DNA from: Polychytrium aggregatum
Lineage: Eukaryota > Chytridiomycota > Chytridiomycetes > Polychytriales
Direction of reading: 5' to 3'
NCBI RefSeq assembly: GCF_025602895.1
Contig: NW_026516212.1
Span: 496,001 to 560,000, forward strand
DNA: 64,000 bases
In this document: piece after piece, positions 1-64,000 of the stretch
Layout of the letters: every line of letters starts with the position of its first letter
Numbering within the stretch: position 1 is the stretch's first letter
Translations under genes and position numbers: made by a program
Notes under the pieces: generated by a model
Told to the model about the DNA's origin: nothing
Seen by the model: only the letters and a program-made list of their open reading frames with translations
The model's database searches: none

Positions 1-431
1 CCGGTGTGCTGATCGTCAAGCTTCGTCGCGGACAGGAGATCAAACTGACGTGCATTGCGAAGAAGGGAACGGCCAAGGAGCATGCCAAGTGGTCGCCTGT
101 CACCGGCGTCGCCTTCGAATACGACCCCCACAACCGACTTCGACACACGACCTACTGGGTCGAGGACGATGTGAAGAAGGAATGGCCGCTGAGCGAATGG
201 GGCAAAACACAAGATGAGCCGGCCGACGACGAGCCCTTCGACTATTTGGCAAAGCCCGATACGTTTTACTTTGGCATCGAAGGAACCGGCGCCATTGAGC
301 CCAAGGACGCTGTCGTTGGCGGCCTGAACATCTTGATATCCAAGCTCAAGCTGCTGCAGCGATGTGTATCCGACATCATGCAGGAGGAGGAGGACGAGAA
401 GAACCGCGCGGGTGGCCAGAGACTTTATTAA
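1..431 (+). CDS. RPB3: RNA polymerase II subunit RPB3, 3' part (5' end outside window)
   Basis: C-terminal part of RPB3 (POLR2C), the alpha-like subunit that dimerises with RPB11 in the Pol II assembly platform. The frame is open from the window edge to a TAA at 429-431, about 142 residues. Family landmarks: an RRGQE stretch, a KKG...KEHAKW segment, GVAFEYDP, and then DDEPFDYLAKPDTFYFGIEGTGA followed by the alpha-like C-terminal helix. The tail is acidic (MQEEEDEK). The start codon and N-terminal zinc/dimerisation half lie before base 1, so the real CDS is longer. The frame enters from upstream; no start was chosen here. Confidence 0.93.
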   Translation, partial: GVLIVKLRRGQEIKLTCIAKKGTAKEHAKWSPVTGVAFEYDPHNRLRHTTYWVEDDVKKEWPLSEWGKTQDEPADDEPFDYLAKPDTFYFGIEGTGAIEPKDAVVGGLNILISKLKLLQRCVSDIMQEEEDEKNRAGGQRLY

Positions 432-1408
432 TGCCTCCCGGCCCCGGACCGTGGTGCCGAGGCTGTGTGTGTGCTCGACCTTATCGGACGACCAGGGATT
501 GCGATAATCCGTGCATGACGAACGGACCGACAGTGTCTTGGCTACGGCTTGACTATGGCCGCTGGTTTCTGGATGAGTTCTTTGCTGAATATACGAGAGG
601 CCGTTTGCAGTGTTTCCAGAGTGAACACCAGTCTGCCATCGCCTATGAGGACGATACCGTGACAGAGTGCCCGATACCGATTGCAAGTCAACTCATCCAA
701 AGGCCCATATCGATGCGCTGGAGATCGCAGATGCCATACCGACAGGAGGGAATGTCTCCGTGTGTCCATGCTCGAATATCGAGCCCATTCGACTGGGAGC
801 ACAGAGGTGCGATCCCACAAGACGAAACGGAGTACCTGTTCGGGTGGTGACAGCGATCGCTTTCTGCGTCCTGGAGGCACGCCCATCCATCACCAGAGAC
901 GCCGAAGACCCCACAACGGCGAACATCCAACCAAGATCCACATGGAGGCCAAGCCGTGTCGTGTGGAGCTGTCTGGACGGTCCAAAGCGTATTGGATCTC
1001 GAGAGTGTGTCCTCTTGACCGACAACAGGCAGTGGTTCGATTCTTAAATAGCGCAAATGGGTGCTGTCTCGTTTCGTTCTGAGCAAGCTGTATTTAGAGC
1101 ACAAATATAGAAAATACGAGGGCTAAGCTGCGGGCACACCTTGAGCGCCATCAAGGGGAGGCGACACGGGCCACACAGGAGACTATGTATGAGATCGTTG
1201 TTGGTCTGGAAGGGCGGCCGTCAAGGGCTACTTTGGAGAATAATGAAACGCTTGAACAAATGCACTAAGCTTCAACCGTCCAAGCATACTGGCGGGTGCG
1301 CGAGCGTTGAGTCAATTTGGAAGTCGCCAGCTCGATACACTAGAGTCGACTTGACATGCTTGGTTACTGCCGGTGAAGGCGTGGTCGTTCGAGCTGTGGC
1401 CATGACGA
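432..1408. other. Intergenic, convergent 3' ends
   Basis: Lies between the RPB3 stop and the stop of the oppositely oriented monooxygenase. Overlapping open frames of 100-160 codons occur on both strands, but none resembles a protein family and they look like products of GC-rich sequence. I see nothing else in it. Confidence 0.6.
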
Positions 1409-3151
1409 TCAAGCGATCCAGGAGGCGAGCTTTCTGTTGGTTTCGGCGACGGGATCAAACAAGTTGCCGATGGCAGCAATGTAGCCATCGGGGCGGACGA
1501 GGATGTAGTCGGCGTGTCTCTGTCGAAGGACATGCTCAAAGCCATACTGGTAGTCGATCAGCACACTCATGCCCAGACTGCATCGGAGGCGATCGCCAAA
1601 TGGAATGACGGCGAAGCGGGCCACATTCGAGAGCTTGAGGAGCTGCAGTTGGCTGTTGATGCGGTCGATCTCGGCGACGCTCAGGCTTCGGGTGTGGGCG
1701 TACAAGAAGAACTTGAATCCCGTGGTCAGGGACAGAGCCCGGTAGAGACTGAGTCGTCCCGCCGTGGATTCGGGCAGATCGGAAAGAAGGTCAAGGTCGG
1801 GGAGCCTGTCGCCGGCCTGCAGTGCCGATTTGCTGGAGCGGCCTGTTATCCAGTTCCAGAAGCGGGAGAGCGGAGCCCATGCGGGCTTTGCACGGTAGTT
1901 GACGGCGATGCCCGCGATGCGTCTAAAGTATTCAACCTTGAGCGACTTGAGCATCGGGAGAATGAACAAGAACCCGCGGAGTCCCACACGGACCAGCCAC
2001 GAAGACGACATCACTCCCAAAATAAGGGTGTCGGTGACTCTGAGAACATCGGCACCGACGCGATGACGCTCCGGGTGGTAGGTGTCGAGGACCGAACTGG
2101 GGACCTGTCCCTTCAAGTACAAGGCCAGCTTCCAGCCGAGGTTGTATGAGTCCTGGATCGAGGTGTTGAGGCCCTGACCGCCCGCCGGAGAGTGCACATG
2201 AGCAGCGTCGCCAACCAGAAAGACGTTACCCTTGCGATAGGTGCCTGCCTGGCGCAGCTGGGAGCCAAAGACAGAGAGCCAGTGGGTCTCTTTGATGACG
2301 TAGCCGGTGTTGGTGAGGCTGTTGAGTGACGCCTGTATTTCCTCCTTGGTGACGACATGATCCTTGGGCAGGCGGCCCAGGCTCGGGTTGATAGTGATGA
2401 TTCGGAAGATGTTGCCGTCCATGGGGGCGATAAAGGCCATGCCCCGTCCAGGGGAGATCATGATGGGCCCATCGATGGCGAATCTGGACTGGTCGTCCAA
2501 GGTGACATCGGCGAGCAGGCCCGAGAACGCATAGTTCTTGCCCTCGAAGGAGATGCCAAAGAGCTCGCGGACTTTGCTGCGGGAACCGTCGGCACCACAC
2601 AGGAACTTGCACTGGATCGTGCGCTTCTGGTGTGGAGCCACCGTCGAGGCCACCGTGACAGTCACGGTCCCGTTCAGCTCGGCGGCATCGACAAGCTCAA
2701 TGCCTCGATGGACGGGCTGGCCCAGGTCCAGGAGGGCGTCCTCGAGGATCTGCTCGGTGACGACCTGCGAGATGCCGAGGACAAAGGGATATTTGGTGTA
2801 GGGCTGCAGCGGGTCGGTCTCGATATGGGTTATGGAGCGGATGCTCTTGCTCTTCTGGAAGTTGATCGAGGGAATGATATACCCAGAGTTGATGGCCTTC
2901 TCTGAGATTCTTGGATCGATCTGTTCAAAGGTCTCGACGGTTCTCGGATGGATGGCCAGGGCCCGAGAGAAGCTGGACTTTGTCTGGTGCTTCTCGATGA
3001 TGCAAACGTCGATTTCTCGGCGGGCCAGCTCGATCGCCAAGGCCAGGCCAGAGGGACCGCCTCCGACAATCATGACACTGACGGTGGAGGGCAAAACGGT
3101 GAGATCGGGGGCGTTTCCCGGGACGGAAGCTTGGGCGGAGCTGGAAGACAT
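1409..3151 (-). CDS. FAD-dependent aromatic-type monooxygenase
   Basis: Single-exon, 580 residues, starting at the ATG ending at 3151. Group A flavoprotein monooxygenase (PHBH/PheA-TfdB type), which typically hydroxylates aromatic or polyketide-like substrates with NAD(P)H and O2. Visible motifs: N-terminal Rossmann GGGPSGLALA at residues 30-39 with the acidic end of beta 2 about 20 residues on (CIIEKH), a CGADGSRSKVRE segment (the DG motif) in the middle, and the second FAD motif VGDAAHVHSPAGGQGLN near residue 315. The C-terminal third resembles the thioredoxin-like tail of phenol hydroxylases (an ILVRPDGYIA element near the end), as expected for a 550-600 residue enzyme. No signal peptide. 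The substrate cannot be deduced. It is the only intronless multi-domain gene among heavily split neighbours, so recent acquisition or retroposition is possible but unproven. Confidence 0.88.
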   Translation of the reverse strand: MSSSSAQASVPGNAPDLTVLPSTVSVMIVGGGPSGLALAIELARREIDVCIIEKHQTKSSFSRALAIHPRTVETFEQIDPRISEKAINSGYIIPSINFQKSKSIRSITHIETDPLQPYTKYPFVLGISQVVTEQILEDALLDLGQPVHRGIELVDAAELNGTVTVTVASTVAPHQKRTIQCKFLCGADGSRSKVRELFGISFEGKNYAFSGLLADVTLDDQSRFAIDGPIMISPGRGMAFIAPMDGNIFRIITINPSLGRLPKDHVVTKEEIQASLNSLTNTGYVIKETHWLSVFGSQLRQAGTYRKGNVFLVGDAAHVHSPAGGQGLNTSIQDSYNLGWKLALYLKGQVPSSVLDTYHPERHRVGADVLRVTDTLILGVMSSSWLVRVGLRGFLFILPMLKSLKVEYFRRIAGIAVNYRAKPAWAPLSRFWNWITGRSSKSALQAGDRLPDLDLLSDLPESTAGRLSLYRALSLTTGFKFFLYAHTRSLSVAEIDRINSQLQLLKLSNVARFAVIPFGDRLRCSLGMSVLIDYQYGFEHVLRQRHADYILVRPDGYIAAIGNLFDPVAETNRKLASWIA

Positions 3152-4117
3152 GCTGGTGTTGGTTGGGGTCTGGCGGACGCAAGAAGATTGGGATTATCAA
3201 GAGGCGGGCGGTCAGCATCATTGGACTTTTGGAGCAAACGAGCACCAGTCCGAGCGGACGAGTGGGCGGGCGCAATCAGCTGCGGAGCAAGAATCGGACG
3301 GATGCCACCAAAGGTATGAAGTGTGCGAGGCAGGACAGAGGGAACCACACGCTCATACCGTGGTAGCCAAGTGGTGTAGTGCGGTTAGATCATCGAAAGG
3401 CAGGCGGTGCCTTTTTTTATACGGAGGTCCTGGGGAAGTGCAAGCAATCCAAGGGGTCCAGCAAGTTTGGAGCGACGCGGGGAGCTGTGGGCAGCGGATG
3501 AGATGACTGCGACGCGCAGGAAGGGCGACGCGGGCGTTACGCCGGGGCCGAGACATGGAAGAGCACAACGGCATGGGTCATGGCCGAGTGACCAGAGGAG
3601 CGACAAGGATGCACAATTGGAGCCAATGGTCGGCCCGGTAAAACTGGGGAACTGGCGTGGGAGCGACGCAGGGCGACGGCCGTTGCGCAGGCAGCGATGG
3701 GAGATGCACACCGTGGTTGCGACTGGTGGCGCCTGGTGGCAACTGATGTGGCGACTGATGTGGCGATGATGCGGAAGAGTGTGGAAACAGTGTGGAAACA
3801 GTGTGGAAACGATACGCCAGTCACACGGCATGCATCAAGGATATCGACCGGGGATCTGGAAGGACCGGCAATTGATCAGCAGCACCACTTCCGCCGTTTG
3901 ACATTTGCGGGGCTGGTGCTCGGACAAGGCCGGGGCGGGCGATCCCGGAGAAACCAGGCGGGCGGATGTGTCAGCACCGAATCGAATGCGGCTCGAGCCA
4001 GCCGTCAAGGAGTCGATGTCCGCCTTGGTCGTGTCCATCAGCACCAGATCGACCGGCCCCTCGATCTGCTCATCCGTAAATCGGCCAGCCGACCAGCACC
4101 ACAGCCGACAGCTCGCC
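3152..4117. promoter_or_regulatory. Divergent intergenic region with short repeats
   Basis: Separates the start of the monooxygenase (-) from that of the FHA gene (+), so both promoters should lie here. It contains a three-copy tandem of an 11-nt unit (gtgtggaaaca) at 3779-3810 and a doubled ctgatgtggcga at about 3739-3765. No clear TATA box was seen. Frames within it lack recognisable domains. Confidence 0.4.
3779..3810. repeat. 11-nt tandem repeat, three copies
   Basis: The unit gtgtggaaaca is repeated without interruption about 310 nt upstream of the FHA start. TGTGGAAA-like cores can bind transcription factors, but that is only a guess. Confidence 0.7.
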
Positions 4118-4956
4118 ATGGTTGCGCGGAGAAGCACCCTGCCCAGAAAGGAGGTCCTGGCAACGAGAGAGCGCACACACCAGAGCGATGTCCTCGACAA
4201 GCAGCAGGAGTTCCGGGCCAGCCACGCCGGGCTGACTCTGGCCGAGCGGATGGGCCCGTGCCCGTTCCTGTTCCGCACAAACATGCAGGAGGCCGGCTTC
4301 TTCCCCTACAGCGCCGACATGCTCCCCCAAGACGCTGCTCCGATCCAGGCTTTCGCCAAGCTCGAATGTCCCCAGTTCTGCTACTACATTCGCAAGTTGC
4401 GGGTCACCATGGGCAGAGGGCTGCGCGAAGGTCCCAACCCGACCGACATTGATCTCGGACCGCACAAAGCCATTTCTCGTCGACATGCAATGCTCCAGTA
4501 CAACTTTGACGAGCAGCGGTTTGATTTGATTGTACTCGGAAAAAACGGCATTTCCGTCGACAATCGGCTCGTGCTGCCCTCCATGGGACCGTTTCCGCTA
4601 AAGCACAGGTAAGGCTCAAGCAACGGAGCCGCCCTCTGGAAGGCTGCGGGCCGGTAGTCGCATATCGTCGTCTCCGATGGTGTTGCTGCAGTCGTACTGA
4701 GCCGTTGCCGGACTCGCTTCACGGTTCCAGAGCGGTGCTGGCTTTCGGAAGCTTTTCCGCGACGTTCCTGCTCTGCACCGTCGATAACCCCAAGGATGCC
4801 CCGCTGGAGGCACAGACCTACGCCCTCAACCGAGATCCCGCCAAGGTCATTACCAACGAGTTCTTGGCTTCGACTCGATCAACATCTGTCGCCGATACGG
4901 CCTTGAGTCCTGCTCAGGGCCCACCAGCGAAGCGGCAAAGGGTTCAAAAGAATTGA
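4118..4956 (+). CDS. Small FHA-domain protein
   Basis: Two exons, 4118-4608 and 4731-4956, joined in phase; 238 residues. An FHA domain (phosphothreonine-binding beta sandwich) spans roughly residues 75-190. It starts with an AKLECPQFCYYI strand, then VTMGRG (Arg for phosphate contact), DIDLGPHKAISRRHA (the diagnostic SRRHA), and VLGKNGISVDN (the GKNG/N contact loop). Exon 2 supplies the last strands (LAFGSFSATFLL). The pattern is closest to the FHA of fungal Fhl1/forkhead co-regulators and FOXK, but no forkhead DNA-binding domain follows; the protein ends after a short basic AKRQRVQK stretch that could be a nuclear localisation signal. Intron 4609-4730 has GTAAGG and CAG ends. An alternative acceptor at 4691 would add 13 residues in frame. 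The start could also be upstream (in-frame 3905), but 4118 is the last ATG before the conserved part. Confidence 0.78.
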
Positions 4957-5617
4957 TCATTGGAGCCATACAACCCCCGACGAGCCAGAACACAGCGGGC
5001 ATATGGTGCGATACAGTTTTGGTTGGTCGGTCCAAATGTCACTCAGGGTTCACAACAGCACTCACAAAGCGAGACGAGATCGCCTGGTTTACAGCTCGCG
5101 GATTGTGTTTCTGTGCATCCAGAATACACTCATGAAAGCCTCATCTCCCCCAACGATCAGCTATATCACTGAGACCGGGCAGGACGACCCGAGACTTTTA
5201 GCCACCCCAGGAAAGCGGTCGGCTTGCTGTCCAACAGGATGCATCGTCAATGCATCCTGGCTACTTCTCGATGACGAGACTGTATCGAGGATAAGGAGTG
5301 GCCATCATATTTGTACTGAGAATGGTTGGTGCACATGGAGCGGCTCCGGCTGACCAACGGCAGTCAATCTGGGTCCCGAGAGTGTAATCGATGCCGGACT
5401 GGGAACTGGACGTGACCCGGAGAGTCGGCGAGAGCCGTGAGCGCAGAGTCGGTTTTGGTCCCCCACCGTCAGTACTACATGGCTTTGGTGATCCGCCATA
5501 TATTTCGAACGGAATATACCAAGCGATGAATTGGTGTTCAAGCAAGAAGAGACTCGTACGGAGCACAAGAGGAAAGAAACGACCTGATCAATCTATTGCT
5601 GAGTCACCGTCCGCTGA
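4957..5617. other. Intergenic, convergent 3' ends
   Basis: Between the stop codons of the FHA gene and the A-T-R reductase. No recognisable gene or repeat. Confidence 0.55.
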
Positions 5618-8600
5618 TCAGTTGCGGCCGGTGCGGGTGAAGATGCTGACTTCGGGATACTCGTCGTCCTTCAGCTCGCTCGACGGCTGGATGGGGTTGG
5701 GAAGGAAGTGAGCATGGTTCAAGTAGCTGAGACACTTCTTGGCGAGCACTGTGGTGGAGACACCGGGCGCCGAGTAGATCGAGCGGGTGTTGGCGTTGTC
5801 GAGCTTGAAGGACATGTCCATCATCATGTGCATGAGCGGGAACAGGGCATTTTGGTCGAACAAGGGGTTGGTGGAAAGGATGTACTTGAACTTTTCACGA
5901 GTTTCAAAGAGGACGGGCCAGCCAAAGGAATTGACAATCTCGAACAGCTTGGTCTCAGTGAGGATACTGTGGTGAGTGAGTGAGTGAGTGAGTGGGTAAT
6001 CATAGTCGGAATCCACCATCCACACCACAACATATCACACCATATCACACCACACATTCCTCACCTGTGCTCCGAGTCGCTGATGTGGAACACAAACTTG
6101 GACAGGGACTCCTCCGAGCCGGCAATCTCGGCAACCACCTTGGCGACATGGTCGACGGGATCCATGGTCAAGGTGACGGGAGTGGCATACGACGGAGCAA
6201 CACCGAGTTGGATGCATCCCTTGACATATCGCCAGATGTAGTCATCAGAGTTGGACACTGGAGCGATGGAGGTGTGAAGGTGTCAGTTGGTGTCAGTTGG
6301 TGGGTGAGTGGCACTTGACAATCGAGACCATCGATTCATGGCCAGTCCGTGGGAATGAATGAGACATTTCCACTACATCACACCACATCACATCACATCA
6401 AATTCGACTCACCTCCGTACTGGCTGTCGCCAGCAATGACGGCTGGGCGGATGATCGTCGCAGGCACTCCCCTCGATCGTGCCTTGTTGACCAGCTGCTC
6501 AGAGACCCACTTGGTCTGGCCATACCCGCCAGAGATGTTCCAGGCCGAGTAGATCGTCTCCTCGAGCGGCTTGTCTGCCTTCTTGGCCATCGGGATCGTG
6601 CCGATGGTCGAGATGTAGTGCAGCGGCTTCAGGTGGTGGGTTGTGGCCAGTCTCAGGGCCGTCGCAGTGCCGAGGACATTGGGTCCCTTGAGTCTGTCAT
6701 AGTCAAACAGCCAGTGAACCTCGGCGCCGTTGTGGACAATCATGTCGGTCTCCTCGCTGATCTCCTTCCATCGCTCGTCCGAGAGTCCCCACTTGTCCTG
6801 CGACAGGTTGCCGCACAGTCCAACGAGTCGAGGCTTGAGGTTGTGGTCAAGGAAGGCTCTCTGGCTCGGATCGAGGACCAGCTTCTGAGCCGTGCTGATG
6901 ATGCGCTCGACAGCCACCTGCTCGGTCGGGGCTCGGACCAGGCAGTAGATCTTGGCCCGAGGGAACTTGTGGGCCAGCTCAAAGACCAGGAAGGCACCGA
7001 GGAAGCCAGTGGCACCGGTCAGGACGATGCCGCGAGGGTCCTTGGGATAGACAAACGGAGGGAGACCCTCGGCCGTCACACTCGCATCGTCGAGCTTGGC
7101 GGCCTCGGCAGCCAGATGGACGGTCGGGGGAATCATCGGTCTGTCGTCGAGGATGTCGACAACCAACTGGGCGACATCAGTCGGTGTCATTCCGTTCGAC
7201 AGGAGGATAAGTGGCGAGACCTCGACATTGAACTCGTCCTTGATGGCGAGGGCCAGACGGCCGACACTCAGCGAGTCAAAGCCGACGCCGCCGATGTAGT
7301 AGTTGCGGCCGTCGAGGGCGGGGTTGTCGATGATCTGGCTGCCAAGTGTGGAGATCTTGGCGGCGGTGCGGGACAGGGGAGTGTTGACGATGTCAAGGGT
7401 TGGATAGACAACCGACTCGCCAAAGTACTTGGCATGCTCGGCGAAACGCCTAAGCTTCTTGAGGTCGCGCTTGCCCGAGTCATTGAAGGGGAGCTGGTGT
7501 AGTTGGAAGACGTTGTGGATCGGGAACTTGGCGACGTTCTCGAGGGTAAATAGCTCCTCGGTGCGGCGGATCATCTCGCTGGGAGTTACTTTGAAGCCTG
7601 ATCCCTTTCGAACGACGTAGAGCATCACGATCTCCTTCTCGGAGGTTTGGATAAAGGTACAGTCTGTGATGGTATCAGGCATATGCTTGAGAACCAACTC
7701 CTCGAGAGCATTGAGGTCGACATAGACGCCGTTGACCTTGATCTTCTGGTCGAATCTGGAGTGATGGTGTGAAGTGAGGGAGTGGATGACGTGAGTACTC
7801 GAGATGCAGGAGTTGGATGTGTCCTCAGGGTACCAGATATACACTCGTCATCGATAAGAGATGCAACACCCAGCCATCGACTCACCTTCCAACCACAGTG
7901 AACTGCTTCTCGTCAACCATCTCGACCCAGTCCATGGTGCAGACACGGGGCGAACCATCCTCGAGAAAGCCGAAGGGTGCGAGTTTGTTGTTTGGATCGG
8001 CGTTGACAAAGTTGGGGTGGTTCTTGATGGGATGATCCTTGTCGACGGCAAAGCCAAGCACGCCGCTCTTGGAGACACTCTGGTCGACAATGTTGCCCTC
8101 TTCGTCAAAGAGGAGGCATCTCACACCGGGTTTGGTCAGCTTGTAAACCAACTTGTCTGGAACGGTTTGGCTGCTGGCTGGAAGGCAGAATAAGGTGAAC
8201 GCACCAATCAGGATTGTCTGGAGCAAGAACAGTTGATGAATTTAGTATCAAATCGTTGTGCTACTACGACAAGCAAATACTCACCTCGCTGGAGACATAT
8301 GCAGACATGATTTCGGCCTTAGGAAATGCCTTCTTGACCTGTGCCACCACGTTCGCTGGAACGAACTCCGAGCCCAGGCCGATCTTTCTCGTTTTCGTCC
8401 ATTTGACATCGGTATTCTGAGTCTGAGCGACACTGATGATCATCTTCATGAGCGAGGGCGTCTAAGAGGAGTGTATCAGAGGACAATCTGTCAGCACTGG
8501 AATGAAAGGCGGTTTGCCATCAATGCATACCCCTTACCAAATACAAATACCAAACACCATCTTCGAGCATTCTGATGATGCTCTTGACTTTGTCGACGGT

Positions 8601-10194
8601 GTTGGGTGTGGGCTCGGGTATCCAAACGGATCCTTTGAGGCTCAAGGTGCATAGCATTATAGTGAGAGTGGCGCTAAACGAAGGTGCCTGATTGCCATTC
8701 CGTGTTAGTTCTCATGCATGGATGGCTCAACACTGTCGCTCAGAATCGTGTCTTACCTGGCACAGCCCAGTACGTATATACTGAAGTACCAGCGCACCTC
8801 GGCCAGAAATTGCACCAGTATGAGGGAACTTGTATCTGATGAACCACAAAAAGGTACTGAGAGTTAGATCCTTCATTCGATCCGAGTTAGCAATACGGCT
8901 GCAATGCCATGAGTCACTTACGTCTTCGGGATGCCTGTTCGGTTGATTAGGGAGCAGCATCGAGACACAGAGGTCAGACACATTTCCAACCGGTGCTTCA
9001 TTGTCTGTCATCTACTGTCGCAACCGCTAGAGCTCAACTTCCCATGCTCGACCTTTGTGGCTGGACCTTGGCTTATCAGCAATCCCAGGCACTCGCGAGA
9101 TGCCGGGGACCACGGGGTCCTGATGGCTAGTGCGCCGCCACGGCGGCGCACAATAAAGAAAGAAAAAAAAATCCCAGGCACTCGCATACTCCTCTCACAT
9201 ACCAGTTGTTCCAGATGTTCCTAAATAGGCAATAAACTCATCAAGGGGCTCACAGACATCGAGGGACGGGGATGGAATGTCGTCCAACACCGGGAAGGTG
9301 GCAGCATCGACCAGGGTCACGCCTTCGGTGCGGCCGGGCTTGGTGTGGTGGTGGAGGATGTACTTGATCGCATGTCTGTCGGTTGGTGGCGATGTGAGTG
9401 TCAGGATCTCAGTCGACCAGCCCAGAAGAGAAGCTGGCTCGATTCAAACCCCGGACCAGCCTGCTCATCCTAACGATAGCAACCAGCACTAACCTCTCGC
9501 ACAGGGCCTTGCGGGCTGCAGGAGGCAGGTTGAGGGCAAGGTTGAGTGTTTTCCTGGATGGAGTTCAAAGGACAGGTGAGACTCGACCCTTGACATGGCA
9601 CGGAGCAAGGGTTGAACATGTCCCTTGCCTGAGCCCGTCCTCACGACTCCATATCACAACAGCATTTATCACACAGCAACAGACCAGAGATACTCACTTG
9701 CCAAGCATCCACAAGGCGAACGAGAAGATCACCCAGCTGGCTTCGGCCTCACAGAAGGTGCCGATGACGTCGTGGCCGTCGTCGTTCCAGCCAGGGAGAG
9801 CCTTGAGGGCCTGGGCGATGGAATAGGCTTGCTTCCACACCTGGAGATAGCTGAGTCGCTCCGAGGCACCGTTCTCGTATGTGTTGATCAAGAGGGCATC
9901 GGGCTCATCGCGAGCAGTGTTGATGAGACACTCGACGGGATGGAGCCAAGGGCCAAACGGATCGGGCGGAGGAGGGAACTTTGGCTGCTGGGAAACAGGG
10001 GTCTGGGTCCGGGGTTGAGTGTCAGCAGATTGGGCGACGACATCCTGGGTCTGCTCGGAGACAGGAGGCTGGCTCTGTTGGGCTGCTGGTGGGTGGGTCT
10101 GCTGGTAGAGGGAGATAGGGGTCTGCTGGGAGACATCTCGGCCGTCGACCGGGTCTGAAGACCCTCCAAAACAACAGGAGATGGCCCTGAGCAT
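5618..10194 (-). CDS. NRPS-like carboxylate reductase (adenylation-thiolation-thioester reductase)
   Basis: Eleven exons (-): 10194-9698, 9553-9494, 9375-9203, 8934-8922, 8835-8757, 8687-8538, 8461-8285, 8217-7886, 7755-6413, 6257-6065, 5966-5618; phases match and give 1121 residues. An adenylation (AMP-binding) domain fills about residues 60-600: its P-loop TSGTTGIPKT is assembled from exons 3, 4 and 5, and KVNGVYVDL plus NDSGKRDLKKL mark its end. A carrier domain follows, with GGVGFDSLSVG near residue 649 (Ser for phosphopantetheine), then an NAD(P)-binding thioester reductase domain with VLTGATGFLGAFLV near 735 and a YGQTK catalytic pair near 903. Enzymes of this A-T-R order activate a carboxylic acid, load it on the carrier and release it reductively as aldehyde or alcohol. 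It lacks a condensation domain and is shorter than Lys2 (about 1400), so it is probably not the lysine enzyme. The N-terminus is Pro/Gln-rich. Exon 4 is only 13 nt. A gene on the opposite side of the FHA gene encodes a flavin monooxygenase. Confidence 0.9.
9081..9185 (+). mobile_element. Short retroposed element with A-rich tail and 16-bp target-site duplication
   Basis: A 16-bp direct repeat (aatcccaggcactcgc) at 9081-9096 and 9170-9185 brackets a 73-nt insert (9097-9169). The insert contains two perfect hairpins (9107-9111 with 9116-9120; 9130-9139 with 9142-9151) and ends in an AATAAA-containing A-rich tail directly before the second repeat. This is the signature of LINE-driven retroposition of a short structured RNA. 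It sits in an intron of the A-T-R reductase (intron 8935-9202) in antisense orientation to that gene, so the protein is unaffected. No clear tRNA B box is visible, so the parent RNA is unknown. Confidence 0.72.
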
Positions 10195-10756
10195 GGCGGA
10201 GAGGCGGGGTGAGGGCGACGAAGGTGTTGATGCCAAAGCCAGATGGGGGCAGGAGAGCGAGGAGGGAGCTGAAAGGGCGAAACGAGACAACGACGACGAG
10301 GGGAAAGGGCGAGGGGAGAGCCTTTTGTCGTCTGGGCAGCCAGGGGAAAGCGCCTTTGGCCTGGCTGCTAGCCAAATTGCATTGAATAAGTGCTCTTGCT
10401 TTCTCTCGGGGTGCTGAGTCTGCCAGCGTGACCGGCTCTGTGCCCGGGCGGTGGGTGTGGCTGGTTGCCCCTCGATGCTGTGCTGTTGCCTCGCCCAGCA
10501 ATGCCTTGCTGTTTCCCCTCTTGGCCAGTGATTGGTCCATCCGACCAGAACACGTGTTCGGGTTTGACACTTCCCAAACTGTAAAGGTCATATCCAATGG
10601 CCCGACACTCCCTGCGTCCTCGACACTGCTTTCCTCGTCGTCGCTGACACGATTCGATTGATCGAGGTCATCGGCAGCGAGCACCGAAGCATCTCCGGCC
10701 AGGATGGAGTCTACGATTGATTGGGATCCCAAGAGTAGGTCCTCGTGAAAGGCATA
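10195..10756. promoter_or_regulatory. Upstream region of the A-T-R reductase
   Basis: Between the reductase ATG (10194) and the stop of a doubtful gene at 10757. Purine-rich on the + strand around 10200-10330. No definite promoter motif. Confidence 0.35.
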
Positions 10757-11476
10757 TTATTCAGGATCGCTCTCGGCCTCATCGAGGGCAACGTCATCCG
10801 ATACAGCATCACGATCAGACATATACGAGTCGTCGTATGTGCTGGCGGTGTCAGCCCATGGCTGGATATACAGTGCGATCGCATCTTGCACCATGCCCGT
10901 CACAGAGACAAATGGTTCAGCTCCAAGTTGAGGGTGATGTGGTCGTTGGGATGCGCCGCTCTGAACGGGATGAGCAGCACTGGATCGATGAACATACGGC
11001 CAGGAGGGTGCTGGATCGTATGCAATGTGAGTGTGATGTTGTTGGTAGTATGAGCTGTCGAATCCTGCGTGTTTGTCTCCCTGACGCATCCATTGTCGGG
11101 GATGATGGAAAGATCAGGAGTTCGAATAGTCGGTTGGATCGGGCTGTCACGGACTTGCGATGGAATTAACACTGGTGTGCGATCGTCGGCTTGCCGGAGA
11201 GGCAGGCTCCCGATCATGCCCAAAGGAAGCGGATGGATCGAGGAATGCTGCACCGGGCAGCGACGACGGCGGATAGCCGTCTTGGGCAGGGATACCTGGA
11301 TGCATGAGATCGAGAGCTGTTCCTGAATGGCACAGATGGAATGATGCAGATGAGGAGAGGAGAGAGGACGGGGAGCGAGAACCAGAGTATGGCCTGCCAC
11401 GACGTGGCTGTCGGATTGGTGGCGCTGCAGTCAGAGGTGACACGGGCTGGTCGGCCTTGTGGAGCGTGTCCGCCAA
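10757..11476 (-). CDS. Possible small hypothetical gene (two exons)
   Basis: A coding-like frame from about 11064 down to a TAA at 10757 has a good acceptor (CACGCAG) and reads as a Tyr/His/Pro-rich, then acidic tail (AESDPE at the end). An upstream Ser/Pro/Arg-rich frame (about 11476-11165) could be joined in the same phase. No convincing ATG was found for the first exon, and no domain is recognised. The composition suggests a disordered protein if real. Confidence 0.3.
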
Positions 11477-12030
11477 TCACGCGCGCGTCAGTGGCAAGGA
11501 CGAGCAAATTTGTCTGGCGGCTTCCAAAAACGGAGGGGACAGTGTCGAACTTCAAACCACCGGCAACCGAGCCAGTGCTCTGCTCGATTTACGGCTGCGA
11601 TGCCGATGGCTCTGGTCAGTCGAGCTGGCAAAAGGAAAGGCGGCTGTTCCGGGCTGGGCCCATGCTGCCTCGAGCAAATTGGTGGTTGGAGCATCAGCCC
11701 GTTGTCGGTGCATTGATCGGTGATGGCAATGCGATGCTGCGATCAACTCTCGGAAATTGCTGATCCACAAGGCTGTTCTTGATTTGAGGCCATTATCGCG
11801 TCTCACCCGCGGGCAACTGACACTTCTTGACACAACGGACGACGCGATTTGGGGCGAAAGAGGGGAAAGGTCACAGCCATGGAGTCGGTGGGGGCGAACT
11901 GTTTTGCTGCCTGGCGGGGCGGGGCAGGAGGAAGAAGTGCGCCACCAAGGGAAAAGCCAACTGAAAAGGGGGGGCTTCGTCTCTACTCCTGCGCTCGGCC
12001 TGACTTTCAGATCCCAACGTGAGGCAGAAA
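11477..12030. promoter_or_regulatory. Upstream region of the SAM-TIR-NACHT gene
   Basis: About 550 nt before the receptor's first ATG. No recognised gene. Contains a purine-rich run and a ggggcgggg-type tract around 11915-11970. Confidence 0.35.
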
Positions 12031-15000
12031 ATGCCTTCCGCAACAGGTTAGTCTTCTTCGACGTGATGACGAGCGCAGACAACACGACACTCACCTGTGC
12101 TGTGTGGTTGCAGAGATGGAGGACTTTGACGAGTTCCTCAGGCAAGCAGACCTGGTCAAATACAGGGATGTCTTCCTGGAGAACGAATACGATACAGTCA
12201 AAGTGGTAAGCGAACTCTGCAGCAGATGTCCTGTTGCATATCGCGGTGCTGACTGTTGGCCGCTTCAGCTGCTCGCCCTTGAGGTGTCTGACATGAAGGA
12301 GATTGGAATGAAGCCCGGCGCCATCAAGAAGCTCCAGATGGCGCAGAAGCAGCACGAACAGACCCATGCCCAAAGCGCAATCCCGGCATCCTCGCAGACA
12401 CACACACCGCCGCCACCCCAGTCCCAGCCCAACGAAGTCGTTGTTCAGGAGCCCACCAGAGTCCTCACTGCCAACGACTACGTTCCAGCGCACCCTCTGG
12501 ATGGCTGGGTCTGCCAGAACAACTTTACGTCTCATGAAGTCTTCATCAGGTGGCGTTGATATCCAGCATCAGAGCGACACCACATTCGCCTGTTCCGCAC
12601 CAACTGACTCGCATGGACTTCCACTTGCTGACCGACCGTCCTTCCTCAGCTACCGGGTCGAGAGCGACGCTGTCAATGCATCGTCGCTGCATGGGACCCT
12701 GGCCACAACCCCTCGAGGCCACACGGCGCTCCATCCATACCTCGACATCCAGTGTCTCTGCAACGGCATGGACTGGGAGCAGGGTTTCATCAACGGTCTC
12801 TACAAGTCCAACGTCATCATCGTCATTCTCTCCGAGGACGGTCTGAAGCGCACCTTCAACGCACATGTCTGGCCCGACAATCAGTTCCTCGAGGTGGGTC
12901 AGGTGCTGATCCTGGTCTCATTCGTCAAACCATAACTCACATTCACTCGTCCATCCACAGATCCAGCACGCCCTCAAGTTGATGCAGGACACCGCCGCCA
13001 CCGACCACCCAGTCATCGTTCAGCCTGTCCTCATGTGGTCCACTCGCAAGTTCGGCGACGAGACCCTCAAGAAGGAGTATTTTCCGCCAGTCAACAAGTT
13101 CCCTGACTTTCCTCCGGCGCACAAATCCAGTCCACTCTTCGATAATCAGCCGATGACTGTCCAGCATACATTCAAGGAGCTGTTCAAACTCCAAGCACTC
13201 AAGGCTGTCGATACAGCCGCTCTCAGACAGTAAGTGTGAATGTCCCTCAGCAGCAACTCATTCCTATTGCTGACTCACATTCTCAATCTACAGCCTGGTT
13301 CCTGCGTTTCGAGAGCTTGTCACCAAGACCATGACTGCTGCAGACCAAGGAGTGACATACCACCAAGGCGGGCCCATCCAGCTCACCGCCGAACAGGATT
13401 CGCTCCTGCGATCCCTCCTCGATCCCGTCGACTCGACTATGGACAGACGTGCACTCGAGGATCTGTATGTCGAGGGCACCCGCCAGTGGCTGTTCGACCA
13501 GACCACCGACTGGGTCAACCAGGACACCACCGACACTGTCCTGTGGGTCAATGCCGTTGCTGGAGTGGGCAAGTCTGTCGCTACTGCCCAGATCGCCAAC
13601 ATCCTCACAGCCAGCAACCAGCTGGTGTCGGCGCTGTTCCTCAAATACAATGACATCCGCAAGAGCGATCCACGAGTGGTGTTAAACACCATCGCATACG
13701 GTCTGTGCAAATGGTACGCACCGATCGGCCGCAAACTGCTCGAAACCAAGGTGACAGAAGATGTAGGCACTGGTAATAGCAGTAGACAGACCAAGCGAGC
13801 CATCACCAAGGACGGCCTCGACAAGATGAGCATCCCCGAGTTGTTCAAGGCCGTGATTGCCGATCCACTCAAAGCCATCGGCGACTACAAGCCCAAGGGA
13901 TCGGTGATGATCATGGTCGATGGACTCGACGAGTGCCATCCCCGCGACCAGCTGCTCAGTCTGCTTGCCGGCCGGTTTGTCGAACTGAACAAGACCCGTC
14001 CGTGGCTCAAGTTGCTGCTGACCTCCCGCCCCGAGGCCGACATCAGGGATGCCTTCCGAGGAGTCCCGACCAAGACGATCGAACCGTCGAGCGAGGACAA
14101 CATCCGCGACCTCCGGGTGTTCATCGACCATCATCTCAGGGACCACCCCAGCCTCAGCGAGTCGGACCGCACCGAGGCAGTCGCCATCCTGCTGGACCAG
14201 TCCAAGACATTCGTGTGGATCAACCTGATCCTCAACACCGTCGATTCAGCAGCCAAGGACGGCCCAGTGACACTCGCCACGATCAAGGACATCAACGACA
14301 GCGCCGCCGATGTCGGGCAGTTGTACAACAAGACATTCGCCAAGATCCACTCGCAGTCGAGCCACCCGGCCGAGTTGGTCACAGTGGTGTCGGCAATCGC
14401 CACGGCCCAGTCGATCCTGACCCCACAGATCATCGCCGATGTGTTTGGACTCGAGATCGGCGTCGTTCGCGAGTGTCTCAAGAGCCTCACTCTGGTCCTC
14501 GATCCAGGCGCCAATGGACTGGATCCCCGAGACAGCCAGTCCACCAACACCGAGGTCAAGTTCAACCACAAGTCGGTGGCGGACTATCTCCTCGGCGACG
14601 CATCGACTGGCCATCCGTGGCATGTGTCGAAAGAGTTCCACATGGTGTTTGCTAAGGGATATCTCGGAGTGATCCTCTCGCACGACCCAGTGGTCAACAT
14701 CTGCGATATCTACGAGTTCCACGAGCGAATGTCTGATCATAATGATGATTATGCCGAGCTCTTGCTCAATGACTTTGATGGCTCTGATGAACCGTATCAC
14801 GATTATGAACCTGAGGAGTACTTTGATCCAGATTACGGTAACTCTCAGCCTGATTACTATGATGAGTACTTTGATCCAGATTATGAAGCCAACGAATACT
14901 ATGACGATCAAGAGTTTGGCCAGGAGGAAGCAATCTCCTATACCGTAAGAAACTATTCCGCGCCTGAGAGGAATGACAACGAAGCCAATCGTGTTGCTGA

Positions 15001-16312
15001 AGTCATTGACGATGATAGTATCTCCGACCTCGAATCGATTGAGATTTCACTTGATCTCGACAAGTTGGTTGCGGAGAAACTTTCGCCGCTTCTCCAGTAC
15101 AGTGCGACACACTGGATCACCCACCTCGCATGGTGTCTCGAGGAAGTGGACGAGTCGAGCCCGGTGTGGCAGTCGTCCGAGTTCAGCGCCCTGAGTGCAA
15201 CCCTGGCCAAGTTCATGTCAAGCCATGTTTTCTTCTGGCTCGAGTGTGCGTCGCTCATGCGCGCCGTCCCGTCGATCACCGAGCAGCTGGCCACCCTTCA
15301 AAAAATTATCAGCATGGCACCCAGAACCATCGTCGACGACACCACGAAGGAGCTGGTCAAGGACACGTATCGATTCATCCGCGAGTTTGCCGATCCGATC
15401 AGTGCGAGTGCACCTCAGGTGTACTACTCGGGGTATGCATTCACACCGAAAGGAACAACGATCTACAAGACATATGCTGCCCAGCTCGAGGACAAGATCC
15501 CGTTTTCGGTGACTGTCGGCGTATCGCCCGTCTGGGATATGAGGGAAATCATCTTCCCTGGACCACAGCAAGATCGTATTTTTGCCTATTCGTCTAACCT
15601 AAAGTGGGTTGTCACCAGCTCAAACGACACCATCAAACTGTGGGATATGACGACAGGCGAGCTGAAACAGATCCTCCAAGGAAATCCAGAACAACTGAGA
15701 TGCGTGTCCATCTCGCCAGACGGGAGCTGGATCGCCTCTGGCTTGGTTGACTCTACGATCAAGGTGTGGGATACCGCCACTGGACGAATAACGCAATCCC
15801 TCAGGGGCCATAACGGTGCACTCAGTGCTGTGATCGTGACATCCGATGGTCGGTACATCATCTCCCAGGATGATCATAATGGCAGCATAGTCTGGATGAA
15901 GCGCAACAACGACTTTGTTCAAGTGTCTTTCACCAACCCTCCATTTGATTCGCGACTATCGAAGCGCATCTCTCGCGGGTGGAAGCACACGGATATGCGC
16001 CACTATGCCGGAGATATCGAGTTCAACTATGCGCCTGGATGGATTCGCCAGGGCAAATATATCATAAGCACTCCAAAACAACTCGTATTTCGGAGTCTTG
16101 CCCCAGAAATCAGTGCGTTCACACCCTCTGGTGGTCTGATCATCTGGAAAAAATTTCAATTGCCAACAATGGTCATCGAGGTAAGCACACTGCTGCGCGA
16201 ATCCCTTGATTTCCTTGATTGCTGACCTTTCGATCTACAGTTCAACTTTGATGAAATCACAGCGCCGCAGCACACCAAAATCAAACCAAAGAGAGCTATC
16301 AGCTTTTGGTAA
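12031..16312 (+). CDS. SAM-TIR-NACHT-WD40 NLR-like receptor
   Basis: Seven exons: 12031-12046, 12114-12205, 12269-12549, 12650-12893, 12961-13229, 13294-16180, 16241-16312; every junction is GT-AG, phases agree, total 1286 residues. Order: SAM domain about 7-60 (FLRQADLVKYRDVF ... EIGMKPGAIKKL); Pro/Gln linker; TIR domain about 120-240 with box 1 VFISYR at 127-132, LDIQCLCNGMDWEQGF where Glu173 sits at the NADase catalytic position, a VIIVILS strand and DNQFLEI (box 3-like); NACHT with Walker A AGVGKS near 390-395, Walker B MVDGLDEC near 508-515 and LLTSRPE; the FNHKSVADYLL winged-helix-end motif seen in fungal NACHT proteins; an acidic Asp/Tyr-rich stretch about 780-848; then only two or three WD40 repeats (LWD near 1084, VWD near 1124). 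Known TIRs of this kind cleave NAD+ or scaffold signalling, and STAND receptors oligomerise on ligand sensing. Inferred role: intracellular sensor triggering NAD+ loss or cell death. No membrane segments or signal peptide. Confidence 0.9.
14816..14883 (+). repeat. Tandem duplication inside the receptor's acidic Asp/Tyr tract
   Basis: The 20-nt word gagtactttgatccagatta occurs exactly twice 48 nt apart, encoding EYFDPDY twice. The surrounding 14730-14935 is markedly AT-richer (gat/tat codons) than the rest of the gene. Third-position identity of the copies points to recent duplication. Confidence 0.75.
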
Positions 16313-17128
16313 CATCCAAACCTGACCTTCAGCCCAAGCCTCCACGAGATTGATCCATCAGTGCGCTTCATATAGGAGCGTTTCGAATATAAATATGTAC
16401 TGCGGATGAGTTCAGATCCGCGATGAACCCTTCTCTTAGATTTAGTTGGCTGTGGGAACGCGGTCTTGAATGCATCTGGCCGATTTTGTGGTGGCGATCT
16501 ATTGGTATTGGTATCACTGGAGTGTCGCGCATGCATTCGACGGCCACTTGGCGGCTTCCTATGGCCTGTGAAGCGATGGTGACGGACCACCCCACTCCTC
16601 TCGGGCCAAACATGCCGTAGCCGGATCATGCCATACCATACAATGTCGACAACGACCGAGCGAGTCGAATCATCTCCCCAGGTTTCCGTGCGTGAACAGG
16701 GAGTGCACGAGGGGGGCAGGTACGACGAGGACCATGTCAATCGACGACATTCAGCTGAATGATCGATCGGCATCATTCGATCCACACAATTCACACAGGA
16801 CATCGCCGTGTTGAGGTGCCCTGTTTCAAAATATGCAAGCTGTATTGAGGTCCAGGCAGCTCGCGTTCTCAAAATTCGGCTTTTCTGCCTTTCTTCTGGA
16901 GTGTATGATAAATACCCCTGTCGTCATCCAGAGGCCGCACCCTCTATCGCCTCTTGTCCTGACACTGTCGCAGCTCCGTTGGCCGCGCCAGTTTGTCCAG
17001 GTCTTTTCTTCGTCTCTACATTCATATCAATATACATCTCGCACAACCATACTCAGCAGTTTGTACATTGAGCGTTTCTTTCATTTGTGGCACTTTGGGG
17101 TTGATCAGCTCCGCTGTTCGGTCGCCCT
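16313..17128. other. Intergenic, convergent 3' ends
   Basis: Between the stop codons of the receptor (+) and the PP2A B'' gene (-). No recognisable gene, RNA or repeat. Confidence 0.55.
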
Positions 17129-20100
17129 TCAGAAGCCTCTTCGGCGACCATTCTTTCTTGCGCGATTGCCCCCGGCTCCGTTGCCACCGGCCAAACTGCC
17201 ATTCCCCTTGCTGGCCGATCTTTGGCGAGAGCGGTTGCTGAGCTGGGAATCATTCGAGGCGAATCCAGCGCCAGTGACCACTGCTGACCGTGATACTTCG
17301 ACGGCAATCGAGTCGATGGCAATAACGTCAATGTCAACACATCTCTGGTCGCGCCGGAGCATGAGCTGCTGGCGGCGTCGCTGTGAATCAATCTCGATCG
17401 ATGCGAGTTCTCGGTAGGTGCGTGTCGCATACTTTTCCCAGCCCCTGTACCCGACACCATCGGCCGAGCGTGTCCAGTGGCAACGGGGTTGGACAAAACA
17501 CATGCACAGCGTTAGCGCCAGTTATCCAGAACCACGGTTGCACAGCACAGCCATGTTGGAGCGACAGATTCTCTCTCCACGAGCCATTTTGCAGCAGTGA
17601 CATACTCGAGCGGGACACGGCCTTTCGAGTCGGGATCGCCAAGTGCCTGGAGGCTACGTGCAGTGGTATCGTCATCTTCATCGTCCATGTAGACACGATC
17701 GTAGATCCGGAAGCCTAGATCCACGAGTCGCCGCAGATTCTCGAGGTGCTTCTGTGTGTCGATGAGCAGATCAAGGAAGAGGCGCGCTGCCGGACGGTTG
17801 CGCTTGAGATCACGCAGATGGATCTGGTACCGAGACTGAGGCTTGACTAAATCGATGCTGGAATCGGCGATGCCCGGCAAGGGTGGATGAGAGGCTGGTT
17901 CCATCTCTGATACGGTTCAGCAGCCCCAGCCACAGCAACTCTCCCGAGGCACTGTATCATTCACGCCGAAGCCGCCCAGGAGGCCGCCGAGTCACATACA
18001 TGACGGAGAAAAAGTCGTCTGTTTTGAAGCGGTCGTTGAGTCGCGGCGACTGGAAGTTCCAGAAGGTCTCAAGCTCCAGAAGGGACAAAACTCCGTCGCC
18101 GTCCAGATCCAGACACCGGAACCAGTACTCGAGTGCAGCGTTGGTTGTCTTGTCCTCAACGGACATGATGAACGCTTGACGGTGGCAATGACGAATGAAC
18201 CAAAGGTAAGTCAGAACTGGATTGGGATGTGGACGTAGTTGAGGGCATTTTCACACTGAACTCTGGCACACACACTTACGGATAAATTCCTTGTACGTCA
18301 TTTTGCCTGTATGGAGTGCTAGCTGCGGCATTGCATAGCCGTCTAAGATCCGCTCAATGACTTTGGGAGAAAGGGCATCACAGCCATAGGACTCCAGGTC
18401 CTCTTGGGCGAGCAGCTGCGGAGCATATTCGGCAACATCAGTCCCAGCCAAAGCAAGACAAAGGGAAGCACAGCGACCAAAGATACACGCCGAGGCTGCC
18501 GGCTGGTTGGATTGAGCATCCTCGACTTGTGCTTGACCCACTAAATACGCAACAGAGGCACACCGGCTATGTCCGGCGGATCGAATACTTGCTCGGATGC
18601 CTTACCATGTCGCGATCTCGATCAAGCTCCCAGAACTAAGACGTTTTTGTTCCATGTGGAGTTAGCGCCGTCCAGCCAGCTGCTCTGCCATCGTCCAGCG
18701 CCAGCCAAAACCACCCATCGTACAATCTCTGTACCACGGACCTGCATGCCGGCCATACCTTGCAGTAAACGACATAGAAATCCTTGTACGAAAACAGACT
18801 TGGCATCTGCCGATAGACTCGTTCAGAGCACATCCATCTTGCAGGTGCACCACCAACCTGCAACATATACACAGACCGTGCAGCGATCGTGCACCCTCGG
18901 CGACGGCCACTTACCAGGGGAGAGACACTGGTCTTGGCAAGATTGACTTTGTTCAAGATTTCGATGATATTCATCAGCCGGAACTCGGCTAGAGTCATTT
19001 GCCCGTTCATGCCTCGGGGTTTGATATAGAATATCCGAGCTACGACAGTATCAACTGGATCGATGGCGACATGAGATCAGCACACAGCATAGCACAACGG
19101 GTCGCCTGCTGCCTCGAGAAACAGGTGTCGCGGAAGGCTTGTGTCTGCTGTGCATTCATGAAAGGGTGTGGCGCCGCACGTACTGTATCGGTCCTGGAAA
19201 TTTGGCGAGGTTGCCAAAAACTCGAACGCCGGGTGGTTTTCAATCACGTCTATGGGCGAGTAGCATGAGCACGGGCCCGACAACAACAGCATCCAGGCCA
19301 ACAGCAAGTAGACTCAGGGCCCAAGTCGATTGCACAACGTACCTCTTGCCACAACTTCCAGATCGGCAGGAAGAAGCACGGTTTGCTCTTGCCCTTTGAG
19401 CAAATTGAAGCCCACTTGGGTGATGTCGGCGGTGGTGTATGCATCGATAGCGCTCAGCACTCTGTGACATTGAGTCCCAGGGCAGCCATGAGAGTTCATA
19501 CATCAGAATACCAACATTAATGAGCCGGCACCAGGCGAGTACAGCAAGCCACAGCCACAGGCACAGGCTCCCGGGCCTTCGCCATGTGTCTACGTCCGCC
19601 GCTACTAACCGATCGACTTCGATCCATCGAACACTTTGGTGAGGGCTGGCGCCAGTGTCGTCTCCGATCCGGACCGGGGTGGCTTCGCGTGCCCGGCGGA
19701 AGAGCGCAAGGGTCAGATACCTGGGCAGCCCTATCGCCGCAGAGACACAGACCAGATCGGACAGGGCCAGACATCTCTCGTCTCCAGTGTCTGAGGAGAT
19801 AAACAGCTGCTTGACCTGTGTTCTCTGCAGTGGCAGCCACACGGCAGCGGGGCACAAAGCGTCGTTACGGTGGAGTTAGAGTTCTGTCGGATGCAGAGGT
19901 CTCCCACGCGACAATCGATATCGATGCAGGCAGTGCTGGTGAACAGCAACAGCGAGATCCTTACCAACTCTTGGCGACGCTCGTCTGAAAGTGCATGCTT
20001 CGAAGGGAAAAAGAACCGCGGGATTCCCTGCAGGGATGGATGGACGAACAGGGCATCCAGGGCCGCCCGCAACAAGCGGATACAGCAGCGTCCGGTCGAG

Positions 20101-20364
20101 AGAAAGCAGGACTGAGTGACCAAGCTCGAGAACAAACGACACCGTTGCTTGCGGGCGCACGAACGACGAAACAGCAGATAGCGCTGCGAGTAGAGAACAG
20201 GGACGCACTTTCACAGGCGGGATGTCTACGCCCGAGTCCTCGGTCGAGGAGCTCTTTGATCCTTGCGACGGGTCCAGCATCATGGCCGGCGACAGAGGTG
20301 GCGCCGTCTCTTGCACACAGCCAGGGCCATCCAGAGGATAGTCGACATCGGGGACGGCGTGCAT
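17129..20364 (-). CDS. Protein phosphatase 2A regulatory subunit B'' (EF-hand)
   Basis: About eleven or twelve exons. B'' (PPP2R3) subunits target the PP2A catalytic dimer and bind calcium through EF-hands. Recognisable pieces in order: first exon 20364-20209 (52 residues), joined in phase to GIPRFFFP (20027-19965, the family's IPxFYFP signature); LGLP-like AAIGLPRYLTLALFRR (about 19830-19700); NHPAFEFLATSPNFQDRY (about 19240); ARIFYIKPRG...MTLAEFR (about 19040-18916); LFSYKDFYVVYCK; FWELDRDRDM (about 18634-18605, first EF-hand region); KMTYKEFI; then EYWFRCLDLDGDGVLSLLELE (about 18130-18065), a complete EF-hand with D-x-D-x-D-x-V-x-x-x-E ligands. Downstream QIHLRDLKRNRPAARLF and GWEKYATRTYRELA match the usual C-terminus. 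The tail after this is Gly/Arg/Asn-rich and ends at 17129. Start at 20364 is the first ATG of the exon leading into IPRFFFP; exact borders of middle exons were not all checked. Confidence 0.85.
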
Positions 20365-21809
20365 TGGAGGCAGTTGGTGGTGCAGGTAAACGATGCGGCA
20401 GACAAAGTGTTGAGGATTTGAAGGCCAATTGTCGGGTGCTGGATGGAGGCCAACTGTCGGGTGCTTGATGGCGAGCTCGAATGCCAGGGAGACGGTTTCG
20501 GCAGAGTGCGTGTTGGACGAGCCAGCGAGCGAGTGGATAGCCGATTTGCTTGTATGGCTCAAGACGAATGCGAGGCAAATGCAGAAGAGGAGCCAGACGG
20601 TGTCGCTGGAGCACTGGGTCTGCGATGGGATGATCCAGGGCCAGAGAGGGGACGGCGACGGAGATACAGCTGGTTGGCTTGGAACAGAGACACTGACGAC
20701 AGGACAGCCAGAAGGCCAACCGATGCGGGTTCCGATACGCAGAATATAAAGCGACGTCGGCTTGCTTGCCCCAGGAGGCTGAAGCCGTCAAACAATGGTT
20801 GGCGAGTGGAGGAAAGCGAACGGGCGAATCGAGGCGGGCCAGAGCAATGCGCTTTGGCTGGTGCTCAGCTGGGGCCAGCAGGTGTGTTGGCGCTGGACGC
20901 AGCGGACGGGCGTGGGCCACGGCGAGGGCAGGCAGGGCCGAGGAAACCCACAGAGGACTGCCGCAGAAGGCTTGCGGGGGCCGCTGTGGGGTGCAGGAGG
21001 CGAGTGGATTGCCGTGCGAATCGAAGGTCGGTCTATGAAAAGCAAGCTCCAGCCCAATCGGCCCTGGCCAGCCTTTGCCTGCGAAACGTGTGTCGCCGCC
21101 GCGCCCATTGGCCCGAAGGGACGCCTGCCGATTGGTCCACCATGCTGCCGGCTCGCGCGCTGGCTGGTCGCTGGCTGGTCGCTGGCGGGTGGGCGGATGC
21201 GACGATTGTCAGCGAGTTGGATGGGGGATTGTCAGCGAGTCGGATGAGGGGATTGCCGACGAGAGGATGAGGGAGGGGGAGGTTGATGGGCAAACAGATC
21301 GAGCCCAACGACCGAGCGGAGCGATGGATGAAGCACAACGGTCTGCTGCCAAGGTCAGCCCAAAGCAGTCGTGTTCGAGGCTCGGCAATACACTTTACAC
21401 ATGGCAAATGGGACACCTGCCCACAACCCATTTGTTAGCGTAGTATGTGATGGCATGCGTCTAACTATGCCATAAGGAATACATCAAATCACTTTGGCAG
21501 CCTCCGAGTGAACACCACCCTCCGAGTGAACACCACCGGTCGCCCTCCGGTCTCCACAATCGACCTGCACACTGTGATCATGTTGCGCGCCGCATTGACG
21601 TCGCGATTCCACACCGTCTGGCGAATGGTCATGGCCAGCGCGCGATAGCATTGAGTAACAAAATATTCGATGAATGGTCAAAAACACGGGTGTCTCGTTT
21701 TTTATTGGATTGATTGTAACATGTCTCGATCGTCTCTGGATCTCGCCAGATCGCAGTGTCGTCGACCACCCAGCAAAGTCCATCCGTAGGCCGTTTGGTC
21801 CGTGGGCTA
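20365..21809. promoter_or_regulatory. Upstream region of PP2A B'' and 3' flank of twinfilin
   Basis: About 1.4 kb. Several short direct repeats occur: gattgtcagcgag twice around 21206-21242 and an 18-nt unit twice at 21501-21536. Open frames on both strands are low-complexity and lack domains. The PP2A promoter should lie in the part next to 20365. Confidence 0.4.
21501..21536. repeat. 18-nt tandem duplication
   Basis: Unit cctccgagtgaacaccac, two perfect adjacent copies, about 270 nt downstream of the twinfilin stop codon. Confidence 0.75.
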
Positions 21810-24030
21810 TTAGTTGGGCCGGATGATGCGGGCCGGGCCGCGGCCAGGCTTGGCAGGCTTGGAAAACGAGCGGGGTGTGCCCGGCTGCGACTCGCTCTTC
21901 GGGGTCGGGGCAAGCTCGCCAAGGATGTACTCGCCGCTGAGCTCATCGCCATCATCGGTCTCGATCTGAGGAGCGTGGTGCAGGGGGTCAACCACCAGGC
22001 CGGGGTGTCGTTTGCGGCATGAGTTGCGTGAAGGCAGGTCTGCCCAATTGTGCTTACCCTCTTGGCGATCTTGAGTTCGTAATCACGCTCAATCATCTCG
22101 TGGGTGGCCTGCAGAGTCGAGCTGTAAAACATGCGGTCCTTGACCTTGGACTTTTGGGGGCAGCTGTAGACGAATGCTGGGACGTGGAAACAACGACAAG
22201 CGACACAACGACACAACAACACAACAACACAGCAACGAACGAGATTTGGTCAGCACTGTAACGACCAGGTAAAGTGCCAGCAGCCCGACATGGATAAGCA
22301 ACAGGGCGCCGCATTTGCATTTGCCACTGGCCGTATCTTCACAACGTTGCTTCTCAGACCAGACAGATTCATACCGATAGCAACGCCCTTGTCAGGCACC
22401 TGGATGCTAATGATAGTATACAGTGGCCTGTCCTTGGGGATGTGGCTGCTGAGCTCGGAGATCGGAATGAGGCCGCTCTGGTGCAGGCCGATGGCTTCGG
22501 CAGCAGTGTCGATCGCCTGGATCAAAGGCAGCGGTAAGTTGTGAGAACAGGCTGGCGCTATGGATGGCAGAGTGTGTATTCGGTGCTGGTGCAGGCACAG
22601 TTGCTTGACCGCCAATGAATGGCCGGGCTGACAATCACACTGGTCTGCCGCAACCCGTAGTGTGCTCACCAGCTGGACATAGTTGACGCGGCCGTCCTTG
22701 AGGTCGCGGAGGGCTTCGAGGGCGCTGTCGGCAACAGGCAAGGCGAGCCCTTTGACCAGCGTCTTTCTGGTCTCGGTGCCAATGTCGACACTAACCTGGT
22801 AGACAAGGCCAAGCGAACACCGCAAACAGAGATCCAGCGTGAGAAGGAATCCGAACAGGAGCATCGACGCCGCCTTCTGCGGAACCACTAGCGACCCGCG
22901 GAATGACTCGCATACGTGGGCCATTGGAGGGAGATGATTCTCACCTCAGCTATCTTGATGTGCTGCATTTCCTGCTCGCGCTCGGTCAGGGGGGCGCTCG
23001 CGTGCTTATGCTGGATATGCTTTCGATATCCTTCAAGAGTCAGCTCGTTCTGGAAGGCAGGCGGAGAGGGCCGCACTCGTCAGCTACAGTGGTTATGTGG
23101 GCCTTGGGCCAAGTCAGCCTCGGTTCGTACCTTGTGGGTGGCATAGATTGAATCGGTAAATGTCGAGTCGCCCAGCTCCTTGGTCAGGGTTGCTCGCGAG
23201 CTTGCATAGAGCATCTTCTGGCGAACCTGTTGCCACGCATTTTGGCAGAACGAGCAAGAAAGCCGACATAAGATGCAAGAAAGCCGACATAAGATGCAAG
23301 AACAAAGATCGCAGCGGCTTATGTCGATGCACATGCAAGCAAGGCCTCTGAACATCATCGCAATCTTGGCATAGATTGAGGCAACTCGACCTCTTCCCTA
23401 TCCAGATCCATATCCAGATCCATGTCGTTTCATAGAGACGTACCGCCGCGTGGTCGGGAACATACGAAAGAACAATCCACTCGGATGCCCCAAGCGCCGT
23501 TTTGGCGTCCAGACGATACAGGATGAAGCACGGGGTCTTGTCCTCAAGCCAGCTTTGGATCTCAGAGAAGCCTGGTGGGCCGCATGGAGGCGGTGTCAGT
23601 TGAGTGCTGTCCATCGACCCTCGCTCGCCGAGTGCGCTTTGATGCAGCTTAGGCTCAACATGCAAGCCTCTTACCCTGCTCCCAAGAAACAGAGACATCG
23701 AGGGTGGCGACGGACTCGAGTTGTTCTGGCGAAAAGCAGAGCTGTCAATGGCAAAGTAGAGCCGACCCCATCCCGGTCGGCAGAGACGATTCCGGCCACC
23801 TTGTCGAGGACTGGGCTTGCAGCAGCATCAGAGCCAGGAGACCCACCGGACTCGATGATGACCTTGATGGCGCGAGCAGATTCCCTCGACGACTCAAAGA
23901 TGGACAGGAGGTTGGCCGTGGCTGGGGTTGCAACGCAGCAAACAGGGAGGGTTGCGAGTGAGTCGGAATGAAAGGCGGGCCAGTGCGTCTGTCTGAAGCC
24001 ATGTCGTTCGGAGGGCTACAAACGCTCCAT
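21810..24030 (-). CDS. TWF1: Twinfilin (two ADF-homology domains)
   Basis: Actin-monomer-binding and filament-capping protein made of two cofilin folds. Exons deduced (-): a short first exon near 24030, 23921-23847, 23725 to about 23681, about 23572-23444, 23226-23131, 23049-22945, 22795-22670, 22516-22375, 22176-22058 and 21965-21810; phases agree after the first exon. Landmarks in order: NLLSIFESSRESARAIKVIIES, ESVATLDVSVSWEQ, DKTPCFILYRLD and PDHAAVRQKMLYASSRATL (end of ADF-1, nearly the fungal consensus), linker LEGYRKHIQHK...LTEREQEM, then VDIGTETRK and GLALPVADSALEALRDLKDG of ADF-2, IPKDRPLYTI, FVYSCPQKSKVKDRMFYSS. The C-terminus is GELSGEYIL-like followed by a Pro/Ser/Arg tail (ARIIRPN), where capping protein-binding tails are found in the family. 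Total about 330 residues, usual length. The first-exon ATG (giving MEP-) depends on a weak donor and is uncertain. Confidence 0.87.
23254..23295. repeat. 21-nt tandem duplication in a twinfilin intron
   Basis: Unit gcaagaaagccgacataagat repeated twice without gap inside the intron between 23226 and 23444. Another short repeat (atccagatccat) lies at about 23400-23424 in the same intron. Confidence 0.75.
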
Positions 24031-24433
24031 GCTCCATCGGTTGGTGCTCGATGGTCGATGGTCGACGGTCGATGGCCAGAGCAAGATCCTGGATGGCCGC
24101 CCGTGGTGCAGCAGCAGCGACCCGGATCCCGCACAAAGCCATCGGCATGCTCAAGCGTGCTGCAGAGGCCTACGCTTGATTCCGCTTTGGTGGGACATTC
24201 TTCAGGTGTGTGTCGACGGCGGGTGCGAGAGAGGACGAGGCTGTGGCCGGGTTGGGAGATGCTGGCCAAAGAGCAGGGGGGGATTTGGGCGCGAAACCAG
24301 GGCAGTTCTGACGGGGGCGCATCCGCTGCTTGCCCTCCAACAGCTTTCGCAGAGACGCCGCGATCGACGTCTGGCAATACCCGGCTCTGAGAACCCCGAG
24401 AAGCCCATCGGTCGCAGCCAGGCGAGATACACC
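24031..24433. promoter_or_regulatory. Head-to-head promoter region twinfilin / IFT144
   Basis: Roughly 400 nt between two divergent starts. It includes a ggtcgat-type triplication near 24046-24074. I looked for an RFX X-box (GTNRCC-N0-3-RGYAAC), expected at ciliary genes of many eukaryotes, and did not find a convincing one. Confidence 0.45.
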
Positions 24434-27400
24434 ATGTCGCTGAAGGTGAGGCCGCTCTGGCAATCCACGCGTTGGGGTCGAGGTGTCTTGGGACTACAGG
24501 CTCGCTTGAGTGCTGTGAGCCAACACGATACCGCTTGGCGGTGCTCGGCTCCTGGCTCGTATGTACACCGATGCCCGGAGCTGATGTTATCGGCATCCCC
24601 CGATACTCGCAGCGTGTTTTCTCGATCAGTCCTCAGCAGCACGGCACCGGCAAAATCAGCTTTGAATGGCAGAACAGGATCGGCCAGTTCATGGCATCGG
24701 TCGGGTACGTTCCTGCTGGCTCTTGAACATGCTCGCATCGGAACACCCGTCTCTGGCTCGGCCCGCATGCTGCTCACTGCTGACGCTATGGTCGCCACTG
24801 GCAGGTCCAACAACTCGCTCTACGTCTTCAACCGACACGGCGAACTGATCGACGCGCTGGGTCTTCAGGGGTAAGTCCGCTCGCAAGCCCACCAGGCAAT
24901 CATCCAGAGCTGCCGGATCCATCGACCAATGCGGCCATGCTCATGTGCTCCACCCAAATCCACCAGCGAATGCGTTGGGCTCGAATGGACCGACGAAGGA
25001 GATCTCCTCGCCGTCGCCCAGGGGCAGACCGGCGTCCTGCTCCTCTGGGATGCCAACACACGAAAAGTCACCACCCAGCTTGAAACGAGCATGAAGGGCA
25101 TCAACATACTCAAGTGGTCTCGATCCGGAGACGTCGTACGTATCGCTGAACCAGCATGGCTGGGCGATATGTGCGTCCTGTGCCGTGCAACGATGGCATT
25201 GCAACGTCTTTGAGCCTGATGTGCACCCCCTGACTCTGTATGCGAATCTCCCAGCTGGCCACCGGAACCAACAAAGGGAATCTGCTTCTCTACGACCGCC
25301 GGAGTGGCAAGAAGATTCCGATTCTCGGCAAACACACAAGGTGCATCACGACAGCTGCATGGAGCAGCGACAGCATCCTCGCGTGCGGATCCGAAGACAA
25401 GACAGTAAGGCTACTCGTCACTTTCCGATGGATGTGCTGCAAGGGAAAGTGCGAGCCGGCAGCTTGGATTGAGTGTCCTATTGCCTTGCACGATGGCAGC
25501 ATGACCGAGTGCGTGATAGCCATGTGCGAGAATTGATACGACCTGGCCGCCCGCCCCACCTCGTCTCAGTTTACACTCTCCAACATTGATGGAGACACTA
25601 TCCTGCAAGTGTCGATCAAAGACATTCCGACGCAGATGAAGGTGAGTTCAGTGACGGGCGTGCGTTTCTGTCCTATTGCCAAGGCACACGGCACAGCTCT
25701 GCGCTGCAACCTCAGGAGTGGTCGTGTGCATGAGCGCCATCATATTTGCAAACGCCGATTGAGACTGGTCGTACGACGTTTTCCTCTCAGTGGTCCTTTA
25801 TGAAAACGGGCAGCAACATGGTTGAGCCGGTCCTGTCGATGGTCCTGGGCGAAAAGACCCTCTATTTTCACAGCATGAGAACCCCCGAGTCGCCAATCGA
25901 ACTGGCCTTCCAGAGCAAATACGGAAGCATCGTGGCCTATCAGTGGTTTGGCGAGGGCTACTTGGCGATTGGTTTCTCCTCAGGATACTTTGTCGTGGTC
26001 TCGACAAGTAAGCTGATCGTCCCTGTGATAAAATGTGCACCGGGCCGGGGATCGATGGGAATCGATGGGAATCGAGGATTGTCATGGATGTGCAGAGAAA
26101 GGGACAGAGAGACTGACAGAGATGCTGCAATGTCCGACGCCTCAGGCATCAACGAGATTGGACAGGAGCTGTTCCAAGCCCGGGACCACAAAGACATCCT
26201 GAGCGACATATTTGTGTCGCCGTCGCTGGGCAAGCTGGCGACCTGCGGCGACAACTGCATCAAGATTCACGATCTCATGGATCCCAAGGACATCTATGCC
26301 ATCATTTCTCTGGATGAAGATCGCGGACAGCTGGATCATCTCCGGTGGTCCGATGATGGGCAGTTTGTCTCTGTCAGCACAAAGACGTAAGAGTGTTCAG
26401 GGACAGTTGGATCTGCGGGATGCGAAGTTGACGGCGATCGATGGGTCGAAACTTGGAAATCGTATCTGTAAAGCTGGACCGGTGCGCCTCCTTGCCCACA
26501 AACTTGGGGCTGACACAGCCACTTTGTCTTTCAGAGGCTCAATCCACAATTTCCTTGCAAAGTTGCCCATGCTCAGCAGCATCTGCGATACGAGCGTGGT
26601 AGGTTGGAGATCATGGAAGCGGTCGAGGGAATAACTCCCTGAAACCAAAGTGTGACTGCCGTACTGAAAAGACATGCACTCGATATCGTCGATGCTGCCA
26701 GATGTACTTGACCGGGCTGCTGGAAGTCACGATCAGCGACCAATCCAAGATTACGGCACCCAAGCCAGGCATCGGCCCCGCCGACATTGTCTTCAAACAA
26801 GAGATTCCGGTGGAGCCGACCGTCTTGGCGCTCGGTCCTGGCCATGTGAGTATTGTAGCGTCTCGGACGTTTGGACGCATGGGCGCCATGATGAAGACGT
26901 GTGGCAAGAGCCGCGGCACATCGGGCAGTGTGGTGTGTCGCAAGTGGACAGTCTGGTTGATTATTTGTTACGCCGAGTCCAGATGGCCGTTGGGATGAAC
27001 AACCGCTGCTGGTTCTATGCCCTCAAGGCAGCCATGCAGAGCCCCCCGATTCCGCTGACCACCAAGCGTCCCTCGCAAGTTGGAGATCGCTCTGGGGACC
27101 GTAGTTTGTACAAGGTAGATGATCTGGATCGGCAAGCTATCGATATTGAGGGACGGGAATGTGCAAGCGAGAAACACGAGGAGCGTGTATACTCAGCCCA
27201 GGCGACTCACATGCCTATCCAGCGGCTATATGGAGACCCTTGCGAAGCCAGACTAGATCCAGCATTGGAATGTGTCGTGTGGAGCCGAGTGGAACGTTTT
27301 TGGACACTGGTGCTGGTTTTACCCACGCAAAGTCCACGGATCACAGGAGTATCTGGCCTCCATCAAGAACCTCTGCCTCAACAACCGCTATTGCGCTGCA

Positions 27401-30400
27401 ACTCTCTCTGATGGTTGCTTGCACATACACTCGATCGAAAACGACGGCTCGTCGCTCGACAGTAAGTTTGTTGTTGCGCGCAGGCTGTCAGGCGCATCGA
27501 AGTTGGCGATAACATCTGCTCCGAATCTCGTGTGCCGGCGCTGATGTAGCTCTGAAGGTGCTCCCGGAGAAGGAATTCATCCGCAAGGCCTCTTCCGAGG
27601 TCCCGCTGGCAGTGACTTGCGCTGCAATCACCCACGATTTTATCGTCTATGGAACCAACAACGGACTGATCCACCACTACTCCAACGACGACTGGGTTCT
27701 GGTCAACGAGATCAAACACAAGGTCGGTACATGGGCCCTGCGATGCTGATGCTGTGATGCTGTAAATGGGGCGAGATCATAGTCGAAAAGGAACCAGGTG
27801 ACAAGTCCCTTTGGATGCGCCGTTTATACCCTCACTACCTTCCTTTTCGACTGCCAGAAACCCATCCAAGCCATCTACCCTTGTCCTCGAGGTGGAACCA
27901 GGATGCTCTTCAGGGACGACGACAACGATCTATTTGTGCTCAGTCCGACGTCAGATGCCTTCCTTCAGATCCCTGGTATAGCAGGTACTGTTGTCAAACA
28001 GCGACGCTCTGCACACAGTCTCTCGCAGAAAATCGCATCCCCAAGCGACTGCCCAGATCAGGAAGCAGGACCTGGGGCGTGACGATCGACTGATGCAGGC
28101 GAATCCCATCCAATTCAATCCCATCCAATTCGATCCCGTCCGATTCAATCTACAGCCAACAATCGAGGTATCCTGTGGGAGTGCGGTGCGCCGTCCAAAT
28201 ATCAAATCTTTGTCTCCTGGGACGACGACTTTATCACAACGTTTGCATACAACCCATTCACGCTCAAAGGCCAAGCCTGCATTTCACTCGGGACCACACG
28301 GCTTCCCTTTGGGCTCAAGCCTCTACTGCTCCTCAACGGAGCTCTGACGTGCCAGACACAAGGCGGGAAGCTCACAGTCGTCAACCTGGCAACACACGAG
28401 CTTATCGCTGGTATCCAAGGGTTTCCGGAAGAGGAGCAGGGCAAGGCGCTGCAACTTTACTATATGTTGGGCAAGCAGCAGGGTGAGGCTCTGGCGAGTA
28501 ACTCGGGCTCTGCCCTCTTGCGATGCACACGTCGCCTTGGAACGATGCAGTCTGCCGATCTCTCTCTGATTCACCCGTGTCTGCGACAGAGATTTGGTCC
28601 AATCTGTCAAACATCCCATCTCCAAGGGCGTGGAAGATGCTGGCAGAGTCGATGCTCCATGTCCTTGACATCCAGACAGCAACACGAGTGTATCGGCAAA
28701 AGCTGCATGACGCGGGGATGGTCACGACCCTGAACCGCATTTCCGAATACGAGGACAAGAACTTGCTGGCCGGACACATATGCGTAGCTTTGCGCATGCA
28801 TGGCATGGCGCAGGTAGGCACGTTTATGCTCTAGTTGCCACGAAATGCTGGTGCAACTGCATTGAGCCACGGATTTCTCAGCGCTCACAGGGAGTCATCC
28901 ATGGACTTGGATGTCGAACTGCGTGCTTGTGGAGGCAAGAGCGGCGAGTCCATCTGAAACATATTGTGACCAGAGGCACAGCTATGAATAACACCCTCGA
29001 CTCGCAGGAGTTTTTCCTGGCCAGCTCATACCCACAGGCAGCGCTGGAGCTGAGGAGAAATCTGTTGCAGTGGGACCAGGCCATGAACTTGGCGACCAAG
29101 CTGGCGCCGCACGAGATCACGACGATCGCAAAGGAATATGCCCAGCAGCTTGAGTTTAATGGTAAAGGGCCAGTTTGCATGCTAGTTCAGTCGGCATGCG
29201 TCACAAATGCTTGATTTTGGGATGGGTTGTGGAGATGATTCGATTGAAGTCGACATGGATGGCATCTAGTTACAGAAGCGCGTGGCACTGACGACAAGCC
29301 GCGGTCGATCTTGTAGGAAAGTACCCGGAAGCTCATCAGATGTACCAAAAGGCGCTCGAGTCTGCTGCAGAGTTTGCCGGACCCAACGAAGTTCAGATGG
29401 AGCACCAGATCCATTGCACATATGGTCTGATTCGGATGACCTTTTGCCTCGGCGACATTTTGCGAGGCATGAAAATGCTGGCAGAGGTCAAAGATCGCCA
29501 GCTGTTGTACGACTGCGGCATGATTCTTGAGAATCTCAAGCAGTGGGTAGAAGCCGGAATGCTCTACGAGCGATCGCAGTACTGGGAAAAGGCCGCTGAA
29601 GTGTATATCAAAGGTGAGCTTCTCGACGGCGGTGGCCGCGGTTGCGGTGGCTATGGTGGCGGTTGTTGCTTTGGAGGATACTGCACCCCATGAGTCTCAG
29701 CAGCGCAACATATCCCGATGGATACGGAAATGCCCATGCCCCCACTCGACACTGACGCTTCTGGCAACGCTTCTGACAGCCAAGAGCTGGAACAAGGTCG
29801 GAAACCTCCTGGGCTTCATCCACACTCCCAAGATCCACATCCAGTATGCGCGGTCCAAAGAAGGTGTGCCCATGACCCCGCCCTGATGATTGTATGCCAT
29901 AGTGCGTCGGTGGTCCAGAACAGGGACCCATGCGGAAACTGACCTTCCACTTCCCCATCAGCCGAGGGCAGGTACGAAGAAGCGGCACGCGCCTACGAAA
30001 AGGCCAAAGACTGGGATAACGTCGTGAGGTTGTTTGTCGAGCAGCTCAAGAATATTGACGGGGTGAGTAGTTCAAAGGGATGGCGGCTGTCATTGGCGTC
30101 TGAAAATAACTCATGGCGTCTGGCTGCCGAATAAGTAACCCCGTTGATGCACTCATACACACCTCAGGCTGTTTCGATCGTCCGAAACACGCGCTCCCGC
30201 GAGTCGGCCAAGCTGGTGGCAAAGTTTTTCCAATCAATCAAGGACTACAAGTCGGTTGTCGAGTTTTATCTTGTCTCTGGGATGCAAACCGAGGCATTCG
30301 AGCTGGCACAGCAGCATGATGTCATGGACCATTACGCCGAGCTCGTGAAGGACGATGCCACGGCCGAGATGCGTAAGCCTCTGATGCGTGATTTGGACAG

Positions 30401-32607
30401 AGATACAGAGGGTCGATGCACCATGAGCCGGACTTGATGGCGAGAACGATTTTGAGCGGCGTGACTGGGTGTTGGCAGAACTCAGCGCTTCCAATCCAAT
30501 CTCACCACATCCCCCCACCGCCACAGTGATGAACATCGCCGCCTACTTTGAGAGCAAGGGCCAGCTCCTGAGTGCCGGCAAGTACTATTTGCAGGCCGGC
30601 AACTACTCCAAGGCGATGAAGATGTTCCTGGAGAGCCCCTCCGAGGACGGCGTGTCGGTCGACTATGCCATCCAGACCGTCGGTGTTGCCAAAAGCGACC
30701 TGCTGACTCACCAGCTCATCGACTTTTTGATGGGCGAAACCGATGGCGTACCCAAGGTCAGGCAGGAGCAGAGTGGACGGGTTGGCCAACAATCGGCAAT
30801 CTGTGGGGCGTGGGACCGGCGTAGTGGATGTTGCTGACCCGGACTGGTGTACACGACTGTGCTGACCCGGGCTTGTCGCTCACAGGACGCCAAGTACATC
30901 TTCAAGCTGTACATGTCTCTGGGACAGTTCAAAGAGGCCGCTCGCACAGCCATCATCATTGCACGTGAGGAGCAAACCCTGGGTAAGAACGCCTGTCTTG
31001 CATCTGAGGCGACGGATTGAGCTTGGGGTTGCGCTTGGGGTTGCGCTTGGGGTTGAGCTTGGGGTTGAGCTTGGGGTCGAGCTTGTAGTTGGGCTGACAA
31101 AGGAATCGACTTGCTCGTGCTTCTTGTAGGCAACTACCGAGCAGCACACGACTTGCTGCTGGACAACTTTAGGCAGCTCAAGCTGACGAAAACCAGGGTG
31201 CCGTCAGAGATCGAGCGCATGCTGATGATTCTACACAGCTATATTCTCGTAAAGGTATGAGCGGGGCTGCTTGCAGCAAAGCCTGGCTGGTTCCGCAGGA
31301 GTTACTTGCTGAAGCAAGCCAAGAAAGTGACGAAGGGATGCGCAAATGCGCAAGGTGTTGGCTTGATGGCATATTGCGCAAGAGTACGATGGGTGTCGCA
31401 GTGCCACGGCTGTGGGACCGCTCGTTGACCAGGCTTTGACGCTCGCAGACGCTGGTCAAACTCGGCGACCACACCAAGGCAGCCAGGATGCTGATCCGGG
31501 TATCCAACAACATCAGCAAGTTTCCGGCGCACGTCGTCCCGATCTTGACGTCGACGGTGATCGAATGCCAGCGCGCCGGTCTGAAGAAGGAGGCTTTTGA
31601 GTTTGCAGCGATGCTGATGCGCCGCGAGTACCGCCAGAAGGTGGATGCCAAGTACAAGAAGAAGATCGAGCAGATCATCAGGCAAGAGGGGAAGCCGTGC
31701 GAGGCGAGAGCTGGTGTGCACGATGGCATGACCGGGCTCTGTCGACCGCTGGAGTCGAGAGCACGACCCGCTGCCAAGTGCTGCCAAGTGCTGTCGTGGA
31801 CTCGTACTGTTCTGATCTGGCGTAATGCTGCATGGATGCCCAATATGACAGACGACCGGAGAAGGACGAAAGCATCGAAGAAACAAGCACGCCGTGCCCG
31901 TTCTGCTCCAATCCAGTGCCCGAGTCTGTGCTGGACTGCATCGAATGCAAGAACCATCTCCCGTACTGCATCGCAACGGTGAGTCCGTGTGCGCTCGCAG
32001 CCGGTGCTGCTGTCGTGGTGGTGGTGGTGATGGTGGTGGTGTTGGTGGTGGTGGTGACGAAGCAGCCATCCGCCCGGTCTGGGAACTGATTCAGAAGCCC
32101 GCTTGACAGGGGCGACACATGGTGGCATCGGACTGGAGCCAGTGCCCGCGATGCGAGTTCCCGGCGCTGTTTTCCGAATTCGTGGATCTGGTCGGGAGAA
32201 CGGGGCTCTGTCCGATGTGTTCGAACGAGATCAGTGCCGAGTCGATTCGTCAGGCCGGCACTGTGCCCAAGGAGTTCAGCCGCGAGAGCCTGGCATCCGA
32301 GTCTCGGGCGGACGACGATGCAGATGATGGCCCGTCGACGAAGAGCGCAAGCGGGCTGGATGATACCGGAAACTCGGTCGGCACGAACGCCAACACCTCG
32401 ATGGAGCACATCAAGCCCGAGGGTGTGCAAGGCGACCGGGGCTTGACCAAGCCGACGGATGCGATGCTCGTCGGCACCGGAAAGGCGATGGGGCTGGGCG
32501 GGCTGCAGGGATATGCCGGTGCGGGTGCCGAGCTGATGGCAGACGGAGCCAAGTCGCCGCCGATGCCGGCGGTTGCCAGGGCCGCAGCTATCGACGGGTT
32601 TCAGTGA
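24434..32607 (+). CDS. IFT144: Intraflagellar transport protein IFT144 (WDR19)
   Basis: About 27 exons: 24434-24445, 24613-24704, 24805-24870, 24967-25135, 25255-25404, 25570-25641, 25791-26007, 26146-26386, 26535-26598, 26702-26845, 26993 to about 27110, 27333-27461, 27550-27722, 27858-27975, 28156-28482, 28590-28813, 29008-29161, 29317-29613, 29780-29863, 29962-30062, 30168-30372, 30527-30756, 30886-30982, 31130-31254, 31449-31681, 31852-31978, 32110-32607. About 1490 residues. Component of IFT complex A, which drives retrograde transport in flagella. Colinear with animal WDR19 from the start (MSLKRVFSI) through two N-terminal WD40 propellers ([48 protein letters not shown]) and TPR-like helices ([38 protein letters not shown]) to zinc-ribbon cysteine pairs CPFC, CIEC, CPRC and CPMC. 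Beyond these it has a C-terminal extension of about 110 residues rich in Asp, Ser and Gly. The intron after 31681 begins with GC, not GT. The 26993 exon's donor is uncertain. Confidence 0.93.
31021..31083. repeat. 12-nt minisatellite in an IFT144 intron
   Basis: About five copies of gcttggggttgm (m = c or a) inside intron 30983-31129. Confidence 0.8.
32013..32056. repeat. GGT-rich microsatellite in an IFT144 intron
   Basis: Interrupted (GGT)n run in the last IFT144 intron (31979-32109). Confidence 0.8.
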
Positions 32608-34541
32608 GCCGGATGCGGCGAGGGAGGAGGCGGTTTGAATCAATGGACTGGCCCAGAGCAGCAACAATAGAACCGTTGCGCCAAGTGCTGACCATGGAGA
32701 GCGATGATCGACATGGTCGGACGAGACCAGATGGACCGCACCCCTGGCGCCCGGTGCTGGGGTGGCTCCAGACAGCTCGGGGGAACCGCAGAAGGGCAGC
32801 TCTTGCTTCGGGTGGAGACAAGACCATCCTTGCGATGAAGATCTGCCGTGCTCGCGATCCTGCACAGGCAGATGGGTTTGTACCGTCGCGCGAGCAGAGC
32901 GAGGCGCACCACCGAGCTGTATCGCCGAGCGGGCAGATCCGATCGTGTGCGGCCAGGAAGATTGGGGCTGAAGGCCGCGATGACACACGCACATGCCCCA
33001 AGCGCACAGAGGAGTCGGCCAACAAGGACGGAGAGCGAGACGCATCCAGTGCACTGCAGATGCGATGGAGTTGATATATCGGATGCACTTGACACCATGG
33101 GCACACTTGACATGCCTGACATTGACGGTATACTTGACATCATTGGCATCATTGGTATACTTGACATACTTGACAGGACCGATGCATTGAACATTGGACA
33201 CATCCGATGCGCCTGGTGCATTCGGCACCTGCCACACACAGTGCTCTCGGTGCAGTCCCCGCACTCGCAGCAACTCTGCTGGTGCGCCGCGGCCCCGCGC
33301 CAGAGGAGCCCTTGTCGCCAGAATGCGTCTGCACCACATCCGTGCAGCAAAGCGCCGTCGGTCGTGTGGCTCGCCAGCCCGCAGACAAATGTCCTACAAA
33401 CATTCGCGGCGGGAGGCGCTATCTCCAGCGAGCGCTCCAGCGAGCGCTCCGGCGAGCCCCGTGATGGGCCGGAGCAACCGAGGCGTCGCTTGCCGGGAGC
33501 CGCCTTGGCGGCCTGTGCGCCGGGGGGGAAAGCAAGGCGGGAATGGGTCTGTGCCTTGTCTGGGTCGGCTGGCCAGCGCCGCCTGCCGTTGGTGTGCTGT
33601 TGTAAATCTTGTTGCAGCTGTCGTTGCAGATGGTGTAAATGTTGTGACCGCTGTGACTGTTGCTTGCGATTGTTTGTGGCCAGTACCACGGTTGATATCG
33701 TCGCCGATGCATTACACAGTCGGCTCTGTCCTGTCGCCGGTAGTCACTCTGCGCTATCATGTTTACGATGTTTTGCTCGACTCGCAGTCTCCGTCTCCGT
33801 CCCGTCTGCTATCCCGCACCACGGTACTCGCTGCTGCTGCTGCCCCGAGATCCGCACCGGGCCCTCGTCCTGCATCCCGGCAGCGACAGACCAGTCGTCT
33901 TCGTCCTGCTGCTCGCCGTCCGCGGCGCCCAAACCACTCCCGCCACCGATATCCATTCGCGTCGATTCACACGCCCTGTCTGCTCGCCCATGCGCCTCGT
34001 TGTTTAGCAACCACACGGCCATGCTGATGCGTTATGTCGTCCGCGGCAAAGGCAATGTGGCCGCCGCCTCCATGGCCAACAGGACAGGAGCTCGAGATGG
34101 CCCTTGCGCTCCGGCGCCATGTCGCCTTGTTGGCCCAGGCATCTTTCTTTGCCTCCTCGCCAACGCACGGATCGTGATCGTGTCCGTGTGCGCCGCTGAC
34201 CTCTTGCTTGCCCTGCTCCTGTCGCCCCTGCCCGTCCCAGCCGAGGTCGTCGCTGGCCACGGCAAAAAAGCGCATATATCCGGCGGCCTGCAGTGCCGGC
34301 CCGTGCTCTTCGCCGTCTTATCGCATTCGCTTGTCTATCCGTCTGTCCGCCGTGTCTGCTCCACATTGCTCTGCGTTGCCAGCGCCCATAGCCCTCCCGT
34401 TCCCACCCGGCTCTGCACTTCCGTCTGCTTCCCCACGCAGCCAGATCGGCCCTGTTCTCTTGGCCATTCCCAGTTTCGAGCCCCATCCCATCGGTCTCAT
34501 AGCCCACCTCACCCGCTGCCTGTCCCTTCTCGCTCGCCATC
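32608..34541. other. Long intergenic region with spurious open frames
   Basis: 1.9 kb between IFT144 and the arrestin-SH3 gene. Long frames are open on both strands (over 500 codons), but their translations are Cys/Ser/Arg-rich and have no domain. It holds an imperfect cttgacat/attggcatc repeat at about 33087-33180 and tgt/tgc triplet runs near 33595-33665. The promoter of the downstream gene should be in the last few hundred bases. Confidence 0.5.
33087..33180. repeat. Imperfect cttgacat tandem array
   Basis: Repeated cttgaca and attggcatc words over about 90 nt; the array lies in an otherwise featureless intergenic stretch. Confidence 0.6.
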
Positions 34542-37500
34542 ATGTTCAAGGCTCTCAAGTCCCTGGGCGGCAAGGCCCTGGCCGTCAAGTACTCCTTTGA
34601 CCGCGCCAGCCCGACCGATGCCGACACCATCCTCCTCGACGAGCACGAGCACGAGCTCTGCGGCACCATCACCCTCAACAACGACTCCACAAAGCCCTCA
34701 CATATCTCCAAGCTGGAAGTCATTCTCTCCGTGGGCTGCGACTACCAGCTCTTCAGCTCGCTCTACCCGACCATGGGCGAGTCTCTCACAAGCGACACCC
34801 GCAAGGTACAGTGCCCTATCCCCATGTCCATTGGTGACGATCGCCTGTACCCCTCTCCCGGCATCGCGCATGTCCGATATGCCCATGCCACCGATTCTGA
34901 TCCTCATCCTGATCCTGATCCCGATCGTGCTCTCGTCACGCCACTCCCATGTCACTCTGATTCCTCGAATTCCACTCCCATCTCCTCTTCACACGCTCGT
35001 CGCATCCCTTGACCCTCGCCCAATCAACGACTGCAGCTGCCCGGCGGCTCGTTCCACTCCAACGTCATCTTCAAGGCAGAGCTCCCCCTGAGACTTGGGT
35101 TCGAAGCCGATCCCGGGCTCTCAAAAATACCCTTCCGTGTCAAGCTCCCCGACGACTTGCCACCCACCTACGCATCCAAGAATCCGCTCCATGACATTTC
35201 GTACATGTTTTTTGTCTGCCTCTACAAGGGTGGCTCCGAACCCGCCATCACCAAAGAGTCCAAGCTGACGGTTCGCCGGACCGTCTGCTTTGATGCCGTC
35301 GCCCAAAAGACGGTTGAGAATCCCTCGCGGAATGGTGAGCATTTACGTCGGGGTCATTCAGAACAGCCGCTCGCTCTGGTTTCCGGGATCGCAAGCAGCC
35401 AAAGGTCGCTTTGCATGGTGCTGGCGATCGGTGGTTCTTCATGAATGGCAATTCCCGCGCCGTAAGGCATTTCAATACGCCGCAGCACTGCTACTATAAG
35501 CCCGATGCATCCTTCCAACAAGCTAATCCCAATCCATGCGCGATCGATGCTTACAGAGGCGGGAGGTATCTGCTACCAAGTCACTCTTCCCTCTGTCGTC
35601 TCCACCGCCGTCGACTTTTTCACCGTCAATGTCGACTTTCGAGGTACCCAGGGCATGATTATCGATTCCCGAGCGGCCAAGGCCCAGCTGGTAGAGTGCT
35701 TCGACAGCGGGTATGTTGTGTCATTTCTCCATCAGACAGTCTGTGAGACGCCGAGCGAGAGCCGCAGAGTGGAGCCGAAAGGCTGGCAGCGTGCGTATCC
35801 TCTGCAGCCCCCTTGGATGCAATCTCTGGGCTTTCGCTCACAATCAACGCACGTTACATCATGGCCGGATCGCGGTCCTCATCTACCACTTTTACGATGC
35901 AGAACCAAAGTAGTCGAGAAGGAAATCTCTCCCTGGATCCGTGCGTTCGAGTCAGACTCGCGCTCCATCAACTCGGGCGACTCCTTCTCTACCTCGGGCG
36001 TTATCTACCTGTCACCAGTGTACTTCAACATCCCGATCTCTGGCGCCCAAGCCAGCTTCCAATCCAAGAGACGAAGTCTCAACCACAAGATCAAGCTCTC
36101 GATCGAGAAGAAGCTCGATCTCGAGATCCCAGTGGTGCTCGGCCACCCTGGGGCGGGCAAGAAGCCCGAGCCCGAGCGCCAAATCCCCGATAGCGCGAGC
36201 GCACGAATCCAGCAGCGTCGCCAGGCGCCGGAAACAACATGGGAAATCACCGGTCCCTACTATCCAGTCTTGGACGATGAGCTCGCAGTGATGCCGGGAG
36301 ACCGTGTCCTTGTCGAGTAAGTGACATGCTGCAATCCCGGACCATCTCTTGTGCGGACATGCGCGCGTGTGGCAAACCAGTCTGATTTCGAGCTGCACTG
36401 GGCCCACCACGAACCTTTGACTCATGTAAACCCCTCGAAACCGCTGCATCTCGTTACCCCGCCATCTCCTGTCCTGCCCACGATTTCCAACCGTCTGCTC
36501 GATCCCAGGCAAACCTTCCCCGATGGCTGGGCGATGGCCAAACATTGCTTGTTGAACCGGCGTGGCATCATCCCCATGTCCGTCATCGGGCAGTCCAACA
36601 CCATCGGCGTTGCCTTGAACCCCATTCCAACCGGCCCTCGGTCTGTATCCCTGGCAGTATCCCTGGCAGATCGCTCAGACACGGGCTCAAACTATCCCGC
36701 TAGCGTCTACTCAGACGGATCAAACAGCAACAGTGCCCGTCGCATGGATCAGCGCAGCATCCGCTCCGCTGTTGATATGGCGCCACCGCAGGCGCCTACC
36801 CAAGCCTCGCACCGCAGTGGGTATGAGGACCGCTCGCTCTACTCTCCCGTTCACGACGAGAGGAGCCAGGCGGATGATCCGCCTTTGTATGAGCCACCGC
36901 GCTTGAACTCGGTCGACAGCACTGGCGATCAGAGCTCGCTCAAGTACAGGTGCGTGGCAAACTATGCTCGACGAATGGAGGACGAGATCAACATCAATGC
37001 CGGTGACATTATTACCGTCATGTAAGTTTCGTATTCGTGCGAGCTGGAGTGAAAGTAGAGCTGAACAAGGCGACGGGGTGCTGGAGCTTGCTGGGTCCAA
37101 AGCGCAAGCGATACGCCCCGATTACTCGCACGACTCACAAGTGCTCCAATCTCATATCCTCCAGTTCTCAGCTGGGTGATGGCTGGGCCAATGGCTTCAA
37201 CCACAACTCTCGGCTTTCGGGTGTATTTCCGTAAGTACCGACACAGAGGCGGCGTCTCCAGACACTCTCGAGCTGGCCATTGACATTGATTATCTCGGTC
37301 ATCTCAGGATCCAGAACTGCGTCGTTCTCGAGTCTGTGCCTCCTGTCTTCCCCGCCTCAGCTATCCAGGGCTTTGTGCAAGGCTACGGCAACTCTCAGAT
37401 GCGAGCCATGACACCCGTGCGTGGCGACCAGCGAGACATGCAGTATGCTACGAACGAAATGCCCGAGGCCGCCTTTGGTCACAACGACCCTCGCTATGTC

Positions 37501-38547
37501 GCCACCGATCTGAGGCATCATCAGCCACAGGATCTGCGATATGTGCAGAGCGACCCGCGCCAGACCAACGGAGTGCACGGATACAACATCAGCGACTATC
37601 GCGCGGGAATGCCCGACATCAAGCCGGTGCCCAATGAGCTCCGATCCATGGCCTCCTACACTTATATGAATAACGCCGTGCGCGGCGTGCCGCCAGCCAT
37701 GCATCCCCAAGATGTCAAGGTTCCGCTTTCAAGACCCTCGATGGACCAACCTCCGCCCAGGATGAGATCGATGGGCACCCCGACAGGAGCGACGTTCCCT
37801 GCGCCGTATCCCAACGGATTCCAGACCCAGCCCGACGACGGCGCGCACTATCGAGCCAATCCCATCACTCCGCCTCGCATGAATATGCCCCAGCCGTTCG
37901 ACCGCCGCGTGACTGGATCCTCGACCTATAGTGCCAACTCGGACATGTCCTCTCCCCAGACTCTGGTTCCCACACCGATTCATGGCGCCTTCTCACAGCG
38001 GGACAGCGTGCAAAGCGACGGCACAACTCGCGTGGACTCGCTCGATGGCAGCTATGGAAAGCCGTCGCCCGTGCTTGGCCAGATGCCTAGGCAGCTCTCG
38101 AATCAGGGCCGGTCCGTCATGGCCACCAACAATTCGACGACGCCCAACCGCGCTCCGCCTGTTGCCAAGACTGTCTCGACCAATAGTTCCAAGGCTGCGA
38201 TGAACGAGATCGTCGACGAGCTGGATGAAATGGTTGCTCAAATGAGACTCAAGAATACCTCGCGCACGGTTGCCCGCGAGGCCGATGAAACAAGCGTCAA
38301 GTCAAGCGATCCCGCCATTCCAAGGCACCTGGTGGCCATGCCCCTGCCACCCCTGCCCCCTCCTGATGCAATGAGCCCGAAGATGGAAACAGGCTCCGAC
38401 CAAGCCGCTGAAGCTGCAGAGGCCCCGAATGCTGCTGCGAGCGAAAATTCGACTTTGATCGAGCTGGATGAGATGCTGCTCACCGGAAAGATCAATGCCG
38501 CAGAGTACCTGCAGCGTCGCAAGTGCCTGGAGGTACCCGCCAACTAG
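34542..38547 (+). CDS. Arrestin-fold protein with two SH3 domains
   Basis: Seven exons: 34542-34805, 35037-35334, 35557-35710, 35903-36316, 36509-37021, 37165-37230, 37308-38547; phases agree, 982 residues. The N-terminal half (about 1-340) looks like an arrestin N plus C sandwich: FKAELPLRLGFEAD, an IPFRVKLPDDLPPTY strand-loop typical of arrestin-like proteins, and a second half with SGVIYLSPVYFNIP. SH3-1 lies at about 350-405 (YYPVLDDELAVMPGDRVLVE ... DGW ... GIIPMSVI) and SH3-2 at about 522-580 (CVANYARRMEDEININAGDIITV ... DGWANGF ... GVFP). The remaining 400 residues are Pro/Met/Arg-rich and probably disordered, except two helical motifs with a shared pattern: VDELDEMVAQMRL and, at the very end, ELDEMLLTGKINAAEYLQRR, which resembles a SHOCT motif. 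Fungal arrestin-related proteins normally carry PPxY motifs and recruit Rsp5 ligase; here SH3 domains take the adaptor role. Inferred function: endocytic or polarity adaptor in the cytosol. Confidence 0.8.
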
Positions 38548-38588
38548 GACGATCTGCAACTGTGGGCTCGGCCAAAGGCAGCGGACAC

Positions 38589-38650
38589 AGTGAGCCTGAA
38601 CAAGAACCGGAACCAGAACCAGAACCGGAGCCGGAACCAGAGCCAGAATC
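38589..38650. repeat. aaccrga-type 6/12-nt repeat after the arrestin-SH3 stop
   Basis: Repeats of gaaccagaaccg/gagccg in the presumed 3' UTR. On the + strand they would read as Glu-Pro repeats in frame with some readings, but they lie after a TAG. Confidence 0.7.
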
Positions 38651-39161
38651 ACCCCTGTCTATCAAAAACAATTCTCTTCCTCTTCCTCTCCAGAAAGTGC
38701 TTCATCAATGTTACTGAGTCGAATCTCTTACCTCGTTTGTGTCTCTCTATCCAACTATACGCTCTATGTCGCTCCTTCACCGCCGCCAGACCGGCTTGTG
38801 GCGCTCCTGTGCCGGTGTCGTTTGACACAGCTTTTACCTCCACATTCCTTTTGCTATTGTCTGAGTTCTATCGATATCGCTGTTTGTTGGCATGTGCATG
38901 GCCACTGGTGATTGTGGAGCGTCGAGATTTGCTGTTCCTGGGTCGGCAATCGGGCCAGTCGCAGCAACGACATCCACCAAAGTTTGAATAGCAGTCTCGT
39001 GTTCCATATCGATCGGACATCATGTGGGGGCAGTGGTCTCTGGGAACCACTGTCACGGCGTCGTGGAAGGCAGAACGCGGCAACAGGAGTTCGGTATATC
39101 AATGAGGATGATGCGGCCAGTTGCTGTGGTCATATATTGACTCTTTAGTTTCCTCACCATC
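38651..39161. other. Intergenic, 5' flank of tRNA-Gly
   Basis: No protein-coding feature recognised. Contains catatatt about 30 nt upstream of the tRNA, a possible upstream TATA-like element. Confidence 0.4.
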
Positions 39162-39232
39162 GCATGGTTGGTCCAGTGGTAGAATTGCCGCCTGCCACGC
39201 GGCAGACCCGGGTTCGATTCCCGGACCATGCA
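39162..39232 (+). tRNA. tRNA-Gly (anticodon GCC)
   Basis: Seventy-one nucleotides that fold as a standard cloverleaf. The acceptor stem gcatggt pairs with accatgc; discriminator A. A box tggtccagtgg and B box ggttcgattcc are intact. The anticodon loop ctgccac gives GCC. No intron. A tttt run begins two bases after the end (39235), serving as Pol III terminator. CCA is not encoded, as expected in a nuclear gene. Confidence 0.96.
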
Positions 39233-39483
39233 CTTTTGTTTTCCTCCAACCCAGATCCACAGTGCTGCGCATTTTTTCTTGCTTTCCCAATCAACCGTTC
39301 CGACTCGATCTTCGAACTCATCTCTTGTCTCTCGGGCCCGAGCTTCTGAGTTTCTGCTTGTCAAGTTCCATCTGTCGTCGTGCTCATACACCTCGAAGGC
39401 TCGGCTGATCAGCATCGTCGGATATCGTCAAGCTTTCCCTCCAATCCAATCCAACCCAATCCAATCCGATTCGCTCAGCAACC

Positions 39484-42296
39484 ATGGGAGTCGTCGGTCT
39501 ATCGTCGCTTGTCAACAACACAGTCACAGGCACACCCGTCATCTGGGACAAGTCCGCTCGAGGGCAAAGCCCTGCTCTTACAACCAAAGCCGCCGAGAGT
39601 GACTGTGCTCAGCCTGCTGGAAGAGCAAGCCGTCAAGGCGCCGATGCTCGTGCTTCAGCCAAGAGCTGCAGTGAGCGCCTCGATCCCATGCTCTCGCACT
39701 GGATCGTCGATGGCAACTCGTTTCTGCATTACATCTGCGCCAGCCTCAACTGGATTCAAGGAGGTACGTACTGGGCCCAACCTGCTACGGTTCCCTGTGC
39801 CCGGCTGTCGCCGGGAGCAAGAAAGTGGCTGTTTCTTGATCTCATTTCTTCACAAATTCGCCTCGTTCCGGACCCAGCAAACTACCATGGGCTCGAGGAG
39901 CAGATCCAAGTGTTCGCGGCCACTATCCAAGAGTTTGGAATCCTCCCACTCTTTGTCTTTGACGGTCCGCTGCCGGCCTGGAAGGCCCTCGAGAGAGACA
40001 GCCGCGACGGCCAGAAGCTCCAGCGCATCCTGGCGGCCTTGAACACACTCTCGGGTGTCGGTCGCATCGACTATACCAAGCTCGTCACAGCAGCATCAAA
40101 CCACATCGCCAACGTCCTGCCGCCGATGGCACTGCAGTGCTGCGTCTGCGCACTCAAGTCTGCAAACATCGATGTGTTCTTTGCCGAGGGCGAAGCCGAT
40201 CCTGCCATCGCGGCGCTGGCAAGACAGCGGAATGCAGTCGTGGTCAGTCGGGATTCTGGTAACGTTCGTTCTGCTGATCTGCTCGGCTCTTGCTTTAGCC
40301 CGGCCATGTGCGTTCGCATTTGCATTTGCGGCGAGTATGTGGAGGTGATATTGTCGGCCTGCTCGATGATCTGCCATTTCTCTGCAAGGGGCTGCTGCTA
40401 CTGCTGTTGCTGCTCTTGCACAAGAGCCGGGCGTACTAATGCTGCGTATCCGTCCTTGCCAGACTATTACATTTACGAAGGCTTGAAGGCATACATCCCG
40501 TTGTCGACTTTGCAGATGCCTCCTCCGACCCAGGGTGCCGATCGGTCCATCCGAGCCACCTACTTCCAGACCACTCAGGTCGCAGCAGCCCTGGCCATTC
40601 CAACACCACTTCTGCCGCTCTTTGCAGCCCTGGTGGGTTGCGACTACATCGATGCCGAGGAATACGAGCTTGTGGGTAAAATCACCGCCCAGCTTGGCTC
40701 CAAGTCGCCTGCGGTTCGCATCAAAATCGCCCAAAAGCTTCTCGGGGCATATGGACCAGGACAGGAAGTCAACGACGCCATCGATCAACTCGTTGCGTCG
40801 TCTGACTCGCTGAGTGACTCTGAAAAGTCGCAGCTCCGGGACATTTTGTTGTTTGCCGTTAATACGTACCGAGGCATCGATGGCGCTTCTCCGGATGTGT
40901 CCGGGGTCGGTGCTCAAGCATCTGCCAGCAAGGTCACCACCGGCTTGCCGTCGTGGGAGATAGCCAGTGCTCGAATGAAATCTGGAGACTTTAGCCACAA
41001 ACTCTTCGAAGTTGTGATGCAGCGGGCCTTTTGGTGCACCCCTGTGCTCGAGGATCTCAACCGCGGTGAGTCTTTATCGGTCGTTCGAGCAGCTTTGTCG
41101 GCCACGTCCTCGCTTCACACGCCCCTCTGACAGTGTCGATCACTTTGCTGCGGTTTGCCTTGGCGCACTGTCGGGCTTTGTTCGTAGCGTCTGTCTGGGA
41201 GCTTGGGCGGCCAATCCGCCAAGCGATCTATTCACTGCTGGCACTGACAGCAGCCAAGGTCCGTGCGGATGAACAGTGTGCCCTCGATTCGCAATCGCCG
41301 CCGTGTGCCGATCTGTGTCTTTCCGAGTACATCGGACGCAAGATCGTTGTGGCCGAGAAGATTCGACGAAATCGTCAGATCGTCACCGAGAACGTGCCCC
41401 CGCTTCAAGTCGACGAACTCACCACGATGCTAGAGGATGTCCGCATTTCTCTACCGACACTCAACCCCGGGGCCGGGGCCGTCCCACCAGCCATTCGGAC
41501 AGGGCAGTGGATCATGGACCAGAGCCGTCCCAAGCGCCGGGCCCTCTACGAACAGATCGTGGGCAACAGTCGCCGGGCGCTTCTGAACAGCAGTCTCGCG
41601 GCCAAATTCGTTCCTGCCGTCTGCGCCATCAGGCTCCTGATCGTCGAAAACCATGCCCGCGGGCAGCCGCTGCTCAACACCGAGGTTGTCAGCTTGGCTG
41701 TCTCGGCGCTGATCGCAGCCAGCGGCGTTGGCATTGCTCCCTTGCAGCAGCCCAACGAATCGACCATCTCGCGGGGATCTATCCACCTTGGCGCCCAGCT
41801 CGAAATCGCCCTCTTCAACGCCATGCTGCTGGCCCAAGCCCTGTTCCTGGATGACGATTCGTTCCTGTCGAGCCACTGGAGGTCGTTGAACGGACCACTG
41901 CTGTTTGCCTGTCTGCAGTCTGCGCGACGGGGCTGCGATCTGAGCAAGCTGCTCTGCCAACACACGACTCTACAGCCCGCCGGCGCAGAGCTCGAAGGCC
42001 TCATGAAGCAGCTGCGGCAGCTCTACCTGCTCGTGCGGTCGGGAATCGAGGAGCGCATCGATGTTGTCATCGAGTTTGATGGTCTCGATGCTGATCCGAC
42101 TCCGAGCAAGTCGCCTCGAAGCAGCCGGCCCCAGAGCTCGGCGACCAGCAAGTCCAAGCGAGCCAAGACCTCCGCAAGCCGGGCACAGAGGCCGCAAGCT
42201 GCCGAGCAACAGCAACAGCAACAACAGCAACAGCAATCGCAGCAAGCGGCCGACAGCAATATATTTTCGCTGCTGTCGTCCGGATGCTCATTCTAA
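39484..42296 (+). CDS. Asteroid/XPG-family nuclease-like protein
   Basis: Four exons: 39484-39763, 39878-40258, 40463-41065, 41134-42296; phases agree, 808 residues. Starts MGVVGLSSL like other XPG/Asteroid proteins (ASTE1). The split PIN-like nuclease core is present: IVDGNSFLHY with Asp76, FVFDGPLPAWK, FFAEGEADPAIA, and SRDSDYYIY, the last assembled across an intron, then LVGCDYIDAEEYE at the point where FEN-type nucleases have their last metal-ligand Asp. All acidic positions expected for metal binding therefore appear retained. The remainder is helical and Asteroid-like, followed by Ser/Lys-rich sequence and a Gln run (42205-42245). The tract between MGVVG and VDGN is longer and Ala/Ser/Arg-rich compared with the family. 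A 5' UTR of ccaatccaa repeats lies at 39430-39475. Likely nuclear, structure-specific DNA processing, by family analogy. Confidence 0.83.
42205..42245 (+). repeat. CAG/CAA repeat encoding poly-Gln
   Basis: Interrupted (CARCAR) run giving about ten Gln near the C-terminus of the Asteroid-like protein. Confidence 0.85.
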
Positions 42297-42808
42297 GGGC
42301 TGCTCCCACGAGCAAGGCTCGCCAGCAGAGGCAGAGGCAGGATGCTCAAGACAGAAACGACCGGCACCGTCACCCGGCGCAAAAGTGTGCAAGCAAAGCA
42401 CTGCAATACACTGACTTCTTGGATTATCGCCTTGGATGCTCTGCCGTTCGCCCCACGATACTGGTGCTCTCGGCTGTGGTGACCGCGACATCAACGATCG
42501 CTGCTTCACCATCAAGATGCAATCACGCATGGTCTCGAAACTGCCCCCCCCCCAAACTGGCAGAGGGCGGGAATGCGGGATGCGGACAGTTCAAATCGCA
42601 AGCCCATCCGCGTCCGGCGCGACCAAACCCCCAGCTTAACAGGAGCCAAAAGGCGGCAGAGTTCGTCTTAATCTGAACTAGCTGTATTGCAAAAGTACCC
42701 AGCGACGGGGTGAAAACATACGCGTCCTGTACGCTGACAGGGAGGGGGCGCGGGCAGAAAAGGGATCGGAGAAAAGGAAAAGGGCGAGTAAATTAGGGGA
42801 GGGAGGAC
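42297..42808. other. Intergenic, convergent 3' ends
   Basis: Between two stop codons. Nothing recognised apart from a C-run around 42545-42553. Confidence 0.55.
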
Positions 42809-45800
42809 TTAGCACTCAACGAGCAAGAGTGTCTCGGTCAGTTGGCGAGCGACGGCCTCGCTGTCGGTGCAGCCGCTCAAAACAACATCCTCGAGTTCCT
42901 GGGAGTAGTACGAGATCGACGCCATGCATCCCAAGTTGGCCTCTTGTTGCCAGTGGCAGTGACCGAAAACTGGGGGCCAAAGGGCAGCAGCATCAGGGGA
43001 GGGAGCCAGCGGCTGCTTGGCCTTGCGCTCGATAATGATCGACAGGGCCTTGGGTGCCGAGACGGCAGCAGTCTTGACGGACTGGGTCGCCGCGGGCTCG
43101 ATGATCTCGATGATCTCCTGAATGACCTCGATCACTTCAATCACCTCGACCACGGTCGGCGCTTGGAGTGCGATGCTGAAGTCTTCAGAGGCCGCAATGT
43201 CGCGGGCTACCTCGTCGGCGTCTTGGACTGACGCGGCGACATCAGTCTCGATTGCCCGGGCAACAGTCACGGTCTCCTCGACAGTCTCGACGACAGGAAC
43301 CCCCAGCTTGGGATTGCGGCGCTTGGCCTCCGCGACCTCGTATTCCACGACGTTCTGCGGGACAGTCCACGAAAAGTCAAAGTAGGGCGCCGACGCCACA
43401 GTCACGGACTGATCGGCAACGTGGGTGGCGACGGACTGCTCCGTGGAGCTCGAGGTTGTCACGACCGACTGGCCGCCTGTGGTGGTGGTCGTGGTGGTGG
43501 TGCGAGTCGTGGTCACATGGACCGAGGAGAAGGTGGTTTTGGTGGTCGAAACCGACTTGGACACGGCGACCGACTGGACGGACGTGCCCGAGGTGTGGGT
43601 CGACGTAGCTGATGTTTCAGACACGGACGAGGTCTCAGAGACGACGACAGACTTGGCAGTCGAGGTGCTGGTCGAGGTGCTTGTCGAGGTGGAGGCGGCA
43701 GAGGCCAGCTCGCGGGTCTGGACGGCTGTGCGGGCTAGTTCGGAGAGACGAATGTCCTCGATCGCCTCGGCATCGCGTGTCCAGGTGACCTGGAGACCCC
43801 ATTCGGCCTCGCTAGCAGCCAGAGGCGAGGGAGATACATCGGTGGGCTTCGCGTCGCTGGCTGCGGTAGCGGCGACGGTGGACGAAGAGCTGGCGCCGAT
43901 TCGGTTCTCGGAGGCCGTCGAGTTGGTCCAGTGGAAGCACGAGTGCTCACTGGACGATTGGACAACTGGAGGCGGCACAGGTCGGACGGCGTCTGGGCCA
44001 AAGATACGGACAACCGATTCCTTGGACGGCTGAGGATGCGAGTTCAGGGCGAGCTCGCTTGGCTGGGCAGAGGCAACCCCCTCGGAGATGATCTCGCGGG
44101 ACGACAGCTCGACAACAACCTCCTCGGCAGGTGCGGCAGCAACCTCCTCGGCGTCATTGGCAGCCGCCTCGATAGCCTCGGCATTGTCCGCGACGTACTC
44201 TTGGGTGAGAGGGTGGATCCACAGGAAGCCCTTACAGACGGGGCCATAGTAGACACGCTCTTGGATGGTGACAAACTCAAGGGGCGAGACGTGGAAGGGG
44301 TGGAACACAGGCTCCTCAGTCACTTCGGCACCTGCAATGACGCACCATCGATGGTCAAACGAATAGAAGACAGTCCGGCGTTAGTGTGATGGAGGCCGAG
44401 GCAGTGAGTAGTGGCCAGGCAGAGTCAGACACGATCGGATTAGGCATGGATCAGGCCGGCGCTACCTTCGAGTCCGCGAGCTGCATCCACTGTGATTGCT
44501 CGAGCAACAGTGGCTCCTTCGGAGGCCTGGGTATGTGCGATGGTGGTGGCCGAGACCTCGCGAGTAGCGTTGGCTTCAGCCTCGGCGATGGAGGTGGCAG
44601 TGGAGGTAGCAGTAGTGGTGGTGGTGGTAGTCGCGGTGGCGGCTTGGGAGCGGGAGGCCGTGACCCGGACCCGAGTGGTTTTAGTTGTGCTCACAGTCTC
44701 AATCTTGGCAGTAGCGGCCGCGGATCGGGATGCTTTCTCTTCAACGACCTCGATCGACTCGACCGAGTCAGTGCCAAAGGCAACGAGCGACTCTGAGGCA
44801 GCCGAAAGCGCGATTTCTTCCTCAGCAGCGCTGGCGATCTGGGGCTCGGCATCGACAAGATCTGGGTGCAAAAAAGCGGGCACAGCCGGATGAGTCAAAG
44901 AATGGCGCCACAGCCCAACACAGCACCGCATAGCACAGCACCGCATAGCAACGCACAACACAGCACAGCACAACACAGCACAGCGCTGCAGGTTGCGGCC
45001 ACCATCGCCACCGAGCGGCAGTACACGTGTACTCGCCGGCATTCAACACGCTACTCACCGCGCGAGACGACCTCGACAACAGAGGCAGGTGCAATGCCTT
45101 CCTCGGCCGTCGGAGCTGCGGCCACGAGTGTGTCCTCGGTAACGGGGGCAACGTATTCAGGCAGAGCGCGGGTCTGTTGGCAGACGCACTTCTGGGCCTC
45201 GAGGAAAGCGATCGTGCTCTTGAGCTGGGTGACTTCGGCCTGGTGGCTCTGGGTCAGCGTCTGGGTGGTCTGGATGAGCTTCTGGCAGAGCGACTCGAGC
45301 TCGGCAATCTCCTTTTGATCTTGGGAGAGGAGAGCACGGACCTCATTCATTTCGGCATCGTGGTCTTGGCTGAGCTGCAGCAGCTTTTGCAACTGTGACT
45401 TTTGCTCGACGACGAGAATGTCCTTCTCGCGAATCAGGGTCTCGGAGGCCGCCAGACGGGTTCGCAGCTCGCTGACCGTGGTCTCGGACAGCAACAGGCT
45501 GGCTTCCAGGGACTTGACTTGCTGGAGCAGGGGCTCGATCTTGTCCTTTTGCCACTGCTGGAAGCGGGTCTCGCGATCGGTGCGCACTGCAAGCAGCTCG
45601 GCGCGGGAGGAGGAGAGTTGCACGTTCAAAACCTTGACCGAGCGCTCCAGCTCCTCGATCGTGGCCTCGGACTGCTTCTTCTGAGTATGGATCTCGGTCT
45701 TTTCTTCCTCGAGATCGACGTGCTTGCGCTCGAACGCAGCGAGCTTGGCGGCCAGGCGCTGCTTCTCAGCGACAGTCTCTTCGTAGACAGTGGCGAGGGC

Positions 45801-47788
45801 GCTCGAGTCTTCGAGAATCTGCTCGCGCTCGGCCTCAGACTTGCGCAGCTGGTCGGTCAGATCGGCAAGCTGGAGGGTGGCCTCGGCCCGGATAATGGCG
45901 ACTTCTTCGGCGCGGCGCTTCTCCTCCGAGCTCTTGTAGCCTTCAAAGAGGACCCGGGCCTGCTCGAGCTCGACGTGGACCTTGGCAGGCTCCTTTTGGA
46001 GGCGATCGATCATGGCGGCGTCCTTGGTGGACTGGGCAAAGGCCTTGGCATTCTCTGCTCGGAGGGACTCGACGAGCTTGGAGAGCCGCACAATCTCGCC
46101 CTCGAGGCGAGTCTGCTCGGCGACGTCGACCTTTTCGACAAGGACGGTCTCAATCTTGGTTTCGACGACGGGATTGGCGAGGCTGTGGGCCAGCTGGGCC
46201 TCGAGCTCCTGGACGCGGGTCTGGGCTTCGGCCAGAGACTGCTTAACCGCCAGGGCATCTTGTTCGGAGGCCTGGCCGTTTACGGTGCGAGTCTGGAGAC
46301 CGCTATTCTCGGTACGGAGGCTCTCGATGGTGGCGTTGAGGCGGGCGATCTCGGTCTCGAGCTCAGCATGCTGCTTCAGCAAGGTGGGATCGGGCTTGGC
46401 GGGACCAGCAGCGACAGCAGCGGCCTTTTCCTTCTGCGAGGCCGCCAGCTGGCGCTCAGCGTCGGAGAGCTTGCGCTGAAAGTCCATCAGGGACTGGGCC
46501 AGAACCCGGGCGGTTTCTTTGTGGACCTCGGCCTGCTCCTTGATGCCCTTGATGGACTCGCTCTCTTGAGCAATCAGCTTGCGCTCGGCAGAGAGGTTGA
46601 GCTGCTCCTGGGCGTTGGCGGCCTGGAGGTCGGCGATCTGGGACTCGAGGTGAGTGTTGTGCTTCAGGGCCGCCTCCAGCTTGGCGATAACTTGATCATA
46701 GCTGGACGACAGAGTTGATGACGATGACGACACGACGGTGGCAGAGTTGGTAGTGTATGAGAGAGTCGTTTGTTTTTGGTCGGCAGATTCGGAACTAACA
46801 GGGAGTGTTTCCGGGGAGGCGGCGGCAAGGTCAATGGAGCGTTCCTGGGCGACGACGACCTCGACGGAGCCAGCAGAGGCCTCGGCAGCATCTGCCTTGG
46901 CGGTGGTGGTCGTAGTCGTGGTAGTGGTGATGGTCTTGGTGGTAGTGGCGGATGAGACGGCGAGCTTGGAGGTCCTCACGGAGTGATGGTGCTGGGTGGC
47001 TTGGTGCGAGGCAGTGGCGACGGATTCCTTGACGGTCCTGTTCGAGAGGACGCTCAGACGCAGGAGATCCTCGTCGTTGCTCTCGACGCCACCGATCTCA
47101 TCGTTCGACTCGTCGGCCTCGGTGCTGTCGACAGCCGAGCCGGAAAGCGAGCGGGTGGCTTGGACCAGCGCCTTGCGCTTCTTGTCGGTCTTCTTGAGGG
47201 ACTGCATGAGAAGCCAAGCCAAGCCACGGCGGAATTGCACGGCCATGTTAGCGAATAGCACGCCACGGAGGGTCGTTATCTGCAATCGCAGTCTAGCGGA
47301 ATGTGCCAAAGGGCGATCAGCGTGGCGGATCCCGCAGGAGCACCACCAAGCGAAGCGCAGTGAAACGAGGTTGGGCATTTCCAAGCCAGCCGGTCCATGC
47401 CAGCCAGCTCAGGCCAGCCAGCTCAGGCCAGCCAGCTCAGGCCAAGCGAGAAAAGGCAACGGCTGGAGCACAGCTAGCGCAGAAGAGCAATGCCGCAGCT
47501 GAAACGCGGAATGTGGCAGCAGGTAGAGGAGAGATAAAACCACACAGGATCGAGGGGTGCTCAAGACAGCAGTACCTTCTTGGCAGACCGTTCCTCCGAA
47601 GAGAGGAGCTCCTGGATGACCAGCTCGCGCTGGGCGTCCGTGGTGCTGGAGGTGACCGAGTGGGCCGATCGGGCTACTCCGGACTTTTTCTTGGTGGAGA
47701 GCAAGTGCAGGAGGAAGATGACCAGCACGGCGATGATGGGCACAGCCAGCACCGAGCTGTCGAAGGAGAGGAAGACAGACTTGGCCAT
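42809..47788 (-). CDS. Membrane-anchored long coiled-coil protein
   Basis: Four exons: 47788-47576, 47201-45059, 44861-44466, 44331-42809; phases agree, 1424 residues. A single hydrophobic helix near residues 14-30 (SSVLAVPIIAVLVIFLLHLL) followed by KKK suggests an N-terminal ER or vesicle anchor with the bulk in the cytosol. Exon 2 carries Thr/Ser/Val-rich sequence and then a continuous coiled coil of about 500 residues (heptads such as LEAALKHNTHLESQIADLQAAN through RLEGEIVRLSKLVESLR). Exons 3 and 4 are Ala/Val/Thr/Ser/Glu-rich, with Thr runs, but hold aromatic islands (FHPFHVSPLEFVTIQERVYYGPV, DFSWTVPQNVVEYE, FGHCHWQQEANLGCMASISYYS) that look conserved rather than random. The layout resembles kinectin/p180 (RRBP1), though I cannot claim homology. 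The ATG at 47788 precedes the helix directly. Confidence 0.75.
44925..44990. repeat. cacagcac/cacagcaccgcatag repeat in an intron of the coiled-coil gene
   Basis: Degenerate CACAGCAC-rich array within intron 44862-45058; no coding consequence. Confidence 0.7.
47397..47443. repeat. gccagccagctcag tandem repeat
   Basis: About three copies of gccagccagctcag/gccagctcag inside the first intron (47202-47575) of the coiled-coil gene. Confidence 0.75.
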
Positions 47789-48519
47789 GGAGGGAGAGGA
47801 AGGCCGTGGCGGAGCCGGCGATGGAGGGGAAAGGGTGGCTGGAGAAGGAGGTGAGAGAGAGCCGGAGACGACGACGACGAGTCCTGCAAGGAGGACGGCG
47901 AACGGGGCGGAAGTCGGAGCAAAGGCGAGACAACGAGAGGTCAGGCCGGTGGCTGGTGGGAGAGAGCAGGGGACAGATCGGGCGAGAGGAGGCGAAGGAC
48001 AGGCCGGGGGAAGCGCAGAGAAGGAGAGGACCGAATGGAGACTGGCCGACGCCGATTGGCTGCGCGTGGCAGCCACGCCGCGGCCGGCCACAGCTGCTCT
48101 CGCCCGGCGAGGGCATGGCGAGAGCAAGGAGAGAACACAACGAGGGCGTGGTAGGCGCGGGATGAAGGAATGTGCCAGCGCCCGAAAAAGCACAAGCGCG
48201 GATCCTTCGGCATTGGTTCCGCGTGGCGGTCCCTGGCGCGTTGCCCAAGGGAGTCGCCCAAGGAGTCGCCCAAGGGAGCCACCGCCCGATCTGACCCGCC
48301 CTGTCTCAAGACCAAGCGCACAATCCAGCGCACAATCCAGCGCACAATCCAGCAAACTCACTGCACGGCTGCAGCCGACATTCTTGTTATTATAGGTCAA
48401 GGGCCCCTCAACCAGACAGGCGCATTCATCACGCGCAGTCGCAGGGGGGGATGGATCTCGGTCTGCACTCGCAACACATAACGACGCTGCCACAATCAAG
48501 CGCAACGGACCGGGCGAGT
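47789..48519. promoter_or_regulatory. Upstream region of the coiled-coil gene and 3' flank of eIF5
   Basis: Contains direct repeats gtcgcccaagggag (three, about 48239-48285) and gcacaatccagc (four, about 48313-48356). No gene recognised. Confidence 0.4.
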
Positions 48520-50448
48520 TTACTCGTCGTCCTCGTCATCGTCCTCGTCGTCGTCGTCCTCCTCGGCCTCCTTGAGCCACTGGATGAAGGGCTCGGCCTT
48601 CTCGCGGACGGCCTTGGCGACCTTCTTGTCCACATACTTCTTGCTGAGCTTCTCGCTCCAGGCGACGATGACGTCCTCCTCAAGCAGATCGCTGTCGTAG
48701 AAAGCGTGGAGAATCTTGGGAGTCAGCGGGAGCAGCTCGGGGTGCACGACGCCAACCAGGCGCTCGATGCCGCCCAGCAGTCCCTTCTGGCACTTTTCGT
48801 TCTTCATGAACTTGTTGAACAGTGGCGCGCGGGTCTTGATCTGGGTCATGATGGCCTTGTCGAACAGAACCTGCGGGAGGACGCTGCAGACCTTGTCATC
48901 GCGCAGCTCCAGCTCGGCGGCCTTTGCAATAATGTCCTGGTCCGAGACGCCAGCATCGGAAGAGATGAAATCGGCAAAGGTCTCGAGGGGGTCTTCGCCA
49001 CTGTCCTCGTCATCGTCGCCAAAGGCCTTCTGGACGGCGCCGCCGACCTGGAGCTCCTTCATGCGGCGCGAGATGGCCTCGGTCGAGGTATCGAGGTTCC
49101 ACTGAATGTTGTCTTCGTCGTCGTCGGCGACGGGAAGGGCTTCGGCCTCGTCCATCATCTCCTTCATCATGGCCTCTGCGGCGTTGCCGCTTTCCTCCTC
49201 CTCGGCGGACTCGCCCTCGGGAGGAGTAGGCAGGGCCTCGGCACTCTCGTGTGCAGCGCCCTTGGGGTCACGGCCCTTCTTGCTGTGGTCGGAGAATCAA
49301 GCCCGAGGGCAGAGGGTGAGTCGGGCTGGTTCGCACCGGATGATTCGGATATCATCCAACAACGATCTCTCCCCGCCCCTGACCGGATGCACAACTAACG
49401 CGCAGTAAAAAATCACATACCCGACGGCTTGGGCGTTCTTCTTGGGAGGAGGGTTCTTGACAATGAAAGTGGCCAGCTTGTGACGAGTGTCCGCAGAGAG
49501 CTGGGCACCGCAAGCCTTGCAGTCCAAGATAATGTCCTCGTTTCGCTTCGAGTTCTTGATGATCTGCAGCATGCGTAGACACGGATGGTATGAGAACATA
49601 CTGGCGACTTTCCTGCCATCGCACCACGTCCCATCCCATCACTGCGCACACAGATTACATGCAGAGGGATCTGGAAGCAAGGGCTGGAGCGCTACGCACC
49701 ATATCCGTCTCGGGATTCTTGCAGTTGGGGCACAGCACAAACTTGGAAATGAATCCGCTGAGGAGCTCTTGCAGGCGAGCGGCATCGTGGGCACCGTTGA
49801 CGATGTAGCGGTCGTTGGTTTCGTCGCACTTGACCTGGGCACCGAGCTCACAGCCAAAGTCTGACGGATCAAGAGACCAAAGCCGCCGGTCAGTGAGAAG
49901 CAAAGCGGTGTGTGTAGATTGGCCAAAAAAAATAAAATAATCTAAAGCGCTCCGTGATTGGCAAAAGTGGTGCTGTGATTGGCGACGGCAGGATACACGC
50001 ACGTCCAGCGCTTAGAAATGCAGCCAACTGACACTCACATTTGGTGGGATATGTGGGAGGGCGGCTGAGAGCGCGGGCAATGTCAGACATGTTTGGAATC
50101 ACAGTCTTGATACCGTTGCCCTTTCCCTCGATCTTGGAGATGAGCTAAGGGCGGCGAGAGCAAACAGAGGTGTCAGGGGACAAGCAAGCGCCAAATGCCC
50201 AGCGTGGTTGGCTTCCAGAATGAATGGATGGCCGAGCCACAGGTCCGCACGGCTGGCTGCGGGATGAGATGCGCAACGCCCAACGACCACCTTCCATCAT
50301 GGGTGTTCGGTGGCAGGAAGGACGAGGAAATGTAACGAATAACCTCCAACCCCCCCCCAAAAAAAGAAAAGCCAGACAGACTCACCTTGGGCATTTTGTA
50401 ACGGTAGAACTTATCTTCAACGTCGCTTCGGATATTGATCATCGACAT
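48520..50448 (-). CDS. TIF5: Translation initiation factor eIF5
   Basis: Five exons: 50448-50386, 50144-50039, 49860-49700, 49563-49421, 49282-48520; phases agree, 411 residues. GTPase-activating protein for eIF2 in the 43S/48S complex. The N-terminal domain has [10 protein letters not shown] with the GAP arginine finger (Arg16), [27 protein letters not shown] and the zinc ribbon CPNC ... CKAC. A charged linker follows, then the C-terminal W2/HEAT domain (about 230-400) with [21 protein letters not shown] and an [12 protein letters not shown]-box region, ending in a long Asp/Glu tail (the acidic AA-box that contacts eIF2-beta and eIF3). Length and order are normal. The start ATG at 50448 is followed by a second ATG two codons on; both fit. 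Confidence 0.96.
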
Positions 50449-52474
50449 GATTGCAGAGTTCAACAAGAGTCAAAGATTGGAGGGAGGATTCAAGAAAAGG
50501 GCGGTTTGGGACCACTAACGCAAGGTTTTTTTGGAAGCTGGGGACGGCCGGTGGAGAAAATGGCGGCGAAGATTATAGCGGGGCGATCCTTGGGGGAAAG
50601 GAGTAATCAGCGAGCCAGTGAAGAGAGCCAAGATCGTCAACCTCGAAGGGTGTTTCGGATAAAGCTCGTCAGTGGCGACGGAAGGAGATGGAGTTGGAGA
50701 ATAGACGACGAGGAGACTACAACGAGCAACAAACGAAAATCAAGCAGGCCAAAAGGGCTGGAGGCGAGAGCACGATTTTCGGAATAGAGAACGCAGAGGA
50801 AGGTGCGGAGTACGTAAGACAGGAGGACGATTCACGTCAAAAGTTTGAGGCGAATGGTACGTATACTAAAGGGAATCAAGGTCGGCAGGAGCTTAAAATC
50901 GGAGGATTGGAAGGAATGCATAAACTAGAAAACCACCCTAGAGAACGAGAGGTGCTTGAGGTGTCTGGGGCTGGGCTTTGGGTTGTGTTGGGTTGGGTTG
51001 GGTTGGTGCTCGACAGAAAGCGGGGTGAGTTGTGTCGACGGGGCTGTTGGCTGTTGGTTCCGTTCGGTTTAGTCCCGGGGAGTGAGGGCAGAAGAAGAAC
51101 CAAGAGCAGAGGGTGTCGAAGAAGCGGATAGACGCTGGACGAGGACCGGATTTGATGAACGCAGTAGGCCGAGTGATCTCTCGGGCAACAGAAGGAAGGG
51201 GGGGGGGCTCTTTTTTAAGACGAGGGGCGAGTGCAGGGCAACAGAAGGGGGGGGGCTGCGACGAGACTGCGTAAAAACGGCTGCGGGGCACAACGGCCCA
51301 AAAAAAAAATGTGGGGCACCGCAAAATGAAGCCTCGGCGAGAGCGTCTCGTGCGGCACCGAGAGGCCCTCGCTCGCTTCTCGCGGCGGGTTTGTCATTGG
51401 TGGCACGGCCACACACACACACACGGATCTGACTGTCCCGCGCTTGTTCCCTTGGCACATGGGTCGTGTGAACAAATGGCGAGCGAGCGAACGGCGTGGG
51501 AAGGGCCGGTTGGGCAGCATGTGGAGTGTGTGAATGCAGCGCTGGGTATGAATGCAGTGCTGGGTGTGAATGCAGCGCTGGGTGCGGGCGACTGGCCTGA
51601 TACGGTCCGCTCGCCTCCGTCCCAGTCCGCCGAGGACCGTCCAGGGCCACTCGCGAGACTGAGTTGCAGAACTTCAGCAGCAGTGACAGCATCGGCAGTG
51701 GCAGCGTCGGCCAAACCGGAGCACTCAATCACTGGACAGAGGTCATGAGGGGCAACGCGGGATCATGGCTCTCCAGCATGTTCCAGCATGTTCCAGCCGT
51801 TTTCGCTCCGCCGCGTCAGCTGACACACACCCGCCGACTCCCTTCCCCAGAGAGGCATTGCATAATGAAAGAATGTATTCAAGATAAACTAAATATCAAT
51901 ATCAATATCAATATCAAAAATCCATAAGAGAAACGAGCAAGGGCTCGAGGCACCCCTCCTCTCGCATACAATGGCTGTGAACAGAAATGTAAAGGAGCTG
52001 GATAAGAGAGCAAAATATACACACGGAAAGGCACCCCCCAAGTCGCGGAACTCGCTTCACACAAAATTCCTAATAGACACACATGCAGGTTCTCTCTCTG
52101 TTTTTTTTTGGTTGGTTTCTTTTTCTTGTCGGCGTTGAAGAGCAGGTACGCATACACACACGGTCTCGGCCACTCCGCTCTGTCATAGAGGAAGTTGGCG
52201 GGAAAGACCGTCCCCACCCTTGCCTGGCTGGGTTGTTTCTCAAAATACAGGCTCAATAAATAGATGTTCAAACACTGTCTGACGGCGTTCACACAGGGTC
52301 GATGTCCCGCGCTCGAGGGGGGGGGAGTCGGCTACGGTGTTGCTGGCACAACATGCGCCAATACTTGACCTCCGTCGGCCACGAAGGATGCGACTGGTCG
52401 GAAGAGGGTGCGAGAGAGTGAGGCAAAACTGTAGAGGAAGAGGTCAATGGAGCCCTTCTCGCAGCAGATGGGTC
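50449..52474. other. Intergenic, about 2 kb
   Basis: Upstream of eIF5 and downstream of the four-repeat gene. It has polypurine and G runs (51200-51260), a gggtt-repeat (50975-51007), a (CA)n run (51413-51424), a 19-nt repeat at 51528-51590 and an aatatc repeat (51893-51918). No gene recognised despite open frames up to 220 codons. Confidence 0.5.
51528..51590. repeat. About 19-nt tandem repeat (gaatgcagygctgggt)
   Basis: Three near-identical copies of gtgaatgcagcgctgggt-like units. Confidence 0.75.
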
Positions 52475-54687
52475 TTAGGCGTGCTGCACGTGCTGTCCGA
52501 AGCGCTGCTCGAGCTCCTTCTTGGCCCAGGCTCGGAATTCGGGCTCGAGGTCGTGCGGGATGCCGTAGGTGTTGTACTGCATGCTGCCTGTGCTCGACCA
52601 CAGGATGCACTCCGAAATCCGGTCGCGGCTCATCTTGGAGAGGAGAAAGTTCTTGACGGCACGCTTCATCTCGATCTTGTCCTCGTTGGTGGTGATGCTG
52701 GTGTAGTTGGGCATCACCTGCTTCAAGATGCTGTCGATATTGACGCTAGAGTGTCAGACACGGCCAACTCACTCACTTTCATCCCCAACTACACCTCACC
52801 ACTCCATTGCATACCCCACCACTCCATTGCATACCCCACCACTCGATGCCACATTGTCCAAGCTTACATGTTGTAGCGAACGAGATTGGATCCCTTCTCG
52901 GGGCTGATCGCGGCCGGCCGATCCTCGACATCAGCAGCAGCCGGTACCGACGGGAGCGACTCGGAAGACTGGCGCAACTGGATTGCCGGGAGCGGCACCG
53001 CCATCATAACACCGTCTCTGCCATGCAGGTTGCCAACGAGCCGCTCGCCAGCTTCTTCCTTTAGCTTGCGGCGCTTGGCTGCGTTAGGATCCAGACTGGC
53101 ATCATCGTGATCAGAGAATCCGTGTCCATAGTCGGGGGAGACGGCGCTCATCGACCTGGAGGTCGGGTGCCGAGCCGGATCGATCGAGGAGCCCAAGTTC
53201 CCCGTCTGGTTGATGATCGGGATCGGGTGAGAGGCGAGAATTTTGTCGCGCTCGAGGTCGGAGTAGTATCGCGAGGACGAGTAGATGGGCGGGTTGGCGC
53301 CTTCGGGGAAGCTCTTGAAGTGGGTCAGGACGTGATGGCCGAACCACTCGAGGAACTCTTCGTGAAGGACAGGCGGGACGCCGTAGGTCTTGCGTCCGCG
53401 GCCGTGTGTCGACGGAACGAGGCAGCCCTCGACGGTCAGGTGCAGGGGCCCCACGCGGTCATGTAGATAAGCGCGGATGCCGTTGCGGATGCGGGAGAGC
53501 AACAGGGTGTTGCGGGTGTTGTCGCTCAGATAGGACGTGAACTTGGGCCGGACAATCTCTGACCAGATGATGGGCTTGAAGGGATCAGTGTAATGGGTCG
53601 CGCCTTTGGGCTTGGCGGCGCTGGACGCATGGGCGGCGTGAGCATGAGCATGGGCAGCATGGGCATGGGCATGGGCATGGGCAGTGTGGGCATGGGCAGT
53701 GTGAGCATGAGCAGCATGAGCAGCGACTGGCAGCGCAGGCTGGCTGGCGGTCGAGATCGGAGAGGAGCTGCCGCTGGTATGGCTGGACTCGTCGCCGCTC
53801 TCGTAGCTGCGCTTGTGTGAACCCTTGGAGGGCGAGGACGGATCGCGCCAGGGCATGTTGCTGGTGGCCGACGAGCCCTTTCGTCGCTCGATCTCGCCGT
53901 CGGGGCCGACAAAGCGGTGCTCAAACAGGTCCAGGAACTCTTGGTGGAAGCGTCCAGGGATGCCGAGGGTGGGCCTTGCGGTTGAGTTGAAGTTGGAGGG
54001 CGTGACCCGCACCTCGGGGACCTTGCGCTCCTTCAGGAACGACTTGACTAGGTTGGACATGGCCGGAGTCGATCCCATAAAGTACGGGAATCGCGTGCGC
54101 ACAACGTCCGTCCAGGCCATGTATTCATCCTTGGCGCCGGCCTTGGTGGCATGGTGGTGAGGCTTTGGAGGCTCTTTCTTGACGATGGGGCGAGCAAAGG
54201 CTTTGTCGGGGCCGCCGAGCAGGGCGCCGTTGGCGCTATCGACCTCTTCGTGTCGGGCAGGGACATTGGCGACGTCGCTGGCAGGGCCGTCGTGGAGGGT
54301 TTCGGCATGGCGCTTTCGCGGCTCGTCGTCGTGGCGCTTTAGCAGACCAGAGAAGCCCTGTTGGTCGGGCTCGACTGGGTATGCAAGACGCAGAGAGTCA
54401 CTCTTGACAGATGCAGGGACATGGCGAATCGTAGCCATGAGCCGAGCCAGCTGGGCAAGATACTCCTGTTTGTACTTGATCGGAATGGCAGAGACTCTGC
54501 GCTGAACTTGGCGGTCATAGACCGTAAGGTCGAAGGTGGCAGCCGAGCTGCCGTGCTTGGAGATCAGGAAGCTCGCGGCATCCTCCTCGATGCGCGCGCG
54601 ATCCAGCTCGGACAGCTCTAAGAAGCGGGTCGAGTAGGCTTCTTCGAAAAGCTTGATGAAGGACGGGGTAGCCGCTATATTGTGCAT
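52475..54687 (-). CDS. Hypothetical protein with four copies of an unrecognised domain
   Basis: Two exons, 54687-52868 and 52745-52475, in phase; 696 residues from the ATG at 54687 (an in-frame ATG at 54849 is also possible). Four stretches of about 75-85 residues share one pattern: residues about 8-85, 188-262, 371-455 and 608-690. Common features: a start like W-x-x-V-V-R-x-R-F, a central amphipathic helix ending in FL (VKSFLKERK, AVKNFLLSK, GIRAYLHD), and an ending like Y-G-[IV]-P-x-x-[FL]-x-x-E-F-L-x-W (TLGIPGRFHQEF, TYGVPPVLHEEF, TYGIPHDLEPEF; copy 1 is degenerate, SAIPIKYKQEYL). Between them lie disordered, basic and His/Ala-rich linkers. Basic patches (KKEPPK, AAKRRKLKEE) suggest a nuclear protein. 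I do not recognise the domain; a DNA-binding or protein-interaction module is a guess. Confidence 0.72.
53634..53720. repeat. His-Ala coding minisatellite
   Basis: gcatgggc/gcatga repeats encode alternating His-Ala (about residues 322-351 of the four-repeat protein), inside the longest linker. Confidence 0.85.
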
Positions 54688-55551
54688 TGGGGTATCGCTA
54701 TCGGTGCTGTCGCCGTCGCTTTGTGTACCATCGTGGTGGTGTACAAGAGGGCCTATGTGGAGAGAAGGCGGGAGCGGGAGATTAGAAGCAGACCAGATGG
54801 CAGCGGGCCAGGCAAGGAACCATGGCGACATGGCGACATGGCAGGGCAATCAAAGTGCGCAAGACGCGCCTGAAAAAACGCCATCCGCCCGGATACCATA
54901 ATCCAGTGCAGCCACCCAGCCCAGGTTGGCAAGCCAAAGGACAAGAGGGCAAGAACGGGGCAGAGTCGGGCGGAGCATCACGGTGATGGATCAGCTGTGG
55001 GAGCGGGAAAAGGGAGGCGAGGAATGCAGAGGCCCAGAGGACAATCGCCGACATGGAAAGCGGATGGCAGAAACAGCCGGCCGCCGCATCGCCGATGCAT
55101 GTATGGCAGGGCCGGACATGGGCAGGGGCGTGTGTCGCCAGGTCCAGCCGCCAGGTCCAGCCGCCAGGGCGAGACCCAGGACCAGAGTCTGCCTCCGCCT
55201 CCGCGGGCCAAGTGCGCATAGCAGCAAAGACCAGGGCATGCCAGCACCATGCAACCAACGAAACGCAAGGTGATCAAAACAGACCGCTCCCCGCCCCCTC
55301 GATTTCAAATCGACAGCAAACAATGAGCGGCCAAATGTAAACGAAACGAGGGCGAATGGAGCCAAGCTTGGCCCGGAAGCTGCTGGAAGAAGCAGCGGGG
55401 AAAAACAAAGCCCTCCCCTCGATCCGAATCAGCCAGCCGGATCAGCCCTCCATGCTACCAGCCAAGAATGGCGGAAATGCACACGAAAAGATGCGTTTGG
55501 TAGAGAGGGGAGGAGGAGGAGGAGGAGGAGGAGGAGGAGGAGGAGGAGGAA
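54688..55551. other. Intergenic with GGA microsatellite
   Basis: Upstream of the four-repeat gene. Includes a 9-nt ccaggtccag repeat (55137-55168) and a (GGA)n run at 55508-55549. A 63-codon + strand frame at 54682 begins with a hydrophobic stretch but is antisense to the gene start and was not accepted. Confidence 0.45.
55508..55549. repeat. (GGA)n microsatellite
   Basis: Thirteen or so uninterrupted GGA units beside the stop of the small coiled-coil gene. Confidence 0.95.
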
Positions 55552-56154
55552 CTAGCAACCCAGCACAGCAAGAAGAACAATAAAGAGTCGCAATGCACGG
55601 CCAGGACAAGATACGCAAAGCAGCAGGCAGGCTAGACCACAGAGTAAGAGACGAAATTGCTTGACATGAGCTGATCCGTGGTCCGGAAGAGCCATACAGA
55701 TATACGTACGATCAGTGCGCTTGGTGGCTCCCAGGCGCTTGTCATGGGCGGCCAGGAGGGCCTCGTAGCTGATTTGCAGATGGTCGCGATCCTGCTTGCA
55801 TAGAAAGTACTCGTGCTGGACGCAGCTTAGTGTGTCGGCGAGGGACTTGTTTTCGCTCTGGAGGTTGTTCAGCCGGAGCAGCAGGTCGCGGTTCTCTTCG
55901 AGGACATAGAGATACCTGTCCTTGAGGGACTCTGGCGAGGTCCAGGATGGCAGCGCCGGGCGGAACTCGGGCGACTCGACGGCAGCAGCGGCAGCATGCA
56001 CGTCCGGCTTGATGACGGGCAGGGTCAGGGCGGCTTGGGACTTTGGCGAGGAGGACTCGTCGGAATGGTCGGGCAGAGCAGGCCGTTCCTGAGCGGCGAG
56101 CGGCAACGAGGTCGGTGCCAAAGAATCGTTGGCAGCGACAACGTCTGTGGTCAT
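55552..56154 (-). CDS. Small coiled-coil protein, 3' structure uncertain
   Basis: From ATG 56154 the frame encodes about 145 residues that look real: acidic Ser/Pro/Ala-rich N-terminus, PALPSWTSPESLKDRY, then a coiled-coil helix (YVLEENRDLLLRLNNLQSENKSLADTL ... QDRDHLQISYEALLAAHDKRL). After the residues ending at about 55710 there is a good donor (GTACGT). If it is used, the following exon was not identified with certainty; if unspliced, the frame stays open to 55552 and ends in a hydrophobic segment (LRLFIVLLAVLGC). A further in-frame ATG lies at 56260. Function unknown. Confidence 0.5.
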   Translation of the reverse strand: MTTDVVAANDSLAPTSLPLAAQERPALPDHSDESSSPKSQAALTLPVIKPDVHAAAAAVESPEFRPALPSWTSPESLKDRYLYVLEENRDLLLRLNNLQSENKSLADTLSCVQHEYFLCKQDRDHLQISYEALLAAHDKRLGATKRTDRTYICMALPDHGSAHVKQFRLLLCGLACLLLCVSCPGRALRLFIVLLAVLGC

Positions 56155-58925
56155 GGTGATGGCGGCTCGATCAAGAGAAGGGAGACTGGGGCTGGGCAGA
56201 GCCGCGGCAGAAAGAAGCTGGGAAGACAGAGAGGCAAGAGGCGGACACGCCGTGGTCATGTAGCGGGCAGCAAGCGGCGGTTGCACGCAGCAACGGACTG
56301 AGGCGGGGACGTGCGAGATCGGCGGTGGTGGTGTACAGAGCCAAGGATGGAGAGGCCGTTGAAGGCAGGGCACTGGGGCCAAGGCAGAACGAGATAGAGG
56401 CGAAGAGCAGAGTGAGGGGGAGCTGGTGCGAGGCAGTGAGCACGAGCGAAGGAATGCGCGAGTAGATAGGTGGGGAGAGGAGCACCAAGTGCAGATGGGA
56501 GGGGATGAGGAACAATGTACGAAGCGCCAGCGGGCGACGGAGGGAAAAGAGCTGGGCTCGGCTCAGGCCCGGTGGGCCAGGGTCATACCAGCTCGAGGCA
56601 GCGGACGGCCGGCAAGTGACCACCGGCGGGGCGACTGGCGGGCCGGCGATTGGCCTGGGCGGTTGGCCTGGGCGATATCAGCGCTGGGCTGGGTCATGTT
56701 GCCGGACGGCGACCTCGGCGAGGACGACGGCCGGGGAGAGGCCGGCATGAAGCGGACATGGACGGGCAAGCGATACTTGCTGCCGAATGCAGTTGCCGAC
56801 CCAGTTGCCGACCCAGTTGCCGACCCAGTTGGCGATGTCGCTCGGCAGTGCAGTCCGGAGAGTTACTTGGCAGTACCGCCAGCAGTGCTGCCAGCAGTAT
56901 CATCAGCAGCGCTCGGCGCCGATGCCGAGACCATCGGGGCATGGCCGAGGACCAAAAGCCCGCGTGATTTTGTTTGGAGGGTTGGATTGGGCGAGGGCCA
57001 CTGGTCCCCGCCGTCGTCTGGCGGGGTCCTGCAAGAACAGGGTCAGGCCGTATGCTGGGCGGAGGAGGAGGAAGAGGGCGAGGATGTCGGGAAGGAGGGA
57101 AGGGATGGGAGTGCGAACCCGTCGAGGACAGCGACATCGACATCGACATCGACATTGACATCGATCGCAGCCTTGGAGAGGAATTCATGGCCAGCCCGCA
57201 CGGCGCTCTCTGCCAAGTGCATGGCAAGTGCATGGCAAGTCGGACGACGGTCTGCCAGGTCTGCATTGCTCCATACGGCGATCTGCGCTATCGACACCGA
57301 ATCCGCACCGGTGCTCGCAGCCAGGCCCATGTCGCAGCCAGGCCCATGTCGCAGCCACGGGCACATTCAGCCAGCGGTGATATCCGACCTGCAGGCACAG
57401 GCATGGCGACACAGGCTCGCTCGCAGGGGCTGGTCCGCGAACATGTCCGAAGGCAGGGACAAGCAGCCGCCGCAACGACGGTCGGCGCACATACACCAAG
57501 GACAGGTGGATCACAGACAGGCTGATGAGCAGCAAGGCGGCGAGCAGGTGAGAAGGTGAGGCGACGAGCAGGTGAGAAGGTGAGACGATAGATCAATGAC
57601 ACCCCACTTGAATATCACAGCTCCCGCCTTGCAAACCATATCACCCTGCTTGTGGACATGTGCCATCCCGAGTGCTCTGTGCTCGGCAGCGTCCCTGTTG
57701 CCATTCAAGACCTGTCGGTCAGCAATATGGAGGGGACTCGGCGGAACGGCGGAAGCACGGCCATGCCGCCGGTGGCTGATCAGCAGCAGGGCCGCTCAAC
57801 AAGCTGATCCCAGGGACGCTGGAGCACCAACCAGGCCGTCGCTCCGTCTCAGCCCGGGCGGAGGGGTCGTTCGCTGTGGTTGTGTGCCGATCGCTTTCTT
57901 GTCGTTCGTCTGACTCCAGCTCCTCCACACCACGGCCATGCTGGCGATGCGGTGGAGGCGAGATCTGTGTCAGCGATCCAGAGGGACGCTCGCATGCGCT
58001 CGAGAGATGCTCGCATGGGCCAGACAGAGGTTTGCATCGGTGCCCAACCCGCCGGGTCAAGGGAGGAGATCATGTCGGCAGGGCCACTCGCTCCGTGAAG
58101 GAGCCCTTGCGAACGAACCCCTTGCAGATTGGTTCGCGACTGCAATGCCGCTGCTGTCGCTGATCACAATACCAAGGTCGGCACGATCGTCGGGATGAAC
58201 GACATATGAGTCCATGGGAACATAGCGCTTAGCCACCACACAGACATCCCCCACAAGAGCAGGGCGATCCGATGGGATGACAGAACATGATCGATGGGTT
58301 CTATATTGCAAATGTGGGGAGGGGAGCGTGTAGTCGATGCAACGCACAATGGTCCATCGACCAGAGCTCCAGAGTGTATATGCTACAACATCCATGTGTA
58401 GGTCACAAAGATCAGAAACGTTGTGGTCGAGGGGCTCGGGCCAAAGCGTACCAAGGAGAAAATGGATATGTAGTAGGAAAGGGGCGTGTGAAAATGAAGA
58501 AAAAGGGGAGGGGGCGACGGCAACCGACCGAGACAAACCACAGAGAGGTGCAGCAGGTGCTCGGTCCAGATGCCAGTGTGTCGAGGGTCTATCAGTGCAG
58601 TTGTAGTTGCGGTGGAATGGTGCACATGCGGACAGGATGGGGAGGCACGAGCCAACAGCGACATGGGAATCTGCCTGACCAAGAACCATCAAGCTGAGGC
58701 GGCGGGATGTCGGCAAAGAGGGGAGCGGGAGGCAGACAAATCGTCGAGATGACGAAGAAGAAAAACATCGGAGGGTGGGATCCAGAGATGATGACGGGGT
58801 GTGAGGAGCGCATCGAGGCTCCGGGGTGGGAAAGGGTATGCCCGCCAGTCCAAGAACTCTGGTCGAGTCGCCCCCCCCCCTCATAGCCAGTGCCTGGGTT
58901 GTGGGCGATCGCTATCGACGGCCGG
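56155..58925. other. Unassigned 2.8 kb with possible minor coding
   Basis: No confident gene. Contains a vadp-type repeat (gttgccgaccca, 56790-56830), a gacatc repeat (57128-57165), a gcagccaggcccatgtc duplication (about 57317-57353) and gagcaggtgagaaggtgag duplication (57541-57585). A minus-strand stretch around 58090-58300 (GDVCVVAKRYVPMDSYVVHPDDRADLG-like frame) reads less random than its surroundings and may be an exon of a gene I could not assemble. Confidence 0.4.
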
Positions 58926-59599
58926 CTACTGCCAGAAGGCCGGGTGGTGGTCGTATTGATCTCGCGGGGGAGGCTTTCTGATGATGCTTGTGTCGATTCT
59001 CAGACTATGCTGAGACTTTGAGTGAGACAAGCTTGGCGGCGCCGGGGTCGAGAAGCTGACTGCCGGGGATGAGTGATTGACTGCCGGGGTTGAGAAGCTG
59101 ATTGCCGGGGACGAGTGGCTGACTGCTGGGGATGTAAAGCCGACGGCTGGGGACGGATGGTGCAGGGCCAGCGATTTCGGCCGCTGGGAAGGCGTTCCCT
59201 CCTGGCTGCTGGATTTACTGACCAGCGACAGTGTCGAGCGCGGGGTAATCATGAGATTGGTGCGGGAGTTGGGAGCAGAATGGGTGCCAGTATCGGGACG
59301 AACGCGGCAGCACAGACAGAAGATGAGCAGCGAGCCAAAGAGCAGGATCGATGCACCTGTAGGAGGGGGGACGGGTAGATGGGACATGTCAAGCAGTGAG
59401 CCATCTCGAAGGCATTCGAAGCAAGCCTGCCCGAGGAAACGGGCCAGACACTGGATGCCGTGTGCGCCAGTGTTGGTGTCTTGCTGTCCGAGGCACTCGG
59501 CTGGCAGTTTATCGCCGCAGACGTACCAGCAACAGAGGCGATGATGATGATGGTTGTTGGCGACGGGCCGCTTGCGCTGGCCGACGAAGACGAGTCCAT
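58926..59599 (-). CDS. Single-pass membrane protein with Ser-Pro-Ala-Val repeats
   Basis: Two exons, 59599-59527 and 59356-58926; in phase, 167 residues. Splicing joins a short Ser/Ala N-terminus ending in TTIIIIASVAG to ASILLFGSLLIFCLCCRV, forming one long transmembrane helix (about 15-42) with a Cys cluster at its inner end. The tail is Ser/Pro/Thr-rich with four to five copies of a SPAVSFST/SPAVxHSS unit (DNA 59060-59135 is correspondingly repetitive) and ends in a basic IIRKPPPRDQYD segment. The layout matches a type III or signal-anchor protein with a short outside and a disordered cytosolic tail. No homology recognised. Confidence 0.65.
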
Positions 59600-60733
59600 G
59601 CTGGGGGGGGGAGGATCGAGGGTGAATGGGACGAAGCAGACAGAAGACGAGCGGCAAGAAAGGCCCAGCGAGCAGAGATGGGCGGGCAGCGATGGGCGAG
59701 CAGGAGTGGGAGAAAAGGAATCAAGCCCGATGAGCTCTTGTGGGCAGGCCGACGACGCAGACGGCAGAACCAGCGAAGGGCGAGCGAGCGCCTCTCGTCT
59801 TTGAGTGCTTGCCTTTGAGTGCTTGCGGTTGTGTACTTGCGGTTGTGTACTTGCCTTCTCGGCTTGGACTCGAGACGGCGAGCCGGGCGCGGGCGCCATG
59901 GGCCGCAGGTGATGGCCTTCAGGCGTGCGGCCGATCGGCACGTTCCGGCTTGGGAGCAGTGGCAATCCGACACACGTTGCCGCAGGATTGGCCTTGCAAG
60001 GGGTGGTGGAGTGCCGCTGTGCGCCCGTGGCGGGGGGGGGAGCCGGAACGGCAATACAGCCCAAGCCGGCGATCACTGTGAATGCGATCGGTGACAATGG
60101 TGGATGCAATCGATGACAATGGTGGATGCAATGAGCGGTGGTGGTGGATGCTGCTGTGCTGCTCGGCTGAGCCTCGATGCCGAACAGATCGACTTGGCGA
60201 CTGTTTCGGGATGCCCAGCGACGACTGGTGCAGTCCCAAGTCCATGGAGCACATGTTCTCCTTGGTTTCAGAGCAAATCTCCCCTTTGGCGTTACAGGAA
60301 CGCACAAGAGCGCCGCCACCCTTGTTGTCTGGGCTTTGCGTGCGGCGAATCAAACACGCCGGTGGCAAGAAATGCGCCGCCGAGGAGACTCCTGAGAGGG
60401 TGCCTGAAACCGAGGCAGTCGCCCCCTTGGGCACACTCATTCAACCTGGGCTCCATAGGAACAAAATGACGGTATATTCACAAGCCAGGTTCGCATCTGG
60501 TGGGATTGGATTGACAGTAATGAGGGCGATGAACAAGAAGAAAAAAGCGGCTGTCGTCGTTGCGGAGCACCCGTTGACGAACAGAGCCGAAGGCATGTGT
60601 TGGAGGTGAGGCCCATCTTGGGCAGTGCGGCAATCGCTAACAAAATCATTGCAGCCGCGTGTCTGCAATGTCGCTGCCGCTGCCGCCAACGCGATGCCGT
60701 ATGGCCTCCTCCGCCATCGCTCTTTGCGAGGCT
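59600..60733. other. Intergenic
   Basis: Upstream of the 167-residue gene and downstream of the dehydrogenase stop. Contains ggttgtgtacttgc duplication at 59827-59853 and gacaatggtggatgcaatcgat repeats at 60092-60130. No recognised gene. Confidence 0.5.
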
Positions 60734-62268
60734 TTAGTGCTGTTCCTGCAGGATGCGCGCAACGGTTTCCTCGGACCATTTCCAGGTCGCAACGGCGCCC
60801 TCGTCGCTGCGGCCAAGGGGAGTCGGGAGCTGCTCCTTGGCAACAGGGACAAAGTATTTGCCGCGGATGTCCTTGGTCACGACCTCGGGCGAGGCAGCCA
60901 GGTAGAGCTGCGTAAGAGCACCGATGTTGGGCGAGGAGCCGAATGTGTTGATAAAGAAGCCAATGGCACGGCCAAACCAGCTCGAGGTTTGCTTGTCGGA
61001 TCCGGCAATGTTGGTGTGGACGCTTCCGGGATGTACGGCGTTGGCGCGGATCTTGCTTCCGGGTCCGAGGCGCTTCGTGAGCTCGGCAACGTGGTGAATC
61101 TGGGCGAGCTTGCTGAAGCCTGGACACGGGCGTTTGCGCCACGAGGGCATATCCATGACATGGTGGAGCGAGTGTTGTGTTAGCCAGGGCGGCCGACGAA
61201 AGCGGATGGGACACAAGCGTCCCCTGATCATGAATGCCCAGAGCACCATGAGGAACCGCCTGTGGCTGGGAGGGTACATACCGTAGTTTCGGGCTCCTTC
61301 AAACGAATTTTCCTCGTTTGCTTTGACCCAGTCCACAACGTTGGGATTGGTTGCAGATGGCCTGGCAAAGCCGTGGCCGGCGCTGGAAACGTTGACGATG
61401 CGCGCGTCGCCATGGAGCTCGCCGGCCTTCTCGAGCTTGGGCAGGAGCAGGTTGGTGAGGTGGAAGTGCGAGAGATGGTTGACCAGGATCTGGGACTCGA
61501 CGCCGTGGATGGGCTTCCATGGAGGCATGCCGATGCCAGCATTGTTGACCAGGATGTCGAGTGAGTCATGAGTCTCGCCGAAGGACCTGCAGGGCATTGG
61601 AGAATGGGAAGAGGGCCGAGCGGATGCATGCCGCGTCGAGATGCATCGCCATGGATGAAGAGTGAGTCGCCATGGGTCGAAATGAGATCACTCCGACGGC
61701 ACGGATGGTGTAGAGTGGCGACTGCACAAACCTGGCGAAGGCTTCGACAGAATGAAGGTCCTCGTTGTTCAGGACAGCATATGAGATCTTGGCCGAGTCG
61801 CCAAGCAGGGCTCTGCATCATCGGTCGCAAGCAAGTGCGAGGGCAGAACGACAGACAAAAGTGAATGAGTGAGCAGCCGATGCCACTGAACGAGTAGCTC
61901 CAGATGGCCGGTCCCTCAACGCAGCAGAAAGTCACAGACGTGGCCGCCTCCGCTGGTGCTGCAGCACTCACTTGAGCTCGGCAACGGCTTTCTGGCCCTT
62001 TTCGTCATTCCTGGCGGTGATGATGACATCGGCACCGGCTTTGGCGAGCTGGTGGGCGGTGGCATATCCAAGGCCTGTATGAGCGGCGGAGAGCATTCGG
62101 AGTGAGTCGCCTTTGAGGAAACCGGGGCCGTCTGATCATGACGGGAAGGCACAGAAATGCTGCAAGCAAGGCGTCGCGGCGATGCTCATGAGACTCACCC
62201 GAAGTGCCGCCGGTGACAATGGCGACCTTGCCGGCCAGGCTGGGGATGTCGTTGTCGGAGAAGGGCAT
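60734..62268 (-). CDS. Short-chain dehydrogenase/reductase (SDR)
   Basis: Five exons: 62268-62199, 62074-61972, 61812-61732, 61586-61282, 61119-60734; phases agree, 314 residues. NAD(P)-dependent oxidoreductase of the classical/retinol-dehydrogenase-like branch. Cofactor motif TGGTSGLG at 19-26 is assembled across intron 1; NNAG at 99-102; catalytic Ser in IVNVSSAGHG; Y186-G-F-S-K190 is split by intron 4, so correct splicing is needed to form the active site. HPGSVHTNI follows, as in the family. No signal peptide or TM helix. The substrate (a lipid, retinoid-like or small carbonyl) cannot be told. Length is normal. Convergent or tandem neighbours give no pathway clue. Confidence 0.88.
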
Positions 62269-63049
62269 GGCTGTGGGCAGAGCTGAGGGACTGATGTGAA
62301 CGGGCGGGTTATGAGCAGGCGGTAAGTGCATGGGGTTGGAGCCGTCCAGGGAGGGGTTTATCAGTGCGGCCGCATGGGTCGGTTTGGCGGGCGGGATTTC
62401 AAATGGGCCCGTGACGGGAAAAACGGAAATTTTTTTCCTGCGGGCTGCACCGGATTGGCGCGGTGCAGGGCGTGGCCAGTGTTTGCTGTTCGTGCCGAGT
62501 GCGTCGATGGCGGAAGACCCGTGGGGCAAAGTCGATGACGGAAGGTCCGAGGCGAGCCGATGGCGGAAGATGCACACGCCAAGCCGACACGATGACAAAT
62601 GTCGGTGATATAGACGGCCTGGCGATGCAGGACAGGGTGTGTGCGCTGACGTGCTGCCTGCAGGCTTGGCGATGGGCAAAACCCCTCTCCTCGGTGGATC
62701 CATGCGCAGGCCATGGCGGCATGTGCCGCGGGCCCAACACGCAACGGCACGCATCGATCCTCCCGCTTGGCTCCAGGCTCCGTCTGTGCCAGCGTTACAC
62801 CATAATGTCCCTGGCCGGCCGCACTCTGGCCGTCCACACCTGGGCCGGCCTCTGAATGGTATCACGTGGCCAAGCATCCTGGCACACGCACGTGGTCAGC
62901 CGCCGTCGCACAGACAAGCAACGCGCCCACGCCCCTGTCCCGTTTCGGCCCGTGTGCGACCGGCATGTTGCCCAACATTTCGCGTGTGTGCGCGTCTGGG
63001 GCTGGTCATGGTGACTCTTGTTTCCTTGCCTGGCGCAGCCACTTTCGGC

Positions 63050-63057
63050 TATATATG
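63050..63057 (+). promoter_or_regulatory. TATA box
   Basis: tatatatg about 112 nt upstream of the Reeler-protein ATG, followed by a pyrimidine-rich leader, in keeping with a strongly expressed secreted-protein gene. Confidence 0.6.
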
Positions 63058-63079
63058 CTTCCTTCGGCTCCTTCATCGC

Positions 63080-63155
63080 TTGGCCAACCTTCGACAATCC
63101 GACAATCCAACAATCCGACAATCCATCAGTCCATCAATCCATCAGTCCATCAACT
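63080..63155. repeat. caatccga/catcagtc leader repeats
   Basis: Short 8-12 nt units repeated about seven times in the presumed 5' UTR of the Reeler gene. Confidence 0.8.
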
Positions 63156-63167
63156 CAACATCTCACC

Positions 63168-63869
63168 ATGGTCAAGTTCCTCTCTGCCTTCGCCGTCGTC
63201 CTGGCCTCGGTCGCCTCGACTTTTGCCTATCCCACCGGTGCCGGCACCTGCAACGCCGATGCGACCGCCATCCACTACGGCATGGGCTTCACCCAGAACC
63301 CCTCGGGCTTCAGCCTCTCGGCCTCCTCGGCCGTCTATACCCCCGGCACCCCGCTCACCATCACCGTCCAGGGCAGCGGTACCTTCAAGGGCGTGCTGCT
63401 CTATGCCACCCTCGACGACGGCACCACCCGTGTCGGCACCTGGCAGATCGACAGCGGCTTCCGCTCCATGCCCGAGTGCACCGGCAGCGACCCGGCCGCC
63501 TCCATCACCCACTCCAACCCCAACGTCAAGAACGCCGGCACCACCTTCACCTGGAACCCACCGGCCTCGGCCAGCGGCAACGTCCACTTCCAGGGCGCCA
63601 TCGTCCCGGACATGCCTTACTTTGACATTTTTGCTTCCGTGGTGCTCGCGCCTGCTGCTCCTCCCGCTCCCGTCGTCACCACCACCACCACTGTCGCTGC
63701 GGCCTCCAGCAGCTCGCCGGCCCCTGCTCCTCTTGTGTCGGCCACCTCGGCCTACGCCGTCTCCAGCCCCGTCGTCGTCACCACCACGACCACCGTCGCC
63801 ACCGTCACCGTCACTGCCACGACCTCTGTGGCCCCTGCCTACTCGGCCACTCGTCGCTGCAAGGCCTAG
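63168..63869 (+). CDS. Secreted Reeler-domain protein
   Basis: Intronless, 233 residues. Residues 1-20 form a signal peptide (MVKFLSAFAVVLASVASTFA then YPTG). The body (about 21-165) matches the Reelin/Reeler fold: Cys near 27 and 107 (a likely disulphide), a YTPGTPLTITVQG strand, FKGVLLYATLDDG, VGTW, then SITHSNPNVKNAGTTFTWNPP and SGNVHFQGAIV, a recognisable Reeler ending. The C-terminal 65 residues are Ala/Pro/Ser/Thr/Val-rich with Thr runs (likely O-glycosylated), without a clear GPI signal. Codon choice is strongly biased to C-ending codons, suggesting high expression. Reeler proteins include extracellular and ferric-reductase-linked modules; here the domain stands alone, so it is most likely a wall or secreted protein. 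Confidence 0.85.
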   Translation: MVKFLSAFAVVLASVASTFAYPTGAGTCNADATAIHYGMGFTQNPSGFSLSASSAVYTPGTPLTITVQGSGTFKGVLLYATLDDGTTRVGTWQIDSGFRSMPECTGSDPAASITHSNPNVKNAGTTFTWNPPASASGNVHFQGAIVPDMPYFDIFASVVLAPAAPPAPVVTTTTTVAAASSSSPAPAPLVSATSAYAVSSPVVVTTTTTVATVTVTATTSVAPAYSATRRCKA

Positions 63870-64000
63870 ACCACAAGAGGACAGCCTAACGACCAAGTCC
63901 TTGCTTCCCGCTGGCCCAAAATCGTCTGGTCCGGTGTCTCTCTGGAACCGGTGCTTCTTGGTCTGGTACCCCCCCCCTGATCCAAATAGATAAACGCATA
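63870..64000. other. 3' flank of the Reeler gene to window end
   Basis: Ends in ggtaccccccccc; no further feature seen. Confidence 0.5.

Follow-up and report, generated by a model that had tools for sequence, protein, structure and literature searches.

The window, a 64,000-nucleotide stretch of the genome of the chytrid Polychytrium aggregatum (order Polychytriales), contains a genuine SAM-TIR-NACHT-WD40 gene on the + strand at 12031-16312 (Table 1). Its seven joined exons give 3861 bases with one stop and a single stop-free frame of 1286 residues, and the six introns are all GT-AG and 60-100 bp long. The seven-exon, phase-consistent model of the original prediction was reproduced exactly. 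Splice sites were compared in 18 of 26 sampled paralogous loci, which were recovered by sequence pattern (8 of 26 were missed). The acceptor of intron 3 (AG followed by YTAYCG) and the donor of intron 4 (after DNQxLE) were kept in the window gene and in all 18 loci. The donor of intron 3 (TTCATCAG followed by GT) was kept in the window gene and in 17 of the 18, and L052 had TTCATTAG followed by GT. The length of intron 3 ranged from 56 to 128 bp among relatives, although its splice sites stayed. Wherever a SAM is present (22 of 26 loci), it was interrupted at nearly the same position, and because its halves lie in different frames in several loci (e.g. L042 and L043), an intron within the SAM is needed. 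A deposited P. aggregatum paralog model, P0121, is spliced at the places corresponding to introns 1 and 2, after which it reads into intron 3 and stops. Exon 1 is uncertain; introns 1 and 2 of the window gene contain no in-frame stop, so that a start at the ATG of exon 2 or intron retention may be the alternative. At the other end, residues 1071-1249, directly before exon 7, showed 33% identity to the C-terminal part of the paralog L039.

Table 1. Coordinates of the SAM-TIR-NACHT-WD40 gene and its features in the window.
Feature	Position	Strand	Basis
5' flank and start codon	11717..12039	+	blastn: 96.7% identical to those of SAM-less L044
Exon 1 (start ATG; MPSAT)	12031..12046	+	splice model; start common to L044; least certain exon
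Exon 2, first SAM part	12114..12205	+	model and Pfam; intron 1 acceptor common to L039/L040; corresponding junction in deposited P0121
Exon 3, second SAM part (to about 12337), proline-rich linker, start of TIR box 1	12269..12549	+	model, Pfam, splice sites of relatives
Exon 4, TIR core, SYR to DNQFLE	12650..12893	+	model, Pfam, splice sites and alignment of relatives
Codon of Glu173 (catalytic candidate of the original prediction; not the catalytic position)	12777..12779	+	alignment, P0001 model
Codon of Glu211, equivalent of SARM1 Glu642	12891..12893	+	profile alignment to SARM1 chains
Exon 5, TIR end and family-specific extension up to NACHT part	12961..13229	+	model, relatives
Exon 6, NACHT-type NTPase, following helical part, acidic insert, WD40 repeats	13294..16180	+	model, Pfam
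NPHP3_N / NACHT-type NTPase, residues 362-546	13475..14029	+	Pfam; NACHT-region dN/dS 0.25-0.45 to 7/7 paralogs
Walker A, AGVGKS, residues 390-395	13559..13576	+	sequence
Walker B, VMIMVDGLDE, residues 505-514	13904..13933	+	sequence
Acidic, Tyr-rich insert, about residues 788-888, private to window copy	14753..15055	+	outside all matches to L039-L044
Two WD40 repeats, residues 1067-1138, first partial; contracted array	15590..15805	+	Pfam, repeat count
Exon 7 and stop	16241..16312	+	model; for exon 7 itself, splice sites

The domains of the protein were examined with Pfam. SAM_1 matched residues 6-59 at 33.4 bits (cut-off 23), with SAM_2 also above its cut-off, NPHP3_N scored 84.5 bits (cut-off 24.8), and WD40 matched in two stretches at 58.3 bits (cut-off 27). 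The SAM, NACHT-type and WD40 assignments of the original prediction therefore passed their cut-offs, whereas TIR_2 matched residues 127-230 of the window protein below threshold (21.8 and 24.6 bits against 28). No Pfam family other than TIR_2 reached E<=10 in the TIR piece of the window, and the TIR pieces of all seven family members scanned singly matched TIR_2 (E<=10; best 5.8e-7). No HET domain was found in the window TIR piece (Pfam, E<=10) or in the best 25 of 38 whole-protein matches. TIR box 1 had been placed at residues 127-132, where VFISYR was indeed found, and both Walker motifs are intact as had been stated. Two WD repeats were detected where two or three had been proposed, with no third. 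Thus, the protein has the features of a fungal NLR, namely a NACHT-type NTPase with Walker A and B motifs and a C-terminal repeat array, the latter of two repeats only.

We investigated how widely this architecture occurs in the P. aggregatum assembly, which gave at least 135 matches to the TIR core and at least 100 to the NACHT core. In 91 of the 94 strongest TIR matches, a NACHT match lay 405-932 bp downstream on the same strand; this count leaves out 41 weaker TIR matches (E above 3.8e-14), one of which had a NACHT match. Among the three strong TIR matches without NACHT, one (C114) was too near a contig end, and the other two were equal-scoring places, of which L056 was read and found degenerate. 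A TIR lay upstream in 95 of the 100 NACHT matches listed, which take in three loci counted as two pieces each. Many haplotype pairs seem to be present in the assembly, as places with equal scores occur on different contigs, and since haplotypes were not merged, the 91 TIR-NACHT pairs do not equal the gene number. The 3' flank of the window gene (17600-19000) had one match in the genome. Five paralogs (L039-L043) matched in the order SAM, TIR, NACHT, WD40, and L044 matched in the order TIR, NACHT, WD40 without a SAM. These sequence comparisons indicate that the SAM-TIR-NACHT architecture is the rule of a family and not an oddity.

Between the window gene and its paralogs, dN/dS of the TIR exon was 0.10-0.50, with a middle value of about 0.2 (0.21); it was defined for 18 of 26 loci, the remaining 8 being undefined (three with dS of zero, five saturated), and many of the other dS values were above 1. 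Together with the values for the NACHT region, this suggests that the family is under purifying selection in both the TIR exon and the NACHT region. The same domain order is common to three Chytriomyces proteins deposited as hypothetical proteins, HDU78_009105 (P0001), BC830DRAFT_1141173 (P0003), and BC830DRAFT_1233804 (P0004), whose TIR pieces are 42-45% identical to that of the window. A search among proteins with a 300-residue piece gave three matches, all from P. aggregatum, for which the proteins P0121, P0122, and P0123 (partial) are deposited, P0122 and P0123 being short. When all proteins were searched with the first 300 residues of the full-length query, no match was obtained, but P0001, which has the same domains, was missed as well, so this search gives no evidence of absence.

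The relationship of the TIR domain to SARM1 was examined with a family profile. Against the PDB, this profile matched 17 sequences at E<=10, all of them SARM1 (best 5.4e-4). The result supports SARM1 as the nearest solved TIR by sequence profile, and the apparent kinship is modest in strength, with E of about 5e-4. The family profile is needed for this match, since a single-sequence PDB search with residues 1-300 gave 14 matches at E<=10, all 14 of them SAM chains and none a TIR. The model of the Chytriomyces relative P0001 indicates that the family TIR has a TIR fold, in agreement with the assignment of this region in the original prediction. Among the 50 Foldseek matches listed, the flax L7 and L6 TIRs came first, and one non-TIR enzyme was at rank 45. 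Structure was rejected as proof of SARM1 kinship, because plant TIRs tie. The proposed SARM1-like SAM-TIR module held for the TIR by family profile; the structure ranking showed no preference for SARM1, and the SAM is generic, as described below.

We then determined which glutamate corresponds to the catalytic residue of SARM1, using an alignment of 31 non-independent rows (P0123 and L064 seem to represent a single gene, and a number of loci are almost identical). Glu173 had been predicted to occupy the NADase position. However, Glu211 aligned with SARM1 Glu642, in the position of SARM1's catalytic Glu in helix C, and the profile alignment was gapless from strand C to the catalytic Glu. In the P0001 model, the equivalent of Glu173 sits in helix 59-69, before strand C, and that of Glu211 in helix 94-111. 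Glu173 was ruled out as the catalytic residue, though it is itself conserved (Glu in 28 of 31 rows, with Lys and Asn in two of the three Chytriomyces proteins). The fusion of SAM-TIR to NACHT-WD40 in one fungal gene is supported by domains and relatives; the catalytic role of Glu173 had to be given up. At the Glu211 position, 30 of the 31 rows had Glu; the remaining row, L056, is degenerate around this residue and has no NACHT nearby. The position of SARM1 Trp638, four residues before the catalytic Glu, is Asn207 in the window protein and Asn in 30 of 31 rows, and only 24 of 31 rows had Gly at the Gly169 position, which leaves NADase activity uncertain. When bacterial and archaeal genomes were scanned with the TIR alignment, 104 stretches matched, of which none was confirmed; as the scan used just two narrow patterns, it leaves room for a bacterial donor.

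A SAM lay directly before the TIR in the window gene and in 22 of 26 sampled loci, as counted with a profile of family SAMs that was searched by halves, L039 and L043 being both in the profile and in the count. The window gene has one SAM rather than two in tandem. Tandem SAMs precede the TIR in L046, L048, and L049, with one weak half in L057, and P0003 of Chytriomyces sp. MP71 also has two. The SAM was rejected as specially SARM1-like, because the first SARM1 chain came at rank 23 among the 60 matches listed, behind the SAMs of Caskin, ANKS, and Eph proteins; by this comparison the family SAM is generic. As the SAM of the window protein starts at residue 6, it leaves no room before it for N-terminal ARM repeats. 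Scanning the genome with Pfam SAM_1 gave 7 hits, of which none fell on the listed TIR loci, because the SAM is interrupted by an intron. Chytrid SAM-TIR-NACHT genes escape both Pfam cut-offs and six-frame SAM scans.

WD40 sensing followed by NACHT switching, SAM self-association, TIR clustering, NAD+ cleavage, and cell death are established for NLRs or SARM1. By analogy, the window protein is, on balance, probably a fungal NLR-type receptor in which a WD40 sensor governs the NACHT-driven clustering of a SAM-TIR NADase with Glu211 as its catalytic residue, leading to cell death or arrest. Sensing of a ligand or a disturbed partner would fall to the WD40 part, perhaps together with the private acidic insert. 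Sensing would release the NACHT NTPase for nucleotide exchange and oligomerisation, which, aided by self-associating SAM domains, would gather the TIR domains. The assembled TIRs may then cleave NAD+, and NAD+ depletion or a signal product could bring about cell death or arrest. We infer sensing, oligomerisation, NAD+ cleavage, and cell death, as well as a role of these proteins in immunity, from known systems; anatomy, the conserved Glu, and selection lend support to this chain, and the largest doubt concerns the enzyme step.

That doubt is expressed by another reading, in which the TIR is a non-catalytic scaffold: after NACHT activation, SAM and TIR would polymerise and attract further proteins with TIR or SAM domains, and no NAD+ would be cleaved. 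The near-uniform Asn at the SARM1 Trp638 position is consistent with it, as is the SAM profile, which was closest to Caskin and ANKS SAMs among the 60 matches listed. Caskin and ANKS SAMs self-associate. On the other hand, Glu211 is kept in all rows except that of the degenerate L056, and the sole solved TIR reached by the profile, SARM1, is an NADase. We therefore regard a purely structural role of the TIR as rather unlikely, though worth weighing against the NADase receptor.

The window copy itself has several peculiarities. It has 2 detectable WD repeats, compared with 8 in L039, 11 in L040, 10 in L041, 10 in L042, 11 in L043, 13 in L044, and 12 in L065, counts that take in partial repeats (full ones are fewer, 3 in L044). 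Among the Chytriomyces proteins, P0001 has 10, P0003 has 8, and P0004 has 3. The mean pair identity of the repeats was 0.25-0.69 in the seven paralogs, with the highest pair at 0.90 (L065); the window has just one full repeat. Two repeats are too few for closing a propeller alone. A genome-wide search with the acidic insert returned only itself. In L044, the shared ATG leads directly into the TIR, and the body of the window gene (12105-14724) shares 90-92% identity with the SAM-bearing L039 and L040. Because the 5' end matches the SAM-less L044 and the body matches L039 and L040, the window gene appears to be a chimera in which two paralogs were joined close to exon 1. Its intron 2 differs from those of L039 and L040 by one base, in the donor, and the TIR core exon showed zero synonymous differences from L039-L041, as a recent exchange would leave.

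The short WD array, the private insert, and the chimeric 5' end could also mean that this copy lost its sensor and is decaying, or that it serves as a helper or decoy for full-length paralogs. However, the gene model has no frameshift or stop, the NACHT dN/dS is 0.25-0.45, and P0004 has a similarly small number of repeats. This reading seems improbable. A pair of genes, namely a short SAM-TIR or SAM protein ending before 13294 and a separately starting NACHT-WD40 protein, would agree with the end of P0121 in intron 3, the shortness of P0122 and P0123 (partial), and the failure to find an intronless TIR-NACHT copy in L065 (in the second TIR exon, its 1604-codon open frame differs from that of the TIR), but it is very hard to reconcile with the 64-bp GT-AG intron 5, the narrow genomic TIR-NACHT spacing in 91 of 94 matches, and three Chytriomyces proteins deposited as fused, which together support the TIR-NACHT fusion.

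Beyond animals, SARM1 homologs have been reported from choanoflagellates (PMC6040629). We tentatively suggest, as a possibility more doubtful than the receptor function, that the SAM-TIR of chytrid receptors and animal SARM1 share one early-opisthokont SAM-TIR NADase ancestor, or that the module spread by transfer. It would have received an NAD-sensing ARM lock in animals, and the NLR switch with expansion to tens of loci in chytrids. If this were true, one ancestral cell-death enzyme would have been put to two uses, SARM1 axon death and fungal NLR immunity. Should the TIR be an NADase, fungi outside Dikarya would use TIR-NLR immunity like plants, their effector being SARM1-like, and it would become possible to test how the SAM-TIR pairing arose.

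In the accessible part of a 2026 survey of eukaryotic TIRs, almost no fungal TIRs were reported, those being from one species, the chytrid Rhizoclosmatium globosum, and the InterPro TIR clan held 0 fungal sequences at the date of that survey (PMC13142454). The P. aggregatum assembly by itself contains 91 TIR-NACHT pairs (haplotypes not merged). A 2025 survey with ten chytrid proteomes gives, in its accessible text, NLR numbers from one upwards in Chytridiomycota (PMC12258605). Our literature search, with most subscription journals outside its reach, found no paper on SAM-TIR-NACHT-WD40, and likewise none on SAM-TIR-NACHT or TIR-NACHT-WD40; TIR-NACHT appeared in one amphioxus paper. The combination of SAM-TIR with NACHT-WD40 thus appears to be hardly described in fungi.

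The chytrid protein resembles SARM1 in that a SAM adjoins the TIR, with tandem SAMs in some members. It differs in the lack of room for ARM repeats before the SAM, in the NACHT-WD40 that follows the TIR, in the Asn at the Trp638 position, and in a SAM that is not specially SARM1-like. Plant TIR-NLRs (TNLs) have NB-ARC and LRR where the chytrid protein has NACHT and WD40, and no SAM. In the HNWD proteins HET-E, HET-D, and HET-R of Podospora, a TIR-related N-terminal effector is followed by NACHT and a WD40 array of varying repeat number (PMC12881547, PMC4986451). The chytrid family shares this order and the variation in repeat number among members, whereas its effector is SAM and TIR instead of the HET domain. 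TIR has been mentioned in NLRs of Chytridiomycota (PMC9815663), and a small group of fungal TIR-NLRs has been mentioned elsewhere (PMC10197012). The TIR is common to the former and to our family, but the accessible text of PMC9815663 mentions neither a SAM-TIR pairing nor a family of such size. In amphioxus, TIR-NACHT, TIR-SAM, and TIR-NB-ARC-WD40 hybrids have been described (PMC2575513), where, as far as the accessible text of that report goes, the TIR-NACHT and TIR-SAM pairings are separate hybrids and not all in one protein. Compared with these partly available sources, TIR on chytrid NLRs and the TIR-NACHT and TIR-SAM proteins of amphioxus were already known, and what appears to be new is a variant of these, an NLR with a SARM1-like SAM-TIR effector that has expanded in a chytrid.

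The 41 weaker TIR-like matches in the P. aggregatum assembly possibly constitute a second TIR family of this fungus. A matching NACHT adjoins just one of them, and many are held in open frames of approximately 570-700 codons.

Contigs C112 and C407 match window positions 10794-11100 at 90%, upstream of genes of the type of L044, the SAM-less paralog of the window gene. Because of where these matches sit, the stretch of 5' flank that the window gene has in common with L044 could extend farther upstream than 11717. The interval 9700-11100 gave 73 matches including itself; most of its first 710 bases was carried at 12 further places (identity 79-96%), and shorter pieces of it turned up at additional sites. 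Other genes in the window encode an FAD_binding_3 protein (250.6 bits) and a Reeler-domain protein (62.3 bits).

Coordinates of features in the window and on contigs of the assembly
Feature	Position	Strand	Remark
FAD_binding_3 protein	window 1409-3193	minus	
AMP-binding/PP-binding/NAD_binding_4 (reductase-type) gene pieces	window 6393-10587	minus	domain matches; 9700-10410 of special note
Reeler-domain protein	window 63015-63869		
Weaker TIR-like match (example)	C359:38582-38800		
Weaker TIR-like match (example)	C101:313293-313517		
Weaker TIR-like match (example)	C261:16180-16398		
L056	C397:342200-343800		degenerate TIR copy
L065	C146:52800-58400		WD40 array, 12 repeats

Among the TIR loci of the window gene's family, L056 has lost the catalytic stretch of its TIR, His replaces the box-1 Tyr, and no NACHT match was found nearby in the assembly. 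The WD40 repeats of L065 show pair identities of up to 0.90, in which they may resemble the highly conserved repeats of the Podospora receptors.
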